From Candidatus Bathyarchaeota archaeon A05DMB-2 (GTDB lineage: Archaea; Thermoproteota; Bathyarchaeia; Bathyarchaeales; Bathycorpusculaceae): a stretch of 64,000 nt of DNA. The position numbers were made by a program, and so were the translations under genes. The stretch's first letter is position 1. Every line of letters starts with the position of its first letter. Below, one piece after another: positions 1 through 64,000 of this stretch. The notes below the pieces were generated by a model. The model saw only the letters and a list, made by a program, of their open reading frames with translations. It did no database searches and was not told the DNA's origin. Location of the stretch: assembly GCA_018475625.1 (NCBI GenBank), contig JAAKEZ010000006.1, positions 1 through 64,000 of the forward strand. The letters run 5' to 3'.

Positions 1-217
1 CGGATTTTTCATTCTCTTTCTCCTATAGTTTGCGAACCAGAGCCCCAGCAAACCCTTACGCAATAATCAATTTTGAAGTACATGTAGGAATAGGATATTG
101 AACCGCGTCTTAAGCAGAAATAGCATAGCTTTGAAAAATAGCTTAAGTTACGAATAGGTTCAGTAACTCCGCCACTTGCACGTGCCGTGCAGAAGATAGA
201 AAAAGGAAGTTGTGAGG

Positions 218-1054
218 TTATTTTGCGTATGCCTCGACTAGGTCGCGTGCTGTGATAATACCTACCAGTTTGTTTCTTATGGCTATGGGCAGTCTTCTAA
301 TTTTCTTAATTGCCATTGTGGCAGCGGCTCTGTGAATGCTTGTTCCTGGAGGAGCAGTGATAAGCGGCGACGAGGCTTCTTTGCCCACCTCTGCGATTAA
401 CTGTTTACCTTTAGCCAGGAAGGCAGTGAGCAGATCTCGCTCCGTAAAAATCCCAAATGGCTTTTCTTTGCTGGTGACTATGACGCTTCCGATGCGTTTC
501 TCTCCCATAATCTTAGCTATTTCGGCTACGGGCGTTTTCTCGTCGGCAGTTACAACTTCCTTAGTCATAAAATCATCGACTTTGACCTCGGTTTCAGGGA
601 CCTCTGGCAGACTCCTAATAAGGTCTGACGCGGTTATGATCCCCACAAGCCTTCCGCTGTCAAAAACCGCAAGCCTGCCTTTCTTCTGAATCATCATCCG
701 AGCAGCTTCCTTTATCTTGGCAGTTGGGCTTATTGTAATGAGTGGATATGACATTACTGCCTCAACTTTTTCCTCCAAAGGGTCTTTTCCCAGAGCCAAA
801 ACTTTGCTGAGCAAGTCCCTTTCAGTGACTATACCCACCGGCGTCGCATACTTCGTAACGATCAGGCTTCCGATATGCTTCTCACCCATGACTCCAGCTG
901 CCTCAGCCATCGACGCTTCAGGAGAGATGGTAGCAACATCTTGGCTCATGATGTGCTTGACTTCTTTGTAACGCGAAAGGTCGCGTAGATATTGCATATA
1001 CGCGCTGTCGAGGACGCTCGGAAACTCTTTTTTCAAGTCTTTAGGTGTCCTCAT
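218..1054 (-). CDS. Four-CBS-domain protein
   Basis: The protein (about 278 residues) is almost wholly four CBS motifs in two pairs, roughly residues 30-88, 96-150, 160-216 and 225-278. Their ends repeat a visible signature: GIVTERDLL, GIITASDLI, GIFTERDLL and GIITARDLV. CBS pairs in characterised proteins bind adenine nucleotides or S-adenosylmethionine and regulate a partner. No catalytic or DNA-binding domain is fused here, so the target is unknown. The ATG at 1054 follows GGGTGAT and is preferred; a TTG three codons upstream is possible. It is transcribed alone, divergently from serS. A family-level call is firm, a specific role is not. Confidence 0.85.
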   Translation of the reverse strand: MRTPKDLKKEFPSVLDSAYMQYLRDLSRYKEVKHIMSQDVATISPEASMAEAAGVMGEKHIGSLIVTKYATPVGIVTERDLLSKVLALGKDPLEEKVEAVMSYPLITISPTAKIKEAARMMIQKKGRLAVFDSGRLVGIITASDLIRSLPEVPETEVKVDDFMTKEVVTADEKTPVAEIAKIMGEKRIGSVIVTSKEKPFGIFTERDLLTAFLAKGKQLIAEVGKEASSPLITAPPGTSIHRAAATMAIKKIRRLPIAIRNKLVGIITARDLVEAYAK

Positions 1055-1132
1055 AAAAATCAATCACCCACTATTAATAGTCGCGATGCCTAATTAAGGC
1101 TTATTTTCCCGCCAGTCAACTCGCGCGCAACA

Positions 1133-1190
1133 TATTTGCCGCTTATTAGTGGTTCGTTGCAGAAAACGATAGAAGGGAGTGGCTTGCCCG
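1133..1190 (-). repeat. Dispersed intergenic element, copy 1
   Basis: This copy keeps the core GTGGTTCGTTGCAGAAA (plus strand) and a shortened right side. It shares the TATTTG.CGC..ATTAG end with the five other copies. It sits in the 327-bp gap between the divergent CBS gene and serS, about 80 bp before the former and 190 bp before the latter. The remainder of the gap holds a TATA-like box for serS and nothing else I can support. Confidence 0.75.
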
Positions 1191-1329
1191 CAGAGCAGAA
1201 GCGTCTTCGACGCTACTTATAGTATAGAAAGGGGTCTAGAAAGAATAGCGCAACAGTTCTAGCTGGAAAGATAGAAGACGCATGGAAATACACAATTAAC
1301 GGTAGGAAATGGACGGAACCGCTCATCGC

Positions 1330-1342
1330 AAGTTTAAATAAT
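1330..1342 (+). promoter_or_regulatory. Putative TATA box of serS
   Basis: AAGTTTAAATAAT lies about 40-50 bp before the serS start, the spacing expected for an archaeal TATA box serving a short-leader mRNA. No Shine-Dalgarno is visible at serS, which agrees with a short leader. Confidence 0.5.
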
Positions 1343-1381
1343 CATGCAAATCTAAAATTACAGAGCATCGTCGTGAATACA

Positions 1382-2671
1382 ATGTTGGACATCAAACTTA
1401 TCCGGGAAAACCCTCAGTTCGTGAAGGAAAACTTGGCCAAGAGAGGAAACCTTGAAAACGACACAATGCTTGATGAACTCATCAGGGTTGACAGGGAATG
1501 GCGACAAAACCTAACAAAACTCAACGACCTTCGCCACGAAAGAAAACTCGTAACTATCGAAATCGCCAAACTAAAAAAAGCAAGGAAAAACGCCGCTGAA
1601 GAAGTTAACAAAGCAAAAGCAATAGACGCCGAAATCTCTACTATCGAAAAACAAGTCGCCGAGCAGGAAGAGAAAACACGTGATTACCTGATGCGGCTAC
1701 CGAACCTGCTTCATGAAACCGTGCCGTTCGGAAAAGACGAAAGCGATAATGTGCAAATCAGAACATGGGGCAAACCAGCAAAATTCAGCTTCCCAGCAAA
1801 AAACCACATCGACCTAGCCGTAAACTTGGACATAGTTGACGTTGAAAGAGCAAGCAAAGTTGCTGGCGCAAGGTTCTTCTTCCTAAAAGGAAAAGGCGTT
1901 CTCTTAGACATAGCGCTGATGAACTTCGCCATGGAAGAACTCGTGAACAAAGGCTACCAACCCGTGGAACCGCCATACCTAATGAAACGAGAACCCTACG
2001 AAGGAGTCACAGCACTCAGCGATTTCGGGGATGTGCTTTATAAAATCGAGAACGAAGACCTGTACCTAATCGCCACATCGGAACATCCCATGGCAGCTAT
2101 GTACATGAACGAAGTCTTCAAAGAAGAGGATCTGCCGCTTAAGCTTGCAGGAGTAAGTGCATGCTTCAGGAAAGAAGCTGGGGCTCACGGCAAAGACACA
2201 CGTGGTATATTTCGAACCCACCAGTTTAACAAGATAGAACAGTTCATCTTCTGCACGCCAGAACAGTCTTGGCAGCTTCACGAAGAACTTCTTCAAAACG
2301 CGGAAGACCTTGTCCAGAAACTTGGCCTGCCTTACCGCGTTGTCAACGTGTGCACAGGCGACATCGGCACAGTAGCAGCCAAAAAATACGATATCGAGGC
2401 GTGGATGCCAGCGCAAAACTCATACCGAGAAATCATCTCATGCAGTAACTGCACCGACTACCAAGCTAGACGATTAAACATAAGATACAGAGAAAAAGAA
2501 GGGGCACCCACAAAGGGCTTCGTGCACACTTTGAACTCAACCGCCATAGCCACTGGCAGAACCATCGTCGCATTATTGGAGAACTATCAGCAAGAAGACG
2601 GCACAATCACGGTTCCTGAAGCGCTGCGAAAATACATGGGCAGCATCCAGAAGATAAGCCCTCAGCGGTAA
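1382..2671 (+). CDS. serS: Serine--tRNA ligase
   Basis: Cytosolic class II synthetase that charges tRNA-Ser (and tRNA-Sec where present). The first 100 residues contain the long charged antiparallel coiled-coil arm typical of SerRS (rich in K/E around residues 30-100). The catalytic core follows, with motif 2 around FRKEAGAHGKDTRGIFR and motif 3 around TAIATGRTIVALLENY. Length (about 429 residues) is normal for the common, non-methanogen type of SerRS. I chose ATG 1382 because family members start MLDIKLIRENP; an in-frame GTG at 1373 adds three residues. It precedes rps3ae in the same direction with a 50-bp gap. Confidence 0.95.
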   Translation: MLDIKLIRENPQFVKENLAKRGNLENDTMLDELIRVDREWRQNLTKLNDLRHERKLVTIEIAKLKKARKNAAEEVNKAKAIDAEISTIEKQVAEQEEKTRDYLMRLPNLLHETVPFGKDESDNVQIRTWGKPAKFSFPAKNHIDLAVNLDIVDVERASKVAGARFFFLKGKGVLLDIALMNFAMEELVNKGYQPVEPPYLMKREPYEGVTALSDFGDVLYKIENEDLYLIATSEHPMAAMYMNEVFKEEDLPLKLAGVSACFRKEAGAHGKDTRGIFRTHQFNKIEQFIFCTPEQSWQLHEELLQNAEDLVQKLGLPYRVVNVCTGDIGTVAAKKYDIEAWMPAQNSYREIISCSNCTDYQARRLNIRYREKEGAPTKGFVHTLNSTAIATGRTIVALLENYQQEDGTITVPEALRKYMGSIQKISPQR

Positions 2672-2674
2672 ACA

Positions 2675-2685
2675 TTTATTTATAT
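2675..2685 (+). promoter_or_regulatory. Putative TATA box of rps3ae
   Basis: TTTATTTATAT directly after the serS stop, about 40 bp before the GTG start of rps3ae. This suggests rps3ae has its own promoter as well as any read-through from serS. Confidence 0.45.
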
Positions 2686-2721
2686 CCCCGAGAATGATGA
2701 AGGCGCATTCGGAGGATCAAC

Positions 2722-3336
2722 GTGTCTTCAAAAGCAAAGCATTTACGCGATAAGTGGCGAGGAAAAGCATGGTACATGGTGATAGCGCCGCCTTTCTTCG
2801 GAAACGTCGAGTTAGGCGCAGTGCCAGCGGAAGAACCCGAACAGCTAATTGGAAGAGTTGTCGAAGCAACGCTCTATGACATAACAGGGGACTTTTCCCA
2901 CCAATACTTGAAAATGTTCTTCCAAATCAGCGAAATCGAAGGCAAAACCGCTCTCACGCTGTTCAAAGGACACGAATACAGTCGTGACTACCTTCGCAGC
3001 CTTGTGCGGAGACGAACCACGAAGGTTGATGGACTTTTCAACTTGACCACCAAAGACGGCTACAAATTGAGAATTGCAGTGTCAGCCCTCACCCTTTCAC
3101 GGATAAAGACATCTCAGGAGAAGCTTATCCGCGACATCATGGAGAAAATTACCACTGAAAAAGCGTCCACGCTGAACCTGGACAGTTTTGTGCAAGAAAT
3201 GGTGCTTGGGAAAATAGCTTCCGACGTTTACAACCAAGCTAAAAAAATTGCACCGCTTAGACATGTGGGCATAAGAAAATCTAAGCTGATAGCGCAGCCA
3301 GCACAGATGCCGGTGCAAGAAGCGAAAGCAGCTTAA
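2722..3336 (+). CDS. rps3ae: 30S ribosomal protein S3Ae (eS1)
   Basis: Ribosomal small-subunit protein found only in archaea and eukaryotes (eS1 family), acting at the mRNA exit/platform region. The 204-residue sequence carries the family's basic N-terminus (KHLRDKWRGKAWY), the segment IGRVVEATLYDITGDFS, and RRRTTKVDG. Length is typical for archaeal eS1. The GTG start at 2722 follows GGAGGATC at good spacing. It lies downstream of serS and 113 bp before moaE. Confidence 0.95.
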   Translation: MSSKAKHLRDKWRGKAWYMVIAPPFFGNVELGAVPAEEPEQLIGRVVEATLYDITGDFSHQYLKMFFQISEIEGKTALTLFKGHEYSRDYLRSLVRRRTTKVDGLFNLTTKDGYKLRIAVSALTLSRIKTSQEKLIRDIMEKITTEKASTLNLDSFVQEMVLGKIASDVYNQAKKIAPLRHVGIRKSKLIAQPAQMPVQEAKAA

Positions 3337-3449
3337 CACGCTGGAGCCAGCGTTTCACTATTTCTTTATTGTTTATGCGAAACGCCTTTAGAGAAGTAAC
3401 TGCTTACAAGTAAATAAGTTCTTCAATAAACTGCAGAAGGTGAAAAACT

Positions 3450-3914
3450 TTGATCCAGCATGCAGGTGTCCATGAAAAAGGGACATTTTCCGTCTCAGAC
3501 GTGATAAACAACACCAAAAAAAGCCCGAACTTCGGCAAAGCAGGAGCCATAGCTCTTTTCATCGGAGTAGCTCGCGGCGAAACCCTGCAAGGGGAAAAAG
3601 TGGAGAAACTCACGTTGGAAGCATATGAGGAGAAAGCCAACGAGGTTCTCAAAAAAATCTGCACGGACCTATCCAAAAAACCTGGCATAGTTGATGTCCA
3701 GATTCACCATTTGCTCGGCGAATTCAAAGTTGGCGAAGACTTAGTGTACGTTTCTGTTGCGGGTTCACATCGAACGGATGTTTTTCCAGTTTTGCAGGAA
3801 GCCGTGGAGCGGTACAAGAGCGAAGTGCCTGTGTTCAAAAAAGAACGCACAATCAACGCGAAAGGCACAAGCAGCGAATATTGGGTTTCAGAAAGAAAAA
3901 GCCACACACCGTAA
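3450..3914 (+). CDS. moaE: Molybdopterin synthase catalytic subunit (MoaE)
   Basis: MoaE inserts the dithiolene sulfurs into precursor Z to make molybdopterin, taking sulfur from the C-terminus of MoaD. The 154-residue protein shows MoaE hallmarks: GAIALFIGVARG near residue 30, LEAYEEKA, the VSVAGSHR segment (residues about 108-115) and the active-site lysine region VPVFKKERT. No moaD or other moa gene is in the window, so the sulfur carrier must be elsewhere. The TTG start at 3450 is preceded by AAGGTGAA. It is followed 75 bp later by cofD on the same strand. Confidence 0.9.
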   Translation: MIQHAGVHEKGTFSVSDVINNTKKSPNFGKAGAIALFIGVARGETLQGEKVEKLTLEAYEEKANEVLKKICTDLSKKPGIVDVQIHHLLGEFKVGEDLVYVSVAGSHRTDVFPVLQEAVERYKSEVPVFKKERTINAKGTSSEYWVSERKSHTP

Positions 3915-3989
3915 CAAGGAAATCACGTGGCGTTCGAGTCGAAATTTCCTTAAATGCTTTGAGCACATGGCTTTTGAGAGTGGAAAACT

Positions 3990-4907
3990 GTGATTACAGC
4001 TTTGGCAGGTGGGGTTGGAGCAGCCAGATTTCTCACAGGACTCGTGAAGCTTGTTGACGAAAAGGACTTATCAGTGATCGTAAACACGGGCGACGACATA
4101 GAACTTTTCGGCTTACACATAAGCCCAGACTTGGACATCGTCACGTACACGTTGGCAGGAGTCGTTGATGAGGAGAAAGGTTGGGGATTCAAAGGCGACA
4201 CTTTCCAGTGCCTCGAAACGCTGAAGAAAATGGGCGGCGAATCTTGGTTTGCTCTGGGCGACAGAGATTTGGCGACGCATATATTTCGGACAAGTCTGCT
4301 GAACAGGGGCTGGAAGCTTTCCGAGGTTACCGCGAAAATAACTGGGGCTTTTGGTCTTGACGTGAGGATTCTGCCCATGACGGATGACAAGTTTGAAACT
4401 CGAATCATCACGGCGGAAGGTTCGGTTCATTTTGAAGAGTACTTCGTTAGAAACGGTTCAAGGGATGACGTGTTGGATGTCGAATTTTTCGGAGCGGACA
4501 CTGCAAAACCTGCTGTTGGTGTGCTGGAAGCGATTATGGATGCTGAGTTGGTGATTGTTTGCCCCAGCAACCCTGTGGTCAGCATCGGCACGATTTTGGC
4601 TGTTGACGGAGTTAGAGACGCTTTGCGACACACAGAGGCGAGAAAAGTAGCGATAACTCCGATTGTTGCTGGTGCGCCGATTAAAGGTCCAGCGGACAAG
4701 ATTATGTGGGGTTTGGGGCTTGAGGTTTCCGCGTTCGCGGTGGCGAAGCTTTACGCTGACTTCTTGGACATTTTCGTTTTGGATGCTGTGGATGCTGCAG
4801 AGAAGAGTAGGATTGAGAGGTTGGGGATTGAGGTTAAAGTTGCTAACACTTTGATGAAGAGTTTGGAGGACAAGGTTGCGTTGGCTAGGGTGGTTCTAGG
4901 TAACTGA
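3990..4907 (+). CDS. cofD: 2-phospho-L-lactate transferase (CofD)
   Basis: CofD joins the lactyl-phosphate (or phosphoenolpyruvyl) moiety from the guanylylated precursor to the deazaflavin Fo, giving F420-0 (or its dehydro form). The N-terminus ITALAGGVGAARFLTGL is the family's nucleotide/Fo-binding signature, followed by VNTGDDIELFGLHISPDLD and, near residue 190, PSNPVVSIGTILA. Length of 305 residues is normal. The start is GTG at 3990. Together with the CofE-family gene near 28.7 kb it indicates F420 synthesis, though the two genes are not adjacent. Confidence 0.95.
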   Translation: MITALAGGVGAARFLTGLVKLVDEKDLSVIVNTGDDIELFGLHISPDLDIVTYTLAGVVDEEKGWGFKGDTFQCLETLKKMGGESWFALGDRDLATHIFRTSLLNRGWKLSEVTAKITGAFGLDVRILPMTDDKFETRIITAEGSVHFEEYFVRNGSRDDVLDVEFFGADTAKPAVGVLEAIMDAELVIVCPSNPVVSIGTILAVDGVRDALRHTEARKVAITPIVAGAPIKGPADKIMWGLGLEVSAFAVAKLYADFLDIFVLDAVDAAEKSRIERLGIEVKVANTLMKSLEDKVALARVVLGN

Positions 4908-5302
4908 CTATATAGGCTAAATTGGCTTCTATATAATATGTGGAGATTCTAAATAAGATGGAGCGGATTAAAGTGGTACCTGGAGATTGAAATGCAGCGA
5001 CTAAAAGCAACGAAGAAGAAAGCGGCTAACACAAACACGGGGCTGTGGTATTTCATTCATGTGTGAAACGGTTTGACGAGGAGATTTATGTGGTGGTCAG
5101 GGTTATTGAAGATAAGAGGAAAGGAAAGGAACAGGTTCACGTGGATGGGATGAACCTTGTGGATTGGTTTTTGGCTATTGACGCATGTTTGGCGTAACAA
5201 TCAGCAGCACAGACAAAATCATTCAGTACCTGTTCGTGCTATAAGAGAAGGGTTATATGTGAACCATTCTAAATAGGTAGGTAAAGACGGAGATGCGCTT
5301 GG
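4908..5302. other. Gene-poor gap with a possible broken short ORF
   Basis: This 395-bp stretch lies between cofD and the PhoU-like gene. It holds two abutting short plus-strand frames, 4992-5066 (24 residues, ending LWYFIHV) and, one frame over, up to a stop at 5197 (ending WFLAIDACLA). Read together with a frameshift near 5060 they would make about 68 residues. I recognise neither. AT-rich sequence just before 5303 may contain the promoter for the next gene. Confidence 0.3.
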
Positions 5303-5971
5303 ATGGAAAAAAGAAGCTATGGTTGGTTTGAGAAACGCCGTAGAACAAAAGGGCTGGAACTAGCCCATGAACAGATAACAAAAGCCTTTGACACAGTGAC
5401 GTGGCTCAACAAAGCCATGAAAAGTTTTTCAGAAGGCAACGTTAAGGAAGCCAAGAAGTACATCGAGAACCTGTACAAGGCGGAAGAAGAAGTGGACCGT
5501 TTGCGTACGGACGTTTTCATGGAACTCTCCAAAGGTGCAGCGTTGGTGGCGGATTACCGGGAAGACTTGCTGCATCTCGTGAAAAGACTGGATACGCTTG
5601 CGGACCACACCAAAGACGCTGCACGCTGTTTGGAGATGTTGGGAGAAGCGAAAATCCCTGAGGAGTTGTGTGCTAAAACCGTTTACATGACTTCAAGGCT
5701 GGTGGATACTGCTCAGACTTTGCGCAGCAGCATCGAGAAGATATCTTTCAACCCTTCTGAAGCGATTGAGCAGGCAAAGAAGGTGGGAGAAATTGAGCAC
5801 GATATCGATGCGGAGTACCTTAAAGCGAAGGCGTTGTTCGTCAAATATGGAGAACAAGTCAACTGTGGAACCATGGTCATATTCGACGACTTAATCGAGT
5901 TCATCGAACATGCTGCGGACATGTGCGCGGACACTGCAGACTATATTCTTGTGCTCTCAAGCAGAGAATAA
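5303..5971 (+). CDS. PhoU-like DUF47 family protein
   Basis: A soluble, all-helical 222-residue protein of the DUF47/TIGR00153 family, which shares the PhoU fold. Features seen are the N-terminal WFEKRRR segment, and acidic helices such as LYKAEEEVDRLR and IEHDIDAEY, matching the family's metal-binding acidic repeats. DUF47 genes in other genomes usually pair with a PiT-type phosphate transporter; no transporter is adjacent here. Function is inferred to be phosphate-related regulation or a chaperone for a transporter encoded elsewhere. Confidence 0.85.
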   Translation: MEKRSYGWFEKRRRTKGLELAHEQITKAFDTVTWLNKAMKSFSEGNVKEAKKYIENLYKAEEEVDRLRTDVFMELSKGAALVADYREDLLHLVKRLDTLADHTKDAARCLEMLGEAKIPEELCAKTVYMTSRLVDTAQTLRSSIEKISFNPSEAIEQAKKVGEIEHDIDAEYLKAKALFVKYGEQVNCGTMVIFDDLIEFIEHAADMCADTADYILVLSSRE

Positions 5972-5977
5972 CCATCG

Positions 5978-6006
5978 TTTACACCTTTTTTCAGTTCTTT
6001 TTTGAG
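5978..6006 (+). terminator. T-rich termination signal after PhoU-like gene
   Basis: CACCTTTTTTCAG and GTTCTTTTTTGAG follow the stop within 40 bp. Consecutive T-runs of five or more on the coding strand are the usual archaeal termination signal. Confidence 0.45.
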
Positions 6007-6469
6007 TACAATTTTTCTGCATGCGATTTTGACTTACACCCCCATAAGTAGCTTCAACTGATGATTAGGCTAGTGCTGGTGAGCTTCTGGGAGCAGTCGA
6101 TGGCTCCATTATATTAAGAAACTTATAATTCAAAAAAGGTTGGATACTTAGTGCTTAGAAGTATAAAATTATTTTTTTTATCAAAGGGTTCTCGTAAAGG
6201 CTTGTTGACTAAACCTCAGTAAAGATTTCTTAAAGGAACCCAAGTTTATGTTTACCTATGTCTTGGGAGTATGAGTGAAAGTACATTATTCTATGCTTTG
6301 TGACTCTTGACGATTCCGTTGATTTGAGCGGAACGTGCCTCTTTTTGGTATTAAGTGTTGCGCCTCGGAAAACTGCCGTTCTGAGGACTTGCTTAAGGGT
6401 TTTTCTTGCATGAAGGCTAAACTTCCGTGTGAACTACGTGTTCGTTTTCGCTGTTTGATGGTTGCTGGA
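6007..6469. other. Gap of about 460 bp without a supported gene
   Basis: AT-rich sequence between the PhoU-like gene and a convergent secreted-protein gene. The only structure I see is a weak stem CCCAAG (6239-6244) with CTTGGG (6262-6267) across a 17-nt loop. A plus-strand open frame at 6335-6805 runs antisense to the secreted protein and has no recognisable features. Confidence 0.4.
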
Positions 6470-6904
6470 TTATTCTACAGTGCTTGCTGTTATACTCAGC
6501 TCTGCGCTTGGAACCACCAGAATCCACCAGTCGAGCGCTTTGAACGAGTCGTTATAGTACACTACAAGCCGCGCTATCGAATTGACGGTTGCGTTGGCTG
6601 GAACGTTGCCATTCCACGTCAAGGTCTTGGAATTTCCAGGTTTCAGTGTAAGGTTTATTGCCGTTCCGGTTTGAGACCACGAGTCGCCTTCAAAAGCGAT
6701 GTTTATGCTCCAGTTGCCTTCAGTTTTTCCCGTGTTCTTGAACGTGATTTTAACTGTGAACGCGTCGCCTGGCGCTTTTTTCACCACGCCGTTATCGTCG
6801 CTTGAGCAGGTCAGCGTGCTGCTTGCGTTTGTTGTCGAAAAGTTAACGACTAGAACTGCGAGCATGATTGCCAGTAATAGTAGAGCGTACTTTTTTCTTG
6901 CCAC
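6470..6904 (-). CDS. Small secreted/membrane-anchored protein with a NEW3/CARDB-like beta domain
   Basis: About 144 residues with a hydrophobic N-terminal segment (YALLLLAIMLAVLVV) serving as signal peptide or anchor. The rest is a single beta-rich extracellular domain with APGDAFTVKITFKNTGKTEG and NLTLKPGNSKTLTW, which reads like CARDB or NPCBM-associated NEW3 folds, usually found in archaeal surface proteins. Several N-x-S/T sites suggest glycosylation. The start is uncertain: GTG 6904 gives a clean signal sequence, TTG 6928 adds eight charged residues. No enzyme domain is present. Likely a minor surface or adhesion component. Confidence 0.6.
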   Translation of the reverse strand: MARKKYALLLLAIMLAVLVVNFSTTNASSTLTCSSDDNGVVKKAPGDAFTVKITFKNTGKTEGNWSINIAFEGDSWSQTGTAINLTLKPGNSKTLTWNGNVPANATVNSIARLVVYYNDSFKALDWWILVVPSAELSITASTVE

Positions 6905-7001
6905 TTCCTTTTCCAACTCCTTTCTCAAACACTTACGCGTGCACTAAGTTATATTCATTCTGAAAATAAATTCTATAAAACAGTTAAAGAAGAAAAACAA
7001 G

Positions 7002-8321
7002 CTACGGCGTCAATCTGGACCTGTCTCTTGGGTAAAGCGTCACTTCGCGGATGTTCTTTTTCCCAGTCAAAATCATGGTAAGCCGTTCCAGCCCGATTGC
7101 CCAGCCCGCGTGAGGCGGCATTCCATAATCAAAAGCTTGAAGATGATACTTGAACGCTTCCGGGTTTAAACCCTGCTCCTTCAAACGATTCACGAGGAGG
7201 GCTTTGTCGGCGATGCGGGTTCCACCCGAAACCAGTTCAATCCAGCGCCACATCAAATCAAATCCCTCGCAGAGTTCAGGTTTGTCCTCCCGCGGTTTTA
7301 TGTAAAAAGCCTTCGAATGAGTCGGCCAATCAGTAATGAAATAGAAGTGGGGATACCGCTTGCCCAGAACTCTGAAAGCCTCGGTTGGTATGTCTTCGCC
7401 CCATGGCACTTCCACGCCTTTTTTTTTCAAGTCGCGGAGCACCTCGTCGTAAGTCAACTGCTTGAAAGGCAATGTGGGCACCTCAACCTTGTGCTTGAGT
7501 AATGCTAACTCGTTGGAGCATTTTTCGTTCACTACTTTGCATGCGTGTTGTATTGTATGTTCAAGGAGCTCCATAACGCCTTTGGCATCCGTGAACGCTT
7601 GTTCGATGTCGACTGAAACGAACTCGCTCAGGTGTCTGCGTGTGTGCGAGGCTTCAGCCCTGAAGAATGGTCCAACTTCAAAAACTTTTTCGAGGCTCAT
7701 CACAAGCTGTTCCTTGTACAGTTGCGGGCTCTGGGCGAGAAACGCTTTTTCGCCGAAGTAGTCCATGGTGAACAGTGCTGCACCGCCTTCGGTTGCTGAG
7801 GCGATGATTCTGGGCGTGTGAATTTCCAAGAAACCTTTTTCGAACAGGAAGTCGCGTATTGCCGCAAGGGCGTGATGTTGAATCTTGAATACTGCAAGGT
7901 TTTGTTCTTGACAGAGGTCCAGCGCTCTCGCGTCCAAACGGGCTTCGATGAGTGCTGGTGTTTTGCCTGTGATGTCTATGGGCAATTGCTCGGTGGCTGT
8001 GCTGAAAATTTTTATCTCGTTCGGCATTACTTCGATGCCTCTTGGCGTCATGTTGGTCTTTTTCACGGTGCCTTTCACGCCGATGCTGAAGCGCTTCTGC
8101 AGCGTATCGGACTTCGACAACACTTCGAGGCTGACCTTTTTCTTTGGGATGGTAATTTGGATGGTGCCTTCCCTGTCCTGAAGTATAACGAAGCGGATTC
8201 CACCTAGGTCGCGTATTTCTTGAACCCAGCCCATGAGCGTGATCTCTTGCCCATCCATTTCAGGCGTAACGTTCATGGAATACGCTGTTCTAACCCAGTC
8301 GCCTAAAGCATCCAACTTCAT
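7002..8321 (-). CDS. aspS: Aspartate--tRNA ligase, archaeal type
   Basis: Class II synthetase of 439 residues that charges tRNA-Asp, and tRNA-Asn if non-discriminating. It has an N-terminal OB-fold anticodon domain (residues 15-105, with LMGWVQEIRDLGGIRF), then the catalytic domain. Motif 2 is around FFRAEASHTRRHLSEF, and motif 3 is at the C-terminus (AIGLERLTMILTGKKNIREV, ending YPRDRSRLTP). The length and missing bacterial insertion domain mark the archaeal/eukaryotic type. Whether it also serves tRNA-Asn cannot be read from sequence alone. It follows the KH-protein gene by 17 bp, so the two are probably co-transcribed. Confidence 0.95.
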   Translation of the reverse strand: MKLDALGDWVRTAYSMNVTPEMDGQEITLMGWVQEIRDLGGIRFVILQDREGTIQITIPKKKVSLEVLSKSDTLQKRFSIGVKGTVKKTNMTPRGIEVMPNEIKIFSTATEQLPIDITGKTPALIEARLDARALDLCQEQNLAVFKIQHHALAAIRDFLFEKGFLEIHTPRIIASATEGGAALFTMDYFGEKAFLAQSPQLYKEQLVMSLEKVFEVGPFFRAEASHTRRHLSEFVSVDIEQAFTDAKGVMELLEHTIQHACKVVNEKCSNELALLKHKVEVPTLPFKQLTYDEVLRDLKKKGVEVPWGEDIPTEAFRVLGKRYPHFYFITDWPTHSKAFYIKPREDKPELCEGFDLMWRWIELVSGGTRIADKALLVNRLKEQGLNPEAFKYHLQAFDYGMPPHAGWAIGLERLTMILTGKKNIREVTLYPRDRSRLTP

Positions 8322-8338
8322 GAGTCCTGTGCGCTCCT

Positions 8339-8848
8339 TCAGTCAGCAAACTCGACGCGTAACGACATTTTACGTACTTTACGAGCGATTTCCTTTAAAG
8401 CCTTCAGGTCGAAGGGCAACGGGGCGCCACGCTTTTTCTTTAAAATTACCCGGGTTTCGGTGGAACCGTCAGGCAACCATATCGTGTTGATGGTTAGTAT
8501 GCTGAGAGGCATGAACAGGTCTTCGAGGAACTTGCGGTCGTCAACCCCGTATTCCAAGACGCGCACGGATTTGTTGGTTTCATCACCTATCGCTTTGATG
8601 ATTTTGCCGCCGTAGCCTAAAAGTCGAGGCACATCGCCGTGTCCGACGATTATGGCTAAAGTCTTCTCGACACTGACCGCCTTGTAAAAGCAGACGTTTT
8701 GGAGGGACGGATACTTTTCTTCAAGAGACAGCAGCAAGCGAGCTATTCTCAGGTCTAACTCGCTTATTTCGCCAGCTTTGACTTTTGCTGAACATTTTTG
8801 GCACAGTATGCCGCTCTTTAGACAGAAGCTACATAGTTCGGTCTTCAT
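8339..8848 (-). CDS. Zinc-ribbon plus KH-domain RNA-binding protein (NusA-like)
   Basis: A 169-residue protein with an N-terminal zinc ribbon (CSFCLKSGILCQKC, residues 6-19) and a KH-like core with the GXXG loop LLGYGGKIIKAIG near residue 100. This matches archaeal proteins annotated as NusA-like or KH-domain transcription factors. It probably binds RNA in transcription or translation, but the target is unknown. It is immediately upstream of aspS on the same strand. The call rests on visible motifs; a specific gene name is not justified. Confidence 0.7.
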   Translation of the reverse strand: MKTELCSFCLKSGILCQKCSAKVKAGEISELDLRIARLLLSLEEKYPSLQNVCFYKAVSVEKTLAIIVGHGDVPRLLGYGGKIIKAIGDETNKSVRVLEYGVDDRKFLEDLFMPLSILTINTIWLPDGSTETRVILKKKRGAPLPFDLKALKEIARKVRKMSLRVEFAD

Positions 8849-8919
8849 TTTAGGGAAGGCGCCCTCCCGCTAAACATAAGGGGAGCAGCTGCGCGGTGCT
8901 TAAGGTTGGAAGTGCCAGT

Positions 8920-9201
8920 TTATCGTTCCAGCGTTATTTCTATGGTGCTGACGTTTGTCAGCTGGTTGCCCTCTTCCGTAGATGTGATTTGATCTGTTCC
9001 GATGCCGATGCTCTTGACTTTCACGTCAGGTAGGAATCGGCGCCTCACGACTTCGGCGACGTCAATTGCCCGGCTTATTGAGCGCCCACGTGCCTTGATG
9101 CGTACTTCTTTTGCCCCGCCATGAAAGAAGGTTATGCAAGCAAGCACGTAGTTCATTACTGGTTTAGTTCCGATTAACACTGCGTTGTTGCTTTCAGGCA
9201 T
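8920..9201 (-). CDS. albA: DNA/RNA-binding protein Alba
   Basis: Small abundant archaeal chromatin protein that binds DNA and RNA as a dimer. The 93-residue sequence has the Alba core [16 protein letters not shown], the basic RNA/DNA-binding stretch [20 protein letters not shown], and the C-terminal STIEITLER. The lysine usually acetylated in Sulfolobus Alba corresponds to the GTKP region. I chose ATG 9201, which follows GGAGTGAAG; the longer open frame to 9354 adds a non-homologous leader. Confidence 0.93.
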
Positions 9202-9420
9202 TACCGCTTCACTCCTATTGTCCTTTCTTGGTGATGGTGCATAGTTTTTTGTCGGCAAATAAATAGATTGTGGTATGATCAAGCAATTTTGACTTAAACA
9301 TGCGAAAAAAAGAATCCCAAGCGATAGGTTAGTAAACAAGTTTCTTTTAGCCAAAGTCTTAAATAACGCGATAATTGTAAAGGATTAACTTAACAAAACA
9401 GCATAAGCGAAAGTGAAAAC

Positions 9421-9879
9421 ATGGAACCTCTCACAAAACGCTCTGTCCAGCTCTTAAGGAAACTCTACGAGAAAAGCAAATCCGCAACCACATACACCTT
9501 AGACGTTAAACAAGACGAATTAAGCGAACAATTAGGCATAAGCAGACAAGCATTAAACGTGCACCTCAAGAAGCTTAAGGACAGAAACTACATCCGCACA
9601 GGCAGAGGCTTCATAGACGTTACGGAAACAGGATTAAGCGCACTCGGCATATCATCAACGCCTGCGTTCATCCTCCTCAAAGTCTCACCAGTCAAACGCC
9701 TACAGGTGTACGAGAAAATAAGGGAACTGCCGGTGATAAGAGCCTTCAGAATCGCCGGCGAAGTTGACGCCCTCATAATGGTTGAAAGAGAAAACTTGGA
9801 TGCATTCCTCAAAAAACTATACGCCATAGACGGCATTGAAGACACAAGGTCTTACGTCACAATTGAAGTTCTCAAATGA
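9421..9879 (+). CDS. Winged-helix transcription regulator with Lrp-like ligand domain
   Basis: A 152-residue regulator with an N-terminal winged HTH (residues 8-72, including LSEQLGISRQALNVHLKKL) and a C-terminal alpha/beta domain (80-150) resembling the Lrp/AsnC RAM domain (FILLKVSPVKRLQVYEKI and EVDALIMVERE). Lrp-family proteins form dimers or octamers and sense amino acids. The HTH is longer than in classical AsnC. It is divergent from alba across a 219-bp gap containing TATA-like CTTAAATAAC near 9357. Its targets are unknown. Confidence 0.7.
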   Translation: MEPLTKRSVQLLRKLYEKSKSATTYTLDVKQDELSEQLGISRQALNVHLKKLKDRNYIRTGRGFIDVTETGLSALGISSTPAFILLKVSPVKRLQVYEKIRELPVIRAFRIAGEVDALIMVERENLDAFLKKLYAIDGIEDTRSYVTIEVLK

Positions 9880-9994
9880 GGCGCAAGCGCTTATCGAGAC
9901 AGGAAGACTTTGAGATTGGAGTCTGAAAGTTTTTTGCAAAAGGTATATTTGACAGGGAACCATCTTGCTCTAAGCACTTAAAGAGGAAAATCAC

Positions 9995-10156
9995 ATGCCG
10001 ATATTAGACCCAGTTAAGAAAGCCATAGCTCAGAAGCACAGGCTCTACATGAAAATCTGCAGGGACTGCGGAGCCAGAAACGCCGCAACCGCCACCAAAT
10101 GCCGAAAATGCAAGAGCAAAAACCTCAGATGGAAGAAACGAGAACTCGTAAAGTAA
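9995..10156 (+). CDS. rpl40e: 50S ribosomal protein L40e
   Basis: A 53-residue zinc-finger ribosomal protein. Cysteines 22, 25, 36 and 39 form CRDCGARN...KCRKC. The basic tail (RWKKRELVK) and N-terminus MPILDPVKKAIAQ match archaeal L40e. ATG 9995 follows AAGAGGAAAATC. It is convergent with the DUF116 gene, stops 5 bp apart. Confidence 0.93.
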   Translation: MPILDPVKKAIAQKHRLYMKICRDCGARNAATATKCRKCKSKNLRWKKRELVK

Positions 10157-10161
10157 GCTTT

Positions 10162-10776
10162 TCAGAGAGTGTTAACCAGCGTATCCATGTTGAAGATTGT
10201 GTTTGCACATCCGTTCTTTATCAAAGGTATAGCCTGAGCAGCAACGTCCATGCTAGTTAAGAGTTCCTTAGATATCTTCACTTCTTCCCCGCAAGCAACG
10301 CCGACGACGCCCTCATACTGGGCGTTCTTCAGAATCTTGGGGACGCATGAGCCGCCGGGCAGTATGTACACGTCGTAACCTTTCTTCCTGGCTAAAGTGT
10401 CCGCCTTGTTGACCAAGCAGTCGGTGGAGCAGTGCGCGCAGGTGTACGAAGGAATTGAGGGGTCAAAGTTTGCCTTGCAGCGGTTGTCCATGAATTTTCG
10501 GGCGCAGTGCGGCAGGAAAAGCGCTCTCTTCTTGGTCTGTAGGAATCGTCCTCTTTCCAGAAGGTTTATCGCTTGCATTTCTATGAGATCTTGCAGGAGA
10601 ACGACGGCGTCAGAGATATTAAGTCCTGTTGCTTCTTGTATTCTAAATTTTCTTATAATCTCCTGCAACGTGTTAAGAAGCGTCTTATGCATGCCCTTGT
10701 GGTAGCTAATCACGGCTATCTCGGTGAAGAAGAAACGTGGAACTTTCGAAAGGTCGAAAGTGAACTTGTAGGGCAT
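10162..10776 (-). CDS. DUF116 family protein
   Basis: A 204-residue protein of the archaeal/bacterial DUF116 family (COG1852-like). Visible features are the cysteine-rich centre (LPHCARKFMDNRCKA then YTCAHCSTDCLV), which may hold a metal or Fe-S cluster. It also has the conserved LPGGSCVPKIL and VGVACGEEVKIS segments. The family has no established biochemical function. It is probably monocistronic, convergent with rpl40e. Confidence 0.8.
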   Translation of the reverse strand: MPYKFTFDLSKVPRFFFTEIAVISYHKGMHKTLLNTLQEIIRKFRIQEATGLNISDAVVLLQDLIEMQAINLLERGRFLQTKKRALFLPHCARKFMDNRCKANFDPSIPSYTCAHCSTDCLVNKADTLARKKGYDVYILPGGSCVPKILKNAQYEGVVGVACGEEVKISKELLTSMDVAAQAIPLIKNGCANTIFNMDTLVNTL

Positions 10777-10847
10777 GTCCTAAGAATAGCTATGGACACG
10801 CTTAAAAGAATAACTGCGTCTTAAGCGAAAAACACTCTTGCCGCGGG

Positions 10848-11276
10848 CTAACTTGCTTTTTCAGTAGACCCTAAAAGCTCCTTCAAAGACTGAATCTCTC
10901 CTCGCAGTGCGTTGACTTCATTTTCAAGAGCTTTTGCGCGAGACTCCGCGGCTTTTTTGAGGCTCTCAATCTCCATAAGCACGCTTGAGCGTTCAGTTTC
11001 CAAGATGCACATTTTTTCCCGCAGAGTCCGCAAGGTCCGCGTTAACCCTCCGTGTATGTCCTTGACCTTTTCAGCCAGTTTCTTGATATTTGTGACCTGC
11101 TCGGTTTTCGCGGCGGAAGGCACCTTTTTCTTGAATTTTGACCCGCATTCGGAGCACACGAAAATTCCAACGCGAAACTCAGGTACAACCTCGTTTGTAG
11201 TCCGTTTCGCAGGAGACACTGTCCAGCATTTAATTGGATTGGCTGCTTCTGTTCCGCATTTCGGACAGTTAACCAA
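10848..11276 (-). CDS. Zinc-ribbon/coiled-coil protein of unknown function
   Basis: 142 residues: a split N-terminal zinc ribbon (CPKCGTE at residue 4 and CSECGSKF near residue 37) followed by a long heptad-like coiled coil (residues 65-138, alternating charged and leucine residues such as LREKMCILETERSSVLMEIE). The domain order suggests a dimeric or oligomeric nucleic-acid or chromatin-associated protein, but this is inference. The start is TTG 11276. The 190 bp between it and tfb hold nothing recognisable. I do not recognise the family. Confidence 0.6.
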   Translation of the reverse strand: MVNCPKCGTEAANPIKCWTVSPAKRTTNEVVPEFRVGIFVCSECGSKFKKKVPSAAKTEQVTNIKKLAEKVKDIHGGLTRTLRTLREKMCILETERSSVLMEIESLKKAAESRAKALENEVNALRGEIQSLKELLGSTEKAS

Positions 11277-11465
11277 CTATTTTATTCTCCCTTCACGGTT
11301 GAGTCATTCGCGTCTGCAATTATTTTCTCGCGATCAAGCTATAACATTTTGCATTGTCTGCCTGAATCGTTCTCTTCGTGCCTATGGGTTTCAGTCAAAA
11401 AGGGCAAGGGAAAAATGCGAGAGACCTTAAAGACGTAAAAAAAGAAAGAGGCGGGATGATGTTGG

Positions 11466-12440
11466 TTAAATGCTTATTTGGAACATTAGCCTTTCAACAA
11501 GTTCTTTGTACCGATTACGGATTGTAACCTCAGTCACCTGTGCAATCTCCGCGATTTCTCGCTGTGTTTTCCTTTCACCCGTCAAAACCGAAGCCACGTA
11601 GCTTGCAGCCGCGGCGATGCCTGTGGGACCGCGACCAGACGTAAGTTTGAGCTCTTTTGCCGCTGCCAGAATCTTGTGTGCGATTTCTTCGACTTTACCC
11701 TGCATTGTCAGTTGATTGGAGAACTTGGTTATGTACTGGCTGGGTCTAAGTGGGGGAATGGAATAGTTTAGTTCTTTGATGAGGAAACGGTAGCTGCGAC
11801 CTATTTCTTTCTTGTTCACTGTTGAAGCTTGAGATATCTCATCCAACGTGCGTGGAAGTGCGCATTGTCTGCACGCCAAGTATATCGCTGCTGAGGTTAC
11901 TCCCTGAATCGAGCGTCCACGTATCAGTCGTTCCTTCACTGCTTTCCTGTAAATCACTGAGGCGGTTTCCAGAATGTTCTTGGGGAGGTTCAGGTTATTC
12001 GAGATTTTCGTGATTTCTGACAAGGCAAAAGCCAAGTTGCGTTCTGTGGCATCGGATACTCGGATGCGCCGCTGCCATTTCCTAAGGCGATACACCTGTG
12101 CCTTCTGTCCCGGAGAGAGGCTTTTTCCGTAGATATCTCGGTCGTGCCAGTCAATCGTTGTGGATAAGCCCTTGTCGTGGATTGTGTATGTTAAAGGCGC
12201 GCCAACTCGAGTACGTTTTGATCTTTGCTCGTCGTCGAAAGCTCTCCATTCAGGTCCTCTGTCAGCTATTTTAGCGGCGACCACGAAGCCGCAGTCCATG
12301 CAAACTATTTCAGCGCATTCGTAGTCACGCATAAGCCTAGTGCTGCCGCATTCAGGGCATGATTGAACTCGGAAGGATTCAACGCGTTGCGCTGCCAATG
12401 AAGAGGTTGGGTCTTCACGCAGCTCGCTATCTCCACTCAT
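11466..12440 (-). CDS. tfb: Transcription initiation factor TFB
   Basis: Archaeal TFIIB homologue that bridges TBP-DNA and RNA polymerase. The 324-residue protein has an N-terminal zinc ribbon (Cys 28, 31, 47, 50), a B-finger/B-reader region, and two cyclin folds (about residues 120-215 and 220-315, with ARRCAL-like and [15 protein letters not shown] segments). The C-terminal cyclin fold ends in an HTH ([19 protein letters not shown]) that contacts BRE. Length is standard. Its ATG overlaps the gar1 stop by four bases (ATGA), so the two are co-translated. Confidence 0.96.
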
Positions 12441-12715
12441 TCTCTTATGCTCCGTTGCTTTTTCGAGAGGAGCAGATACAAGCGTTTGCCTGCCAGTTTT
12501 TCAGGTTCCTTGACTGCGGGTTTTATCACCACGTACGGCGATGACACTGGACCTATCAGATCGAAGACTTTTCCAACAACTTTCAGGTTTTCGTCAACCA
12601 CAGAGGTGCCTATCTTAGGGGAATTATCGGCGACTTTGACAATAATGTTCTGGGACGGCGTGTAGCTCTGCACCCTGCCCAATCTTTGCAACCACATTCC
12701 CCTCTCGAAAAACAT
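12437..12715 (-). CDS. gar1: H/ACA ribonucleoprotein subunit Gar1
   Basis: Small beta-barrel protein of the H/ACA RNP that guides rRNA pseudouridylation with Cbf5, Nop10 and L7Ae. The 92-residue protein shows the Gar1 core: [43 protein letters not shown]. An internal ATG at residue 7 (12697) is an alternative start. The gar1-tfb pairing, overlapping by four bases, is a known archaeal gene order. Confidence 0.9.
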
Positions 12716-12731
12716 CCAACGTCACCGTAAG

Positions 12732-12746
12732 AGTTTATTTAAACCT
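12732..12746 (-). promoter_or_regulatory. Putative TATA box of gar1-tfb
   Basis: On the minus strand this reads GGTTTAAATAAACT, a strong archaeal TATA-like box 17-30 bp before the gar1 start. The transcript would be leaderless or nearly so if ATG 12715 is used, or have a short leader if 12697 is used. Confidence 0.55.
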
Positions 12747-12897
12747 TTCTACGATAAACGATACATGAAAGTTCTAACAGGGCTATTTTGTGACGCCTTG
12801 CGCCCCTACATATAGAGTTTAGGTTGGCTTCTCCTGTAGATGCTCAGAAAAGCTTAGTTCCACCTTTTATAGTTTTTAACATGGTTTTGGCTTGTTT

Positions 12898-12970
12898 CTG
12901 CGCCAATAGCGACCCTCCCCTCTATAGTTTTCTGCAACGAACCACTAATAGGCGCCAAATAGACTGCGCC
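12898..12970 (+). repeat. Dispersed intergenic element, copy 2
   Basis: One of the two best copies. It is bounded by near-direct repeats GCGCCAATAG (12900-12909) and GGCGCCAAATAG (12951-12962), with the core CCCCTCTATAG and TTCTGCAACGAACC between. It sits in the 385-bp gap between divergent gar1 and hsp20, 131 bp before hsp20. A weaker similarity to the element, in opposite orientation, is visible around 12781-12830 (ACATATAGAGTTTAGGTT). Confidence 0.8.
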
Positions 12971-13055
12971 ATGTAGTATAATAGGTTGCTCAAAACGCGT
13001 TTCTATCGATTAGGCGCTCAAGTTCATGATTTGTAGGAGTCAGAGGGTAGCACAA

Positions 13056-13067
13056 AATTTATAGAAA
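13056..13067 (+). promoter_or_regulatory. Putative TATA box of hsp20
   Basis: AATTTATAGAAA lies about 40 bp before the hsp20 ATG, the normal archaeal position for a TATA box with a short leader. Confidence 0.45.
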
Positions 13068-13100
13068 GCGGTCAAATCAACATTACAAGGTGAAGAGTAT

Positions 13101-13700
13101 ATGCCATCAGATGATGAAGATTACCCAGAATGGTACAAGCGAAGACGTAGACCCTTCAGTAGCGACCCGTTTTTCGGCGACATCGACCGCATGTTTAGCG
13201 AGATGGAGAGGATGATGGAGGAAGAGTTCAAGAAGTTCTCAGAAAACGTCCCCAAAGACTATGTGAAGGAACGCAAGCTCCCAGACGGCAGCATCGTCAA
13301 GGAATTCGGTCCTTTCGTGTACGGGTATAGCATGAGAATTGGACCTGACGGCAAACCTGAAATCCAAGAGTTCGGCAACATCAAAAAATCGCTTAAAGGA
13401 CCAGAGGTTAAGGAGGAGCGCGAACCGCTCGTGGACATTGTTGAAACAGACAGCGAAGTACGCGTGGTCGCGGAGCTGCCGGGCGTGGAGAAAACAGACA
13501 TCAAACTTCACGGCACAGAAGACTCCCTCACGATTTCTGTGGACACACCCCAGTACAAGTACTACAAGGATGTCGCTTTGCCCGTCAAAGTCAAGGTGAA
13601 AGAAGCAAAATCCACGTACAAGAACGGTGTCTTGGAAGTCGTATTCCCCAAAGCCGAAGCCCTCAAACAGCCTAAAGGCGAACGAATCGACATAGGCTAA
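13101..13700 (+). CDS. hsp20: Hsp20/alpha-crystallin small heat-shock protein
   Basis: ATP-independent holdase chaperone forming oligomers. The 199-residue protein has an unusually acidic and Met/Phe-rich N-terminal arm (residues 1-105, with RMFSEMERMMEEEFKKF). The alpha-crystallin domain follows (110-190: VRVVAELPGVEKTDIKLH, and STYKNGVLEVVFPK). A C-terminal I-x-I (IDI) just before the stop is the motif that docks subunits. GTGAAGAG precedes the ATG at 13101. It stands alone behind its own promoter, as expected for a heat-inducible gene. Confidence 0.92.
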   Translation: MPSDDEDYPEWYKRRRRPFSSDPFFGDIDRMFSEMERMMEEEFKKFSENVPKDYVKERKLPDGSIVKEFGPFVYGYSMRIGPDGKPEIQEFGNIKKSLKGPEVKEEREPLVDIVETDSEVRVVAELPGVEKTDIKLHGTEDSLTISVDTPQYKYYKDVALPVKVKVKEAKSTYKNGVLEVVFPKAEALKQPKGERIDIG

Positions 13701-13734
13701 ACCGCGCGTTTTTTCGGAAAGCTCGTGCCCTCAA

Positions 13735-14145
13735 ATGGCTGACACCAACGAAATCGATATGCTCAACGCAATCTGCCGCGAAGCGAAGGCAGAGGGCAAG
13801 CTTTCTGGCAAAAACCTAACCGCACTCTATGAGCTCTTCGGGCAACGATTCACAAAAGCCCTTGATGCACTGAAGGAAAACCGGGTTAAAAAGTACGTTT
13901 TCAAGCCCAGCGGCAGAACAGTCTGGATAGTCATCGGCAGAGAACGCGATTACCTCATAATGCCCGAAGCCGAATTCTGCCCATGCGACGACTTCTACTT
14001 CCGCGTTCTGGACAAGAAAATCCACCTCTGCTACCACCTTATTGCGCAGAAAATCGCCCGCAACCTCGGCTGGTACGAAACCATCGAAGAAAATGACGAA
14101 CTCTACAACACGTTGATGGACGAGTGGAAAAAACCTACTGCTTAA
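13735..14145 (+). CDS. SWIM zinc-finger-like protein
   Basis: A 136-residue protein with a central C-x-C...C-x-H pattern (FCPCDDFYFRVLDKKIHLCYH, residues 81-101). This matches the SWIM zinc finger CxCxnCxH, found in DNA-binding or protein-interaction proteins. The N-terminus is helical. Archaeal stand-alone SWIM proteins have been linked to Rad51-paralogue partners, but that link is only inferred here. Thirty-four bp after hsp20, same strand. Confidence 0.7.
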   Translation: MADTNEIDMLNAICREAKAEGKLSGKNLTALYELFGQRFTKALDALKENRVKKYVFKPSGRTVWIVIGRERDYLIMPEAEFCPCDDFYFRVLDKKIHLCYHLIAQKIARNLGWYETIEENDELYNTLMDEWKKPTA

Positions 14146-14189
14146 ATATTAAAACACACAACAATAAGCAAACAAAGAGGAGAACCACA

Positions 14190-14321
14190 ATGGACTTAAC
14201 TGCATACTTCATAACGCTTGAATACGTCCTTATGGCATCAACCTTCGTGGCTCTGATTCTCATATTCCTGTACTCTTTCTACGGCAAAGAAGAAGAGCAA
14301 GCAACAGCCCCGAAAGCCTAA
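14190..14321 (+). CDS. 43-residue single-span membrane protein
   Basis: Begins with ATG 14190 after a strong AGAGGAG Shine-Dalgarno. One transmembrane helix (YVLMASTFVALILIFLYSFY, residues 12-31) is followed by a charged tail GKEEEQ. It overlaps the 3' end of the convergent DUF131 gene by four bases. The good ribosome-binding site and clean topology support a real gene; function is unknown. Confidence 0.6.
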   Translation: MDLTAYFITLEYVLMASTFVALILIFLYSFYGKEEEQATAPKA

Positions 14322-14635
14322 AAGTCGTGCCGTCCAAGCCTTCTGCGCATAATCAGAAGCACCAAGATGCTCAGAACCGCGAGGACTGCGCTAACAACGA
14401 TCAAAAAGGTCATGTCGGGACCAGCACCAACCACTATCGGAAACGGACCGATAAAAATAACCGCCCCAAAGCTCGCCGCGCCAGCGCCGCCGGAAAGCAC
14501 TGAAGCAACCACTATAAGCAGTACGCCGATAAAAACCATTGCAAAGCCCAAAATCAGGAACAGGAGAAGCCTGCTAGAAACTGTGACTCCTTCTTCCGCA
14601 GCAGTTTCGTCCGATCCCTCACCCGCATATGTCAT
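14318..14635 (-). CDS. DUF131 family membrane protein
   Basis: A 105-residue protein with two membrane helices (about 22-45 and 77-98). Between them is the family's glycine-rich signature GAVIFIGPFPIVVG. DUF131 (TIGR00304) is a small archaeal membrane family of unknown function. The second DUF131 gene lies just upstream (6 bp), so this is a tandem duplicated pair in one operon. Confidence 0.8.
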   Translation of the reverse strand: MTYAGEGSDETAAEEGVTVSSRLLLFLILGFAMVFIGVLLIVVASVLSGGAGAASFGAVIFIGPFPIVVGAGPDMTFLIVVSAVLAVLSILVLLIMRRRLGRHDF

Positions 14636-14641
14636 CGCGCG

Positions 14642-14911
14642 TCACCTGAACAGAAAGTAGTAAACGACCATGGCAACTATAAGCAGCACAGTAAGCGCCA
14701 TGGAAAGCAGCAGAACAGTCTTAAGCGACTTCTTGTCAGTGCCGAAAATAATCGGAACAGGACCAATAATCACCGCGCCGCCAGCATTAACCTTGCCTTT
14801 AACTTTCTTAGCGCCCAAAAATGAGACCGCAATAACCGCGACTAGGATTACAAGTGCCCCTATGAAAATCAATGCAAAGCCAGTAGCGTAAAGAGCCTCT
14901 GCAATAGTCAA
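14642..14911 (-). CDS. DUF131 family membrane protein
   Basis: An 89-residue paralogue of the neighbouring gene with two membrane helices (10-33 and 64-86) and the shared signature GGAVIIGPVPIIFG. It is the first gene of the pair, and tandem copies may form a hetero-oligomer. Function unknown. Confidence 0.8.
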   Translation of the reverse strand: MTIAEALYATGFALIFIGALVILVAVIAVSFLGAKKVKGKVNAGGAVIIGPVPIIFGTDKKSLKTVLLLSMALTVLLIVAMVVYYFLFR

Positions 14912-15029
14912 TTTCCCAACTCCATGCTCACTTAAAAGTTAACGCTGTTTTTAATAAACTTGCAGTCTAAATGCCTGACGCAAAAACTTAAAACAAGCTT
15001 CATCCCTAAATCGAGACGGTACCGAAAAA

Positions 15030-15866
15030 ATGAGCACCGACCAGATAATTCAGCAAATCCTGCAGAAGCGCCCGGAAATCAGCCGAGAACAAGTACTTGA
15101 AGCGCTGGCGGCTGAGCGAGACAGAACAGGCGGACTGATAGCCGACGCCACGCTGCTGCGGCTGGTCGCTGCCAAATATGGCATAGAAGTCCCAAATGCC
15201 AAAGTCCACAGCCGCGAACTGCCAATCAACCGCTTGATTGCAGGCTTGAACGATGTCACGGTTGCAGGGCGCATACTTGCAGTTTTTCCGCCAAGAACTT
15301 TTGAGGGAAAAACAACAGGAAAATACGCCAGCCTGATAATTGCCGATGCGAGCGGTGTGTTGCGTGTTATGTTGTGGAACGACAAGGTCAGCCCTGTAGA
15401 GTTAGGTGAGTTGAAGGCTGGGCGGGTCGCAAGGTTCGCACATGGTTACACACGTGAAGACCGCGCGAGCAAAGTGGAGTTGCACATGGGAAGCAAAAGC
15501 TCCATCCAGATTGAACCCGAAGGCGTGAACGCTGAAGATTACCCTTGCATTGACAGGTTCGCCACGAAAATCCGCGACATAACCGAAACCCAGAACGGCA
15601 TCCATCTTGAGGGCAGGGTGAAGACGGTTTCCTCCTTGTCAACCTTTACAAGAAGCGACAATAGCCAAGGAACGGTGCTGCGGTTCACGCTTGCGGATGG
15701 CACGGGCGAAATTGCCGTGGTTGCTTGGAACGAGAAGGCAGAAGAACTGGAAAAAACTTTAAACGTGAACGCAACTGTGCAGCTGGTGAACGCGAGAGTT
15801 AAGACAGCTCAGAAGGGTGGTTTCGAGGTTCACGCGGACTCGTCCACGTTCGCCAAGGTCGCTTAG
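15030..15866 (+). CDS. OB-fold single-stranded DNA-binding protein (RPA-like)
   Basis: A 278-residue replication protein A homologue. A helical N-terminal domain (residues 1-55, RPEISREQVLEALAAERDR) precedes two OB folds: residues about 70-160 (VTVAGRILAVFPPRTFEGK, ADASGVLRVMLWNDK) and 180-275 (IHLEGRVKTVSSLSTFTR, ADGTGEIAVVAWNEKA). The matching DxSGxxxxxxWN/DGTGExxxxxWN strand pattern is the RPA hallmark. It probably coats ssDNA in replication and repair. No zinc finger is present. The last four bases overlap the convergent dehydrogenase. Confidence 0.88.
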   Translation: MSTDQIIQQILQKRPEISREQVLEALAAERDRTGGLIADATLLRLVAAKYGIEVPNAKVHSRELPINRLIAGLNDVTVAGRILAVFPPRTFEGKTTGKYASLIIADASGVLRVMLWNDKVSPVELGELKAGRVARFAHGYTREDRASKVELHMGSKSSIQIEPEGVNAEDYPCIDRFATKIRDITETQNGIHLEGRVKTVSSLSTFTRSDNSQGTVLRFTLADGTGEIAVVAWNEKAEELEKTLNVNATVQLVNARVKTAQKGGFEVHADSSTFAKVA

Positions 15867-16882
15867 CGGATTTTGGTTACTATGGCGTCAGTCATCTCGC
15901 TGGTGGTGGAGGAACCACCCAAATCAGCAGTTCGCACTTTCCCTTCCCGCAGCACGGCAAGCACGGCTTCCTCAATTTTCCCTGCAGCTTCCTTCTCGCC
16001 AAGGTAATCAAGCATCATCTGCGCCGCCAGTATGGTGGCGGTTGGGTTAACGCGGTTCATGCCCGTGTACTTCGGCGCCGAGCCGTGGACGGGTTCGAAC
16101 ATGCCGTAAGTACCGCCGATGTTTGCGCCCGCCGCCAAGCCCAGACTTCCCGTAACCTGCGCTGCCTCGTCGGAGAGCACGTCGCCGAAGAGGTTGGTGG
16201 TAACGATTACATCGAAGGTTTCGGGTTTTTTGATGAGGTGCATGGCTGCCGCATCTATGTGGATGTCGTCCACCGTGACGTTTGGATGCCGCTGGGCAGT
16301 GGCTTTCACGGCGTCTTTGAATATGCCATCTGTCAACCGCAGGATGTTGCCCTTATGCACGTAGGTAAGGTGCTTTCTCCGTTTCTCCGCCAGCTTAAAC
16401 GCGTACTCCGCAACCCGCAACGAGGCTTCTCGTGTGATTATGCGCATAGCCACGCCGACGCCCGGAGAGACCTCGTATTCAACTCCTGAGTACATGCCTT
16501 CGGTGTTCTCCCGCACCACCACCAAATCAATGTCATGCTTCAGAGCTTCCACGTTCGGGTAAGTTCTGCAGGGCCTAACGTTGGCGTACAGGTTGAAAGT
16601 TTTCCTTATCTGCACGGCTGCACTAACTGGCGCGCCTGGCTCCTCGGGAGTGGTCATGGGTCCCTTGAGGCAAGCGTCTGTTTTCTTCAGCATCGCAATC
16701 GTTTCCTTAGGCATGTTGGTGCCGTATTTGGCTATGCAGTGGTAGCCCGCTTCGCCGTAGAGAAAGTTGAGTTTGATGCCTGCGGCGTCCTGTGTGGCTT
16801 GGAGGACTTTCACAGCTGCGTCCGTGACCTCGGGTCCTATCCCGTCACCTTTGAGCACCGCGATGTTGTAAGTTTTGGACAT
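15863..16882 (-). CDS. Isocitrate/isopropylmalate dehydrogenase family enzyme, likely NADP-type
   Basis: Beta-decarboxylating dehydrogenase of about 339 residues from ATG 16882. Substrate motifs are VSAAVQIRKTFNLYANVRP, ENTEGMYSGVE and the metal-binding DVLSDEAA. The nucleotide loop reads HGSAPKYTGMNRVNP; the Lys-Tyr after HGSAP matches the NADP-binding pair of E. coli isocitrate dehydrogenase, whereas isopropylmalate dehydrogenases usually have Asp-Ile. The serine in VSAAVQIRK also fits isocitrate or homoisocitrate rather than isopropylmalate. Isocitrate is therefore my first choice, homoisocitrate second (the LysW pathway is at the window's end). Upstream extension to 16927 is unlikely. Confidence 0.85.
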   Translation of the reverse strand: MSKTYNIAVLKGDGIGPEVTDAAVKVLQATQDAAGIKLNFLYGEAGYHCIAKYGTNMPKETIAMLKKTDACLKGPMTTPEEPGAPVSAAVQIRKTFNLYANVRPCRTYPNVEALKHDIDLVVVRENTEGMYSGVEYEVSPGVGVAMRIITREASLRVAEYAFKLAEKRRKHLTYVHKGNILRLTDGIFKDAVKATAQRHPNVTVDDIHIDAAAMHLIKKPETFDVIVTTNLFGDVLSDEAAQVTGSLGLAAGANIGGTYGMFEPVHGSAPKYTGMNRVNPTATILAAQMMLDYLGEKEAAGKIEEAVLAVLREGKVRTADLGGSSTTSEMTDAIVTKIR

Positions 16883-16999
16883 TATTTTTCGCCTTCTGTC
16901 TAAATACTCTATTTTCCTTATCAGCATTCCTATTTAACTTTGAAGAAAAGCGGTTTTGTGACGGTCTTGCCGACGTAAGACAGCATAAAAGCAAGCCAG

Positions 17000-17809
17000 T
17001 TATACAACACGTATGTCAGCGGCGAGCTGGTACCAGTTTGGACCCGTACTTCTCACAACGCGGACAAAGGGCACCTCAAACTTCACACTCAAAGAGTCAA
17101 GCACCTCCGCCACCTTCAGCTTAGCCTTTTCGGTGGGACTTTCCGCCTTGGCGGCATGCTCAAAACCATAGTAGTGTATCCAGCCTCCCGATGGCTTGAG
17201 CGCGGAAACAGCGCAAGGCAAGTATTCGAGGGCTTTCTTGGGCAAAGGCATCAGAACGCGGTCAGCCACATGCTGCAGTTGGCGGTTGATGACGTCTTTT
17301 GAGTCGCCCAGCAACGGCGCTACCTTGTCGTAAACTCGGTTCAGCCTGATGTTCTCGCGCATGAACTGAACCGCCGCGGGGTTTAGGTCTATGGAAAACA
17401 CATTCGCTGCCTTTGAGTGTTTGGCGATTATTATGGAGAAGCAACCGACGCCCGCGAACATGTTAACGACGGTCTCACCGGGCTTGACCAATCTCGCGAT
17501 GCGCATCCTTTCATGGGAAAGCCTAGGCGAAAAATAGCATTCTGCCACATCGACAGAGAAGAGGCAGCCAAATTCTTTGTGAACCGTACGTGTTTTGTTT
17601 TCGCCAGCCACATGAGTTAAGCCGCGGAGCCTGAGTTCGCCAGCCACAGGGCTTGCTTGCAGCAGAACTGTTTTCACGTTCCTGTGGATGCTCATTATCT
17701 CCTTTGCCGCGACTTGCGGTTCAACTGCTTCAGCACTGGAGGACTTGAGTACGGCTATGTCGCCTATGATATCAAAGGAATTGTAAACGTTACCTTGAAG
17801 TTTCCTCAA
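17000..17809 (-). CDS. trm5: tRNA (guanine37-N1)-methyltransferase Trm5
   Basis: SAM-dependent enzyme that makes m1G37, preventing frameshifting and opening wyosine synthesis. The 269-residue protein keeps the catalytic arginine region YFSPRLSHERMRIA, the SAM-binding VVNMFAGVGCFSI, and DRVLMPLPKKALEYL. The last corresponds to the site usually written NLP or a close variant. It is shorter than the 330-residue Trm5 types because the N-terminal D1 domain is reduced. The TTG start at 17809 follows a purine-rich stretch. taw1, the next enzyme in the wyosine route, is 3 kb away. Confidence 0.88.
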   Translation of the reverse strand: MRKLQGNVYNSFDIIGDIAVLKSSSAEAVEPQVAAKEIMSIHRNVKTVLLQASPVAGELRLRGLTHVAGENKTRTVHKEFGCLFSVDVAECYFSPRLSHERMRIARLVKPGETVVNMFAGVGCFSIIIAKHSKAANVFSIDLNPAAVQFMRENIRLNRVYDKVAPLLGDSKDVINRQLQHVADRVLMPLPKKALEYLPCAVSALKPSGGWIHYYGFEHAAKAESPTEKAKLKVAEVLDSLSVKFEVPFVRVVRSTGPNWYQLAADIRVV

Positions 17810-17889
17810 CCTTCAACCTTCGCTAACTCAGAGACTATTGGAAACGTTTAAAAGCAAAATACCTTTCCTTTGTAGGGCAGGTGGTTTCC

Positions 17890-18051
17890 ATGGAAAAGTC
17901 TGGGATTGTTTACGAATGTATGAGGTGCGGCGCGAAGGTTCCGGCTGAAGAACTGGAAATGCGCGGCGGAGAAACAAAATGTATAATCTGCGGCTACAGG
18001 ATTCTGAAAAAGGTAAAGCCGCCAGTGGTTAAACGGGTGCAAGCTAGATAA
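17890..18051 (+). CDS. rpo12: DNA-directed RNA polymerase subunit Rpo12 (RpoP)
   Basis: A 53-residue zinc-binding polymerase subunit. Cysteines 10, 13, 31 and 34 form YECMRCG and CIICGYRIL, and the basic C-terminus (KRVQAR) matches archaeal Rpo12. It helps hold the Rpo3-Rpo10-Rpo11 platform. ATG 17890 follows GGTGG. It diverges from trm5. Confidence 0.92.
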   Translation: MEKSGIVYECMRCGAKVPAEELEMRGGETKCIICGYRILKKVKPPVVKRVQAR

Positions 18052-18112
18052 AGAGGGGTTAAAGAAAACCCCACGATTCACAAGTGTTTTCACTTTTGCG
18101 TTTTATGCTATT

Positions 18113-18409
18113 TTAGAATATTTCTCGGTCTCCGATTTTGCGCAGCGCTTTTCCCCGAAGCCTCACTGGTTGTCCGATAACCTCTTCGGGGGCTCTTTCG
18201 ATGGTTTGGCGTCTCACGGTTTCTCCGCATATTCCTCTCGGCAGCAATCGTCTCTTGACACATAAGGCGTAGCTGCAGTTTGCGACCTTGCACATTTCTT
18301 CGGTCCACCTGCACCACACTGTGTCGCGGCGGAAGAAAGCAGAGTTTTTTGCGCATTTGAACGATGAACATGTGGGAGAACAAGCTTTTGCTTGAGCCAA
18401 CAGATACAC
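18113..18409 (-). CDS. Cys-rich protein of unknown function
   Basis: 98 residues with eight cysteines in the first 61 positions (10, 14, 19, 33, 40, 45, 50, 61), spaced CSPTCSSFKC, then CRWTEEMC, CSYALC and GICG. They could hold a zinc or Fe-S cluster. The C-terminal 37 residues are basic and cysteine-free. The GTG start at 18409 follows AGAGG. Codon use and the regular cysteine spacing support a real gene. I recall similar small archaeal proteins with CVKRRLLP-type segments but no named function. Confidence 0.6.
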   Translation of the reverse strand: MYLLAQAKACSPTCSSFKCAKNSAFFRRDTVWCRWTEEMCKVANCSYALCVKRRLLPRGICGETVRRQTIERAPEEVIGQPVRLRGKALRKIGDREIF

Positions 18410-18513
18410 CTCTATTTTACTCTTTAAAATTCAATGGTTGCGTTGCATTCCCAGAAAACCTATTTCTCTGAAATCCATATAAACTTTTTTATTTCAAACT
18501 CTGGATTGCGAAT

Positions 18514-20607
18514 TTAACTCGCTTTACCAGCCTTCACCTTTCTTCGTCGGTAAACCTCTATGAGCAGAAACAGGACCACGGCTGAAACCAAAAGCATTAT
18601 AGTTAATAGCACGCTGGCTTCTACGAGGAATGGGCCTATGCGAATATATTTTGCCATTTTGATCTGTATCGAGGTTGGTGTGTCAACTTGAACGTTCACG
18701 GCTTCGTAGGAATTCTCCATCCCTGCTGGATAAGCAACCACTTGTAGGCTGCCTCCGATGACGTTGTTAAATGTTGCTATTCCGCTTGCTTGAGTGTTGG
18801 CTGACAATGTTTCCGTTCCAGGACCATTAATTATGACGTGCGCGTTAGAGATGGGCTGCCCGAAGTAGTCAATCACTTTAACGGATACCTCAATGTCATA
18901 TAGAGTGCAGCGTATTTCGCTTTGGGTGTTGCCGAAAACGTTGATTACGGTCTCGTTCAACAAGACGTTTTCTGCGTAAACCCGCACCCTGTATTTGCCG
19001 AAGGTAACGTTAACGTTAGAGTTCCCTGAATTGTCGGTTGCGCCACCATGGAATAATCCGTTAGTTACTTCAACCAGTTCCAATCGTGCATCTGGAATGG
19101 CTGCGCGCGTGTAACCTGTCACCTTTAACTCCAAAGCATAACTTGGACATATCACCACCGCCTCAGCAACCGACTGCGCTGGAAGACTGGCGACGGTATT
19201 ATTGCCAGTGTTGAAAACAATACCGTAGAGAGAAGCGTTGACGGTGTAGCTAATCCCTGGAAGAGTGGAGTTTAAGACATAGGTTCCTGAAAGGTCTGTT
19301 TGCCCTGAGACGCTTCCAGTTCGGGTCTGGCCATCCTTCGTTGTCACGTATTGATACGTGAAGTCTATTTGTACGAAGGGAAGCGAAAAGCCTTCTTCGT
19401 TTTGGACGGTTATTTTGAAGTTAGTTAACTCACAAATCAAGGTGAATGAACTCTCACCCGTTACTGACACCTTTTTTTCGCCGACTTGGACATCGTTCCA
19501 GTATGCGGTTACTGTGTGGTTGCCGCTTTCAAGGTTCACAGCGGCTTTCCCATCAACCTCGGTTGTAGCGTTATATATCTTGTTTGTGGCTTCATCAAGT
19601 GCTTCAAATTCTATTTGAGGCACTGGGTCGCCAGCTATGTTTAGAGCCTTGATGGTAACGGTGTAGCCTGGAATATTGATAAGCTGGCTGTCAGGTACCA
19701 GCTTAGGCGTGTTCTGAGGAGTTATGGTTATGTTGTAGTCGCCTATCGCGGCGTTTGATGGAACGGTCCAAGAGGAGCTTATTACGCCTTCGCTTGAAGC
19801 AGTCGTTGCTGCGGAGTGAACAACAGAACTAGTCTCAACGGACGTGACGGTTATAGTTGCTTCTTCATTTGGCGCATAGCCGATTGCGCGCATCGACACG
19901 GCCTGTCCTCTATGATAAGAGTTTAAGGCGGTGAAACCTATGAAGAATTGGTCTGTTGCCAACTGCTGCGTTTGATTGAAGTAGACTTGGTATGTGCCTG
20001 TGTAATTAGTAAGTGAGCCTTCAGGCTGAAAACTGGGGTCTGGAAAAGTTAACTCTGTTTGGGCTGTTCCCTTCGCGCTGGTTGTAAGTGGGATTACCTT
20101 CGAATAGTTAGTGTTCAGAGGACTTGGAAGCATAACGGTTATTTCAGGGTTAACGGCTGTGCTTGCCTGTCCTCCTGTGATGCTGACATTCAAAGTCACG
20201 CTGCTTCCCTGCTGCAATAGCGTAGGCGCTGAAGGGACAAGCGCTTTCACAGAATAAACGGTTTGTACATTGAACTCTTTAGTATCGTTAACGTTTTGTT
20301 TCACATCTCTCAGCGTTAACGTGTAGCTTCCGCCAGGGAGTTCAGGTACCGTGAAAGTGGCATTTACGTAGAACCCTTCCGCTGTCTTGTCAGCGACGAG
20401 ATTGCTGCCGAAAAACAGTTGATACGTACCATTTGAAGTGTTAATAGTACCTTCAACATAAACCCTTTGGCCAACCGTTCCAGATAGGCTCGAAGGATTG
20501 ACTTGAAGTATAGACACGCCAAGTTGACCAGCAACCATCATGAGCGGCAGGAGAAATGCAGCACTTATCATAACTATGAGCATTAAGGTGATGGTGTTTC
20601 TTTTCAA
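18514..20607 (-). CDS. Large cell-surface protein with repeated Ig-like domains
   Basis: A 697-residue surface protein. Signal peptide at residues 1-28 (LMLIVMISAAFLLPLMMVA), then about six beta-sandwich units rich in Thr/Ser/Asn and N-x-S/T sites. The C-terminal membrane helix (VLLTIMLLVSAVVLFLLIEVY) ends in a basic tail RRRKVKAGKAS, placing the bulk outside. Several segments (GDPVPQIEFEALDEATNKIYNA, YFGQPISNAHVIINGPG) resemble carboxypeptidase-regulatory or Big-type folds. The start is TTG 20607. Likely an adhesion or envelope component; no enzyme domain seen. Confidence 0.8.
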   Translation of the reverse strand: MKRNTITLMLIVMISAAFLLPLMMVAGQLGVSILQVNPSSLSGTVGQRVYVEGTINTSNGTYQLFFGSNLVADKTAEGFYVNATFTVPELPGGSYTLTLRDVKQNVNDTKEFNVQTVYSVKALVPSAPTLLQQGSSVTLNVSITGGQASTAVNPEITVMLPSPLNTNYSKVIPLTTSAKGTAQTELTFPDPSFQPEGSLTNYTGTYQVYFNQTQQLATDQFFIGFTALNSYHRGQAVSMRAIGYAPNEEATITVTSVETSSVVHSAATTASSEGVISSSWTVPSNAAIGDYNITITPQNTPKLVPDSQLINIPGYTVTIKALNIAGDPVPQIEFEALDEATNKIYNATTEVDGKAAVNLESGNHTVTAYWNDVQVGEKKVSVTGESSFTLICELTNFKITVQNEEGFSLPFVQIDFTYQYVTTKDGQTRTGSVSGQTDLSGTYVLNSTLPGISYTVNASLYGIVFNTGNNTVASLPAQSVAEAVVICPSYALELKVTGYTRAAIPDARLELVEVTNGLFHGGATDNSGNSNVNVTFGKYRVRVYAENVLLNETVINVFGNTQSEIRCTLYDIEVSVKVIDYFGQPISNAHVIINGPGTETLSANTQASGIATFNNVIGGSLQVVAYPAGMENSYEAVNVQVDTPTSIQIKMAKYIRIGPFLVEASVLLTIMLLVSAVVLFLLIEVYRRRKVKAGKAS

Positions 20608-20772
20608 ACTACGTTTCCCCTGATTTTGGAAGATCTTCTAATTGTGGATGACATTTACTATGAAGAGACAATTTTAAACTTTGCCTTTCCGTCGAGAAAG
20701 CCGCGCGCTGTAATTTAAACATAAGGAAGCAAAATCAGTGGTGGGTCAACTTGAGACTTCTCTGAGCGAGAG

Positions 20773-20785
20773 GTTTAATAATAAT
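20773..20785 (+). promoter_or_regulatory. Putative TATA box of taw1
   Basis: GTTTAATAATAAT, about 38 bp before the taw1 ATG, is AT-rich with a purine-rich (GAGAG) upstream part suiting a BRE. Confidence 0.45.
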
Positions 20786-20820
20786 GTTCCAAAACAAAGT
20801 TTACGGGTCTGCCTGAAACT

Positions 20821-21783
20821 ATGGAAAATCCGATTTCTCCCGCACTGCTGCAAGCGCTCAAAAAGCAAAAATACCATCTTGTGGGCAAACATTCAGCGGT
20901 CAAAAAGTGCAAGTGGCTTCACGAAGCCTTGGTTCATGGAAGACCATGTTACAAACAGAAGTTTTATGGCATAAAATCCCACCAATGCGTTCAAATGACA
21001 CCTGCCCTTTTTTACTGCACACAGCAGTGCCTGTTTTGCTGGAGAGCACAGAGCGGAGACCTGCAAGTCACGTGGAACGAGATGCAACCGCCAGACTGGG
21101 ACTCTGTTGAGGAAATCGTAAGCGGAAGCTTGCGGGCTCAAGATAAAATCCTCAGCGGATACATGGGAAACTCGAAAGTAGACTGGCGGAAACTCACGGA
21201 GGCTCTTAGACCAAGGCATGTTGCCATAAGCTTGACCGGTGAGCCTACGCTTTACGAAAATCTCGGAGAGCTAATTCGCACATTCCACCATGAAGGGTTC
21301 ACTACGTTTTTGGTGTCAAACGGCACCATGCCCTCGAAACTTGCCGAGCTAAGTGAAGAGCCGACACAACTATATATTTCCGTCTGCGCTCCAAATGAGC
21401 AAGTGTTCAGGCGTGTTTGCCGCCCTCAACTGCCAAGTGCTTGGGCGAAGTTGCGTGAGACGCTTGGTTCTCTGCCGAGTTTCCGATGTCCCACTGTGAT
21501 CCGCATGACTTTGGTGCGGGGGCATAACATGGAGCCTGTTGAGGGGTATGCTGAGCTTGTTGAAAAGGCAAGTCCCACGTACATTGAGGCTAAGGCGTAC
21601 ATGCATGTTGGATTTTCAACCCTCCGTTTGCGTTTCGAGGATATGCCTGAGCACGGTGAGGTTTATGCTTTTGCGGAGCGGTTGGCGGAGTTGACGGGTT
21701 ACGGTATTATTGATGAAGCGGTCGAAAGTCGAGTTGTATTATTGAGCACACGTAAGAAGCCAATACGTTTTGAATCGTCTTAA
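20821..21783 (+). CDS. taw1: 4-demethylwyosine synthase Taw1 (TYW1), radical SAM
   Basis: Radical SAM enzyme condensing m1G37 of tRNA-Phe with pyruvate carbons to give 4-demethylwyosine (imG-14). The 320-residue protein has the C-x3-C-x2-C motif CTQQCLFCWR near residue 66, preceded by the family's conserved KHSAVKKCKW and QKFYGIKSHQC (second Fe-S cluster cysteines). The ISLTGEPTLYENLGELI segment is typical. Length fits the archaeal single-domain form, which lacks the eukaryotic flavodoxin domain. trm5, its substrate supplier, is 3 kb upstream on the other strand. Confidence 0.93.
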   Translation: MENPISPALLQALKKQKYHLVGKHSAVKKCKWLHEALVHGRPCYKQKFYGIKSHQCVQMTPALFYCTQQCLFCWRAQSGDLQVTWNEMQPPDWDSVEEIVSGSLRAQDKILSGYMGNSKVDWRKLTEALRPRHVAISLTGEPTLYENLGELIRTFHHEGFTTFLVSNGTMPSKLAELSEEPTQLYISVCAPNEQVFRRVCRPQLPSAWAKLRETLGSLPSFRCPTVIRMTLVRGHNMEPVEGYAELVEKASPTYIEAKAYMHVGFSTLRLRFEDMPEHGEVYAFAERLAELTGYGIIDEAVESRVVLLSTRKKPIRFESS

Positions 21784-21869
21784 AACAACAAGATAGGACC
21801 ATTAAATAATTCAATTTTTGATTATATTCAAGATAGTTAATAAGAGGTTAATGAAAAATGTGAATGATA

Positions 21870-21880
21870 AGCTTAAATAG
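21870..21880 (+). promoter_or_regulatory. Putative TATA box for the small AbrB-like gene
   Basis: AGCTTAAATAG lies about 57 bp before ATG 21937; a second AT-rich motif CATATATATG is nearer, at 21894. Either could serve. The gene itself has a strong GGTGGTGAA ribosome-binding site. Confidence 0.35.
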
Positions 21881-21936
21881 GAATTTTCACGACCATATAT
21901 ATGAAACCGAGAATTTAATTTAACGGTGGTGAATAA

Positions 21937-22134
21937 ATGGTAAGCGAGGGAAGGGGACGTTTGTTCAGGAGAAAAGACGGCAAATACCTGATTTACATAC
22001 CTAAGGATTTAGCGGAGGACAGCATGTTCCCGTTCAAGGGAGCCGACAGCATATTCGTCAAAGTAAGCTTCAAGCTGAAAGATGACAAGCTATTAGTCGA
22101 AAGATGGGTAGCGCCTGAGCCTGAACAGGCATAA
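21937..22134 (+). CDS. Small conserved-type protein, AbrB-like fold possible
   Basis: 65 residues. The middle (FRRKDGKYLIYIPKDLAED) reads like the swapped-hairpin strand of AbrB/SpoVT DNA-binding or antitoxin proteins, and the end (KLKDDKLLVERWV) adds a further beta hairpin. A Shine-Dalgarno GGTGGTG precedes the ATG at 21937. It stands alone, with its own promoter and a T-tract (CAACTTTTTTTTTACG, 22163-22178) behind it. No toxin gene is adjacent. Function is not known. Confidence 0.55.
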   Translation: MVSEGRGRLFRRKDGKYLIYIPKDLAEDSMFPFKGADSIFVKVSFKLKDDKLLVERWVAPEPEQA

Positions 22135-22162
22135 ACATAAATTGGACTAACAAGTTCAAGCC

Positions 22163-22178
22163 CAACTTTTTTTTTACG
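22163..22178 (+). terminator. Oligo-T terminator
   Basis: Nine consecutive T within 45 bp after the preceding stop, a typical archaeal termination signal. Confidence 0.5.
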
Positions 22179-22225
22179 AATCAATAAATAACCAGACACC
22201 TTCTATTATGGTAGAGTGATACAAG

Positions 22226-22867
22226 TTGTCAACTTTGAAGCCTATTTTGGAAGAAATAAAAAAGGAGCTTACGGAAAAAGACAAAATCCGAGAAACCACG
22301 CATGAAAACATGCAAAAGGCAACGAGCCTTTCCAAACGAGCCATACTCCTCGTTCACCAGAAAAAACAGGAAGAAGCCGAAAAACTGATAGAAAACGCAA
22401 GAAACATAATAATGGAACTTCAAGGCTTGGCTAAAGAGCACCCAGACATAATCTACGGCGGCATGTTCAATGCGGCGCTTCAGGAATACGCGGAAGCCAA
22501 TATTCTTCTAACCCTGATTAGAGAATCGCGTTTCGTTACGCCGCAAGAAATCAATGTGCCATCAGTGGATTATGCGTTGGGTCTGGCTGACGTGATAGGC
22601 GAATGCAGACGCGCGGTTTTAGATGCACTTCGCGAGGGAGATGCAGAAAAAGGCGAAGAATACCTGAAAATTATGGACGAGGTCTACGTCGAGTTGATGG
22701 CGTTGGACGAGGCGTACATGCTAGTGCCGGGTCTCAGAAGAAAATGCGACGTTGCACGCAAAATCATCGAAACGACGCGGGGAGACGTTACCCAAGAAGT
22801 GCGGAGAAAAGCGCTAGAGGACTATCTAAAGCAGTTTGAACGCGCCCGCAAAAAGGTTAATCGATGA
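22226..22867 (+). CDS. Translin-family RNA-binding protein
   Basis: A 213-residue, almost wholly helical protein. The centre-right (ALGLADVIGECRRAVLDALREGD, then AEKGEEYLKIMDEVYVELMALD) matches the translin/TRAX family, whose eukaryotic members form an octameric RNA/ssDNA-binding and RNase complex. Archaeal translins are known to be nucleases in some cases. Its TGA overlaps the ATG of endonuclease V by four bases, so the two are translationally coupled. The TTG start at 22226 follows GAGTGA. Confidence 0.85.
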   Translation: MSTLKPILEEIKKELTEKDKIRETTHENMQKATSLSKRAILLVHQKKQEEAEKLIENARNIIMELQGLAKEHPDIIYGGMFNAALQEYAEANILLTLIRESRFVTPQEINVPSVDYALGLADVIGECRRAVLDALREGDAEKGEEYLKIMDEVYVELMALDEAYMLVPGLRRKCDVARKIIETTRGDVTQEVRRKALEDYLKQFERARKKVNR

Positions 22868-23526
22868 ACCCACCTCTCGCCAAGTTGCATAACTTTTCAA
22901 TCGCCAAGGCTCATGAAGCGCAGAAACGCCTATCACGAAAAATCATTACGGAAGACAGACTGCCCAAGAAAATTACCTGTATCGCTGGGGTTGACGTCGC
23001 GTACCTTGGCAGCTTGGCGGTAGGCGCCGTGGCAGTTTTAAACTACGAATCCCTCGAACTGTTGGAATCTCAGACCGTCGTGTGCGAAGTCAAAATTCCC
23101 TACATTCCGACCTTGCTTTCGTTCAGGGAAATCCCGCCTTCAGTGTCATGCATTAGGAAGCTGAAGTCGCAGCCAGATGTTTTCCTCGTTGATGGACATG
23201 GCATGGCTCATCCTTATCGTTGCGGGTTCGCCAGTCATTTGGGGCTAGCAGTTGGAAAGCCGACGGTTGGAGTGGCGAAGGAAAAGCTGGTTGGCACATC
23301 CGTGGAAGCGGCGGGAGAAATATTTCTGGTTCACGATGGCGAAACGGTTGGTTCGATTGTGAACACGAAAAAGGGCGCAAAACCCGTATTCGTGAGCGTT
23401 GGACACATGGTTTCGCTCGGCACAGCCGTGAAAGTCGTTAAACAATCAGTGTGTAATAGCCGAATTCCAGAGCCCCTTCGGCTTGCACATGAAATTGCGA
23501 CGAAAGAAAAGAGACTTTTGTCGTGA
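22864..23526 (+). CDS. nfi: Endonuclease V
   Basis: Cleaves DNA, and in many organisms RNA, one nucleotide 3' to inosine. The 220-residue protein shows the catalytic acids in context: GVDVAYLG (Asp, about residue 43), SFREIPP (Glu, about 91) and LVDGHGMAHP (Asp, about 111). The YIPTLLSFRE wedge motif is conserved. Length is typical. It overlaps translin by four bases, and the next gene starts 80 bp later. Confidence 0.93.
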   Translation: MNPPLAKLHNFSIAKAHEAQKRLSRKIITEDRLPKKITCIAGVDVAYLGSLAVGAVAVLNYESLELLESQTVVCEVKIPYIPTLLSFREIPPSVSCIRKLKSQPDVFLVDGHGMAHPYRCGFASHLGLAVGKPTVGVAKEKLVGTSVEAAGEIFLVHDGETVGSIVNTKKGAKPVFVSVGHMVSLGTAVKVVKQSVCNSRIPEPLRLAHEIATKEKRLLS

Positions 23527-23605
23527 ATTGGTGAGGGGACCCATATGCGGGAGCCTCAAAGCCTTTATACTTTCACGGCATGAGAAAAAGCGAGGCACTT
23601 AAGAA

Positions 23606-23932
23606 ATGGAGATTCCATTCGAAGAATTCCAAAAACTCGACCTGCGTATAGGGAAAATAACTGAAGCAAACCAGATTTCCGGCTCTAGAAACCTCATCAG
23701 AATAATGGTGGATTTTGGCGCGGAGGAGCGGCAGGCGGTAGCGGGGCTGTTGCAGTGGTACAAGCCTGAAGACCTTGTCGGCAAGAAATGCGTTTTCATC
23801 CTCAACCTCAAAAGACGCACAGTGATGGGCGTGGAGTCGCAATGTATGATATTGGCGGCTGAGGATGACAAGGGCAACGTCGCCGTTTTACAGCCGGAGA
23901 AGGATATTGCGGAAGGAAGCAGAATCCACTAG
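23606..23932 (+). CDS. tRNA-binding OB-fold protein (MetRS C-terminal/beta-subunit type)
   Basis: A stand-alone 108-residue OB fold matching the C-terminal tRNA-binding domain of methionyl-tRNA synthetase and CsaA/Arc1p-type proteins. Diagnostic segments are FQKLDLRIGKITEA, MVDFGAEERQAVAGL and LNLKRRTVMGVESQCMIL. In archaea this domain is often encoded separately and binds MetRS in trans. It could equally act as a general tRNA-binding protein. The ATG at 23606 lacks a clear ribosome-binding site. Confidence 0.85.
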   Translation: MEIPFEEFQKLDLRIGKITEANQISGSRNLIRIMVDFGAEERQAVAGLLQWYKPEDLVGKKCVFILNLKRRTVMGVESQCMILAAEDDKGNVAVLQPEKDIAEGSRIH

Positions 23933-24074
23933 GGTTGTAGAGTCTTGAACGTTTTCAGATATTTCTGGTTTAAGACAGTAGCCACCATTAGTTAGCGACC
24001 GTGAGAGCCATCATGGAAAAGTAAATTAAGAATACAAAACAAGTTAACTGTGACCTTGACAGTGAGGGGGATTT

Positions 24075-25073
24075 ATGGCAACTAATGAAGAAGCAGTAAT
24101 GTGGGTGGAAAAGTATCGTCCGAAAACCCTTGATGAAATCGTAGATTTAAAGGACATCGTGGACAGCCTGAAGGCTTTCTTGAAAAACCCCAAGACGATG
24201 CCGCATCTGCTTCTGTCGGGCATACCCGGAACCGGCAAAACCACGGTCGCGCTGTGCATCGCCCGCGAACTGTTCGGTGAAAATTGGCGAACTTTCACAT
24301 TAGAGCTAAACGCGTCTGACGAGAGGGGAATCGACACGGTGCGAGAAAGGATTAAAGATTTCTCACGTTACAGCAGGTCAGCTTTCGGCAATGTGCCTTT
24401 TGCACTCGTTATTTTGGATGAAAGCGACCAGATGACTGGGCCAGCGCAGACAGCATTGAGGAGGATAATGGAAACTAGTTCTCGAACGAGCCGATTCATC
24501 CTTATATGCAACTATTCATCCAAGATTATCGAGCCCATTCAGAGCCGCTGCGCCATATTCCGCTTCTCAAAACTGGACACAAAAGCGATGGTAAAGCATC
24601 TGGAAGCTATCGCGAAAAAGGAGAACGTGACGCTTTCACCTGAAGCTGCCGAAATGATTGTTGAATACTCAGAAGGCGACCTGAGACATGCCATAAACGC
24701 GTTGCAGACCGCTGCCGTGTACCGCGACGGTGTGGTGGATGAGAAAACGGTTCTTCAGGTTGTTGGCGAAGCCAGCCCGAAGCAGGTCCAGATGATGCTA
24801 AACAAAGCGTTGAATGGCGACTTTATTGAAGCGCGAAAGATAATGTACGACTTGATTGGTTCTTACGGTTTTTCCGGTTCAGAAATAGTTCGCCAGATGC
24901 AGAGGGAACTGCTCAAACTCTCTTACATATCCCCCGAGCAAAAGGCTGAACTGAGCGAAATCATCGGCGAGTATGATTTTCGCATGACCCAAGGCGCGAA
25001 CAGCGACATACAGCTAAGCGCGTTGCTGGCGCAGTTCGGCAAGGTTGGGAAGTTAAAAGGGGTAACTAATTGA
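24075..25073 (+). CDS. rfcS: Replication factor C small subunit
   Basis: AAA+ clamp-loader subunit that, with RfcL, opens the PCNA ring and places it on primed DNA. The 332-residue protein carries EKYRPKTLDEI at the N-terminus, Walker A GIPGTGKTTVA near residue 49, Walker B VILDESD, the arginine-finger SRC motif (PIQSRCAIFRF), sensor 2 GDLRHAINAL, and the C-terminal collar domain. Walker B has Ser rather than the more common Ala after Glu. Its stop overlaps the rfcL start by four bases. Confidence 0.96.
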   Translation: MATNEEAVMWVEKYRPKTLDEIVDLKDIVDSLKAFLKNPKTMPHLLLSGIPGTGKTTVALCIARELFGENWRTFTLELNASDERGIDTVRERIKDFSRYSRSAFGNVPFALVILDESDQMTGPAQTALRRIMETSSRTSRFILICNYSSKIIEPIQSRCAIFRFSKLDTKAMVKHLEAIAKKENVTLSPEAAEMIVEYSEGDLRHAINALQTAAVYRDGVVDEKTVLQVVGEASPKQVQMMLNKALNGDFIEARKIMYDLIGSYGFSGSEIVRQMQRELLKLSYISPEQKAELSEIIGEYDFRMTQGANSDIQLSALLAQFGKVGKLKGVTN

Positions 25074-26299
25074 AAAATGACGTGCTGTGGGTTGAAAAGT
25101 ACCGCCCTCAAAAAATAGCTGACGTCATCGGAAATGAAGAAGCCAAAGCCACCTTTGTCGAATGGTTAAAGAGCAAGTGCCGCAAGAAAAAGGCGGTTTT
25201 GCTTTATGGACCGCCAGGCGTGGGGAAAACGGCTCTGGTCAACGCAGCAGCGAATGAGTTTGGCTTCAGAATTATTGAGATGAACGCGAGTGACACGCGG
25301 ACGGAGAAGGCGATAAACAAAGTTGCTGCACCAGCGACTTCCTTTGTGGGGTTGGACACGTTTTCAACTGGTGGCAAAGGAAATCTCGTGTTTCTGGACG
25401 AGGTTGACGGCGTGGCTGGCAAAGAAGACAGGGGCGGAATAGGAGCGATAGTGAGGATAGTTGAAGAGTCACGTGTGCCAGTTATTATGGCTGCGAACGA
25501 CCCTGACTTGGAGAAAATTAGACCCCTGAAAAAAGTCAGCGTGCTGATAAGGTTTCACCAAGTGCGCATCCCATTGATAATTGAAACGTTGCGGAGAATT
25601 TGCCGAATGGAGCATGTTGAAGCGGAGTTTGAAGCACTGGAGAGAATTGCCCAAAACAGCAGAGGCGACATGCGCTCAGCCATAAACGACCTGCAAAGCT
25701 TAGCGGAGGCGGGCAAAGTTCTCACGCTCCAAGACACCATGGTGCTGAGCTCCAGAAACAAGGACATAGGGGTGGAAGAGACGCTTAGAAGCTTCTTCTC
25801 AGTGAAATCCCTCGCAGAAGCTGAGAATTTGCTGAAGCGCTCGAGCGTGGATCACGACGAGCTTCTGATGTCTGTAAGCGATAATCTTCCGCGGCGATAC
25901 CTCAACCCTGTGGAGCTTGCTGAGGCTTACGACTTTGTTTCGCGGGCAGATATGTTCAGGGGAAGGATTGGTACGGAAAACTGGCATCTTCTCAGATACT
26001 TCTACAACTCCATGGCGGAAGCCGCTGCGGTCTCGCCCGAATCGTACAAGCCTTTTGAGTTTATTTCGCCGCCGATTAGGATCATCACTTTGTTCTGGAC
26101 GAAGGGGAAGAGGACGATTTTGGATGCGATTTGCGCTAAAATAGCACTGCGATGTCACGTTTCGCGAGCAGCTGCTAAAAACGATTTCGTTCCTTTCCTC
26201 AAAGTTATGCTGCAGAAGCGCAAGGTAAGCCCGATAGCTTCTTGGCTTAAGCTGGAGCCTGAAGAGGTTGATTATTTAGTTAAAATGAGTAAGTTCTAG
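25070..26299 (+). CDS. rfcL: Replication factor C large subunit
   Basis: AAA+ clamp-loader large subunit, 409 residues. It has EKYRPQKIADVIG, Walker A GPPGVGKTALV, Walker B FLDEVDG, sensor-2 RGDMRSAINDL, and a long helical C-terminal collar. The SRC arginine finger is absent, as expected for RfcL. The protein ends VDYLVKMSKF; the C-terminal PCNA-interacting (PIP) box present in many archaeal RfcL proteins is missing. A PIP-like tail is found instead on the next gene. The start is TTG 25070, coupled to rfcS. Confidence 0.95.
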   Translation: MKNDVLWVEKYRPQKIADVIGNEEAKATFVEWLKSKCRKKKAVLLYGPPGVGKTALVNAAANEFGFRIIEMNASDTRTEKAINKVAAPATSFVGLDTFSTGGKGNLVFLDEVDGVAGKEDRGGIGAIVRIVEESRVPVIMAANDPDLEKIRPLKKVSVLIRFHQVRIPLIIETLRRICRMEHVEAEFEALERIAQNSRGDMRSAINDLQSLAEAGKVLTLQDTMVLSSRNKDIGVEETLRSFFSVKSLAEAENLLKRSSVDHDELLMSVSDNLPRRYLNPVELAEAYDFVSRADMFRGRIGTENWHLLRYFYNSMAEAAAVSPESYKPFEFISPPIRIITLFWTKGKRTILDAICAKIALRCHVSRAAAKNDFVPFLKVMLQKRKVSPIASWLKLEPEEVDYLVKMSKF

Positions 26300-26313
26300 T
26301 TGAAGGTGAGACA

Positions 26314-26679
26314 TTGGCGGTTCTTAACAAGAAAGCTTTCAAGCTTCCTCGTGTTGAAAAAGAAAAGTTCCTCCTTCTGTTAAGGCTTGGTTTGGAGTAT
26401 AACCGAGAACAGGCTGCCTTCACCATAAGCAGTTACAACAACATTGAAAAACTCGTTGACATAATCTCTGGCATTCTAAACGAGGAAGTGAAGTTTTTGC
26501 AGAATTGCATTATCTGCGGCGGAGATTTCCCCTGTCAAGACTGCAAGTATTACGAGTCGTGCGCCACAAAGGACTTTCCTTTTCGTTGCGTGTGCCCAAG
26601 GTGTCTGAAAGAAGGAAACAAAACGCAGAAAGCAGGTCCCAAGATAGTGGGGCAAGGGACTTTAGATTTGTTTGGATAA
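26314..26679 (+). CDS. Cys-rich protein with C-terminal PIP-box-like tail
   Basis: 121 residues. A helical N-terminal half (EKFLLLLRLGLEYNREQAAFTI) precedes an eight-cysteine cluster in residues 67-101 (CIICGGDFPCQDC, YYESC, FRCVCPRC). The protein ends GQGTLDLFG, close to the PCNA-interacting consensus Q-x-x-hydrophobic-x-x-aromatic-aromatic, with Gly at the last position. It starts at TTG 26314, 14 bp after rfcL, following GGTGAG, so it is in the clamp-loader operon. I do not recognise the family. An accessory role at the sliding clamp is an inference from tail and context. Confidence 0.6.
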   Translation: MAVLNKKAFKLPRVEKEKFLLLLRLGLEYNREQAAFTISSYNNIEKLVDIISGILNEEVKFLQNCIICGGDFPCQDCKYYESCATKDFPFRCVCPRCLKEGNKTQKAGPKIVGQGTLDLFG

Positions 26680-26878
26680 ACATTCAAGGAATGTCGGTTT
26701 TTAGGAAACATTTTCATGTTACGCGCAAGCTTAAACAAATGTTTCATTTACCACACGAGAAAATCATTTTCTTACATACAAATAATTGTGAATAGCAATA
26801 TATAGCGAATGACTGTACAATTTCCCAACTCTTAGAACTACATAAAATGCTCAAATGTAAAACAGGGGAACATGGAAA

Positions 26879-28486
26879 ATGAGTGAACGTGTACATAAGA
26901 ACGGTTCATACTTGAATGGAAAATCAACCGCTGGAACATCAACACGCGTTAAAGACACAAGCACCATAAGCGGAATGTGCCCCATATGCATCCGTGACTG
27001 TCCAGTGCTGTGCGAAATCAGCCTTTCAGCTTTCCGCGGACGAGAAGCACTGTACCCAGAGCCAGCCCAGTTCGGAACAAGCACCGCAGGAGCACTCAAA
27101 AACTTCGGCTTAGACTGGTCACACTTCAGCATCCAAGCAGGACTCTTCGAAGTCCAAGGCATCAAAGAAAGCTCAGAAGAAGCCATATTTCCAAACGTGA
27201 ACGTGGAAACCTCAGTCGGCGGAATGCCGCTGAAACTGCCCATACTCACAGGCGCTTTCGGCTCAACAGATGTAGCACGCATAAACTGGGACGGACTAGC
27301 AATTGGAGCGGCACTCTCAGGAGTAAGCATAACAATTGGAGAAAACATTTGTGGCATGGACGTAAACGCCACCATAGAAAACGGCAAAGTCACTCATTCT
27401 CCAGAACTGAAACGCAGAGTCGACGCGTTCAGGAAGTTCTGGGACGGAAAACACGGCGATGTCATAGTCCAGACTAACGTGGAAGACCAGAAACTAGGCA
27501 TAGACGTGTACGCACTTTCAAAGCTGGAAGTAAACATTATCGAACGAAAGTGGGGGCAAGGAGCCAAAGCCATCGGCGGCGAAGTCCGCTTGAAAGACCT
27601 GCAGAAAGCCATTCTGCTTAAGAAGAGAGGCTACATAGTCATCCCAGACCCAGAAGACCCGGTGGTGCAGCAAGCGTTCAAAGACGGCGTTTTCCAAACC
27701 TTCGAACGCCACAGCAGAGTCGGCATACCAAAAGAGAAGCCGTTCATCGAAGACATCGAGTGGTTGCGCAAACAAGGCGCAAAACGTGTATTCCTCAAAA
27801 CAGGCGCATACCGACCATCAGCAGTCGCCTACACCATGAAGTTCGCCTCAGAAGCCAAGATCGACGCGTTAAGCTTCGACGGCGCAGGAGGCGGCACAGG
27901 CATGAGTCCCGTGCCCATGATGGACGAGATGAGCATCCCAACCGTGTACTTGGAAGCCATAGTGCTACGCTGCGCGCAGATACTCAAGAAGAAAGGGCGA
28001 TACGTGCCAGACCTCGTGATGGCAGGCGGCTTCATCGAGGAAACCTCAATCTTCAAAACTATAGCCATGAGCAACTTCGGACAAGGACCACTGGTAAAGG
28101 CAGTTCTGATGGGGCGCTCGCCCATAACCGCAGCCATGAAAGCAAGCTACTTCAAACAATTGGCGCAGGAAGGGAAGCTGCCCAGAGTCTTCGCAGACCG
28201 ATTCGGCACCACACCCGACAGGTTCTTCATCGCCACACCCGAGTTGAAGGCGAAGTACGGCGAACGCTTCAGCGACATACCAGCAGAAAGCATAGGCGTC
28301 TACACCTATCTATCTGACAGGATCGGCGTGGGATTGAAGCAGCTTATGGCGGGCAACAGGAAGTGGAGGCTGAACCTCATCGGCAGAAACGACCTCATGA
28401 GCCTGTCAGAACTGGCCACGAAAGTCACAGGCATACCGCTGGCGGACGAAGTCGAGAAAGACGCCATAGAAAGAATCCTAGAATAA
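26879..28486 (+). CDS. FMN-binding glutamate-synthase-like oxidoreductase
   Basis: A 535-residue protein with the FMN/Fe-S alpha/beta-barrel of glutamate synthase large subunit (GltB central and FMN domains). Segments seen are an N-terminal Cys cluster MCPICIRDCPVLCE (residues 34-47), the flavin-barrel core TVYLEAIVLRC and SFDGAGGGTGMSP, and FGTTPDRFF. It lacks the N-terminal glutamine amidotransferase and the C-terminal GltB domain. Archaeal split glutamate synthases use a separate amidotransferase and a GltD-like subunit (one is at 45.1 kb, but it has its own partners). The precise substrate is uncertain; ammonia-dependent glutamate synthesis is one possibility. Confidence 0.8.
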   Translation: MSERVHKNGSYLNGKSTAGTSTRVKDTSTISGMCPICIRDCPVLCEISLSAFRGREALYPEPAQFGTSTAGALKNFGLDWSHFSIQAGLFEVQGIKESSEEAIFPNVNVETSVGGMPLKLPILTGAFGSTDVARINWDGLAIGAALSGVSITIGENICGMDVNATIENGKVTHSPELKRRVDAFRKFWDGKHGDVIVQTNVEDQKLGIDVYALSKLEVNIIERKWGQGAKAIGGEVRLKDLQKAILLKKRGYIVIPDPEDPVVQQAFKDGVFQTFERHSRVGIPKEKPFIEDIEWLRKQGAKRVFLKTGAYRPSAVAYTMKFASEAKIDALSFDGAGGGTGMSPVPMMDEMSIPTVYLEAIVLRCAQILKKKGRYVPDLVMAGGFIEETSIFKTIAMSNFGQGPLVKAVLMGRSPITAAMKASYFKQLAQEGKLPRVFADRFGTTPDRFFIATPELKAKYGERFSDIPAESIGVYTYLSDRIGVGLKQLMAGNRKWRLNLIGRNDLMSLSELATKVTGIPLADEVEKDAIERILE

Positions 28487-28489
28487 ACA

Positions 28490-28514
28490 TCGCTTCTCTT
28501 TTTCTTTTTTCATT
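28490..28514 (+). terminator. T-rich terminator after the FMN oxidoreductase
   Basis: CTTCTCTTTTTCTTTTTTCATTTC starts within 10 bp of the stop, with T-runs of five and six on the coding strand. Confidence 0.55.
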
Positions 28515-28522
28515 TCCCAGAG

Positions 28523-28600
28523 TATTTGGAGCCTAATAGTGGTTCGTTACATAAACATATAGAGGGAGTTTATCCGCATTGGAGTTTTCAGGCGTAAAAG
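28523..28600 (-). repeat. Dispersed intergenic element, copy 3
   Basis: Plus-strand reading TATTTGGAGCCTAATAGTGG then TTCGTTACATAAAC and ATAGAGGGAG; the end TTTTCAGGCGTAAAAG resembles copy 5. It lies between the FMN oxidoreductase and the CofE-like gene, about 130 bp before the latter's start. Confidence 0.75.
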
Positions 28601-28729
28601 TAGTGATGACCTTTGAGGAGGAAGAGCTACTTAGCCATCTGGACATTTATCTAAGCAGGTTAACGCGAATACAAAATTAATCCTTTTATTAAGAATAAGC
28701 AGAAATGTGCCTTGTGCAAGTGCTGTATC

Positions 28730-29581
28730 ATGACGAAGTATCGTGCGTTGGCTGCAGCCACAAGGTTCTGGAAGCCCGGCGAGAACTACCTAAAAATAAT
28801 CACCGCAGCCATAGAGGCAAAAGTGGACGACGGCGATTTCCTGATTGTTTCTGAGAAGGCGATTTCAACCGCGCTCGGCAGAATTCTCGACGAAAGCACC
28901 GTTCAGCCCAGCCTAAACGCGAAGCTCATCGCTCGCCTGTGGATGCGGATTGCATGGGGATACCTCCTCGGCGTGATCTGCCACTTCGGGCAACGGCTGT
29001 TGCGTCGACTCCGCGAATACCCGCTGGAGACGGGGAGCCGACATAAACAGGTCGCTCTGGAGCACGCGGGGGTTTTGCAGGCGTTGATGTTCGGGTCGGA
29101 GGGTGGAATCGATGGCTCTAACCTACCATACTCCTTCGTGAGTTTGCCTTTGAGCGACGCCTCTGAAGTGGCGGAGCAAATCCAGCGACACGTGCTGCGG
29201 ACACTCGGAAAGCGCGTGTGCGTGGTGATCGTGGACACGGACAAGACTTACACGTTCAGAAACTTCCATTTCACGCCCCGCCCAAGACCAATGAAAGGCA
29301 TACACTCTGCCGCGGGCTTCACCACGTACATCTTTGGTCGTGCATTCAGGCTTAAGAGAAGCTCGACACCGCTGGCTGTCGCGGGGTGCAGGCTGCAAGC
29401 AGCAGAAGCGTTGGAAATTGCGAACATCGCAGACAGGGTTAGAGGCCCAGGTTCAGGTGCCACGGTTTGGGACATGGCTGCGAGGTTCAGCGTGTCTGTG
29501 ACAGGTGTAAGCTGGGAAATGCTTGCGCGGTTAGAGCATAAGCCCATTGTCCTCGTGAGACTCAAGAAGAGTAAAGGATAA
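28730..29581 (+). CDS. CofE-like F420-0:gamma-glutamyl ligase family protein
   Basis: About 283 residues from ATG 28730 (after MCKCCI in the longer frame). It resembles coenzyme F420-0:L-glutamate ligase: KVDDGDFLIVSEKAISTALGR near the N-terminus, a core with VIVDTDKTYTFRNF (usual VIISDTFGRPWR region), and the end SGATVWDMAARF. True CofE carries conserved Asp residues for metal and GTP; here the match to the DTxGRxxR motif is poor. It may be a diverged CofE or a paralogue with another substrate. With cofD at 4 kb it is the second F420-type gene in the window. Confidence 0.65.
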   Translation: MTKYRALAAATRFWKPGENYLKIITAAIEAKVDDGDFLIVSEKAISTALGRILDESTVQPSLNAKLIARLWMRIAWGYLLGVICHFGQRLLRRLREYPLETGSRHKQVALEHAGVLQALMFGSEGGIDGSNLPYSFVSLPLSDASEVAEQIQRHVLRTLGKRVCVVIVDTDKTYTFRNFHFTPRPRPMKGIHSAAGFTTYIFGRAFRLKRSSTPLAVAGCRLQAAEALEIANIADRVRGPGSGATVWDMAARFSVSVTGVSWEMLARLEHKPIVLVRLKKSKG

Positions 29582-29616
29582 ACCTGTCATCGCCTTTAAG
29601 AAACTGCGTGACGTTT

Positions 29617-31122
29617 ATGGAAGAAACTGAGAAGCTAGGCGCCTTCTTCAAGCCCTGCTCAGTCGCCATCATCGGAGCCACCAAAAAAATAGACAAGGCT
29701 GGGCACGTAATTTTCAGGAACTTCGCTAACAACAAGAACCGCGGTGTCTTCAAAGGCGAGGTTTATCCCGTGAACCCTCACGAAGACTCGATTCTCGGCT
29801 TCAAATGCTACCCATCAATCACCGAGATTCCAGGAGAGCTGGAACTCATAGTGATCGTGGTTCCAGCCAAAGCCGTACCAACTATTATGGAAGAAGCGGC
29901 GGCGAAGAAAGTCAAAACCGCCATAATCATCACTTCAGGCTTCAGGGAAATCGGAAACGCCGCGCTCGAAGACCAAATTGCAGCTATAGCCAAAAAAGCC
30001 GGAATCCGCGTCTTGGGACCCAACTGCCTTGGCGTTTACTACTCCAAAACGGGTGTGGACACGCTTTTCCTTCCAGAAACCAAGGTGCTGACTACAGGCG
30101 ACGAAGTGGTCGCCACGCCGAGACCGTTATCAGGAGACATAGCTATAGTCACGCAGAGCGGAGCCTTCGGAGTCGCCGCACTCGACTTCTTGGCTGGGCG
30201 CCAGATTGGCATTAGCAAGTTCGTAAGCTTCGGCAACAAGTGCGACGTAACTGAATCAGAAATGATGCATTACCTGCTATACGACAAGGAGACGAAAGTC
30301 ATACTCTTGTATGTGGAAGACATAAAGCACGGACGAGAGTTTCTCCGCATTGCCAAAAAAGTCACGTTGAAAAAGCCCATAGTGGCACTTAAAGCAGGGA
30401 GAAGCGCCGCAGGAGCCAGAGCCGCAGCCTCACACACGGGCGCCATCGCGGGCTCCGACAAAATCTATGATGCAGCGTTCGAGCAGACCGGGGTCATCCG
30501 CGCCAGAGACATGGAAGAATTCTTTGACACTGGAAAAGCATTGTCCATGCAGCCGCCAGCAATGGGTAAAAACATTGGGGTCCTCACGGACGCAGGTGGA
30601 CCGGGCATAATGGCGGTGGACGAGTTGGTAAGCAACGGCTTAACCGTGGAGCGGTTCTCGGATGCTACGCTGCAGGAGTTCCAGAGGCTCAAAGACCAAA
30701 GCGTGCTTCCCAAGTTTGCAGCCACAAGCAACCCCGTTGACCTCACGGGCTCAGTGACCGACGACATGTTCGAGGTCGCGGCGGACCTGATGTTCAGGGC
30801 GCCCGATGTTCACGGCATTCTCTTGCTGGGTTTACATCATCTGCCAGGCTTGCGTGAAAAATACATTGAAGGTGTCGCAAAGGTTGCCGCTAAATACAGC
30901 AAACCCATCGTCATGTGCGACATCGGTGAGACCGAAATGGCACTGTATACCCGCTTCAGATTTGACAAGTTGGGTATTCCGTCGTTTCCCTCGCCAGAAG
31001 ACGCAGCCAGAGCAATGTACGCACTCGTAAGTTACGGCGCATACTTGCAGAAAAACGGTTGTGCAGATGAGTACCTATGCGAGTTTCTGAAGCGAAGAAG
31101 CAAGACTCAACCGGTGCTATAG
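29617..31122 (+). CDS. Acyl-CoA/acetyl-CoA synthetase (NDP-forming) alpha chain
   Basis: About 501 residues. An N-terminal CoA-binding Rossmann domain (FFKPCSVAIIGATKKIDKAG) is followed by two succinyl-CoA-synthetase-like flavodoxin domains. The SQSGAFGVAALDF region and the phosphohistidine loop AASHTGAIAGSD (residues about 267-278 here) are the catalytic signatures of the ADP-forming acyl-CoA synthetase alpha subunit. The ATP-grasp beta subunit is not adjacent, so it must be elsewhere or the enzyme uses another partner. It would make ATP from acyl-CoA in fermentation. GTG 29608 is an alternative start. Its 3' end overlaps the riboflavin kinase gene by 6 bp, tail to tail. Confidence 0.85.
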   Translation: MEETEKLGAFFKPCSVAIIGATKKIDKAGHVIFRNFANNKNRGVFKGEVYPVNPHEDSILGFKCYPSITEIPGELELIVIVVPAKAVPTIMEEAAAKKVKTAIIITSGFREIGNAALEDQIAAIAKKAGIRVLGPNCLGVYYSKTGVDTLFLPETKVLTTGDEVVATPRPLSGDIAIVTQSGAFGVAALDFLAGRQIGISKFVSFGNKCDVTESEMMHYLLYDKETKVILLYVEDIKHGREFLRIAKKVTLKKPIVALKAGRSAAGARAAASHTGAIAGSDKIYDAAFEQTGVIRARDMEEFFDTGKALSMQPPAMGKNIGVLTDAGGPGIMAVDELVSNGLTVERFSDATLQEFQRLKDQSVLPKFAATSNPVDLTGSVTDDMFEVAADLMFRAPDVHGILLLGLHHLPGLREKYIEGVAKVAAKYSKPIVMCDIGETEMALYTRFRFDKLGIPSFPSPEDAARAMYALVSYGAYLQKNGCADEYLCEFLKRRSKTQPVL

Positions 31123-31503
31123 GTTTGCTGTGACCGTGACGGTGTCGCCGTCTTCTAGCTGAAGCTTCGCCCGAAGATAGTCAGCGGCAATGACTTCCAG
31201 ATAATCTCTAGGGTAGCCTGCAACCTCTGGGATTACAATGGCGCATTCCGCCTCTTCTATGCGTGCTTTGTGGAGTATTCCGCTGCAGTAGCCCTCGGCA
31301 GGGTTAATCTTCATGGCATCTGCTGTTTCAAGCAGTTTTCTGCGCCTTGCGCTTTCTTCAGAAAGCAGTATGTTCAGAGTCCCGGGGTATGGTGTGAAGC
31401 CGAGTTTCTCCTCGATTTGCCGTTTAACCCATGGCAACGTAAGGTACCTTCTGCCTTCGCCTGTACCAGAGAAAACCTTGCCCGCAAGCTTTATTCTTTT
31501 CAA
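31117..31503 (-). CDS. ribK: CTP-dependent riboflavin kinase
   Basis: A 128-residue archaeal riboflavin kinase of the cradle-loop barrel fold, which phosphorylates riboflavin to FMN using CTP. It is not related to bacterial RibF. Seen: LAGKVFSGTGEGRRYLTLPW, the family's GFTPYPGTLNI (residues 35-45) and AECAIVIPEVAGYP. Length is standard. The start is TTG 31503. It may share a transcript with the uncharacterised gene upstream (31553-31927, 49 bp gap). FMN is needed by several enzymes in the window. Confidence 0.93.
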   Translation of the reverse strand: MKRIKLAGKVFSGTGEGRRYLTLPWVKRQIEEKLGFTPYPGTLNILLSEESARRRKLLETADAMKINPAEGYCSGILHKARIEEAECAIVIPEVAGYPRDYLEVIAADYLRAKLQLEDGDTVTVTANL

Positions 31504-31552
31504 ATAATGCAGGAACCCCTGCGAAACCGTCAGCCTTTCGCGTTTAGACTTT

Positions 31553-31927
31553 TTACGTTTGTTCTTTGAGCCATTTTGCGACTCTTGTGAGGACTGAGTC
31601 AGCGGATATGTCTATGACTGGGACAATCATTTTCTCTTTGGTTTCTATGGTTGGCGCGTACTTCGGCATCAGCGCATAGCCAACAAAGGTCCAGTAGACC
31701 TTGCCTGATTCGATAAGTATCTTGGCAACTGCCGCTGTGGACGCCGGAAGCGGGAAGTAGAGGAAGACGACGCCATCAACCCAGTAGAGTCCAGCAAGTT
31801 TGCCACCTGCGATGACGGAAGTAAAGCGGGCAATGTCTTCAGGCGTGGAGAAGAGGGTGCGTTCCATTATGACGATTTCCTTGAAGGGCTCATACTTAAC
31901 TGTGACTTCGCTTTCGCTTTTGCTCAT
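31553..31927 (-). CDS. Uncharacterised protein, 124 residues
   Basis: I do not recognise this family. The sequence has an alternating beta-rich first half (EVTVKYEPFKEIVIMERTLF), a hydrophobic centre (GLYWVDGVVFLYFPLP), and a basic-helical end (SVLTRVAKWLKEQT). The centre is too polar for a clear membrane helix. A good ribosome-binding site GGTGAACGG precedes ATG 31927. It is directly upstream of ribK on the same strand and downstream of a dispersed element copy. Confidence 0.6.
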   Translation of the reverse strand: MSKSESEVTVKYEPFKEIVIMERTLFSTPEDIARFTSVIAGGKLAGLYWVDGVVFLYFPLPASTAAVAKILIESGKVYWTFVGYALMPKYAPTIETKEKMIVPVIDISADSVLTRVAKWLKEQT

Positions 31928-32093
31928 AAACCGTTCACCAAGCTAATACGCTATTGTGGAGTTCCCTTTTAATCTTGCCATACCACACAACACTCATAGA
32001 GGATAAGCTGCACTTTTCAAGCTAAAACACCTGCCCTTGGCGATAAGGGAAGCATAATAACAGAAACACGACGCCGCTTAGCGCGTGCATTTT

Positions 32094-32170
32094 TTGGCAA
32101 CCAGCCTATTTGCCGCCTAATATGAATTCGATGCAGAAACCTATAGAGGGTAGGTTCGTATTGAACCTGT
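32094..32170 (-). repeat. Dispersed intergenic element, copy 4
   Basis: Minus-strand reading CCTACCCTCTATAGGTTTCTGC with the flank TTGGCAACCAGCCTATTTG (plus strand), which copy 5 shares. It lies 170 bp before the start of the 124-residue protein. The remainder of the 450-bp gap 31928-32376 contains GC-rich sequence with several open frames that read through on both strands, none of which has support. Confidence 0.75.
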
Positions 32171-32376
32171 TGTTGGTGTACTTCAGGAAGCGCAGACGTG
32201 CTGGCAAGGCGGTAAAGGATTGTTGTTTTCGTGGTTTGGCTGCGAAGAAGCCGTTGCTGTCGTGAAGGTGCGGGTACAGCCTCCTGCACCTCTCCAGCAC
32301 ACTGAAACCGCATGCCGCAAAATGTTCCCGATATCCTCTATATCGCTCGCGAATTGGCAAGGCATGTTTTGCGGGT

Positions 32377-33549
32377 TTATCCTACGCACCATCCGAAGCG
32401 CTTCACAGTTTTAGGAAACACATTTTCCCTCACCATCAGGTCGCGCAGGCAGACTGGGTCGGTTTCCAAGTAGTCGCCGCTGCATGCGTAGGCTCTTCCT
32501 CTGCATCCGCCGCAGCTATCGCGATACTCGCATCTGCCGCATTTCCCCTTCAGCAAACTTCTCTCGCGGAGTTCGTTGAGGATTTTGGAGTTGTGCCAGA
32601 TGCTGGTGAGGCTTTGCTCGCGGATGTTGCCGACTGTGACGGGGAGGAAGGTGCAGGGATAAACATCGCCGTTGGGTCGCAAGCTGAAATAAAAGATGCC
32701 GGCGTGGCATCCGACTGGGTTGTGTATCCAGAATTCTTTTAGTAGCAGATCGCGGGGTTTGGTGTCGTTGAACCTGTGCATTTCAAGGGCTATTTCGGGG
32801 TAAAGCGGGATTCCGCCTGACATGGTGAAGACCATGTCTCTGTTTTCCTGCGTCTGCTGGAGATACCGTATCAGGTTTTCCCGTTGCGTCTGGCTCATGG
32901 CTTGGTCCATGACGTCTTTTCCGCGTCCCACTGGAACCAAATCGTAAACGGCGACCTGCTCCACGCCAAGCGCTGCCAAGAAATCTATTCGCTCTGGTAT
33001 CTCGTCGAAAGTGTCTTCTAATGCCATGGTGGTTATGACAACTTCTAAGTCAACGTCTAGGCAGGCTTGGACTGCTTTCACAGCTTTCGTGAAGGTGCCG
33101 GGCACGTTTCTTAGCTGGTCGTGGCGTTCAGGGATGACTGAGTCTATCGGTATGCCTACAGCCATTATTCCTGCATCCTTCAGCTCCATGGCTGTTTTGT
33201 GGTTGATTAGCACGCCGTTTGTGAGCATTGCGGGAATTATGCCTGCGTCAACGCAGTGTTCAGCAAGCGTCAAGACGAATTCTTTTCTGAGCATGGGTTC
33301 TCCGCCGCTGAAAATCAGGGCTTGGGTTCCAAGGTTCGCCATCTCATCTATCGCCTGCATCGCTTCCTGCAGATTAAGCTCGTCCTTCATGGCGTCGTTG
33401 GCGGAAACGTGGCAGTGTAGGCATTGGAGGTTGCAGGCTTTGGTGACTGCGTACGACACAATTAGCGGGGTGTTTGGTTCGCTTTTTAAGCCTTGACCGA
33501 AGAGTTTCTGGCGAAGCAGCAGTTCTAAGAGTTTTAGCCCGATGCCCAC
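32377..33549 (-). CDS. Radical SAM protein with SPASM domain
   Basis: 390 residues. Radical SAM cluster CNLQCLHC near residue 38 (C-x3-C-x2-C), then GGEP (SGGEPMLRKEF). The C-terminal SPASM region is rich in cysteines: GCHAGIFYFSLRPNGDVYPC, CGRCEYRDSCGGCRGRAYAC and DPVC, enough for two auxiliary 4Fe-4S clusters. The overall form resembles the AhbC/AhbD (alternative haem) and PqqE/anSME-type groups. No ahb or peptide-precursor gene is adjacent. The substrate is not identifiable from sequence alone. It follows the LamG surface-protein gene by 19 bp. Confidence 0.85.
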   Translation of the reverse strand: MGIGLKLLELLLRQKLFGQGLKSEPNTPLIVSYAVTKACNLQCLHCHVSANDAMKDELNLQEAMQAIDEMANLGTQALIFSGGEPMLRKEFVLTLAEHCVDAGIIPAMLTNGVLINHKTAMELKDAGIMAVGIPIDSVIPERHDQLRNVPGTFTKAVKAVQACLDVDLEVVITTMALEDTFDEIPERIDFLAALGVEQVAVYDLVPVGRGKDVMDQAMSQTQRENLIRYLQQTQENRDMVFTMSGGIPLYPEIALEMHRFNDTKPRDLLLKEFWIHNPVGCHAGIFYFSLRPNGDVYPCTFLPVTVGNIREQSLTSIWHNSKILNELRERSLLKGKCGRCEYRDSCGGCRGRAYACSGDYLETDPVCLRDLMVRENVFPKTVKRFGWCVG

Positions 33550-33568
33550 GTTCCTGAGGCTCCTGTTT

Positions 33569-34519
33569 TTAGGCTCTTGAACGAATCACCCACATCTGGA
33601 CGACTCTGCGCAGAAGCCACGCCACGGCGAAAATCGCAGCCACCCCTATTACTGCGACCAGCAGGTTCGGTCCGATGTCGATTTGTGAGGCAACGGTTTG
33701 CAGTTCTGGTGTGAGGTTGCTGATGCGGACTTCGTCTATGATGACTTCTGCGTCGTGTCCAAGGTATACTTCGGTGCCGTTTATCATGTCGCCCTGTGGG
33801 TTTTGGGTTCCGTAGATGGCTTTGACGGTTTTTTCTGCGCCGTTCACGTACAAGTGCATGCCCGTGTTGGTGCGGGTGAAGGCGACGTGTATCCACTCGC
33901 CAATCGGGACCACGGGTTCTGTTGTGACTATTTCGTTGAAGCCGTCTGTGTCTGTGTACACGTAGCCGCTGAGGGCGCCTGTTGGCACCGTGTAGCCGTT
34001 CTGAGGTATGCCTGCTTTCACTGCTATGCCGAAGATTCTGGTGACGTTCTCCGAGCTGGCGTCGGTGCGGGTGCATTTAACTACGATGTTGTTGTAGGTT
34101 ACGTTTTTGAAGCCTTGCACGTTTATCCACGCCTCAATCTTGACCTCTTTGGGGATGTCTAGGCTGGTGGAGACGGGAATGTAGATGGGCTCGGGGGAAG
34201 GTGGGAAACCCACGAGGAAGCGGATGGGCACGTACACGCCGTTGTCGCCGTCGAAGCTCATGGCTTTGCCGAATTTGCCCTCAACCAGCTCGGGAGCAGC
34301 GGGAGCGTGTATCAGAATTCCCGGGTTCTGTCCCGTGGCGTCAGGTGTTATTTCTCTGTAGCCGTCTGGCAAAACCTCGTCCAAGTGCCACAGCGCAACC
34401 GTGTTGGGGTCAGCGGCGGCTTGCGCTTTCACTGATGCTACGCCTAAGAGGCTTGTTAGAAGCAGTGCCGCAATCATCCATGTTGCTGTTTTTCTTGTTA
34501 GCTGAGTTGCTGTTTTCAT
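33569..34519 (-). CDS. Membrane-anchored LamG/concanavalin-like surface protein
   Basis: About 316 residues: signal peptide (TATWMIAALLLTSLLGVASV), a laminin-G/concanavalin-type beta sandwich from about 30-250 (GKAMSFDGDNGVYVP, WIHVAFTRTNTGMHLYVNGA, DEVRISN), and a C-terminal membrane helix (LLVAVIGVAAIFAVAWLLRR). The YVNG...DEVRI pattern is typical of LamG_3 domains, which bind glycans. ATG 34519 gives a clean signal sequence. The upstream promoter region has two tandem palindromes (see 34568-34602). Confidence 0.82.
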   Translation of the reverse strand: MKTATQLTRKTATWMIAALLLTSLLGVASVKAQAAADPNTVALWHLDEVLPDGYREITPDATGQNPGILIHAPAAPELVEGKFGKAMSFDGDNGVYVPIRFLVGFPPSPEPIYIPVSTSLDIPKEVKIEAWINVQGFKNVTYNNIVVKCTRTDASSENVTRIFGIAVKAGIPQNGYTVPTGALSGYVYTDTDGFNEIVTTEPVVPIGEWIHVAFTRTNTGMHLYVNGAEKTVKAIYGTQNPQGDMINGTEVYLGHDAEVIIDEVRISNLTPELQTVASQIDIGPNLLVAVIGVAAIFAVAWLLRRVVQMWVIRSRA

Positions 34520-34567
34520 AGGTTCATCACTACTCCACTTCATGCAGTAGCAAAAGTGGGATTTAGC

Positions 34568-34602
34568 TCTCCCCCGAGAACAGAGCGTTCTCCCCCGAGA
34601 AC
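34568..34602. promoter_or_regulatory. Tandem palindromes upstream of the LamG gene
   Basis: TCTCCCCCGAGAAC occurs twice, at 34568 and 34589, exactly 21 bp apart. The second copy extends to GTTCTC-CCCC-GAGAAC (34587-34602), a perfect six-base inverted repeat. The pair lies 49-83 bp upstream of the LamG start, where an operator could sit. Candidate regulator unknown. Confidence 0.45.
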
Positions 34603-34713
34603 GGCATGGAACAGCTAATTTGAGACTGCTTGGGTATAACTACGGTCGGCTTGTCATTTTCTTTTCTGGCACATAATGGAGGTTTATTGGAAAGGTTAAT
34701 ACGTGGGTTTCCA

Positions 34714-34731
34714 CTTATATAACAGTGTTAT
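34714..34731 (+). promoter_or_regulatory. TATA box with overlapping palindrome before the cytochrome-like gene
   Basis: CTTATATAAC is a strong TATA-like box about 38 bp before ATG 34758. The palindrome ATAACAGTGTTAT (34719-34731, six-base arms round a central G) overlaps its 3' end, suggesting a repressor site that blocks TBP or the polymerase. Confidence 0.5.
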
Positions 34732-34757
34732 AGTGAGGTGAAGGAGGAAAGTGTCCA

Positions 34758-35261
34758 ATGAGGGTTCAAGGAGAAAAAGACTTATGGGCAATAGCGTTAA
34801 TCATAACCGTCACTGCTGTCTTGATAATCGCAATGAGCCTGCACTGGATTCGTTTCGCATTCTTCATTGGCCCATTTCGAATCACTCATTGGTTTACTTG
34901 GATAGGAACGATTTACATTGCCTTTACCGTACCGATAATCGCCTTTTTCAAGAAACGTTTCCCGAAAAAATATCAAATGCTTTATAGAACTCACATGTTT
35001 GGGAACCTGCTATCTTTTCTATTAATATCACTTCATTTTGCAAGCCAAATCAGCAGACCAGCAGAAGCATATCCAGACCTTGGGACTGGTTTAGTTTTGT
35101 ACATTGCAGTGCTTTTACTGGTTAGCACAGGGATTCTTCAGAGACTCCGTTTACTTTCGAAGGTTAAACCGCAAACACTGAAACTTCTGCATATTGGTTC
35201 AGCAGTAACATTCTATTTGACAATAAGCGTTCACATACTTCATGGCATAGGAATATTGTAA
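34758..35261 (+). CDS. Small multi-pass membrane protein, ferric-reductase/cytochrome b-like
   Basis: A 167-residue integral membrane protein with about five hydrophobic helices. Two helices carry the same pair, His-x13-His: HMFGNLLSFLLISLH and HIGSAVTFYLTISVH. This spacing coordinates two b haems in the ferric-reductase-like transmembrane and NOX families, so it is probably a haem b membrane subunit. No FAD/NAD domain is fused. AGGTGAAGGAGG gives a strong ribosome-binding site. It is divergent from the LamG protein. Confidence 0.6.
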   Translation: MRVQGEKDLWAIALIITVTAVLIIAMSLHWIRFAFFIGPFRITHWFTWIGTIYIAFTVPIIAFFKKRFPKKYQMLYRTHMFGNLLSFLLISLHFASQISRPAEAYPDLGTGLVLYIAVLLLVSTGILQRLRLLSKVKPQTLKLLHIGSAVTFYLTISVHILHGIGIL

Positions 35262-35354
35262 ACAAGCTCCCAACAAGAAACCACGTAGATTCAGTGATTG
35301 CACACAAAAACTGCACATCTTTTTCTGCAGTCTCTGTCTGCTACATGGAAAGAA

Positions 35355-35370
35355 TGTTTTTATTTATTCT
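35355..35370 (+). promoter_or_regulatory. Putative promoter of the mevalonate-to-GGPP operon
   Basis: TGTTTTTATTTATTCT is an AT-rich, TATA-like stretch about 35-45 bp before the mevalonate kinase start, which follows AAGGTGCTTCATA. It is the only convincing promoter before a run of seven isoprenoid genes. Confidence 0.4.
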
Positions 35371-35400
35371 ACATATACCTATTCCTCAAGGTGCTTCATA

Positions 35401-36342
35401 ATGGGAAAAGGATCTGGCTATGGTAAAGTCATTTTGTTCGGGGAGCACTTCGTCGTGCACGGCGTGCCCGGCATCGTTTCCGCCATCGATTCCACAACCG
35501 ACGCAGTAGTGAAAAAAATCGGAAAAGGCATCAGTGTTAAGGATGAGAGGAAAACCGCGAAGGGCTACAGCGAAGAAAAACGGCTCCAGCAACTGGAATC
35601 CATCGAGCGAATGCTGAAGGCTATGGGAATCGACCCTAAAACGCCTCTGAGCATATGGATAGGCGGGACGCTTCCCGGATTCAGCGGATTAGGCGCTTCC
35701 GCGGCGAGCAGCGTCGCCATCGCCCGAGCCATCGCAGAAGAACTCGGCATGACCATGCCGGATGAGCGGATTAATCAGGCTGCTTACGAGGCGGAGAAGG
35801 CATACGCTGGGAACCCGTCAGGCATCGATAACACGGCTGCTACATATGGTGGTTTGATGTGGTTTCAGAAGAACATGAGCGGCGGACCAGACTTCGTCGA
35901 AAGGTTGCATACGCCACAGCCCGTCGAGATTGTCATAGGCAGCACGGGCAAGGTCGCCAACACCAAAGCCATGGTCGAAGGCGTCGCCGAGAGAAAACGG
36001 AAAAACCCGCAGAAATATGACCCACTGTTCAAACGCGCCGGAGAAATAGCCATCGAGGGCAGGAAAACCTTGGAAGCAGGCGACTTAAAAAAAGTCGGTG
36101 CGCTCATGAATGAAAACCACACCTTACTGCAGGAAATTGAAGTTTCAAGCCGAGAACTCGACCTGCTGGTGGGCATCGCCAGAAAACAAGGTGCTTTCGG
36201 CGCTAAACTCACGGGCGGCGGGGGCGGAGGCTGCATGGTCGCTCTAACGCCGGGCAGGCAATTGCAGGAGAAAGTGGCGAAAGCCATCGAGCAGCAGGGG
36301 TTTGAAGTGTTGAGGACGATGATTGGCGTCCAAAAGTTATAA
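35401..36342 (+). CDS. mvk: Mevalonate kinase
   Basis: GHMP-family kinase making 5-phosphomevalonate from mevalonate, 313 residues. Seen: GKVILFGEHFVVHGVPGI at the N-terminus (substrate motif), the ATP loop PGFSGLGASAASSVAIARA (residues about 90-108), and the C-terminal GHMP motif TGGGGGGCMVAL. Archaeal mevalonate kinases have this length. First gene of the isoprenoid operon. Confidence 0.95.
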   Translation: MGKGSGYGKVILFGEHFVVHGVPGIVSAIDSTTDAVVKKIGKGISVKDERKTAKGYSEEKRLQQLESIERMLKAMGIDPKTPLSIWIGGTLPGFSGLGASAASSVAIARAIAEELGMTMPDERINQAAYEAEKAYAGNPSGIDNTAATYGGLMWFQKNMSGGPDFVERLHTPQPVEIVIGSTGKVANTKAMVEGVAERKRKNPQKYDPLFKRAGEIAIEGRKTLEAGDLKKVGALMNENHTLLQEIEVSSRELDLLVGIARKQGAFGAKLTGGGGGGCMVALTPGRQLQEKVAKAIEQQGFEVLRTMIGVQKL

Positions 36343-36382
36343 AGAGAAATTGAAACCAATAAGGAACGAAGGCGAATGAAAC

Positions 36383-37693
36383 GTGGGTTTTAGAAGTTTC
36401 TTGGAACAGCTTCGCCAGAACGGAGAACTAACTAGGATAAGCAGGGAAGTGTCAACCGAGTACGAGATGGCTGGTGTTATAGAGGCATTGGGCGAGAGAC
36501 CTGTGCTCTTCGAAAACGTTAAAGAATCCAGCATCCCCGTCGTCGCTGGCTTGGTCTCTTCGAAAGAACTCATCGCCAGAGCACTAGGCATAAAAAGAGA
36601 CGAATTGCTGTATCGGCTGTCCGCGGCTTTAGAGAACCCTGTGCCACCAGAAACTGTGGAGAAGGGCGAATGCCAGGAGGTAATCGAAAGCGACGTGGAT
36701 TTGACGAAGCTGCCGATTATGCGCTACACGGAAAAGGACGGAGGCAAATATATCGCCTCAGCCGTCTCCATAATACGCGACCCTGAATTCAACGCCCGAA
36801 ACATGTGCTTCCACAGGCTAATGCTGCTTGACAAGCGCCGCTTCGTCGCAAGAATCGTGGAGAACCGCGGAACCGACTCAGCCCTCCAGAAAGCAGGCGG
36901 AGAACTGGACATAGCCATATGCATCGGCAACTCCACCGCCTTGCTCCTCGCTGCTGCCACCACCTTGCCGATGGGCATTGACGAGTTGGGAATGGCTAAT
37001 GCGCTGGAGAAAATGGAGTTGGTGAAGTGCAAAACCATCGACCTTGAGGTGCCAAAAGACTGCGAAATCGTCCTCGAAGGAAGAATAACGAAGGAAAAGG
37101 CGCCAGAAGGACCATTTTTGGATTTGACGGGAATAGTTGACAGAGTACGTCAGCAGCCCATAATAGAGATTAAATGCGTCACTCACAGGAAGCAGCCCAT
37201 ATACCAGACCATACTCGCAGGCAGGAACGAGCACAAATTCCTGATGGGCATGCCCAAAGAACCAACCATATTTAACGCGGTGAACAAAGTCTGCGAGTGC
37301 AAGGACGTTTACATAACTCCGGGTGGGTGCAGTTGGCTCCACGCCGTGGTCCAAATCCGCAAGCGAAACCCTGACGACGGACGAAAAGCTATCGAAGCCG
37401 CCTTTGAAGGGCACAAGTCGCTTAAACACTGCGTTGTAGTCGATGACGATGTAAACATTTACGACTCAAACGACGTGGAATGGGCAATAGCCACTCGATT
37501 CCAAGCCGACAAGAACACTGTCATCCTGTCCAACCAGCCCGGTTCCTCCCTTGACCCATCGGGCGATTTGACGGAGGGCAAAAAAGCCACCACATCCAAG
37601 GCAGGCTTAGACGCCACCATCCCCCTCACAGCAACGGGTAAAGGCTTCAAGAAAGAAGGATATAGAAAAGTAGATTTGAACAAGTACCTGTGA
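36383..37693 (+). CDS. UbiD-family decarboxylase, probably anhydromevalonate phosphate decarboxylase
   Basis: A 436-residue prenylated-FMN-dependent UbiD-type decarboxylase. It carries GFRSFLEQL at the N-terminus, MRYTEKDGGKYIASAV, and EGPFLDLTG, with a C-terminal SSLDPSG segment. Position decides function: it sits directly between mevalonate kinase and the phosphomevalonate dehydratase subunits. In the archaeal mevalonate pathway, a UbiD-family enzyme decarboxylates trans-anhydromevalonate 5-phosphate to isopentenyl phosphate. It needs prenyl-FMN, whose synthase (UbiX) is not in the window. The start is GTG 36383. Confidence 0.88.
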   Translation: MGFRSFLEQLRQNGELTRISREVSTEYEMAGVIEALGERPVLFENVKESSIPVVAGLVSSKELIARALGIKRDELLYRLSAALENPVPPETVEKGECQEVIESDVDLTKLPIMRYTEKDGGKYIASAVSIIRDPEFNARNMCFHRLMLLDKRRFVARIVENRGTDSALQKAGGELDIAICIGNSTALLLAAATTLPMGIDELGMANALEKMELVKCKTIDLEVPKDCEIVLEGRITKEKAPEGPFLDLTGIVDRVRQQPIIEIKCVTHRKQPIYQTILAGRNEHKFLMGMPKEPTIFNAVNKVCECKDVYITPGGCSWLHAVVQIRKRNPDDGRKAIEAAFEGHKSLKHCVVVDDDVNIYDSNDVEWAIATRFQADKNTVILSNQPGSSLDPSGDLTEGKKATTSKAGLDATIPLTATGKGFKKEGYRKVDLNKYL

Positions 37694-37699
37694 CCAGCT

Positions 37700-38899
37700 A
37701 TGAATCTCACGGAAAAAGAACAGCGAATGCTCGACGGCGAAGAAGGCTACGCAGTGCGCAAAAGCATGGAGATTCTCGTCGCCCTCGGAGACATCTACGG
37801 CGCCGAACGTCTCATAAAAGTCGGCAGCGTCCAAGTGGCAGGCGTCAGCTACCACAACCTCGGAGACGCCGGGCTGGAGTTTCTAAACGAATTGGCAAAG
37901 GATGGGCGAGTCAAAGTGCTCACCACCCTGAACCCGGCGGGGATGGACTTGGAGAACTGGCGCAACCTGGGCATCAGCGAAGAATTCGCTCAGAAACAGA
38001 ACATGGTGATAGAGGCATTTGAGAAGATGGGCATACTCGTCAGCTGCACTTGCACGCCTTACCTGATTGGCAATTTGCCACGCTACGGCGAACATGTCGC
38101 ATGGTCTGAGTCCTCGGCAGTAACGTTCGCCAACTCGGTTATCGGAGCAAGGACGAACCGTGAAGGTGGACCATCAGCGTTGGCGGCGGCGTTCGTGGGC
38201 AAGACGCCGTGTTATGGGCTGCATTTGGACGAGAACCGAGTGCCAGACATCCATGTCAAAGTGAACGCTGATTTAACCAAGTTCTCAGACTGGGGCGCCC
38301 TCGGCTACGCCATCGGTAAGAAAGCTGAAAACAAAATCCCCTACATCACAGGCATCGACGAGGCGGGGCTGGACGAGTTGAAGTCGTTCTGCGCTTCAGT
38401 CGTGACGTACGGCGCTAAACCGCTCTTCTACATGAAGGGCATAACGCCGGGCGCTGAAACCTGTCAGGTTCCAAAGGACACGGTCGAGGTGGAGCAAAGT
38501 GACATCCGAGAAGCCTATGACAACATCAACGACGAAGTCACCGACATCGATTTTGTATGTGTCGGCTGCCCGCACTGCTCCATCAAAGAAATCGCTGAAA
38601 TAGCGGAACTGCTCAGAGGCAAGCGGGTTGCGGAGAACACGGAGTTCTGGGTTGCCACCTCACGCTCAGCGAAGCAGCTCGCGGACAAACGCGGCTATAC
38701 CCAAGTGATTGAGCGGGCTGGCGGCAAATTTGCATGCGACACCTGCATGGCGGTGGCTCCGCTGAAGGGCAGGTTTAAAGCCTTAGCCACCACCTCGGCG
38801 AAAGGCTGCTTTTATTCACGGCAGAATAATATGAAAACGAAAATGGGCAGCTTGGAAGAGTGCATAATGGCGGCGGTGACTGGAAAATGGAGCAGTTGA
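37700..38899 (+). CDS. Phosphomevalonate dehydratase large subunit (aconitase X)
   Basis: A 399-residue aconitase-X (DUF521) catalytic subunit. It binds one Fe-S cluster through cysteines in CTCTPYLIGNLPRYGEH, FVCVGCPHCSIKE and FACDTCMAVAP. With the small subunit it dehydrates 5-phosphomevalonate to trans-anhydromevalonate phosphate. It starts with ATG 37700 six bases after the decarboxylase stop. The 3' end overlaps the small-subunit gene by 13 bp, supporting coupled translation of the two halves. Confidence 0.9.
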   Translation: MNLTEKEQRMLDGEEGYAVRKSMEILVALGDIYGAERLIKVGSVQVAGVSYHNLGDAGLEFLNELAKDGRVKVLTTLNPAGMDLENWRNLGISEEFAQKQNMVIEAFEKMGILVSCTCTPYLIGNLPRYGEHVAWSESSAVTFANSVIGARTNREGGPSALAAAFVGKTPCYGLHLDENRVPDIHVKVNADLTKFSDWGALGYAIGKKAENKIPYITGIDEAGLDELKSFCASVVTYGAKPLFYMKGITPGAETCQVPKDTVEVEQSDIREAYDNINDEVTDIDFVCVGCPHCSIKEIAEIAELLRGKRVAENTEFWVATSRSAKQLADKRGYTQVIERAGGKFACDTCMAVAPLKGRFKALATTSAKGCFYSRQNNMKTKMGSLEECIMAAVTGKWSS

Positions 38900-39279
38900 A
38901 AGGCAGAGTCATCTACAAGGGCAAGGGCGAAGGCGAAGCCCTGACCACTTCGATGCCCATCTCCTTCTACGGCGGCGTGGACCCGAACACGGGCGAGGTC
39001 ATAGAGAAAGGACATGAGCTGCAGGGGAAACGCGTAAAGGGCAAGATACTCGTGTTCCCCACCGGGAAAGGCTCAACCGTGGGCTCATACACGCTTTACA
39101 GGATGAAGAAGAACGGCACCGCGCCAGCCGGCATAATCAACAAGGAATGCGAAACCATCGTGGCCGTCGGCGCCATAATTTCGGAAATTCCCTGTATTGA
39201 CAAGGTGGACATCGCGCGGATTAAGACCGGCGACATCGTAAGGATAGAGGACGGCACGGTCACGTTAGTGCAAGATTAA
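38887..39279 (+). CDS. Phosphomevalonate dehydratase small subunit (DUF126)
   Basis: About 130 residues from ATG 38887. The swivel domain of aconitase X: RVIYKGKGEGEALTTSMPISFYGG near the start and the conserved FPTGKGSTVGSYTLYRM (residues 56-72). Length matches the small subunits. It is coupled to the large subunit (13-bp overlap), and 40 bp before isopentenyl phosphate kinase. Confidence 0.9.
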   Translation: MEQLKGRVIYKGKGEGEALTTSMPISFYGGVDPNTGEVIEKGHELQGKRVKGKILVFPTGKGSTVGSYTLYRMKKNGTAPAGIINKECETIVAVGAIISEIPCIDKVDIARIKTGDIVRIEDGTVTLVQD

Positions 39280-39319
39280 TCTGCAAGTACTCCATAAAAC
39301 GAGTGGAGAGTCCCAAAGT

Positions 39320-40120
39320 TTGAGCGAAACGAAACCCATAGTCCTGAAAATCGGTGGTTCCGTCATAACTGACAAGGATGGCGAGCTTGCTGCGCGGACT
39401 GCGGTCATAAACCGCCTGTCCGAGGAGATACAGAAAGCACGCGTCGAGAACCTGATTATAGTGCATGGCGGCGGCAGCTTCGGGCATCCGACCGCTAAGA
39501 AATATGGCATAAAAGAAGGCTTACGCGAAGAATCCCAGAAACTGGGGTTCGCCGAAACCCATCATGTGATGACGGTTCTCAACGGCTTAGTCATGGACTC
39601 GCTTGTGTGGCACAACATCCCCGCCATAAGCGTTGCGCCGTCATGTTGCGTGGTGACGGAGAACGGCAGAATCAAATGCTTCAACGACGCGATTTTGAAA
39701 TCATACTTGAGAATGGGGTTTGCGCCTGTTCTTTACGGCGACGCGGTTCTTGACGAGAAGTTAGGGTTCACGGTGCTCTCAGGCGACCAGCTTGTCGCGC
39801 ATTTGGCTATGAAGCTTGCTGCAAGCAGAATAGTCATCGGCGTCGACACTGACGGCTTGTACGATGCAGACCCTAAACTTTCGAAAAACGCTCAACTCTA
39901 CACAAATCTGACACTGGCGGAACTGAAAAAGATTCAGGATAAGCTGGACAAATCCACCGCCTCTGACGTTACAGGCGGCATGCTCGGCAAGGTCTCCGAG
40001 CTTATCCCTGCCGTGGAGCAAGGCATCCCAGTCACCATCGTGAACGCGGCTAAAGCGAACCGCGTTTATAAAGCTCTTATGAGAGAAGCGGTAGAAGGTA
40101 CAATCATAGAGAAGGAGTAA
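39320..40120 (+). CDS. ipk: Isopentenyl phosphate kinase
   Basis: Amino-acid-kinase-fold enzyme that phosphorylates isopentenyl phosphate to IPP. 266 residues with LKIGGSVITDK (nucleotide lysine and glycines), IIVHGGGSFGHPTAKKYG (catalytic histidine in the GSFGH motif) and SDVTGGMLGKV. It closes the phosphomevalonate-dehydratase route to IPP. The TTG start is preceded by GGAGAG. Three bp separate it from the IPP isomerase. Confidence 0.95.
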   Translation: MSETKPIVLKIGGSVITDKDGELAARTAVINRLSEEIQKARVENLIIVHGGGSFGHPTAKKYGIKEGLREESQKLGFAETHHVMTVLNGLVMDSLVWHNIPAISVAPSCCVVTENGRIKCFNDAILKSYLRMGFAPVLYGDAVLDEKLGFTVLSGDQLVAHLAMKLAASRIVIGVDTDGLYDADPKLSKNAQLYTNLTLAELKKIQDKLDKSTASDVTGGMLGKVSELIPAVEQGIPVTIVNAAKANRVYKALMREAVEGTIIEKE

Positions 40121-40122
40121 AA

Positions 40123-41226
40123 TTGGCGGAGAAAACTGAAAAGCGCAAAGCAGACCACATCCGCATATGCATAGACCAGAAAGCTCAAGCTCGAAAAGTC
40201 AAGGCAGGGTTTGAAGATGTACGTTTCGTGCACAGAGCTCTGCCAGAAATCGACAAGCAGAAAATAGACCTGTCAACAACCTTCCTGAGTCGCAAGTTTG
40301 CTGCCCCGCTGATTGTAAGCGCCATGACGGGAGGAACCGCGGAGGCAACACGGATAAACGCGGCATTAGCAGAAGCCGTTGAAAAACTGCACTTGGGCAT
40401 GGGCGTAGGTAGCCAACGCGCAGCCATTGAGGACAAGGCACTGGAGAAAACCTTCACTGTAGCGCGGAAGAAAGCACCAACTGCATTCATAGTCGCCAAT
40501 ATAGGCGGAGTGCAACTCGTCCACGGATACGGCTTGAAAGAAGTGAAACGGGTCGTGGAAATGATAGACGCGGACGCGATAGCAGTGCACCTGAACGCGT
40601 TGCAGGAGGCTGTTCAGCCCGAGGGACAAACCAGTTTCAAAGGTGTTCTTGCCAAAATCGGCGAGGTTGCGGCTGCACTTGACAAGCCCGTGATTGTGAA
40701 GGAGACAGGCTCAGGCATATCTGCAGAAGACGCGGAGAAACTGGAAGCGGCAGGTGTGAAAGCCATAGAAATCGCTGGGGCAGGCGGAACCAGTTTCGCG
40801 GCGGTTGAGTATTACCGCGCCAAAGACAAAGCACATAGTGTCCAACGTTTTCTGGGCGAGGCTTTTTGGGACTGGGGCATTCCCACAGTGGCGAGCCTCG
40901 TGGAAATCACGCAAACAGTCAAATTACCCGTGGTTGCTTCGGGCGGAGTGCGTAACGGCACAGATATAGCTAAAGCATTGGCGCTGGGCGCGTGTTTGGC
41001 GGGCGTCTCTCAGCCAGTGCTTGAAGCCGCAGTTAAGGACGCAGGTGAGGTGGAGAAGGTGCTTTCACTTTTGATTGAGGAGTTGCGGAACGTCATGTTT
41101 CTTGTGGGCGCAGAAAACGTGGAGCATCTGGCAAAGACACCTATCGTTATAACGGACGGAACAGCTGAGTGGCTGAAAACACGTGGCTTCAACGTTGACA
41201 AGTACGCCAAAAGAGGAGCGCGCTGA
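40123..41226 (+). CDS. fni: Isopentenyl-diphosphate delta-isomerase, type 2
   Basis: FMN- and NADPH-dependent isomerase that interconverts IPP and DMAPP. A 367-residue alpha/beta barrel with the diagnostic LIVSAMTGGT (residues about 63-72), GVGSQRAAIE, VHLNALQEAVQPEGQ and VIVKETGSGIS. Lacks relation to the type 1 (Nudix) enzyme. TTG start at 40123. Downstream is GGPP synthase with almost no gap. Confidence 0.95.
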   Translation: MAEKTEKRKADHIRICIDQKAQARKVKAGFEDVRFVHRALPEIDKQKIDLSTTFLSRKFAAPLIVSAMTGGTAEATRINAALAEAVEKLHLGMGVGSQRAAIEDKALEKTFTVARKKAPTAFIVANIGGVQLVHGYGLKEVKRVVEMIDADAIAVHLNALQEAVQPEGQTSFKGVLAKIGEVAAALDKPVIVKETGSGISAEDAEKLEAAGVKAIEIAGAGGTSFAAVEYYRAKDKAHSVQRFLGEAFWDWGIPTVASLVEITQTVKLPVVASGGVRNGTDIAKALALGACLAGVSQPVLEAAVKDAGEVEKVLSLLIEELRNVMFLVGAENVEHLAKTPIVITDGTAEWLKTRGFNVDKYAKRGAR

Positions 41227-41230
41227 CAGG

Positions 41231-42301
41231 TTGGATGTTGCAAAGTTCCTTGAAGAGAAAGCGCCCCTAATCGATAAAGCCATCGAAAAGTACATTCCGA
41301 GAAAGTTCTCCGAGAACTCCGTTCTTTTCAAGATTACGCCGCCACGATACAGCTACAACGTGAAGACTTTGAACAAGGCGGTTGCCGAGCCTATATGGGA
41401 CATTCTGGACAGGGGCGGAAAAAGGTGGCGCCCAGCCCTATTTCTGCTTATCTGCGAAGCACTGGGCGGAAACTCAGCGGACTGCTTAGACTTCGCCATC
41501 ATCCCCGAGGTCGTTCACAACGGCACGCTGATAATCGATGACATTGAAGATTCTTCTGAGCTTCGCAGAGGTAAACCGTGCACATACAGAATCTACGGCT
41601 TGGACATAGCGGTGAACGCGGGAAACGCCATGTACTACCTGCCACTTCTGCCGCTCATGGAGAAAAAAGCGAAGTTGCCACCTGAAAAACTCCGCGACAT
41701 CTACGAGGTTTACGTGCAGGAGATGATAAACCTAAGCATGGGGCAAGCCATGGACATCGCATGGCACAGAGGCATAGCCAATGCGGACGACCTGAGCGAG
41801 GAGGATTACCTGCAGATGTGCGCGTACAAAACGGGCACGTTGGCGCGGATGGCGGCTAAAATTGCGGCTATTTTGGCAGGTGCCAACAGAGAACTGGTGG
41901 AAAAGCTTGGAAGACTCGCCGAAAGCATTGGTGTCGCGTTCCAGATGCAGGATGATGTTTTGGACTTGACGGGGAAAGAGTTTGCGGCTAAAAAAGGCGG
42001 CGTTGGACAGGACATAACTGAAGGCAAGAGAACGCTGATGGTGATACACACGCTGAAAAGAGCAAGCAGCGCAGACAGGAAACGGCTAATTCAAATCCTT
42101 AACATGCACACCTCAGACCAAGCGCTCCGCGACGAAGCCATTGCTATCATGCAGAAATACGGCGCCATAGAACACGTGAAGCAGACTGCCACGCGAATGG
42201 TTGAAGAAAGCTGGAGCGCAGCTGAAAAGCTTCTTCCAACGGCGGAAGTTAAGGAAAAACTAAAAGCATTCGCGGAATTCTTGATTAAAAGAAACATTTA
42301 G
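41231..42301 (+). CDS. idsA: Geranylgeranyl (polyprenyl) diphosphate synthase
   Basis: Chain-elongating prenyltransferase, 356 residues from TTG 41231. First aspartate-rich motif LIIDDIEDSSELRRGKP, second motif MQDDVLDLTG, and GGKRWRPAL. The two residues before the first motif, which set chain length, are small/bulky-mixed (NGTLII). The product is likely C20 (GGPP) for archaeal ether lipids, though length cannot be certain. I chose TTG 41231, four bases after the isomerase stop; an in-frame upstream start at 41183 would overlap the isomerase by 44 bp. Confidence 0.92.
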   Translation: MDVAKFLEEKAPLIDKAIEKYIPRKFSENSVLFKITPPRYSYNVKTLNKAVAEPIWDILDRGGKRWRPALFLLICEALGGNSADCLDFAIIPEVVHNGTLIIDDIEDSSELRRGKPCTYRIYGLDIAVNAGNAMYYLPLLPLMEKKAKLPPEKLRDIYEVYVQEMINLSMGQAMDIAWHRGIANADDLSEEDYLQMCAYKTGTLARMAAKIAAILAGANRELVEKLGRLAESIGVAFQMQDDVLDLTGKEFAAKKGGVGQDITEGKRTLMVIHTLKRASSADRKRLIQILNMHTSDQALRDEAIAIMQKYGAIEHVKQTATRMVEESWSAAEKLLPTAEVKEKLKAFAEFLIKRNI

Positions 42302-42320
42302 CCAACAGAGCGTAAACCCC

Positions 42321-44075
42321 TTGACACTCAAAGATGATAAAGAACTCAGGGAGCTTATTCGAAAAACCGCCCTGCTAAACGCCACGCAGCACAACGGCAA
42401 AGCGCAAGCAGGCGCGCTCATCGGGAAAATTATCGGCGAAAGACAAGAACTGAAAACTAAAGCAAAAGAACTGTCGGCTTTAGTCGGCGAAATTGTAAGC
42501 GAAGTCAACAGCATCTCAGCCGAGGAACAAAAGCGCATCGTTGAAAACGAATGGCCACAAGCGCTCAAGAAAGAAAAAGCGGAAGAGGAAAAACACCTAC
42601 CGCCCCTACCGAACGCAGATAAATACCCGCAGGTTGTCACGCGTTTCTCGCCGAACCCAGACTGCGTCTTGCACTTGGGCTCAGCCAGAGCCATAATCCT
42701 CAGCCACGAGTACGCGCGCATGTACAGGGGCAAATTCCTTCTGCGCTTCGAGGACACAGACCCAAAAGTGAAAAGACCCGTTCTCGAATTCTACGACAGC
42801 ATTAGACGAGACTTATCGTGGATAGGTTGCAAGCCTGACGAAGAATACATCCAGAGCGACCGCATCCCCCTATACTACGAATACGCCGAACGACTTTTGA
42901 AAGACAGCAATGCCTACGTTTGCACCTGCATACCCGACGAGTTCAGGAAAAAAGCGCTATCCCAAAAACCCTGCAACTGCCGCAACCTGCCACCCACTGA
43001 ACAGCTGGAACGGTGGAACCGCATGCTGAACGGCGGCTACAAGGAGGGCGAAGCCGTAGTCCGCGTCAAAACTGACTTGAAACACCCGAACCCTGCAGTG
43101 CGAGACTGGCCAGCGCTCAGAATAATCAATCCCAAGAAGTACCCCCACCCTCGTTTAGGCAGCAAATACCGCGTCTGGCCCCTCTACAACTTTTCAACTG
43201 GTTTAGACGACCACCTAATGGGCATTACGCACATCATCCGCGGCAAAGAGCATCTAACCAACCAAGTGAGACAAGAATACATGTACCGCCACCTATGCTG
43301 GAAGTATCCTGAAGCCATACACTACGGCAGACTGCAGATAACCGGCGCGTTCCTGAGCAAGTCAAAGATTGTGCAAGGCGTCAGAGAAGGCACCTACAGG
43401 GGCTGGGACGACCCACGCCTCGCCACCTTCGTAGCTTTGAGAAGACGGGGAATAACGCCTGAAGCCATCCGAAAAATGATAATCGACGTTGGATCCAAAC
43501 CGCAGGACGTTACCCTGAGCTGGGAAAACCTGTACGCGTACAACCGCAAAAACTTGGACCCGACAAGCGACAGATACTTCTTCGTCTCCGAGCCTGCTGA
43601 ACTGAAAGTTCAACAAGTCTCCAAAGCATTCCATGCTAAGCTTCCGCTGCATCCAGAAAAACCTGCGAGAGGATACAGAGAATACACAATAACGCCTAAA
43701 AGCAGCGACAACACTGCCACGTTCTGGATATCAAAAAAAGACATAGACGCCGCAGAGACAGGAGCCACAGTCAGACTGATGGAGCTTTTCAACGTGAAGA
43801 TAGAAAGCATCAAAGCCGACTCAGCAGAAGCCTCATTCGCAAGCGAATCCTACGAGGACGCGAGGAAAACCAAAGCCCGCCTAATCCATTGGATACCGAA
43901 AGGCGAAGCGTTTCCGTGCCAAGTGGTGATGCCCGACGCCACCGTGACCGAGGGGTTCGCGGAAAGCGCTTGCAAAAAGTTAAAACCCGACTCTGTGATA
44001 CAGTTTGAACGCTTCGGGTTCGTGCGCGTAGACGAAAACGACGCGAAGTTAACAGCCTACTACGCTCACAAATGA
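42321..44075 (+). CDS. gltX: Glutamate--tRNA ligase, archaeal type
   Basis: Class I synthetase of 584 residues. An N-terminal helical extension (1-95) precedes the Rossmann fold with the HIGH-like CVLHLGSARAI, GKFLLRFEDTDPK, and KMSKS-like AFLSKSKIVQG. The C-terminal half is the beta-barrel anticodon domain shared with GlnRS, so this is the archaeal/eukaryotic kind that charges both tRNA-Glu and tRNA-Gln as substrate for GatDE. TTG start at 42321. It is downstream in the isoprenoid operon (20-bp gap). Confidence 0.95.
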   Translation: MTLKDDKELRELIRKTALLNATQHNGKAQAGALIGKIIGERQELKTKAKELSALVGEIVSEVNSISAEEQKRIVENEWPQALKKEKAEEEKHLPPLPNADKYPQVVTRFSPNPDCVLHLGSARAIILSHEYARMYRGKFLLRFEDTDPKVKRPVLEFYDSIRRDLSWIGCKPDEEYIQSDRIPLYYEYAERLLKDSNAYVCTCIPDEFRKKALSQKPCNCRNLPPTEQLERWNRMLNGGYKEGEAVVRVKTDLKHPNPAVRDWPALRIINPKKYPHPRLGSKYRVWPLYNFSTGLDDHLMGITHIIRGKEHLTNQVRQEYMYRHLCWKYPEAIHYGRLQITGAFLSKSKIVQGVREGTYRGWDDPRLATFVALRRRGITPEAIRKMIIDVGSKPQDVTLSWENLYAYNRKNLDPTSDRYFFVSEPAELKVQQVSKAFHAKLPLHPEKPARGYREYTITPKSSDNTATFWISKKDIDAAETGATVRLMELFNVKIESIKADSAEASFASESYEDARKTKARLIHWIPKGEAFPCQVVMPDATVTEGFAESACKKLKPDSVIQFERFGFVRVDENDAKLTAYYAHK

Positions 44076-44091
44076 AAAGAAGGGTTATTGA

Positions 44092-44394
44092 ATGCGCAAA
44101 CAAGACAAAGCCATAATCTGGCCCGCATACTTCGACCAAGCCAAAAGCAGAGGTGAAGGACGGCGAGTCCCGAAGAGTTTAGCCGTGCCGTCTCCAAAAA
44201 TCGACGAAGTCACCGAAGCAGCGCGGAAACTCGGTTTAGAGCATGAGGTCAGGTCAGAGGTAGGTTACCCTAAGACGCCGTGGCTCAAGACGGGAATGCT
44301 GCTGGTTGAGAAGAAGGAGCCGAAAGAGCAGATAATAAAAAAGATAGCCAAACAGCTACTGAAAATCCGAAGTCAGTCACAGAAGCCGCAGTGA
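44092..44394 (+). CDS. srp19: Signal recognition particle 19 kDa protein
   Basis: 100 residues. Binds 7S RNA and lets SRP54 load. Seen: IIWPAYFDQAKSRGEGRRVPK, the family's opening, and LGLEHEVRSEVGYPKTPWLKTG, the RNA-binding turn. Length is standard. Sixteen bp after gltX. Convergent with rps8e. Confidence 0.95.
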   Translation: MRKQDKAIIWPAYFDQAKSRGEGRRVPKSLAVPSPKIDEVTEAARKLGLEHEVRSEVGYPKTPWLKTGMLLVEKKEPKEQIIKKIAKQLLKIRSQSQKPQ

Positions 44395-44396
44395 GT

Positions 44397-44795
44397 TTAG
44401 CTTTTTTCTTCTTTGCTAATGAGAACCGCGTTTATGACGCCGTCACTTCCTGGACGGCTGGTGACGCGCGCTATGCCCAATGGTGTCTCGATTTCTGCGC
44501 CCTTCGTTATCACGCCTCTTCGGTCGTAGTCTACGTTGGCTCTGTTCCTGACCACGCGCAGAATCTCCGTTTTCTCAGTTTTCCCGCTTTTTGGGTCCGT
44601 CACAGACGCGTATTTGTCGCTTAACACTCGCATCTTGGTTTTGCCGCCATAGCCTTTTGCGGTTCTCCTTTTGGGCTCGCCGAGGATGGTTTCTGCCGGG
44701 AAGGAACCTTTCTCAAATTTCCTTTTCACGCGGTAGACTCGTTTTCTGCCGCCTGTGAGTTTGCGTTTGTGTAAACTGCCATGCCAAACCGACAT
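44397..44795 (-). CDS. rps8e: 30S ribosomal protein S8e
   Basis: 132-residue archaeal/eukaryotic ribosomal protein with SLHKRKLTGGRKRVYR at the N-terminus, AKGYGGKTKMRVL in the middle and GIARVTSRPGSDGVINAVL near the end. ATG 44795 follows AAGGGAAA. It converges with srp19, the stops being two bases apart. Confidence 0.95.
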   Translation of the reverse strand: MSVWHGSLHKRKLTGGRKRVYRVKRKFEKGSFPAETILGEPKRRTAKGYGGKTKMRVLSDKYASVTDPKSGKTEKTEILRVVRNRANVDYDRRGVITKGAEIETPLGIARVTSRPGSDGVINAVLISKEEKS

Positions 44796-44900
44796 TTCAC
44801 ATTTCCCTTTTCGATTACTAAGCTCACTACAACCGCTATTTTGTCATATAAACGTATCCATCTCTCAGGACCTTGTTTAGCACGAGGATAGGCAAGATTC

Positions 44901-44992
44901 TGGCAACCAGCATATTTGGAGCCTAATAGCGGGGCGATGCAGAAACCTATAGAGGGTAGGTCCGTATTGACGCTTTCAGGCGCCAAAAGCAG
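44901..44992 (-). repeat. Dispersed intergenic element, copy 5
   Basis: The most complete copy. On the plus strand: TGGCAACCAGCATATTTGG, AGCCTAATAGCGG, ATGCAGAAACCTATAGAGGG, then TTTCAGGCGCCAAAAGC. The outer parts TTTGGAGCCT (44914-44923) and AGGCGCCAAA (44978-44987) are inverted repeats of ten bases with one mismatch. It lies 106 bp before rps8e. Nothing else is supported in the gap 44796-45107. Confidence 0.8.
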
Positions 44993-45107
44993 TTGAAAAC
45001 TGAGAAAAACCTCTCCGAGAAGCCGATTAGATTAGATTAAGGCGTCTATTGACGTTTGCTCTTTAAATAAAGGAAGGGGGTAGAGCCGCCGAGCGGACAG
45101 CGTCTAG

Positions 45108-46517
45108 CTATTTTTTGTTCATCAAGTATTCGTGTATGGCTTTGGCTGCCTTCTTGCCCATGCCCATCGCGCTGATAACCGTCGCCGCACCTGTTGCCAC
45201 ATCACCGCCTGCGTAAACGCCGTCTAAACTGGTTTTGCCGTTCTCGTCGACTATGATGGTGCCGTGTTTCGGGTTAACCAACAAGCCTTCTGTGGTCCGC
45301 TGAATGATGGGGTTAGGAGTTTGTCCTATGGCGATTATGACCGTGTCTGTTTCCATCGTGAATTCTGAACCTGGAACCGGAATCGGTCTGCGTCTTCCCG
45401 ACGCGTCAGGCGGACCAAGCTCCATGGCTTGACACTCCATTGCTTTAACCCAGCCCTTTTCGTCGCCGATGAAACGCAAAGGAGCAGCGAGGAACCTGCA
45501 CACCAATCCCTCTTCCTCGGCGTTCTCAATCTCCTCTTTCCTCGCGGGCAACTCTTCACGCGAACGCCTATAAAGCAAGCACACCTCAGCTCCAAGCCGC
45601 ATCGAGCTTCGCGCACAGTCCATGGCGACGTTGCCGCCGCCGATAACAACCACGTGTTTTCCAATGCGCATTGGCGTGTCATACTCTGGAAACTTGTAAG
45701 ACTTCATCAAGTTAACACGAATCAGAAACTCGTTAGCAGAGTAGATTCCGCCCAAGTTCTCTCCTGGAACATCCGTAAACTGAGGCAGCCCAGCTCCTGA
45801 GCCGATGAAAACAGCGTCATAACCGGTCTTCAAAAGCTCAGGAATCGTGTGTATTCTACCAATCAAGTAGCCTAAACGCAGGTCAACACCCAGCTTCTTA
45901 ATGTAGTTAACCTCATTCTGGACGATCTTCTTGGGCAAACGAAACTCGGGAATACCGTAAACCAGAACCCCGCCTGCCATGTGAAGCGCCTCAAAAATCG
46001 TCACGTCATGACCCAGCTTCGCCAAGTCTGCCGCCGCTGTGAGTCCAGCTGGACCAGCACCGATCACGGCTACTTTTTTCCCAGTGGGTTTGGCTTTCTC
46101 AGGCATCTGAAAGCCGTTTTCACGCTCCCAATCCGCGACGAACCTTTCTAAACGACCGATGCTGACTGGCTGTCCGATTTTTCCGACGAGACATTTCGCT
46201 TGGCACTGTTCTTCCTGCGGGCAAACGCGACCGCACACAGCAGGCAAAGAGTTCTTCTCCTTTATCTTCGCGATAGCTTCACCGTACTTTTGTTCGCGAA
46301 TGCACTTGATGAATTCTGGGATAGGCACCTCAACGGGGCAGCCGCTCACGCACTGCGGTTTTACGCATTGCAGGCAACGACCGGCTTCCTCTAACGCTTG
46401 AGCTTCCGTGTAGCCCAAAGCAACTTCGTTAAAGTTCTTAACTCGCTCTTTCGGTGCCTGCTTAGGCATCTCAACGGCTTCTTTCTTTATCTTCGGTTTA
46501 GGCTTTGCTTCTGCCAC
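45108..46517 (-). CDS. nfnB: NfnB / glutamate-synthase-small-subunit-like NADPH oxidoreductase
   Basis: 469 residues: N-terminal Fe-S domain (CLQCVKPQCVSGCP, then CGRVCPQEEQCQAKC) for two 4Fe-4S clusters. Two Rossmann folds follow: FAD site KKVAVIGAGPAGLTAAADLAK near residue 147 and NADPH site HVVVIGGGNVAMDCARSS near 288. Alone it could be a GltD-like subunit, but it is directly after the SudB-like gene, the arrangement of NfnAB/SudAB. NfnAB couples NADH, NADPH and ferredoxin by flavin-based bifurcation. GTG start at 46517 with GGAGG, 20-bp overlap with nfnA. Confidence 0.88.
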   Translation of the reverse strand: MAEAKPKPKIKKEAVEMPKQAPKERVKNFNEVALGYTEAQALEEAGRCLQCVKPQCVSGCPVEVPIPEFIKCIREQKYGEAIAKIKEKNSLPAVCGRVCPQEEQCQAKCLVGKIGQPVSIGRLERFVADWERENGFQMPEKAKPTGKKVAVIGAGPAGLTAAADLAKLGHDVTIFEALHMAGGVLVYGIPEFRLPKKIVQNEVNYIKKLGVDLRLGYLIGRIHTIPELLKTGYDAVFIGSGAGLPQFTDVPGENLGGIYSANEFLIRVNLMKSYKFPEYDTPMRIGKHVVVIGGGNVAMDCARSSMRLGAEVCLLYRRSREELPARKEEIENAEEEGLVCRFLAAPLRFIGDEKGWVKAMECQAMELGPPDASGRRRPIPVPGSEFTMETDTVIIAIGQTPNPIIQRTTEGLLVNPKHGTIIVDENGKTSLDGVYAGGDVATGAATVISAMGMGKKAAKAIHEYLMNKK

Positions 46518-47364
46518 ACTTGCAACCTCCTTGTTCTAGCTCCCACAATTCGCTGACTACGCGTTCCTCGGGAAGGAACAAACGCTGACGATGAATCAGC
46601 TCGTCAAAATCAACTTGGTGGCCGTCAAACTCTGGGCCATCCACACAGCCGAACAGCATCTTTCCGCCCACGGTGACGCGGCAGACACCACACATGCCCA
46701 TGCCGTCAACCATTATCGGCGTCAAAGTCACGATGGTTGGAATGCCGAAAGGCTTGGTGATGTCGCTTACAGTCTTCATCATGACAACTGGACCCATGGC
46801 AATGCATCGGTCAAACTTTTCCTTAGCAAGCACTTCCTTCAAAAAGTCCAAGCCCTTATAACCCTTGGAACCATCATCGGTCGCCACGTAAACTTGATCG
46901 CTCATGGCTTTGGCCTCTTCCTCCATGAACAGCACATCCTTTATCCTCGCGCCAATCACGGTGGTTACCCTGTTTCCTGCTTCCTTCATGGCTTTCACCT
47001 GCAACAGCAAAGGCGCAATCATGATGCTGCCGCCCACGCAGAGAACGTTGCCGTAATTCTTTATCTCAGACGGATTACCCAAAGGGCCAGTCAAATTCTC
47101 CAAGCAGTCGCCCTCGTTTAGGAGACCAAGTTCCTTGGTGGTTTTGCCAACTTCGTGGAAAGCGAAAGACACGGTGCCCTTTTTCCTGTCGTAGTCGCAG
47201 ATGGTTAACGGGATACGTTCCCCTTTCTCGCCGATGATAACTATAACAAACTGCCCTGGCAAGGCTTTGGCAGCGATGTCTGGTGCTTCAACCTCGAAAA
47301 GTTTCTCTTTTGGAGCCAGTTCTTTCTTAGTTACTATCTTGTACGTTTCACTTCGCCTCCTCAA
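46498..47364 (-). CDS. nfnA: NfnA / SudB-type flavin and 2Fe-2S oxidoreductase
   Basis: About 288 residues of the ferredoxin-NADP reductase/dihydroorotate-dehydrogenase-K type. A beta-barrel FAD domain (LPGQFVIVIIGEKGERIPLTIC), an NAD domain (NVLCVGGSIMIAPLLLQ) and a C-terminal cysteine set for one 2Fe-2S cluster (GMGMCGVCRV, GCVDGPEFDG). It pairs with NfnB. TTG 47364, behind AGAGG, is preferred to TTG 47370. It overlaps the preceding Fe-S gene by 17 bp, so three proteins are made from one coupled message. Confidence 0.88.
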   Translation of the reverse strand: MRRRSETYKIVTKKELAPKEKLFEVEAPDIAAKALPGQFVIVIIGEKGERIPLTICDYDRKKGTVSFAFHEVGKTTKELGLLNEGDCLENLTGPLGNPSEIKNYGNVLCVGGSIMIAPLLLQVKAMKEAGNRVTTVIGARIKDVLFMEEEAKAMSDQVYVATDDGSKGYKGLDFLKEVLAKEKFDRCIAMGPVVMMKTVSDITKPFGIPTIVTLTPIMVDGMGMCGVCRVTVGGKMLFGCVDGPEFDGHQVDFDELIHRQRLFLPEERVVSELWELEQGGCKCGRSKA

Positions 47365-48559
47365 CAGCAACCTCTTTCTGAGGCAATGCCGCTAGTTTAG
47401 TGTAAAACTTGTCTAACGCCTTCTTGAATTCGCTTTCGCATCTGGGCGACGCCTCATAATATTCGAAACGTTGCTGCAAACCCAGCCTATTCAACACTAT
47501 CTTCAGCACGTCCAAGTTTCTTTCCGCAACATCCCTGCCTTCCTCCAGCTTGCAGTCCTTCGCCGAGCATACTACACCCATCACGCCGTCGAAACCGCAT
47601 TGCAGAGCATTTATAACGTGGACGGGGTCTAACGCTTTGAAGCATGGAACCTCTAACACCATGGCGTTTTTGCCTTTGAACACGCTGTTGGGGTTGTCAA
47701 GCGCTGAGAACTCTGACCATTGGCATACAAACGTCAGAAGCGTGGGAGTATTGCTCCGGGCTTTCAGCTTATTGGCTACTTCGCTATAACGCTGCAGAAC
47801 ATTGTCAAATTCGAATCCTTTAACTTCGATTGCTTGGTGGGGACAAACCAAAGCGCAAGCGCCGCAACCCACGCACTTCTCAAGGTTGATGTTGGGTGTG
47901 GCAAATGGCTCAGCTGTTATGGCTTCATAGGGGCAGATGAAGACGCATTTATCGCAGCCCACGCATTCCTCTGTTTTGTAAATCGCTTTCCGCGAGTACT
48001 TCACAACTTTCAGGGCATTCTCGTCGAAGCCTAACTGCTTCAGAACATTCTTGCTGAGCTGGAACCTTCGCGCGTTGATTTTCGTACCCTCTTTGTAACG
48101 GCAGAAATGGTCCTCGCACTGAACCGAGATAATATTCTTCACGCCTGAGTTCAGGGTTTTAAAAACGAAGTCGGTTGGAATCCTTCCTGAACACGGTAAA
48201 CGTAACGGAATGTAATCTTTCACGTTTAAGCCTTGATCTGCCAGTATTTCCTCAACTTCGCATGTTGAAGGAGAGTTTCCGCGGCACATCAGGACAAGCG
48301 TGTCGCTCGGATTATTTTTCCTTACACAATCCACGTAATCTAAAAGGTGGTCATAATCGTAATAGGCAATTTTTATGGCGGAAACCGGACAAGCGCTGGG
48401 GCAAATCCCGCAGACTTGGCATTTCTGTATGTCAATTTGTACCTTGTCAGCTTCGCGGTCGTAGTTTATGGCTTCGTAGGGGCAGATTGAGTAGCAAACA
48501 CAACATCGGCTACACAGATCTTGGTTGATTTCCACCGTAGCGAGACATTCTTCACTCAT
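47348..48559 (-). CDS. Double ferredoxin-MvhD fusion protein
   Basis: About 403 residues with an internal duplication. Module 1: two 4Fe-4S motifs (CSRCCVCYSICP, CQVCGICPSACP), then an MvhD-like domain (LVLMCRGNSP, LPCSGRIPTDFVFKTLNSG, CEDHFCRYKEG). Module 2: CVGCDKCVFICP, CVGCGACALVCP, then a second MvhD-like domain (LTFVCQWSE, VPCFKALDPVHVINALQCG, CSAKDCKLEEG). MvhD is the subunit that passes electrons from the F420-nonreducing hydrogenase to heterodisulfide reductase HdrA. Here it is joined to NfnAB rather than to a hydrogenase. ATG 48559 follows GAGAGG; TTG 48586 adds nine residues. Confidence 0.85.
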   Translation of the reverse strand: MSEECLATVEINQDLCSRCCVCYSICPYEAINYDREADKVQIDIQKCQVCGICPSACPVSAIKIAYYDYDHLLDYVDCVRKNNPSDTLVLMCRGNSPSTCEVEEILADQGLNVKDYIPLRLPCSGRIPTDFVFKTLNSGVKNIISVQCEDHFCRYKEGTKINARRFQLSKNVLKQLGFDENALKVVKYSRKAIYKTEECVGCDKCVFICPYEAITAEPFATPNINLEKCVGCGACALVCPHQAIEVKGFEFDNVLQRYSEVANKLKARSNTPTLLTFVCQWSEFSALDNPNSVFKGKNAMVLEVPCFKALDPVHVINALQCGFDGVMGVVCSAKDCKLEEGRDVAERNLDVLKIVLNRLGLQQRFEYYEASPRCESEFKKALDKFYTKLAALPQKEVAVEEAK

Positions 48560-48668
48560 TCTCGGAAACCTCTCTTTCACATTCAACTGGCGCTTTTAAC
48601 GCGGTAAGCATCGTAAATATGCTTATGAAACCATGAAAAGGGCTTTTGGATGATATAATCCTTTCCCT

Positions 48669-49601
48669 CTATTTTCGGTAATACGGTTGTTTAATGTAGG
48701 CATACGCCTCAAGTGCTGCGGTGATGCCTTGACCAACGGCTGTACCCACTTGCTTGACGGGATGATTCGTCACGTCGCCAGCTGCGTAAACGCCTGGCAG
48801 GTTTGTTTTTTGGTAGATGTCGATTTTTATGTATCCGTGCTCGTTGACTTCCACGCCTGCTTCTCGTGCAATTTGGCTGTTTGGGTCTTCGCCGACCTGC
48901 ACGAAAACGGCGCTTACGTCTAGTTCTCGGGTTTCGCCTGATTTGTTGTCAAGCAAAACGACTTTGTTGACGAGTTTCTCGCCTTTGACTTCTTTGATTT
49001 CGGTGTTTAAGAATACTTGCACGTTCGTTTTGGAGGCGATGTCTTTCATGAGTGCTTCTTCAGCGCGGAACGCGTGCCTGCGGTGAACCGCCACAACTTC
49101 TCCCACGACGCCTGAAAGGTAGAGAATCGCCGTGGCTGCCGAGTTTCCGCCTCCAACCACGAGCACCCGTTTGCCCTTGAAGAACGGTCCGTCGCAGACG
49201 GCGCAGTAGCTTACGCCTTTTCCGCGGAACTCTTTTTCGCCTGGAACACCGAGTTCACGGTAGTGGGAGCCTGTGGCGATGATGACGGCTTTGGCGGTGT
49301 ATTCTCCTTTGTGGGTTGTGACTGTTTTTTCTTCGCCGTCAAGTTTCAGGGCTGAAACAGTTTCGAGTTCATGGATGGTGACGCCTGTTTTTCTGCAGTG
49401 AAGCACCATGTTTTGTGCCAGTTCTCCACCAGCGATGTGAGCAAAGCCTGGATAGTTCTCCACGACTGGAGCGTCTGACGTAGTTCCGCCAGCCAGCTTC
49501 TCTTCGATAATCAGGGTTTTAAGTCCGCTTCTAGTGGCGTAGATTCCAGCGGATAACCCTGCAGCGCCTGCACCGATGATTATGAGGTCCCAGTTCTCCA
49601 T
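48669..49601 (-). CDS. trxB: Thioredoxin reductase (TrxB-like)
   Basis: FAD disulfide oxidoreductase of about 310 residues, with FAD motif LIIIGAGAAGLSAGIYATRSG, the redox dithiol CAVCDGPF (C-x2-C) near residue 130, NAD(P) motif VLVVGGGNSAATA and C-terminal GVYAAGDVTN. NADPH specificity is not obvious: the loop after the second fold is HRRHAFRA, and such HRR motifs favour NADPH. No thioredoxin gene is adjacent. The 82-bp gap to the Fe-S gene suggests a separate promoter. Confidence 0.92.
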   Translation of the reverse strand: MENWDLIIIGAGAAGLSAGIYATRSGLKTLIIEEKLAGGTTSDAPVVENYPGFAHIAGGELAQNMVLHCRKTGVTIHELETVSALKLDGEEKTVTTHKGEYTAKAVIIATGSHYRELGVPGEKEFRGKGVSYCAVCDGPFFKGKRVLVVGGGNSAATAILYLSGVVGEVVAVHRRHAFRAEEALMKDIASKTNVQVFLNTEIKEVKGEKLVNKVVLLDNKSGETRELDVSAVFVQVGEDPNSQIAREAGVEVNEHGYIKIDIYQKTNLPGVYAAGDVTNHPVKQVGTAVGQGITAALEAYAYIKQPYYRK

Positions 49602-49658
49602 GGTTGACAACTCTGACAGATTATTTGGCGGTGCGGTTTATGAATTATTCGGAGATAA

Positions 49659-50249
49659 TTATAGTATGGTGAATTCGAAGATGCCGCTTAAGATGGAAAC
49701 TACGCCGATGATTATGAACAGTGCTGACGTGCCTATCTTCAGCCATCTGGTCGGAAGGAGAGACAGCAGTTTCGCGCCCATGAGCACCGCAACGCCTGTT
49801 AGCACCGTGAAGGCGAGCGTTATGCCGATGAGCACCAGCAGGGGATGCGTTTCCGCGGCTAAAGTGATTGTTATAAGCTGTGTTTTGTCGCCGAGCTCCA
49901 TCAGAGACACCAATGAGAAGCATGCAAGTATGGGGAGAGATTTGCTTTTTTCAGCGCTGAGGCATCCCTTTGTTTCGTTCTTGTCTCTGGTCAGCCATGG
50001 CAGGACGCCGAAGATGATGAAGACACTGCCTGAGATTATCAGCACGAGTCTTATGGGGAGAAACGCCAACAAGGTTCCGCCGATAGCTAAGCTGACGCCG
50101 TCAACTGCGAGGAAAGCCAGCATGGCTCCAGCGAAAACGTGTGACGCCCTGTAGTTGGATGAGAGCGAAATTACTGCAAGTTGCGTCTTGTCTCCAAGCT
50201 CGGAGACAAGTATGAGCAGGAACGTGGAGACGATAGGCAAAACGTCCAT
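49659..50249 (-). CDS. GDT1/TMEM165 (UPF0016) family membrane cation transporter
   Basis: 196 residues with six predicted helices in two halves. Each half begins with the family's E-x-G-D-K-T motif: LVSELGDKTQLAVI and LMELGDKTQLITITL. The family exports Mn or Ca ions in exchange for protons. The duplicated motif shows the full-length, two-repeat form. ATG 50249. Confidence 0.88.
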   Translation of the reverse strand: MDVLPIVSTFLLILVSELGDKTQLAVISLSSNYRASHVFAGAMLAFLAVDGVSLAIGGTLLAFLPIRLVLIISGSVFIIFGVLPWLTRDKNETKGCLSAEKSKSLPILACFSLVSLMELGDKTQLITITLAAETHPLLVLIGITLAFTVLTGVAVLMGAKLLSLLPTRWLKIGTSALFIIIGVVSILSGIFEFTIL

Positions 50250-50435
50250 AGTAGCCTATTTCAATGCTCAAATAATAAAAGTATTCTCTGGAAGTTGGAA
50301 TTTTGATGGGTCCCTCTATGTAGTGTTAAGGGCGGTCAAATATTTTGGTTTACGTGCGGCGCTTATGGTTTTGTTGCGGGTTTTGGAAGGTTTTAATTCT
50401 GGTTTGAACGATAATTACGGCGAGACGGGGTCCCG

Positions 50436-51080
50436 ATGAGTCATCAACCGCGGAATCAACGCATAACTCTGATTGTTTCACTGCTGGCTCTAATCGGGTT
50501 TCTTCTTCTTGCGTTTTCGCTAAGCAGCTTTTCTGCGGTTAACGCGGGCGTGAAATCTTGGGCGGTAACGATCCAGGCTAACTGGTTCACGCCGGTAGCT
50601 GTTGCGGTTTCCATTGTTTTTGACACCTACAGCCTGCTTTTGTTCTCGTTGGCGATGGCTACATTGCTCTTCTACAAGAAATACATAAAGCAAAGCGTCC
50701 TCCTGCTGGGCGCCATGAGTGGAGACGCCCTTCTGGTGGCAACATCCAAAGCACTTGTTTATTCGCCGAGACCAGCCAAAGAGCTAATCGCGGAGACGGG
50801 TAACTCTTTTCCAAGCGGGCACGTCACGGGAATCATCGTATTCGCCGGCTTACTAACATACTTCGCGTGGCAAGTCTGGCGTTCCTCTAAAGCGAAGACG
50901 GCGTCAGGCATGTTTTATGTGGCAATCACCGTTGTTGTGGGCTTTGACAGGATTTACCTTAACGTGCACTGGTTCAGCGACGTGCTGGGAGGGCTTCTGC
51001 TGGGAACGTTCTGGCTAACGTTTTCGATACTGGTTTTTCAGTTTTTAGATAACCGGCAATTGGTTCATTGGCGTTTTTAG
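50436..51080 (+). CDS. PAP2-family membrane phosphatase
   Basis: 214 residues with five to six helices. The acid-phosphatase signature is split in order: KALVYSPRPAKE (motif 1, residue about 107), NSFPSGHVTG (motif 2) and RIYLNVHWFSDVLGG (motif 3, catalytic His). Such enzymes remove phosphate from lipid pyrophosphates such as undecaprenyl or dolichyl pyrophosphate, or phosphatidate. In an archaeon, polyprenyl-pyrophosphate recycling is the likeliest role. Monocistronic, convergent with the surface protein. Confidence 0.88.
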   Translation: MSHQPRNQRITLIVSLLALIGFLLLAFSLSSFSAVNAGVKSWAVTIQANWFTPVAVAVSIVFDTYSLLLFSLAMATLLFYKKYIKQSVLLLGAMSGDALLVATSKALVYSPRPAKELIAETGNSFPSGHVTGIIVFAGLLTYFAWQVWRSSKAKTASGMFYVAITVVVGFDRIYLNVHWFSDVLGGLLLGTFWLTFSILVFQFLDNRQLVHWRF

Positions 51081-51152
51081 TCGTCTCTGTTTGACTACCA
51101 CTCCTTTATTTAAAGGGAAGGAATTCTGCTGTGAAAGCGGAATAAACGGTTG

Positions 51153-52049
51153 TTAGGAAAAATTGCCCCTGTTGCGTTTTTTGAAGTAGACCAGCAGGCC
51201 TAAGCCGATTATGGCCATTGACGCACCAGAAGCAGTTGCGACTAACGTTGTTGGGAGAGAACCCGGCGCGTTTACACTGAAATATATTGATTCGGAAGCT
51301 CCGATGTTCCCCGCCATATCCGTTGCGTAAATTGTTAGATTATGGTCTCCGTTAGTTAATCCGGTTAAGGTCGTGTTTCCAGCAATGGTCACATTGTCTT
51401 TTCCATCTAGGCTGTATGAGGTCTGTGAGACGGGTTCCTTTGTTATAAAGGTTAATAGAATATCTGATGTGGTGTACGTTTTATTTTCCACTGAAAGCAA
51501 CAGGATGATAGGAGCGATAGTGTCGATCGTGAAATTGACTATGGAAGAGCTAGTTATCTCGTAAGCTGCATAGTATGTTGTGTAAAACACGTCTTTAACT
51601 TCGTGGCGTATTTCATACGCAAACGCCGTTGCAACCGCATAGACTTCTATCCAGTGGGGACCTTCCGGAACGTCGGTTACGTTTATTGAAAACGTGGAAG
51701 GCCAAGTGTAATTGTTCTTGGTGAAGAATGATAGTAAGTCAACTTCAGTTCTGTCTCTCAGCCAACTCGCTTTGTAATGTAACTCACTTAGACTTAAGGA
51801 AATGTTGTTTGACTTTTCTATAGTTACGCTGAAATCCAATGAGAAATTGTTTGATGGGTAAGAGGTATGGTTTGCTGGGTTGGAGATTAACACTACGGGC
51901 GGTTTAGTGCCTTCTGGGGGAGGCACCGTTCCTTCTATCTTGGAATCATGGATATATGGATTAGCCTGTCCTATGTTGATGAACTCCGCCGTGACAACAG
52001 TTGACCATAAAAGCACTGATATGATAACCGCAGTCGACAGCTTTTTCAC
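51153..52049 (-). CDS. Membrane-anchored Ig-like surface protein
   Basis: About 298 residues from GTG 52049, which follows AGAGGGA at ideal spacing. The longer open frame up to 52151 runs through the two palindromes and is not preferred. An N-terminal signal segment (LSTAVIISVLLWSTVVT) is followed by a beta-rich region with many N-x-S/T sites. The final domain (SLDGKDNVTIAGNTTLTGL, LTIYATDMAGN) is typical of archaeal surface Ig-like repeats, and a C-terminal helix (MAIIGLGLLVYFKKR) anchors it. Role probably structural or adhesive. Confidence 0.75.
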   Translation of the reverse strand: MKKLSTAVIISVLLWSTVVTAEFINIGQANPYIHDSKIEGTVPPPEGTKPPVVLISNPANHTSYPSNNFSLDFSVTIEKSNNISLSLSELHYKASWLRDRTEVDLLSFFTKNNYTWPSTFSINVTDVPEGPHWIEVYAVATAFAYEIRHEVKDVFYTTYYAAYEITSSSIVNFTIDTIAPIILLLSVENKTYTTSDILLTFITKEPVSQTSYSLDGKDNVTIAGNTTLTGLTNGDHNLTIYATDMAGNIGASESIYFSVNAPGSLPTTLVATASGASMAIIGLGLLVYFKKRNRGNFS

Positions 52050-52098
52050 AGGTAATCCCTCTTGATACTGGGGCTTTTCCTGTGATAAAAAGGGTTTT

Positions 52099-52149
52099 GT
52101 CAAGGTTTCTTGACTAAACAGGCTTTTTTCTAAGTCAAGATTTCTTGAC
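52099..52149. promoter_or_regulatory. Paired palindromes, candidate operators
   Basis: GTCAAGGTTTCTTGAC (52099-52114) and GTCAAGATTTCTTGAC (52134-52149) are two copies of the perfect inverted repeat GTCAAG-N4-CTTGAC, 35 bp apart, identical in 15 of 16 bases. They lie 50-100 bp upstream of the surface-protein GTG and just beyond the cobY stop. A third half-site CTTGAC is at 52171 inside the end of cobY. Confidence 0.6.
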
Positions 52150-52163
52150 AAGCCACAATAATA

Positions 52164-52781
52164 CTATTTTCTTGACGCTTTAGCGAACAGTTTTTCAGCT
52201 ATCTCCAGCTCTTGCACCGTGTTGATGTTCACGGCGACCTCCTCAAGGTCCAGCAGGAAGACTTCCTGGTCGAGTTCTTCCTCGTCGATTCTGCGCCCGT
52301 CAATCACGTTGATTCCCGCAGGAACTACGTGCCTGTTCGCCATCACAAACGAGTAGTCTCCAGCCATGCCCAGCTTCTCCTTCGTTTCCATAGGTACCAC
52401 CACCGCCAGCGCAGGCTTCCCGCACCGCTCATAATGCTCTATGATGGCATCTATGATTTCTCCCTTTATCAACGGAAGGTCAGCCGCCACAGCCATCACG
52501 GTCTGCAGCTTCAGCGCTTTAACGGTGTAACCCAAGTCAAAAACGTACTCTCTTCCAGGAGTCTTAACCACCGTGACTGGGTACTCTGCCATCAGTTCTG
52601 CGGTTTTGGGGGTGTAGTCGCTGACCGCAACCACTATAGAATCTACTTTACGTGCGTTTTCCAGCGCCTTGAGGACGTACTCGATGACGGGTTTGCCGCC
52701 GACCCGCAACAGAGGCTTCTCTTCCGAAACCGTCATGCGGGTGCCTTTTCCGCCAGCCATGACAAGTGCCGTTACGCCCAC
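52164..52781 (-). CDS. cobY: Adenosylcobinamide-phosphate guanylyltransferase CobY
   Basis: Archaeal enzyme that activates adenosylcobinamide phosphate with GTP, replacing bacterial CobU. About 205 residues from GTG 52781. The nucleotidyltransferase motif TALVMAGGKGTRM is followed by EKPLLRVGGKPVIEYVLKAL, and later AVAADLPLIKG supplies the metal-binding acid. A longer frame reaching 53069 runs into cobS in another frame and is spurious. Its start overlaps the end of cobS by 10 bp. Confidence 0.92.
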   Translation of the reverse strand: MGVTALVMAGGKGTRMTVSEEKPLLRVGGKPVIEYVLKALENARKVDSIVVAVSDYTPKTAELMAEYPVTVVKTPGREYVFDLGYTVKALKLQTVMAVAADLPLIKGEIIDAIIEHYERCGKPALAVVVPMETKEKLGMAGDYSFVMANRHVVPAGINVIDGRRIDEEELDQEVFLLDLEEVAVNINTVQELEIAEKLFAKASRK

Positions 52782-53524
52782 GCAATCACCGCCAACAAAA
52801 CGATTAGCGAAGCCATGCGTACAAGCTCGTTCATGGCGCCCAAAACGTCTCCTGTTACCCCATTGAAGTGCCTGTGCGCTATCCCGACAATGACCAGGCT
52901 CGCTATGACGGATGCAATCACGGTTACCGCACCTGCCAGCCACAACAACGGCAATGAGATGGCAAAAGCAATTATTAAGGCGGCAACTAGGCGTACATTG
53001 CCTTTTCCGCCATGCATGGCTTCTAGGAACGTGGATGCCATTCCTTGATGCACTGCTTTTCCAGCCCAAGCTCCAACAACCATCGCCAGCTTCGCCGCGA
53101 CTTCAACCACCACAATACCCTGAATAATTATGCCAGGGTCCAGTTCGGCTATAGCTAAGGCAGTGACTAGGAACGTCATGATGCCTAAGGATAAGCCTCC
53201 TGCGCCAGTTAACTGGTCGTGCATTATCTCGATTTTTCTTTCGGGTGTACCGTGAGCCATGACGCCGTCGCCGAAATCCAACAAGCCATCCGTGTGATGA
53301 AGCCCCGTGATGAGCAGCAAGACTCCCAGCACCAAGGCACCCACAACTAAGCCTGGGAGAACCTGGTAAACCACCCAGCCAAAAACGCCAGCCAGCAGTC
53401 CGATGAACGCGCCTACTACGGGGAAAACAAACATGTACCTTGCAACGTCGGTCAGCATGTCCTTGTCCATGCTAACTGGAATGACCGTGAGAAACGAAAA
53501 AATGTTCTTAATCTCTTTAAGCAC
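52772..53524 (-). CDS. cobS: Adenosylcobinamide-GDP ribazoletransferase CobS
   Basis: Integral membrane enzyme that attaches the lower ligand base (ribazole) to adenosylcobinamide-GDP. 250 residues, five to seven helices. Active-site metal motif HHTDGLLDFGDGVMAHG near residue 77 is characteristic. A downstream helical bundle includes MVVGAWAGKAVHQGM. GTG start at 53524, 13 bp after the cobT stop. Confidence 0.93.
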   Translation of the reverse strand: MLKEIKNIFSFLTVIPVSMDKDMLTDVARYMFVFPVVGAFIGLLAGVFGWVVYQVLPGLVVGALVLGVLLLITGLHHTDGLLDFGDGVMAHGTPERKIEIMHDQLTGAGGLSLGIMTFLVTALAIAELDPGIIIQGIVVVEVAAKLAMVVGAWAGKAVHQGMASTFLEAMHGGKGNVRLVAALIIAFAISLPLLWLAGAVTVIASVIASLVIVGIAHRHFNGVTGDVLGAMNELVRMASLIVLLAVIAWA

Positions 53525-53537
53525 AGCCTCAGCCTCA

Positions 53538-54638
53538 TCACTTCGCTCCCATCAATATCGCATAGTTCCGCTCAATCTCTTTAAGCAGCATGTCTTTAGT
53601 TACCGCACCACCAACTTTTGCCATCGCCGCTATGGCCGCGCCACCAGCCCCGACACCTTCCTTCACGACCCCCCGCTCATAAGCCTTCAACCCGTCAAAC
53701 CTGGAGGCACTGAAGTCTATGTCAGCCGCCAGAATCGGCACATTCGCAATCTGGCTGACAATGCCCTTAATGTCGGATGAGGTGTCGCTTCCAACCCATC
53801 TTGTAGTGCCTATAGCTACGTTGCAGAGAACATCAGGATTTAATGCCTCTACAACTGCTAGCACGGCGGTCATCTGAGTCCCGCCAGCCATCAAAACCGG
53901 AACCTCGGCAGCTGCGCCTATGACTAAACCTGCAAAAGCGGGCATCATAGGGTCGCCTAGACAGGAAATCGCCCTTATCGGGTTAACAGCGAGGCTGCCG
54001 AAACTCTCCCCAGCGGCGGACAACCCTGCCCTGACAGTTTCCGCCTTTAAACCGTGCGGGTTTTCGGGCATGCTGCTGCTGACTTTTCCCTCCGCCTTAA
54101 TGCCCATGGCGGATAAGACACCCAGCGCCGTGGTGGTGCCGCCCGGTATGCTTTCGCCGATGACAAGGTAATCCGCAGTCTTAGCCAAATTTTCTCCTGC
54201 GAGAGCGGCTCTTTGGATGACTTCTTCCACGTTGTCCACGGCGTTTCCAGTTCGTATGTCCCTGCCTGGGTTTCCGCCCAAATCCAAAAAAGGGATTTGA
54301 GGTTTGACTCGTAACCCGCCGCTTGCCACCAGCACAGGTATGTTCGCTAGACGCAAAGCCGACATGGAAATTAACGCTGGCGTGGGTATCCCCTCAGGCG
54401 TCACGGGCACGCCGTTGATGCATTTACACTTGCCCAGAAGCAGGAGTTCTGCGTCTGCAGGTGGCGTGTAATCCGTGAATTCAGGGTATTTCCCAGCGGC
54501 GGATATTCCTGAAATCTTGGCAGTTTCCGTCGTGGCTATCGTGCAGACGAAAAGTGGGTTTTTTCCTTCCATTTCTTCGAGGAATGCTTGAGCTTTTAAC
54601 TCGTTGTGCGCCAGCAGCACATCATATATCCGTTTCAT
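53538..54638 (-). CDS. cobT: CobT-type nicotinate-nucleotide dimethylbenzimidazole phosphoribosyltransferase, archaeal form
   Basis: 366 residues matching the archaeal CobT-related family (UPF0284/TIGR00303) that activates the lower ligand base to alpha-ribazole phosphate. Segments: IGESIPGGTTTALGVLSAMG, GDPMMPAFAGLVIGA, LMAGGTQMTAVLAV, and the ending EGVGAGGAAIAAMA. Its base preference (adenine or benzimidazole type) cannot be seen. It overlaps the PP-loop gene upstream by four bases. Confidence 0.88.
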   Translation of the reverse strand: MKRIYDVLLAHNELKAQAFLEEMEGKNPLFVCTIATTETAKISGISAAGKYPEFTDYTPPADAELLLLGKCKCINGVPVTPEGIPTPALISMSALRLANIPVLVASGGLRVKPQIPFLDLGGNPGRDIRTGNAVDNVEEVIQRAALAGENLAKTADYLVIGESIPGGTTTALGVLSAMGIKAEGKVSSSMPENPHGLKAETVRAGLSAAGESFGSLAVNPIRAISCLGDPMMPAFAGLVIGAAAEVPVLMAGGTQMTAVLAVVEALNPDVLCNVAIGTTRWVGSDTSSDIKGIVSQIANVPILAADIDFSASRFDGLKAYERGVVKEGVGAGGAAIAAMAKVGGAVTKDMLLKEIERNYAILMGAK

Positions 54639-55318
54639 TTGTTAAAGCCTCCTTTCTCCTTAACCTCAAATCGGCTGATTTCTAAGCGACCAAAGCCGTT
54701 CAGCGTTGTCTTTCGGCTTTCAAGAATTTCTATGCGCTTATTGAATAATGGACCATCTGTTACGAACGTGTGGTATTCGCCGCCCTCGCCGCATGGGTCA
54801 ACCCCCGCAATCTTCGTTATGTCCGCAAAAAACGCCTCGCTCAACCGCCTTCCAAGCCATTCCAACCCTAGCATCTTGGTGTTGACCCTGACCACGACGG
54901 CTTCGAAACCCGCGGCTATGAATTCAAGGAAAATCTGTTTTGTATCCCGCATCCACAGGGGCTTAATCGGTTTTAAGCCTACCTCTCGGCAGATGCGGTT
55001 CAGCCAGCCCTCCTCATGCATGGAAACCTCATAGATATCTCCCGTTACCAAGCCCTGTACGCCAGCCATTTTCAGCTGTAGCAAGGAGCTCTTAAAATCT
55101 TGCTCGTAAGTGTCGGGCGTGGTCGTACGTTTTATCAATGAAATCCCCATCGCGTTCGCCTGTGCGTCCAGCATGTCTGCCCGAATCATGTGGAAATTCG
55201 ATGTGCTCTCGCTGGACATCATAGTCAGAAGATTGCTTACTTCGAAGCCCTCTTGAATCGCCTTAAAAAGCGCGAAGCAACTGTCTTTGCCGCCGCTCCA
55301 CGAAGCCACCACTTTCAT
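54635..55318 (-). CDS. Dph6-like PP-loop ATPase in cobalamin operon
   Basis: 227 residues of the adenine-nucleotide alpha-hydrolase fold: VASWSGGKDSCFALF (PP-loop, residues 4-18) and GVQGLVTGDIYEVS. The whole-protein match is to diphthine--ammonia ligase (Dph6). It overlaps both btuD upstream and cobT downstream by four bases, in the middle of a corrinoid operon. It may really be the diphthamide enzyme, placed here by chance, or an amidating enzyme acting on a corrinoid side chain. I cannot decide from sequence. Confidence 0.75.
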   Translation of the reverse strand: MKVVASWSGGKDSCFALFKAIQEGFEVSNLLTMMSSESTSNFHMIRADMLDAQANAMGISLIKRTTTPDTYEQDFKSSLLQLKMAGVQGLVTGDIYEVSMHEEGWLNRICREVGLKPIKPLWMRDTKQIFLEFIAAGFEAVVVRVNTKMLGLEWLGRRLSEAFFADITKIAGVDPCGEGGEYHTFVTDGPLFNKRIEILESRKTTLNGFGRLEISRFEVKEKGGFNK

Positions 55319-56718
55319 TTTTCCATTCCTCCAGCTGCTTTTTCAGGTTTGGCGGTTATATCACTTTCCTCATGGGACCTGCCGGGTTTCAGGTGGTTGA
55401 AGATTCTGGTTGTTGCCTCTTTCGATGGTCTCATTTTTTCTTCAGAAACGTTCAACAACGATAAAAGCTCATTTTGGTCTTTCACAAATACGGCGCCTTT
55501 CCGTTTCAGTTCGGCAAAGAGTGCCGTCGCGGTTCCGTTTGTGAAATCTCGGCTTTCAATGGGAACCTCGTCAACCACAAAAACCGGGATACCCATCTCC
55601 AAAGCCTCCAATGTGGCTTTTAAGTTCTGCAGGTTTCCGTGACCAAACGGAACCGAAGTTAAAACTATCGTGCTTGCCTTCCGCATCATCGTCAAATTGG
55701 CTTTCTGGGTTTTTTCAGTTATAGGCGAAAAAGGCGCTTCTGTCGTCACGGGTATTTTCAAAAACTGAGCTGTCTCAAAATCTGTGTCTAAAACGTTAAG
55801 GACGCCCGCGGTGACACTGTAACCTTCATCAAGCAGAACTTTCATGAGCGCAGTTCCAGTGCCAGCGCCGCATATCAGGTGAATAGAGCATTTTCTAGCA
55901 GGGGAAGACTTGTGAGGCGACAGAGGAAGAACAAAAAGCGAGTTGGTAACCAGATGCTTCTTCACTATCGCGTTAACTCTGAACACGCTCTTTATGTTTT
56001 CACTCGTCAAAACCTCATCTAAACTTCCAGCAGAAAATATTTTTCCGTTTTTAAGCAGCACCGCCGATGTGCAGTAACGCGCAGCTAAGTTCAAGTCGTG
56101 GAAAACAGCTAAGACAATCAGCTTCTCCTTCACGCATAAGTTCTTAACAAGATCCATGATCTCCAACTGGTTAATTATGTCCAGATGCGTCATTGGTTCG
56201 TCCAACAGCAATATCTTGGGCTCTTGCGCTAAAGCACGTGCGATTATGACGCGTTGTCTCTCCCCGCCGCTGAGTTCGTTTATCGGTCTTTCCGAAAGGT
56301 GCCACGTGTTCGTGAGTTCCATAGCTTTCCGCGCAATTGCCAAATCCTTTTTGCTTTCCATCTGAAAGCGGGTCATGTGCGGGTTGCGCCCCATTAAAAC
56401 GATGTCTAACGCGGAAAAACTGAAGCCGATGGTGGTGTCTTGCGGAACAACTGCCATCTGCCTTGCAACATCAATTCCTTTGAGACTGTATATGTCAGCT
56501 TCATTAAGCAATATGGTGCCCTTGTAAGGTTTGAGAGACCTGCTTATACTCTTGAGCAGAGTGGTTTTTCCAGAGCCGTTAGGTCCAAGAATTCCAACAA
56601 AGTCGCCTTCCTTCACTGAAAGGCTAACATTCTCCAAGACTCTGAAAGAACCATAACGGCATTCGATGCCATCCACATTTAATAATACCAGACTTGGCAC
56701 CCGCCTTTCATAACGCAT
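55315..56718 (-). CDS. btuD: Cobalamin ABC transporter ATPase (BtuD) with extra C-terminal domain
   Basis: 467 residues, much longer than a plain ABC ATPase. Residues 1-255: Walker A GPNGSGKTTLLKS, signature LSGGERQRVIIAR, Walker B KILLLDEPMTHLD. Residues about 275-420: a Rossmann-like extra domain with HLICGAGTGTALMKVLLDEGY, AGVLNVLDTDFETAQ and FVVDEVPIESR. The final 45 residues are a low-complexity tail. I recall similar extended BtuD proteins (YvrA-type) in some bacteria. Overlaps btuC by 11 bp. Confidence 0.88.
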   Translation of the reverse strand: MRYERRVPSLVLLNVDGIECRYGSFRVLENVSLSVKEGDFVGILGPNGSGKTTLLKSISRSLKPYKGTILLNEADIYSLKGIDVARQMAVVPQDTTIGFSFSALDIVLMGRNPHMTRFQMESKKDLAIARKAMELTNTWHLSERPINELSGGERQRVIIARALAQEPKILLLDEPMTHLDIINQLEIMDLVKNLCVKEKLIVLAVFHDLNLAARYCTSAVLLKNGKIFSAGSLDEVLTSENIKSVFRVNAIVKKHLVTNSLFVLPLSPHKSSPARKCSIHLICGAGTGTALMKVLLDEGYSVTAGVLNVLDTDFETAQFLKIPVTTEAPFSPITEKTQKANLTMMRKASTIVLTSVPFGHGNLQNLKATLEALEMGIPVFVVDEVPIESRDFTNGTATALFAELKRKGAVFVKDQNELLSLLNVSEEKMRPSKEATTRIFNHLKPGRSHEESDITAKPEKAAGGMEK

Positions 56719-57805
56719 AACTCTGCTTTTTCTTTTTAAGAAGTATCACAAAGAAAGGAGCCCCAGCGAGCATAGTGATTATTCCAACGGGCAATTCAAG
56801 AGTCGAAGCAAACGGAGTCGCTATGACCCTTGCCACAGCGTCACAAACCACCAGAAATATCGCGCCTGTTATAATCGATGTGGGAAAGAGAATGCGATGG
56901 TCAGGTCCTATCACCAACCGTGTTATGTGCGGAACCATTAAACCTACAAAGCCTATCAGACCGCTAAGTGAAACAGCTGCTGCCGCCACCATGGAAGCAG
57001 ACACCAGAAGCTTCGTTTTCACCTTTTCAACGTTCACGCCTAAATTGTGGGCTGTTTCTTCTCCTAGAGCAAGCAGGTTTAGGTCTCGAACATAGAAATA
57101 CGATGTTATCGTACCGACGATTATGAAAGGCAGCACTGCCCAAATCTGTGACCACAGAACGTTCGAAAAACCCCCTATAAGCCAAAACACTATCGAGTGA
57201 AGCGTGTCGCCAGCCAAAACCTCCAAAAGAGAAACTATAGAATACATAAAGAAGTTAACTGCTAACCCGCAAAGCAGCAGCATCGTAATCGGAACTTTCG
57301 GTCCAACACGAGCGATGTTATAGACCAGGAACATAGCGAATAACGCGCCGAAAAACGCGGCAACCTGCACAAGACCTAACCCCAAAAGGGAAAAACCAGC
57401 TCCCAACAGCAGCGATAAGGAAGCACCGACCGCTGCTCCAGACGACACACCCAACAAATATGAGTCTGCCATCGGATTTTTAAAAACGCCTTGGTAAACA
57501 ACTCCAGAACTGGATAACGCTGCGCCCACAACAATGCCAGCCATAATTCGCGGCAATCGAATTTGAAGGATAATCGCGGAGTCCCGAGGCAAAGCCAACG
57601 AGGAATCAACGAAATTATTCAAAAACGGAACCTGCTTGGCAAGTATTGCGAGAATGTTTGGAAATGGAATCGGAGCGTAACCCACGTTCAAGGACACGAT
57701 GACTGTTACGATTAAGGCTACAATTAGCAGAAGTATGATAAGTTTCCATCTGGAGGTACGGCGAAAATACGCGCTTTCAACTTCATCGTGGTTCATGGCT
57801 TCCAC
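56708..57805 (-). CDS. btuC: Cobalamin ABC transporter permease (BtuC/FecCD type)
   Basis: 365 residues with about ten hydrophobic helices. FecCD signatures: LPRIMAGIVVGAALSSSGVVYQG near residue 87, DSYLLGVSSGAAVGASL, and LIGFVGLMVPHITRLVIGPDH, the coupling-helix site for BtuD. Eighteen bp after btuF. Iron siderophore transporters share this fold; assignment to corrinoid rests on the cobT-cobS-cobY context. Confidence 0.9.
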   Translation of the reverse strand: MEAMNHDEVESAYFRRTSRWKLIILLLIVALIVTVIVSLNVGYAPIPFPNILAILAKQVPFLNNFVDSSLALPRDSAIILQIRLPRIMAGIVVGAALSSSGVVYQGVFKNPMADSYLLGVSSGAAVGASLSLLLGAGFSLLGLGLVQVAAFFGALFAMFLVYNIARVGPKVPITMLLLCGLAVNFFMYSIVSLLEVLAGDTLHSIVFWLIGGFSNVLWSQIWAVLPFIIVGTITSYFYVRDLNLLALGEETAHNLGVNVEKVKTKLLVSASMVAAAAVSLSGLIGFVGLMVPHITRLVIGPDHRILFPTSIITGAIFLVVCDAVARVIATPFASTLELPVGIITMLAGAPFFVILLKKKKQSYAL

Positions 57806-57823
57806 ACAAAAAGTGAGGGTGAT

Positions 57824-58789
57824 TTAAAAGAGTTCTGGATGAAACGCTTTAGCCAGGTCCTCTATAATATCTGCAACTCTTGGTCCAGCTCTAGCAATGG
57901 TGTTAGAATCAACTGTAACCAGCCTATTATTTTGCACAGCACTGATGGAGCTCCAACCGGGTCGCGCTTTAACTGCGTCTAAACTTACCCAAAAGGGTTC
58001 ACCCTTACCCATACCTTCCTCAGGCAACAAGATCACATCTGGATTCCGCGAAATAACAGCCTCAGAGCTTGACTGGAAATATTCCAAGTTTTGGTCAGCG
58101 AAAATGTTAACTCCGCCAGCTTTTTCGATGAGTTCGTTTTGCCACGCTTTCCCACCTGCAGTCCATAAGGATGTGGGGTCATACCAAACCTCATAGTAAA
58201 CTTTTGGCTTTGACGTAGCGCTTGCTACTTTGTTGACGACGGAATTGATTCTGCTTTCGATGTTATCGTTTAGGGCTTTTGCTTCTGATGTTTTGCCAGT
58301 TGCGTTCCCGACTAGTTCTATGTTTTGCAGTACACCGCTGATGTTGGCAGGGTTTAGCACTAAAACCTTGTATCCTAAATCTCGCAGAGTAGCAATCGTT
58401 GGACCTTGAACTCCTCCAGTGGCAATTATTAAATCAGGCTCGAGAGAAGCGATAACTTCCATATTCGGATTACTGAAGTCTCCAATGCTTGTCATGTTGC
58501 CAGCGGCAATCCAAGCTGAAAAATTATATGGGTAATCGCAGTAGTTACTGACACCTACAACTTTGTCGTCTAAGCCTAAAGCAAACACGATTTCAGTCGT
58601 GCTTGGTGCCATTGAAATTATTCTGTTAGGAATAGCGTCTAAGCTCGTTTTGTAACCTGTGTCATCAATCAAATTATGTAAAGTCTCAAGTTGTGCACTG
58701 GTCTGCCCCTGATAGTAGACATAGATGAAGGCGGCACCGAGTATTACAGCAATTATAACAACTGCTGAAATTATGTATTTAGTGTTCAA
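57824..58789 (-). CDS. btuF: Corrinoid-binding protein BtuF (membrane-anchored)
   Basis: About 321 residues from TTG 58789, behind AAGGTGAA. An N-terminal membrane anchor (YIISAVVIIAVILGAAFIYVYY) precedes the periplasmic-binding fold: RIISMAPSTTEIVFALGLDDKVVGVSNYCDYP and EPDLIIATGGVQ. These segments are typical of the BtuF/FhuD group. First gene of the minus-strand corrinoid operon. No cobalamin riboswitch is seen upstream. Confidence 0.9.
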   Translation of the reverse strand: MNTKYIISAVVIIAVILGAAFIYVYYQGQTSAQLETLHNLIDDTGYKTSLDAIPNRIISMAPSTTEIVFALGLDDKVVGVSNYCDYPYNFSAWIAAGNMTSIGDFSNPNMEVIASLEPDLIIATGGVQGPTIATLRDLGYKVLVLNPANISGVLQNIELVGNATGKTSEAKALNDNIESRINSVVNKVASATSKPKVYYEVWYDPTSLWTAGGKAWQNELIEKAGGVNIFADQNLEYFQSSSEAVISRNPDVILLPEEGMGKGEPFWVSLDAVKARPGWSSISAVQNNRLVTVDSNTIARAGPRVADIIEDLAKAFHPELF

Positions 58790-58897
58790 TTTTTCACCTT
58801 TTTTACATGTGGATGGTTTATCCACCAGGCTTATAAGACTTTCCGAAACACATAACAATTAAATTAACCCCAGTCATAAGACAAGGTGCTGGTGAAT

Positions 58898-59377
58898 ATG
58901 ACACTGGAAAAGCCTCCATTAATGGATTATCTAGAGAAAAAAGGCATAACACTAAAAGACCTTGTGGACACAGCGCTTGAGCTTTTCGTTCCTCACCCGG
59001 GCTTAGAAACGGAGGAAGCAGCCGCTGAGATACTCCGAGAAGAATTCCTCGACGCTCTATCAGACGTAAACGTCTCCACGTTGGAAGTCGCCTGCTTCCG
59101 CGCGCAGGAGGACGCGGAGAACGGGTTGATTCCAGGGTTGTCACGAGAGAGATTCATGGGGCGTCCGGGACTGGTAGCCGACGAACTGTTGGGGTTAGCC
59201 ATCGCTAACTACCTTGCAGGAGTTAGGGGTGTCTTTGAGTTCACGCGGTTTGACCAAGCCAAGCCTGGAATCCTGAAGAAGCTGGGACCAATCACGAACG
59301 ACGCGATAGGCGGCTTGGTTGCGGGCGTTTCATCGAACGTTTACACGCGTGCTTTCAGAGAAGCTGCCAGAAAGTAG
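58898..59377 (+). CDS. cobZ: Alpha-ribazole phosphatase CobZ (PgpA-related)
   Basis: About 159 residues. Archaeal non-orthologous replacement for bacterial CobC that removes phosphate from the lower ligand nucleotide, belonging to the PgpA phosphatase fold. Segments: TALELFVPHPGLETEEAAAEIL, PGLVADELLGLAIANYLAG, FTRFDQAKPG, IGGLVAGVSSNVY. PgpA itself has the same pattern; context (divergent from btuF) favours CobZ. I prefer ATG 58898, four codons into a frame that begins with GTG 58886. Confidence 0.82.
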   Translation: MTLEKPPLMDYLEKKGITLKDLVDTALELFVPHPGLETEEAAAEILREEFLDALSDVNVSTLEVACFRAQEDAENGLIPGLSRERFMGRPGLVADELLGLAIANYLAGVRGVFEFTRFDQAKPGILKKLGPITNDAIGGLVAGVSSNVYTRAFREAARK

Positions 59378-59442
59378 CTTGATATGTGCAGTACTAGCGT
59401 TATGCAGTTTAGCTTGCCAATAAAAGCTAGAAGACTGTTGAT

Positions 59443-60093
59443 TTATTGCGTTTTCTGGAAGGCGGTGAAAACTCCGTGGCAGTCACAAGCCGTGCCAACG
59501 ATAAACCTTTCTCTCGTTTTTGCCCAGTTAAAAAACTCTAACAGTTCACTGCCTTTGAGGGCACCCATTCCAGGCGCCATCGAATAACTAATCAGGATGA
59601 AAGCCTCTGGGCTGGCGAACCTCATAAGTTTAGTCATGGTGCATGGCTTCCTGATTTGTGAGGATGGGCAGACCTCAGGCATCGGGCATTTCTCCACGCA
59701 GTCATTGTCTCTGTTAAAGCTTACGACGAGCTTGCCTTTTCCTGCTTGCAACACCACAACTTCAGGCAGTCTCGGCAGTATGGCGTTTACTGCTTCATTC
59801 CACGGTTGGAGGGAGAACTTGATTTTTGCGAGGTCAGCGGCTATGTGGACTGGAGCGGTGGGAAAAACGTATTCGGGCTTCAATTTCTCTATCAAGCTTA
59901 AGACAGTTGCAAGGTCACCCTGCACGAGGTGTTCTCCTTCAGAGATGTCGGTGTGCGTTGAAGCCTTGATTCCAAACCGTTTGACAGCAAGGCAGTCCCG
60001 GTCTACGTCCACCACCACAAAATTCTCCATTTTATGCCTGAGGAATTCGGCTGCGTAACACCCGTATTTTCCGCCGCCAACGATGATGTTCAT
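59443..60093 (-). CDS. Rossmann-fold protein with Cys cluster, unknown function
   Basis: 216 residues. An N-terminal dinucleotide fold starts MNIIVGGGKYGCYAAEFL and continues with FVVVDVDRDCLAVKRFG, the TrkA-N/NAD-binding style. Near residue 130 comes the cluster CVEKCPMPEVCP...KPC, four cysteines that may bind an Fe-S cluster or zinc, followed by TMTKLM. No transporter domain. It could be a redox regulator of an ion or cofactor system, but function is unknown. A dispersed element copy lies 147 bp upstream. Confidence 0.6.
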   Translation of the reverse strand: MNIIVGGGKYGCYAAEFLRHKMENFVVVDVDRDCLAVKRFGIKASTHTDISEGEHLVQGDLATVLSLIEKLKPEYVFPTAPVHIAADLAKIKFSLQPWNEAVNAILPRLPEVVVLQAGKGKLVVSFNRDNDCVEKCPMPEVCPSSQIRKPCTMTKLMRFASPEAFILISYSMAPGMGALKGSELLEFFNWAKTRERFIVGTACDCHGVFTAFQKTQ

Positions 60094-60235
60094 TCTGTTC
60101 GCCTGAAAGCCATTGAAGATTAACTAGTTATTTCATCCGCACAGCAGCGTATTAATAGTTTTCTCGCTTGTAACTAGAAAATTCCTATCACTGAAATCAG
60201 CAAGAACGATGCGTCTTTCTGCATGGTTTGAGCTG

Positions 60236-60315
60236 TTTCGGCGCCAATAGCGATACCCCCCTCTATAAGTTTCTGCAATGAATTTCTATTCGGCTCCAAA
60301 TAGGATTCTGTGCTG
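60236..60315 (+). repeat. Dispersed intergenic element, copy 6
   Basis: Plus-strand GGCGCCAATAGCG (60240-60252), CCCCCCTCTATAAG, TTTCTGCAATGAA, and GGCTCCAAATAG (60292-60303). The ends repeat directly as in copy 2. It lies in the gap between the Rossmann protein (start 60093) and the 3' end of lysM. Confidence 0.8.
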
Positions 60316-60328
60316 CCTGCTTGGGCGA

Positions 60329-60739
60329 TTACCAGCTGCGAAGGACAATCATGGTATTGGTTTTCATTATGCCTTCTACGCGGCGGATTTTCTCTATGCA
60401 CTCGTTGACTTCGGCGACGTTCATGCCGCTGATGACTGCCACGATGTCGTACTCGCCTGTGACTTCGTATATGGTCTCCACGTTCGGTATGTTCCTGATT
60501 CTCTCAGAAACTTCTTGGGTCGGGTATGCTGGGTTGGTCGCCAGCAGGGTTATGGCTTCAGCGCCTTCGGTCACGCCGATTTTAACCGTGAACTTTCTTA
60601 TCACACCCGTGTCGGAGAGAGTTTTGATTCTTTTTCTGACAGCTCCTTCAGATAGCCCGACCTTTTTGCCGATGTCGCCGTAGCCTGCTCTTCCGTCATT
60701 TTTGAGGCTTCGCAGTATCTCTCTGTCCTTGTCGTCCAT
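60329..60739 (-). CDS. lysM: Lrp/AsnC-family regulator, LysM-like
   Basis: 136 residues: winged HTH (DKDREILRSLKNDGRAGYGDIGKKVGLSEGAVRKRI) and RAM ligand domain (GEYDIVAVISGMNVAEVNECIEKI). The adjacent, divergent position to lysW matches LysM, which in Sulfolobus activates lysine genes when lysine is scarce. Assignment to LysM rests on this context. ATG 60739. Confidence 0.82.
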   Translation of the reverse strand: MDDKDREILRSLKNDGRAGYGDIGKKVGLSEGAVRKRIKTLSDTGVIRKFTVKIGVTEGAEAITLLATNPAYPTQEVSERIRNIPNVETIYEVTGEYDIVAVISGMNVAEVNECIEKIRRVEGIMKTNTMIVLRSW

Positions 60740-60812
60740 TCGTTTTTCCCTGCTTGTTGTTGGTGTCGGAAAAATTTAACGATTTCTATAGTTTGCTGGG
60801 GGTTATGGTGCG

Positions 60813-60867
60813 TTTTCCGTTGTGACATGCGTTGGCTGTGGCGTTTTTCGGAGCATTTCCGTTGTGC
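60813..60867. promoter_or_regulatory. Direct repeats upstream of lysW, candidate LysM sites
   Basis: TTTCCGTTGTG occurs at 60814-60824 and 60856-60866, 42 bp apart, about four helical turns. The repeats lie between lysM and the lysW TATA-like box at 60912, in the position where an Lrp-type activator would bind. Confidence 0.5.
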
Positions 60868-60911
60868 CAAATGGGACATTAAGAACCTAATATGTTACAA
60901 ATAAGTCGCAA

Positions 60912-60922
60912 TGTTTAAAAGA
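60912..60922 (+). promoter_or_regulatory. Putative TATA box of lysW operon
   Basis: TGTTTAAAAGA about 100 bp before lysW (ATG 61022), giving a transcript leader near 80 nt. A purine-rich GAGGTGAAGGT sits directly before the ATG. Confidence 0.4.
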
Positions 60923-61021
60923 AAGACGCGTTAATGAAAGAGACATTTCCCATAAACAAAACGTGGTAGCAACAAAATGATTAAGCAAACCGCAAAATTA
61001 GAGCCCCAAGAGGTGAAGGTA

Positions 61022-61198
61022 ATGAACAAAGCCAAGTGCCCCGACTGCGACGCTGAACTTGACGTCCCAGTAGATACTGAGAAAGGAGAAATCCTAAGCT
61101 GCCCAGGCTGCGGACTTGAACTTGAAGTCAAGCAAGTAAACGGCGGATGCGTCGACCTTCAAGAGTTAACGATAGAAGGCGAAGACTGGGGCGAATAA
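61022..61198 (+). CDS. lysW: Amino-group carrier protein LysW
   Basis: A 58-residue carrier whose C-terminal glutamate is linked to alpha-aminoadipate or glutamate. Zinc cysteines 6, 9, 27 and 30, an acidic surface, and the diagnostic C-terminal EDWGE. It protects the amino group and presents the intermediate to LysX, LysZ, LysY. ATG 61022 follows GAGGTGAAGGT; a start at 60977 would add 15 residues absent from other LysW proteins. Confidence 0.92.
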   Translation: MNKAKCPDCDAELDVPVDTEKGEILSCPGCGLELEVKQVNGGCVDLQELTIEGEDWGE

Positions 61199-61283
61199 AG
61201 GTATTCATCCACCCGTCTAAACCTGAGAATGAAAAAGCTACCAAATTTTTTAAGCAACACCTTCCGCGAGAGGCACAACACGG

Positions 61284-62462
61284 TTGAGCATTGCACTTCT
61301 TTATGAACGTTCTGAAGCCGACGAGAACGGCATCAAACTCACCGCCGAACAGCTAGGCATAGACCTAACGTACCTTCCGTTCCGGAAAATCGCGTTCTCC
61401 ATCGGCAAAAACGGCTTCACCGCCAGAACTAAAGGCAAAGACTACACAGACGCTGTCAAAGATTTCGCTGTGGTACTGAACCGGGCACAGAGCAAAAACC
61501 GCCGCCTCCAAGCCTCCTACATCATGGAGTTGCTCGGCAAAAAAACCCTAAACACCAGCAAAGTCGAATTCATCTGCTACAGCAAACTCCGAACTCTCCT
61601 GCACTTCTGGGTGGAAGGACTGCCCATCCCCAAAACGGTGTACGTTCCCTGCGACGCCACCGACACCATGAAAAACGGAAGAGAAATCCACAACGAAGAA
61701 GACATCGCAGAGCTTTTCCAGAATGAAATCGCCCTCGAGAAAGGCATAATCATTAAGCCCGACGCTGGAACACACGGCAAACAGATACTCCTCGCCAAAG
61801 ACCACGAGCAACTCGTCGCCAACATCCGCGACACAAAGTCGTCAATAATCAACCCTGTGGGCGTGGTGGCTCAAGAACTCATGCAAAAATGGTTCTACGA
61901 CCTGAGAATAATAGTTTACAAGGAGAAAGGCAAAGCATCCGTCTGCCATCCGGTGGCGTTGGCGCGGGGCGGCGTCAAAGACTTCCGAACCAACACTTAC
62001 TTGGGCAACTTGGTGTTCGACGCCAAACTGCCCCAGCATGTCCGAGAGTTGGCGGTGAAGTGCGGCGAAGCTCTCGGCGAAGACGCTGACGCATGGGTGT
62101 TCGCGCTTGACGCCATGATTGACATCGGCGAAAACAAAACCGCAGACGATGCCCTCTTAAAATCGGAGCTTGAAAAGGCAAATTTGGCGTTTGAAACGCC
62201 CCGAAAAGTCAAGGCAGACGAGACGCGGTTACGCGACTTCGCAGGCTGGAATGAGCGGTTAGAAGTTGCGTTTCACGATTACATGAGCAGCGAACCTTAC
62301 CAAAAAGTAAAAAGCATAATAGAAGAAAGCGTGGAAAAGAACAAACATGGCATCGTCTTTCACGAGGCGAATTCCTGCCCGGAATTCTGGGAACACACGC
62401 GGCTAATCGCCGGCATCAACGTGGCGGTTCCCCTATTGAAAGGCGCACAAAGCCTAGTCTAA
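61284..62462 (+). CDS. lysX: LysX-like ATP-grasp ligase with a large insertion
   Basis: LysX attaches the first amino acid to LysW's C-terminal glutamate. This copy is 392 residues where the family is usually 270-290. The core is present: ALLYERSEADENGIKL at the N-terminus, RIIVYKEKGKASVCHPVA, an RTN loop (DFRTNTYLGNL), FALDAMIDIG, and HEANSCPEFWEH, where Asn and Glu hold metal. Between FALDAMIDIG and HEANSCPEF there are about 80 extra residues rich in K/E and helical. It lies between lysW and lysY, so it is probably functional despite the insert. Confidence 0.78.
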   Translation: MSIALLYERSEADENGIKLTAEQLGIDLTYLPFRKIAFSIGKNGFTARTKGKDYTDAVKDFAVVLNRAQSKNRRLQASYIMELLGKKTLNTSKVEFICYSKLRTLLHFWVEGLPIPKTVYVPCDATDTMKNGREIHNEEDIAELFQNEIALEKGIIIKPDAGTHGKQILLAKDHEQLVANIRDTKSSIINPVGVVAQELMQKWFYDLRIIVYKEKGKASVCHPVALARGGVKDFRTNTYLGNLVFDAKLPQHVRELAVKCGEALGEDADAWVFALDAMIDIGENKTADDALLKSELEKANLAFETPRKVKADETRLRDFAGWNERLEVAFHDYMSSEPYQKVKSIIEESVEKNKHGIVFHEANSCPEFWEHTRLIAGINVAVPLLKGAQSLV

Positions 62463-62489
62463 TCCCAGTGACATTGAGGTGAAAGAAGG

Positions 62490-63542
62490 TTGAGAATAGG
62501 AATAGTCGGCGGAACAGGCTACGTCGGTAGCGAACTCTTACGCTTGCTGCTGCTTCACCCAGAAGCCGAGGTGACGACGGTCACTTCGCGGCAGAGCGCA
62601 GGCGAATATGTCTTCAACGTGCACCCGAACCTCCGCGGACTCACCCAACTAAATTTTGTCCCCCTAGACATAGCGGAGCTTCAGAAAAACTGCGACCTCG
62701 TGTTCACGGCAACGCCGCACGGAGGCTCCGTAAACCTCGTGCCCAAGCTTTTGGAGGCTGGCTTGAAGGTTATCGATATGAGCGCGGACTTCCGCCTTAA
62801 AAACGCCGCTGACTACGATAAGTGGTACGGCTGGAAACATACCAACCCGCAGCTGCTTAAAGAGGCAGTGTACGGTTTGCCTGAATTTCACCGAGAAGAG
62901 ATAAAGAACGCCCGCTTGGTCGCTTGCCCCGGTTGCATGGCAACAGCCACCATTCTCGCGTTGGCGCCGTTCGTGAAGGCAGACCTCATCGAAAAGAACC
63001 GCGTGGTCGTGGACGTGAAAATCGGGTCCTCAGGCGGAGGCAGCAAACCCACTATCGCATCGCATCATCCAGAGCGGTTCGGAGGCGTCCGACCCTACAA
63101 GGTAGCGGGACACCGTCACATCGCGGAAATCGAGCAGGAACTCAACAACCTGTCCGATGAGCCGGTGACTGTGGCGTTTACGCCGCACGCGGTCAACATG
63201 GTCAGAGGCATACTTGCCACTATTCACGTTTTCCCTAAAAACCCGTTGGCAACGAAAGACGTGTGGAAGACGCTGCGCTCAACTTACGAGGGCGAACCGT
63301 TCATCCGCTTCGTCAAATACCTTAAAGGCGCTTACCAGCTTCCCGACCCCAAAGTCACTTTGGGCACGAACTTCTGCGACATAGGCTTCGAACTGGACCC
63401 GCACGCGAACCGGCTGCTGCTGTTCTCGGCATTAGACAACATGGTCAAAGGCGCTTCGGGGCAGGGAGTCCAGTGCCTAAACATAATGCTGGGTATAGAC
63501 GAGACTACGGGCGTGAAGAGCGCGGGTTTCCATCCGATGTGA
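62490..63542 (+). CDS. lysY: LysY/ArgC: LysW-linked aminoadipyl/glutamyl-phosphate reductase
   Basis: NADPH-dependent reductase of 350 residues. NADP motif GIVGGTGYVGSELLRLL, catalytic Cys in CPGCMATATILALAP (about residue 149), KIGSSGGGSKPT, and FTPHAVNMVRGILATI. Both lysine (LysW-aminoadipyl) and arginine (LysW-glutamyl) versions occur in archaea and are hard to separate by sequence; some species use one enzyme for both. TTG start at 62490. Confidence 0.92.
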   Translation: MRIGIVGGTGYVGSELLRLLLLHPEAEVTTVTSRQSAGEYVFNVHPNLRGLTQLNFVPLDIAELQKNCDLVFTATPHGGSVNLVPKLLEAGLKVIDMSADFRLKNAADYDKWYGWKHTNPQLLKEAVYGLPEFHREEIKNARLVACPGCMATATILALAPFVKADLIEKNRVVVDVKIGSSGGGSKPTIASHHPERFGGVRPYKVAGHRHIAEIEQELNNLSDEPVTVAFTPHAVNMVRGILATIHVFPKNPLATKDVWKTLRSTYEGEPFIRFVKYLKGAYQLPDPKVTLGTNFCDIGFELDPHANRLLLFSALDNMVKGASGQGVQCLNIMLGIDETTGVKSAGFHPM

Positions 63543-63548
63543 TCTGCC

Positions 63549-64000
63549 ATGTTGTACGTAGTGAAAATGGGCGGGAGCATACTCAAAGAAGGTGCATCAT
63601 CCGACTTGGTGGCGGATTTGAAGGAGTTAGCGAAAGAGAACCGCATCGTTCTGGTCCACGGCGGAGGCGTAGAAGTCACCGAAACCGCCGCCAAGCTGGG
63701 CAAGGAGCAGCGGTTCATAGTCTCGCCGGAAGGCTTCCGAAGCCGCTACACCGATAAAGAGACAATAGAAATCTACACAATGGTCATGGCGGGCAAAATC
63801 AACAAGCAAATAGTCCTCGCACTGCAAAGCCGAGGCGTGCCAGCCGTCGGCTTATCAGGCTTGGATGGCATGCTGTTGAAGGCGGAGCGGAAAAAGCGGC
63901 TCATCGCTGTTGACGAACGCGGACGCAAAAAGGTGATTGACGGCGGCTACACAGGAAAACTAAACACGGTTAACCTGAGCCTGCTCCAGTTCCTGCTAGA
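63549..64000 (+). CDS. lysZ: LysZ: LysW-linked aminoadipate/glutamate kinase (partial)
   Basis: Runs off the window's right edge after about 150 codons. Starts MLYVVKMGGSIL, with the amino-acid-kinase loop RIVLVHGGGVEVTETAAKLG and ITKQIV-type segment KINKQIVLALQSRG. Members of the N-acetylglutamate kinase family in this setting phosphorylate the LysW-bound acid. ATG 63549 is 6 bp after the lysY stop. The catalytic end lies outside the window. Confidence 0.9.
   Translation, partial: MLYVVKMGGSILKEGASSDLVADLKELAKENRIVLVHGGGVEVTETAAKLGKEQRFIVSPEGFRSRYTDKETIEIYTMVMAGKINKQIVLALQSRGVPAVGLSGLDGMLLKAERKKRLIAVDERGRKKVIDGGYTGKLNTVNLSLLQFLL

Follow-up and report, generated by a model that had tools for sequence, protein, structure and literature searches.

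Clamp loaders and their small subunits

Archaeal clamp loaders have so far been described as assemblies of RfcS and RfcL kinds only, at least in those parts of the account of archaeal replication factor C (RFC) that are drawn on here (PMC3984812). The same parts describe two kinds of subunit, or RfcL together with two small subunits in some euryarchaea, and within them no third gene for a protein with eight cysteines is mentioned. In eukaryotes, the alternative loader Ctf18-RFC has Ctf8 and Dcc1 as extra small subunits, which are joined to the large subunit at its C-terminus and tethered flexibly (PMC12928700).

Here we focus on an archaeal locus in which such a third gene follows those of the two loader subunits. 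It lies within a 64,000-nucleotide stretch of DNA, the whole of which is referred to as the window. We call the third gene X. Its product is probably an accessory subunit of the clamp loader that carries no family name and has been overlooked until now. Neither X nor a third archaeal RFC gene of this sort was found in searches of the open literature.

The rfcS-rfcL-X locus

The rfcS and rfcL genes of the window are ordinary members of the archaeal RFC (RfcS4-RfcL) families; X is what sets the locus apart from the loader as described. The features are as follows.

24075..25073, + strand: rfcS, replication factor C small subunit, 332 aa (NCBIfam NF001679, 431 bits, above the cut-off)
25070..26299, + strand: rfcL, replication factor C large subunit, 409 aa (NCBIfam NF003229, 384 bits against a cut-off of 280; translation)
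26314..26679, + strand: gene X, RfcL-linked Cys8 protein without known family, 121 aa (no significant Pfam, NCBIfam or PDB match; relatives downstream of rfcL)
26314..26505, + strand: X, N-terminal alpha/beta domain (FKLPRVEKEKFLLLLRLGLEY...; AlphaFold2 pLDDT about 90 for residues 1-60)
26506..26604, + strand: X, Cys8 core, C-x2-C-x5-C-x2-C-x5-C-x8-C-x-C-x2-C, presumed metal site or sites (invariant cysteines)
26650..26676, + strand: X, PIP-like C-terminal tail GQGTLDLFG, predicted to be disordered (codon selection, chance test, pLDDT)

The reading frame of rfcL starts with TTG at 25070, overlapping the end of rfcS by 4 bp, and stops at 26299. The start of X is likewise a TTG, at 26314, 14 bp past the end of rfcL. 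In translation RfcL ends in ...EEVDYLVKMSKF, and a terminal Q-x-x-hydrophobic-x-x-aromatic motif is absent, just as a preliminary description of this DNA had reported in stating that the protein lacks a C-terminal PCNA-interacting motif (PIP box). X has exactly eight cysteines and the C-terminus VGQGTLDLFG. The same description had placed an eight-cysteine gene ending GQGTLDLFG 14 bp downstream of rfcL, and the open reading frame is indeed a real gene, with relatives that are 90%, 78% and 68% identical at the same place in other genomes.

Upstream of rfcS (window positions 22226-23929) are genes for a Translin-family protein, endonuclease V and a protein with a tRNA-binding domain. In Bathycorpusculum-type genomes, the genes past X resemble GINS and MCM when inspected by eye (L006:740-1297 and L006:1-711; the downstream open reading frame of L112), which would widen the cluster to a replication island.

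A family held together by eight cysteines

A known family for X was sought and rejected, since neither sequence nor fold gave a significant match. Pfam returned nothing, PDB sequences nothing at E<=1, and NCBIfam nothing significant, its one match (E 0.08) falling far under the cut-off. In the AlphaFold2 model, residues 1-65 form a small alpha/beta domain with high confidence, the Cys region is less certain and the tail is disordered, with pLDDT below 50 for residues 104-121; no PDB fold matched the model at E<=0.001, its Cys half being of low confidence. A viral origin was also rejected, as no relatives of X were found in viral contigs.

When 28 diverse relatives were aligned, the eight cysteines were the sole invariant columns. 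The N-terminal alpha/beta domain, with the signature FxLPRLGxDxFxxLMRAGxxYD, is common to Bathyarchaeia and most other X families, while the proteins of family f29 and most of those of f61 carry another N-terminal half, KFPGTCIVCN...GVKHxxC, that has the appearance of a zinc finger. Because the N-terminal half differs among families, it is the Cys8 core that forms the conserved part of X; it probably holds metal.

Distribution of X

A single-sequence search over 61 near genomes found X in 6, counting that of the window, and always directly downstream of rfcL. With a profile, X was found in 61-62 of the 257 genomes of the window's class (Bathyarchaeia), or in 60 of 257 once two doubtful matches are set aside. 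The 28 named loci belong to Bathyarchaeota and near relatives. At nearly all bathyarchaeal loci X begins about -32 to +31 nt from the stop of rfcL, the start codons having been picked by rule. A profile that includes distant members extended the family beyond the class to f29 (open frames of 105-130 aa), f58 and f61, and at the examined loci of all three, X again stands directly downstream of rfcL. In the class to which f29 belongs, 191 of the 230 sampled genomes have the Cys core (156 of the 185 good ones); we take this sister class to be Nitrososphaeria, the class of the ammonia oxidisers. At 18 of 26 further X loci, from many families of this sister class, rfcL is immediately upstream on the same strand, and one genome scored as X-negative (G438) has a diverged, Cys-bearing open reading frame behind its rfcL. 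Weak matches in long or odd reading frames (G037, G255 and G505; E about 1e-3) were judged to be chance and left uncounted. In one genome (G171) a tentative X match lies at a contig edge, and in another (G027, L007) rfcL is broken into two frames, while X is interrupted by an in-frame TAA shortly after it begins.

Fusion and co-occurrence with RfcL

The gene order is accompanied by covalent linkage. Clean open reading frames in which X is joined to the C-terminus of RfcL were found in two unrelated lineages, one of 593 aa in a genome of the window's class (G081, L067, family f10) and one of 491 aa in family f29 (G556, L109). A third fusion (G164, L065:2461) is interrupted by a TGA at the first cysteine of the core and by frameshifts beyond it in the Cys half, and may reflect decay or a sequencing error; reading this TGA as selenocysteine was rejected, the remaining Cys half being frameshifted too.

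X also keeps company with one type of RfcL, defined here by a profile score above 200 bits. A hand count over the window's class gives X in 58 of the 60 genomes that have this X-type RfcL and in 2 of the 167 with other RfcL matches, figures that do not amount to a probability because X-bearing genomes supplied the sequences for the RfcL profile and because the genomes are related. The two X-type genomes without X are G120 and G223. Mapped onto an RfcL tree that was built by a quick method and has some long branches, the presence of X requires 5 changes as opposed to 47 for shuffled labels. Three genera (g18, g43 and g38) each hold both types of RfcL, which indicates that RfcL type and X change together. 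The two distinct types replace one another within these single bathyarchaeal genera, as in g18, where G018 and G163 stand against G159-G162.

Operon order can reflect co-expression without contact, and X might be a small metal-binding protein, for instance a regulator or a member of another pathway, that is merely co-transcribed with rfcSL and remains outside the loader. Six X loci of families f80, f81, f82 and f84 adjoin genes for CbiQ (of an ECF transporter) and an ABC ATPase (L200, L201, L204, L208, L213 and L214), with CbiQ confirmed by Pfam at four of the six. In these families rfcL is elsewhere wherever it could be located, and the RfcL ends that were seen have no Cys domain. Stand-alone copies of X point the same way: one genome (G222) has two among hypothetical genes (L076:1931-2245 and L076:9230-9622) in addition to one behind rfcL, and in another (G224) X is 20 kb away from rfcL. 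The exchange of the N-terminal domain for a zinc-finger-like one in f29 and f61 could be read in this manner as well. However, with two independent clean fusions to RfcL and the co-variation with RfcL type inside genera, a lack of functional contact is hard to uphold, and we regard co-transcription alone as unlikely.

X has linkage to rfcL across lineages, excepting f80, f81, f82, f84 and a few single genomes, and fusion to a loader subunit in two places (L067 and L109), as would be expected of an RFC accessory subunit. The preliminary description had proposed that X belongs with the clamp loader and that its relatives should be sought beside rfc. The conserved rfcS-rfcL-X order, the two clean fusions and the co-occurrence with one RfcL type bear out the proposal, and the association with rfc holds across lineages, though in some families the neighbour is CbiQ instead.

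The C-terminal tail

Among the window's relatives, purifying selection acts on the tail of X. When the window is compared with the two relatives nearest to it, the nine codons of the tail differ by 4-8 synonymous changes and by no amino-acid change, whereas up to 6 of 12 residues differ in the linker that precedes them. Of 617 proxy genes, 4 end in a strict Q-x-x-[LIMV]-x-x-[FYW]-x? pattern; the set came from the window and the fetched loci and is X-enriched, these loci having been fetched for X, and all four genes are members of the X family. The X of the window has a PIP-like motif in a C-terminus that is predicted to be disordered and is under selection. Set against the PIP consensus, QGTLDLFG fits at positions 1, 4 and 7 but has glycine in place of an aromatic residue at position 8, so that the full motif is absent. 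The likeness to Q-x-x-L-x-x-F-F noted in the preliminary description is thus real and beyond chance, with this one departure.

Known archaeal C-terminal PIP boxes, such as those of FEN1, NreA and some RfcL proteins, share with the X tail the Q1, L4 and F7 residues, the C-terminal location and the disorder. In contrast to them, the X tail has no second aromatic and is found in some bathyarchaeal clades only. Fuller PIP boxes with an aromatic pair are available locally, in the same and related genomes, in FEN1 (...TTLEKWFG) and NreA (...QKKITDFF). In a curated set, archaeal PIPs are located at the very end of the protein, the C-terminus, and of the PCNA-binding motifs that have been confirmed, 43% are missing one aromatic of the pair (PMC6881253). 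Since the tail is selected and a second aromatic is often missing in proven PCNA binders, contact between the X tail and PCNA is plausible.

It would be tempting to conclude from this that X is mainly a clamp-contact subunit that took over a PIP function lost by RfcL, as the preliminary description had suggested. The RfcL of the window indeed has no terminal PIP box, the tail of X is PIP-like and selected in the window's clade, and Q-rich LF tails (QQQLLF, TQQKLF, HQQKIF and KQDTLVDF) recur in several clades; the C-terminal position of archaeal PIPs and the frequent absence of one aromatic from confirmed motifs are also in its favour. However, a terminal PIP box is equally absent from all 42 of the bathyarchaeal RfcL ends taken from loci with no X next to rfcL, almost every one of them from a genome that has no X at all. 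The absence of the motif is therefore a feature of the lineage and gives no sign of a transfer to X, and the idea that RfcL lost its PIP box only where X is present was rejected. The tail is moreover missing in most X homologues, a finding that the preliminary description had itself named as one that would refute its proposal, and the local PIP boxes of FEN1 and NreA have the aromatic pair that the X tail lacks. A transfer of clamp contact from RfcL to X consequently appears doubtful, somewhat more so than simple co-transcription.

As a hallmark of the family, the PIP tail was rejected on the same ground, conservation of the motif across the family not being observed; many of the tail-less members end in a YxxY stretch instead. 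In other bathyarchaeal clades the tails of X read QQQLLF, QQQTLF, QQKLF, QQKIF, QQKLM, QQLLL or KQDTLVDF. The PIP-like state requires 8 changes on an X tree that is poorly resolved and where the pattern labelled one row, L014, falsely. The tail is most likely a secondary, clade-specific addition to X. In one Bathycorpusculum relative (L030:5001-5381) it reads ACNNNCYSN..., as if the frame had slipped in glutamine codons.

A probable accessory subunit of the clamp loader

X could also act mainly on DNA or on a single-strand binding protein at the primer junction, in a role comparable to that of the chi/psi proteins of the bacterial loader, and while it is small, accessory and tied to the large subunit, with a constant core beside a replaceable N-terminal half, and Cys-rich cores often bind nucleic acid, it has no likeness in fold or sequence to such proteins (PDB), which leaves this role highly improbable.

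The reading that we favour, and consider rather more probable than the others, is that X is a third, accessory clamp-loader subunit that docks at or near the C-terminus of RfcL, with the Cys8 core as its working part and the tail as a clade-specific element. It is because X occupies the same place behind rfcSL across many archaea and is sometimes fused to RfcL that it is probably part of the loader. What the sequences display directly are the gene order, the fusions, the co-occurrence with RfcL type, the invariant cysteines and the selection on the tail. Complex formation, bound metal, PCNA binding and the contacts of the core are what we infer from the sequences. X would be made from the rfcS-rfcL-X operon and would dock on RfcL at or close to the C-terminus, the site of the covalent joint in two lineages. 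The Cys8 core of X would probably hold metal and would likely make contact with DNA, with the clamp or with a different replisome protein next to the loader. The flexible C-terminus of X, in the window's genus as well as in some other bathyarchaeal clades, would in addition have turned into a PIP-like peptide with possible contact to PCNA. The likeness to the Ctf8-Dcc1 subunits of Ctf18-RFC is one of arrangement only; unlike Ctf8 and Dcc1, X is Cys-rich, and no solved structure matched it significantly in sequence or fold.

With a conserved third gene, in places fused to that of RfcL, one of the core machines of replication would gain a part. The carriers of X appear to include archaea that rank among the most abundant in sea and soil, the apparent ammonia oxidisers. 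An RFC reconstituted from two subunits of these archaea might then be incomplete. More tentatively, a third, metal-binding subunit may be needed to load the clamp or to couple PCNA to the replisome in ammonia-oxidising archaea and many Bathyarchaeia, as a counterpart in role of Ctf8-Dcc1 or bacterial chi-psi that was overlooked since no family model matches it.
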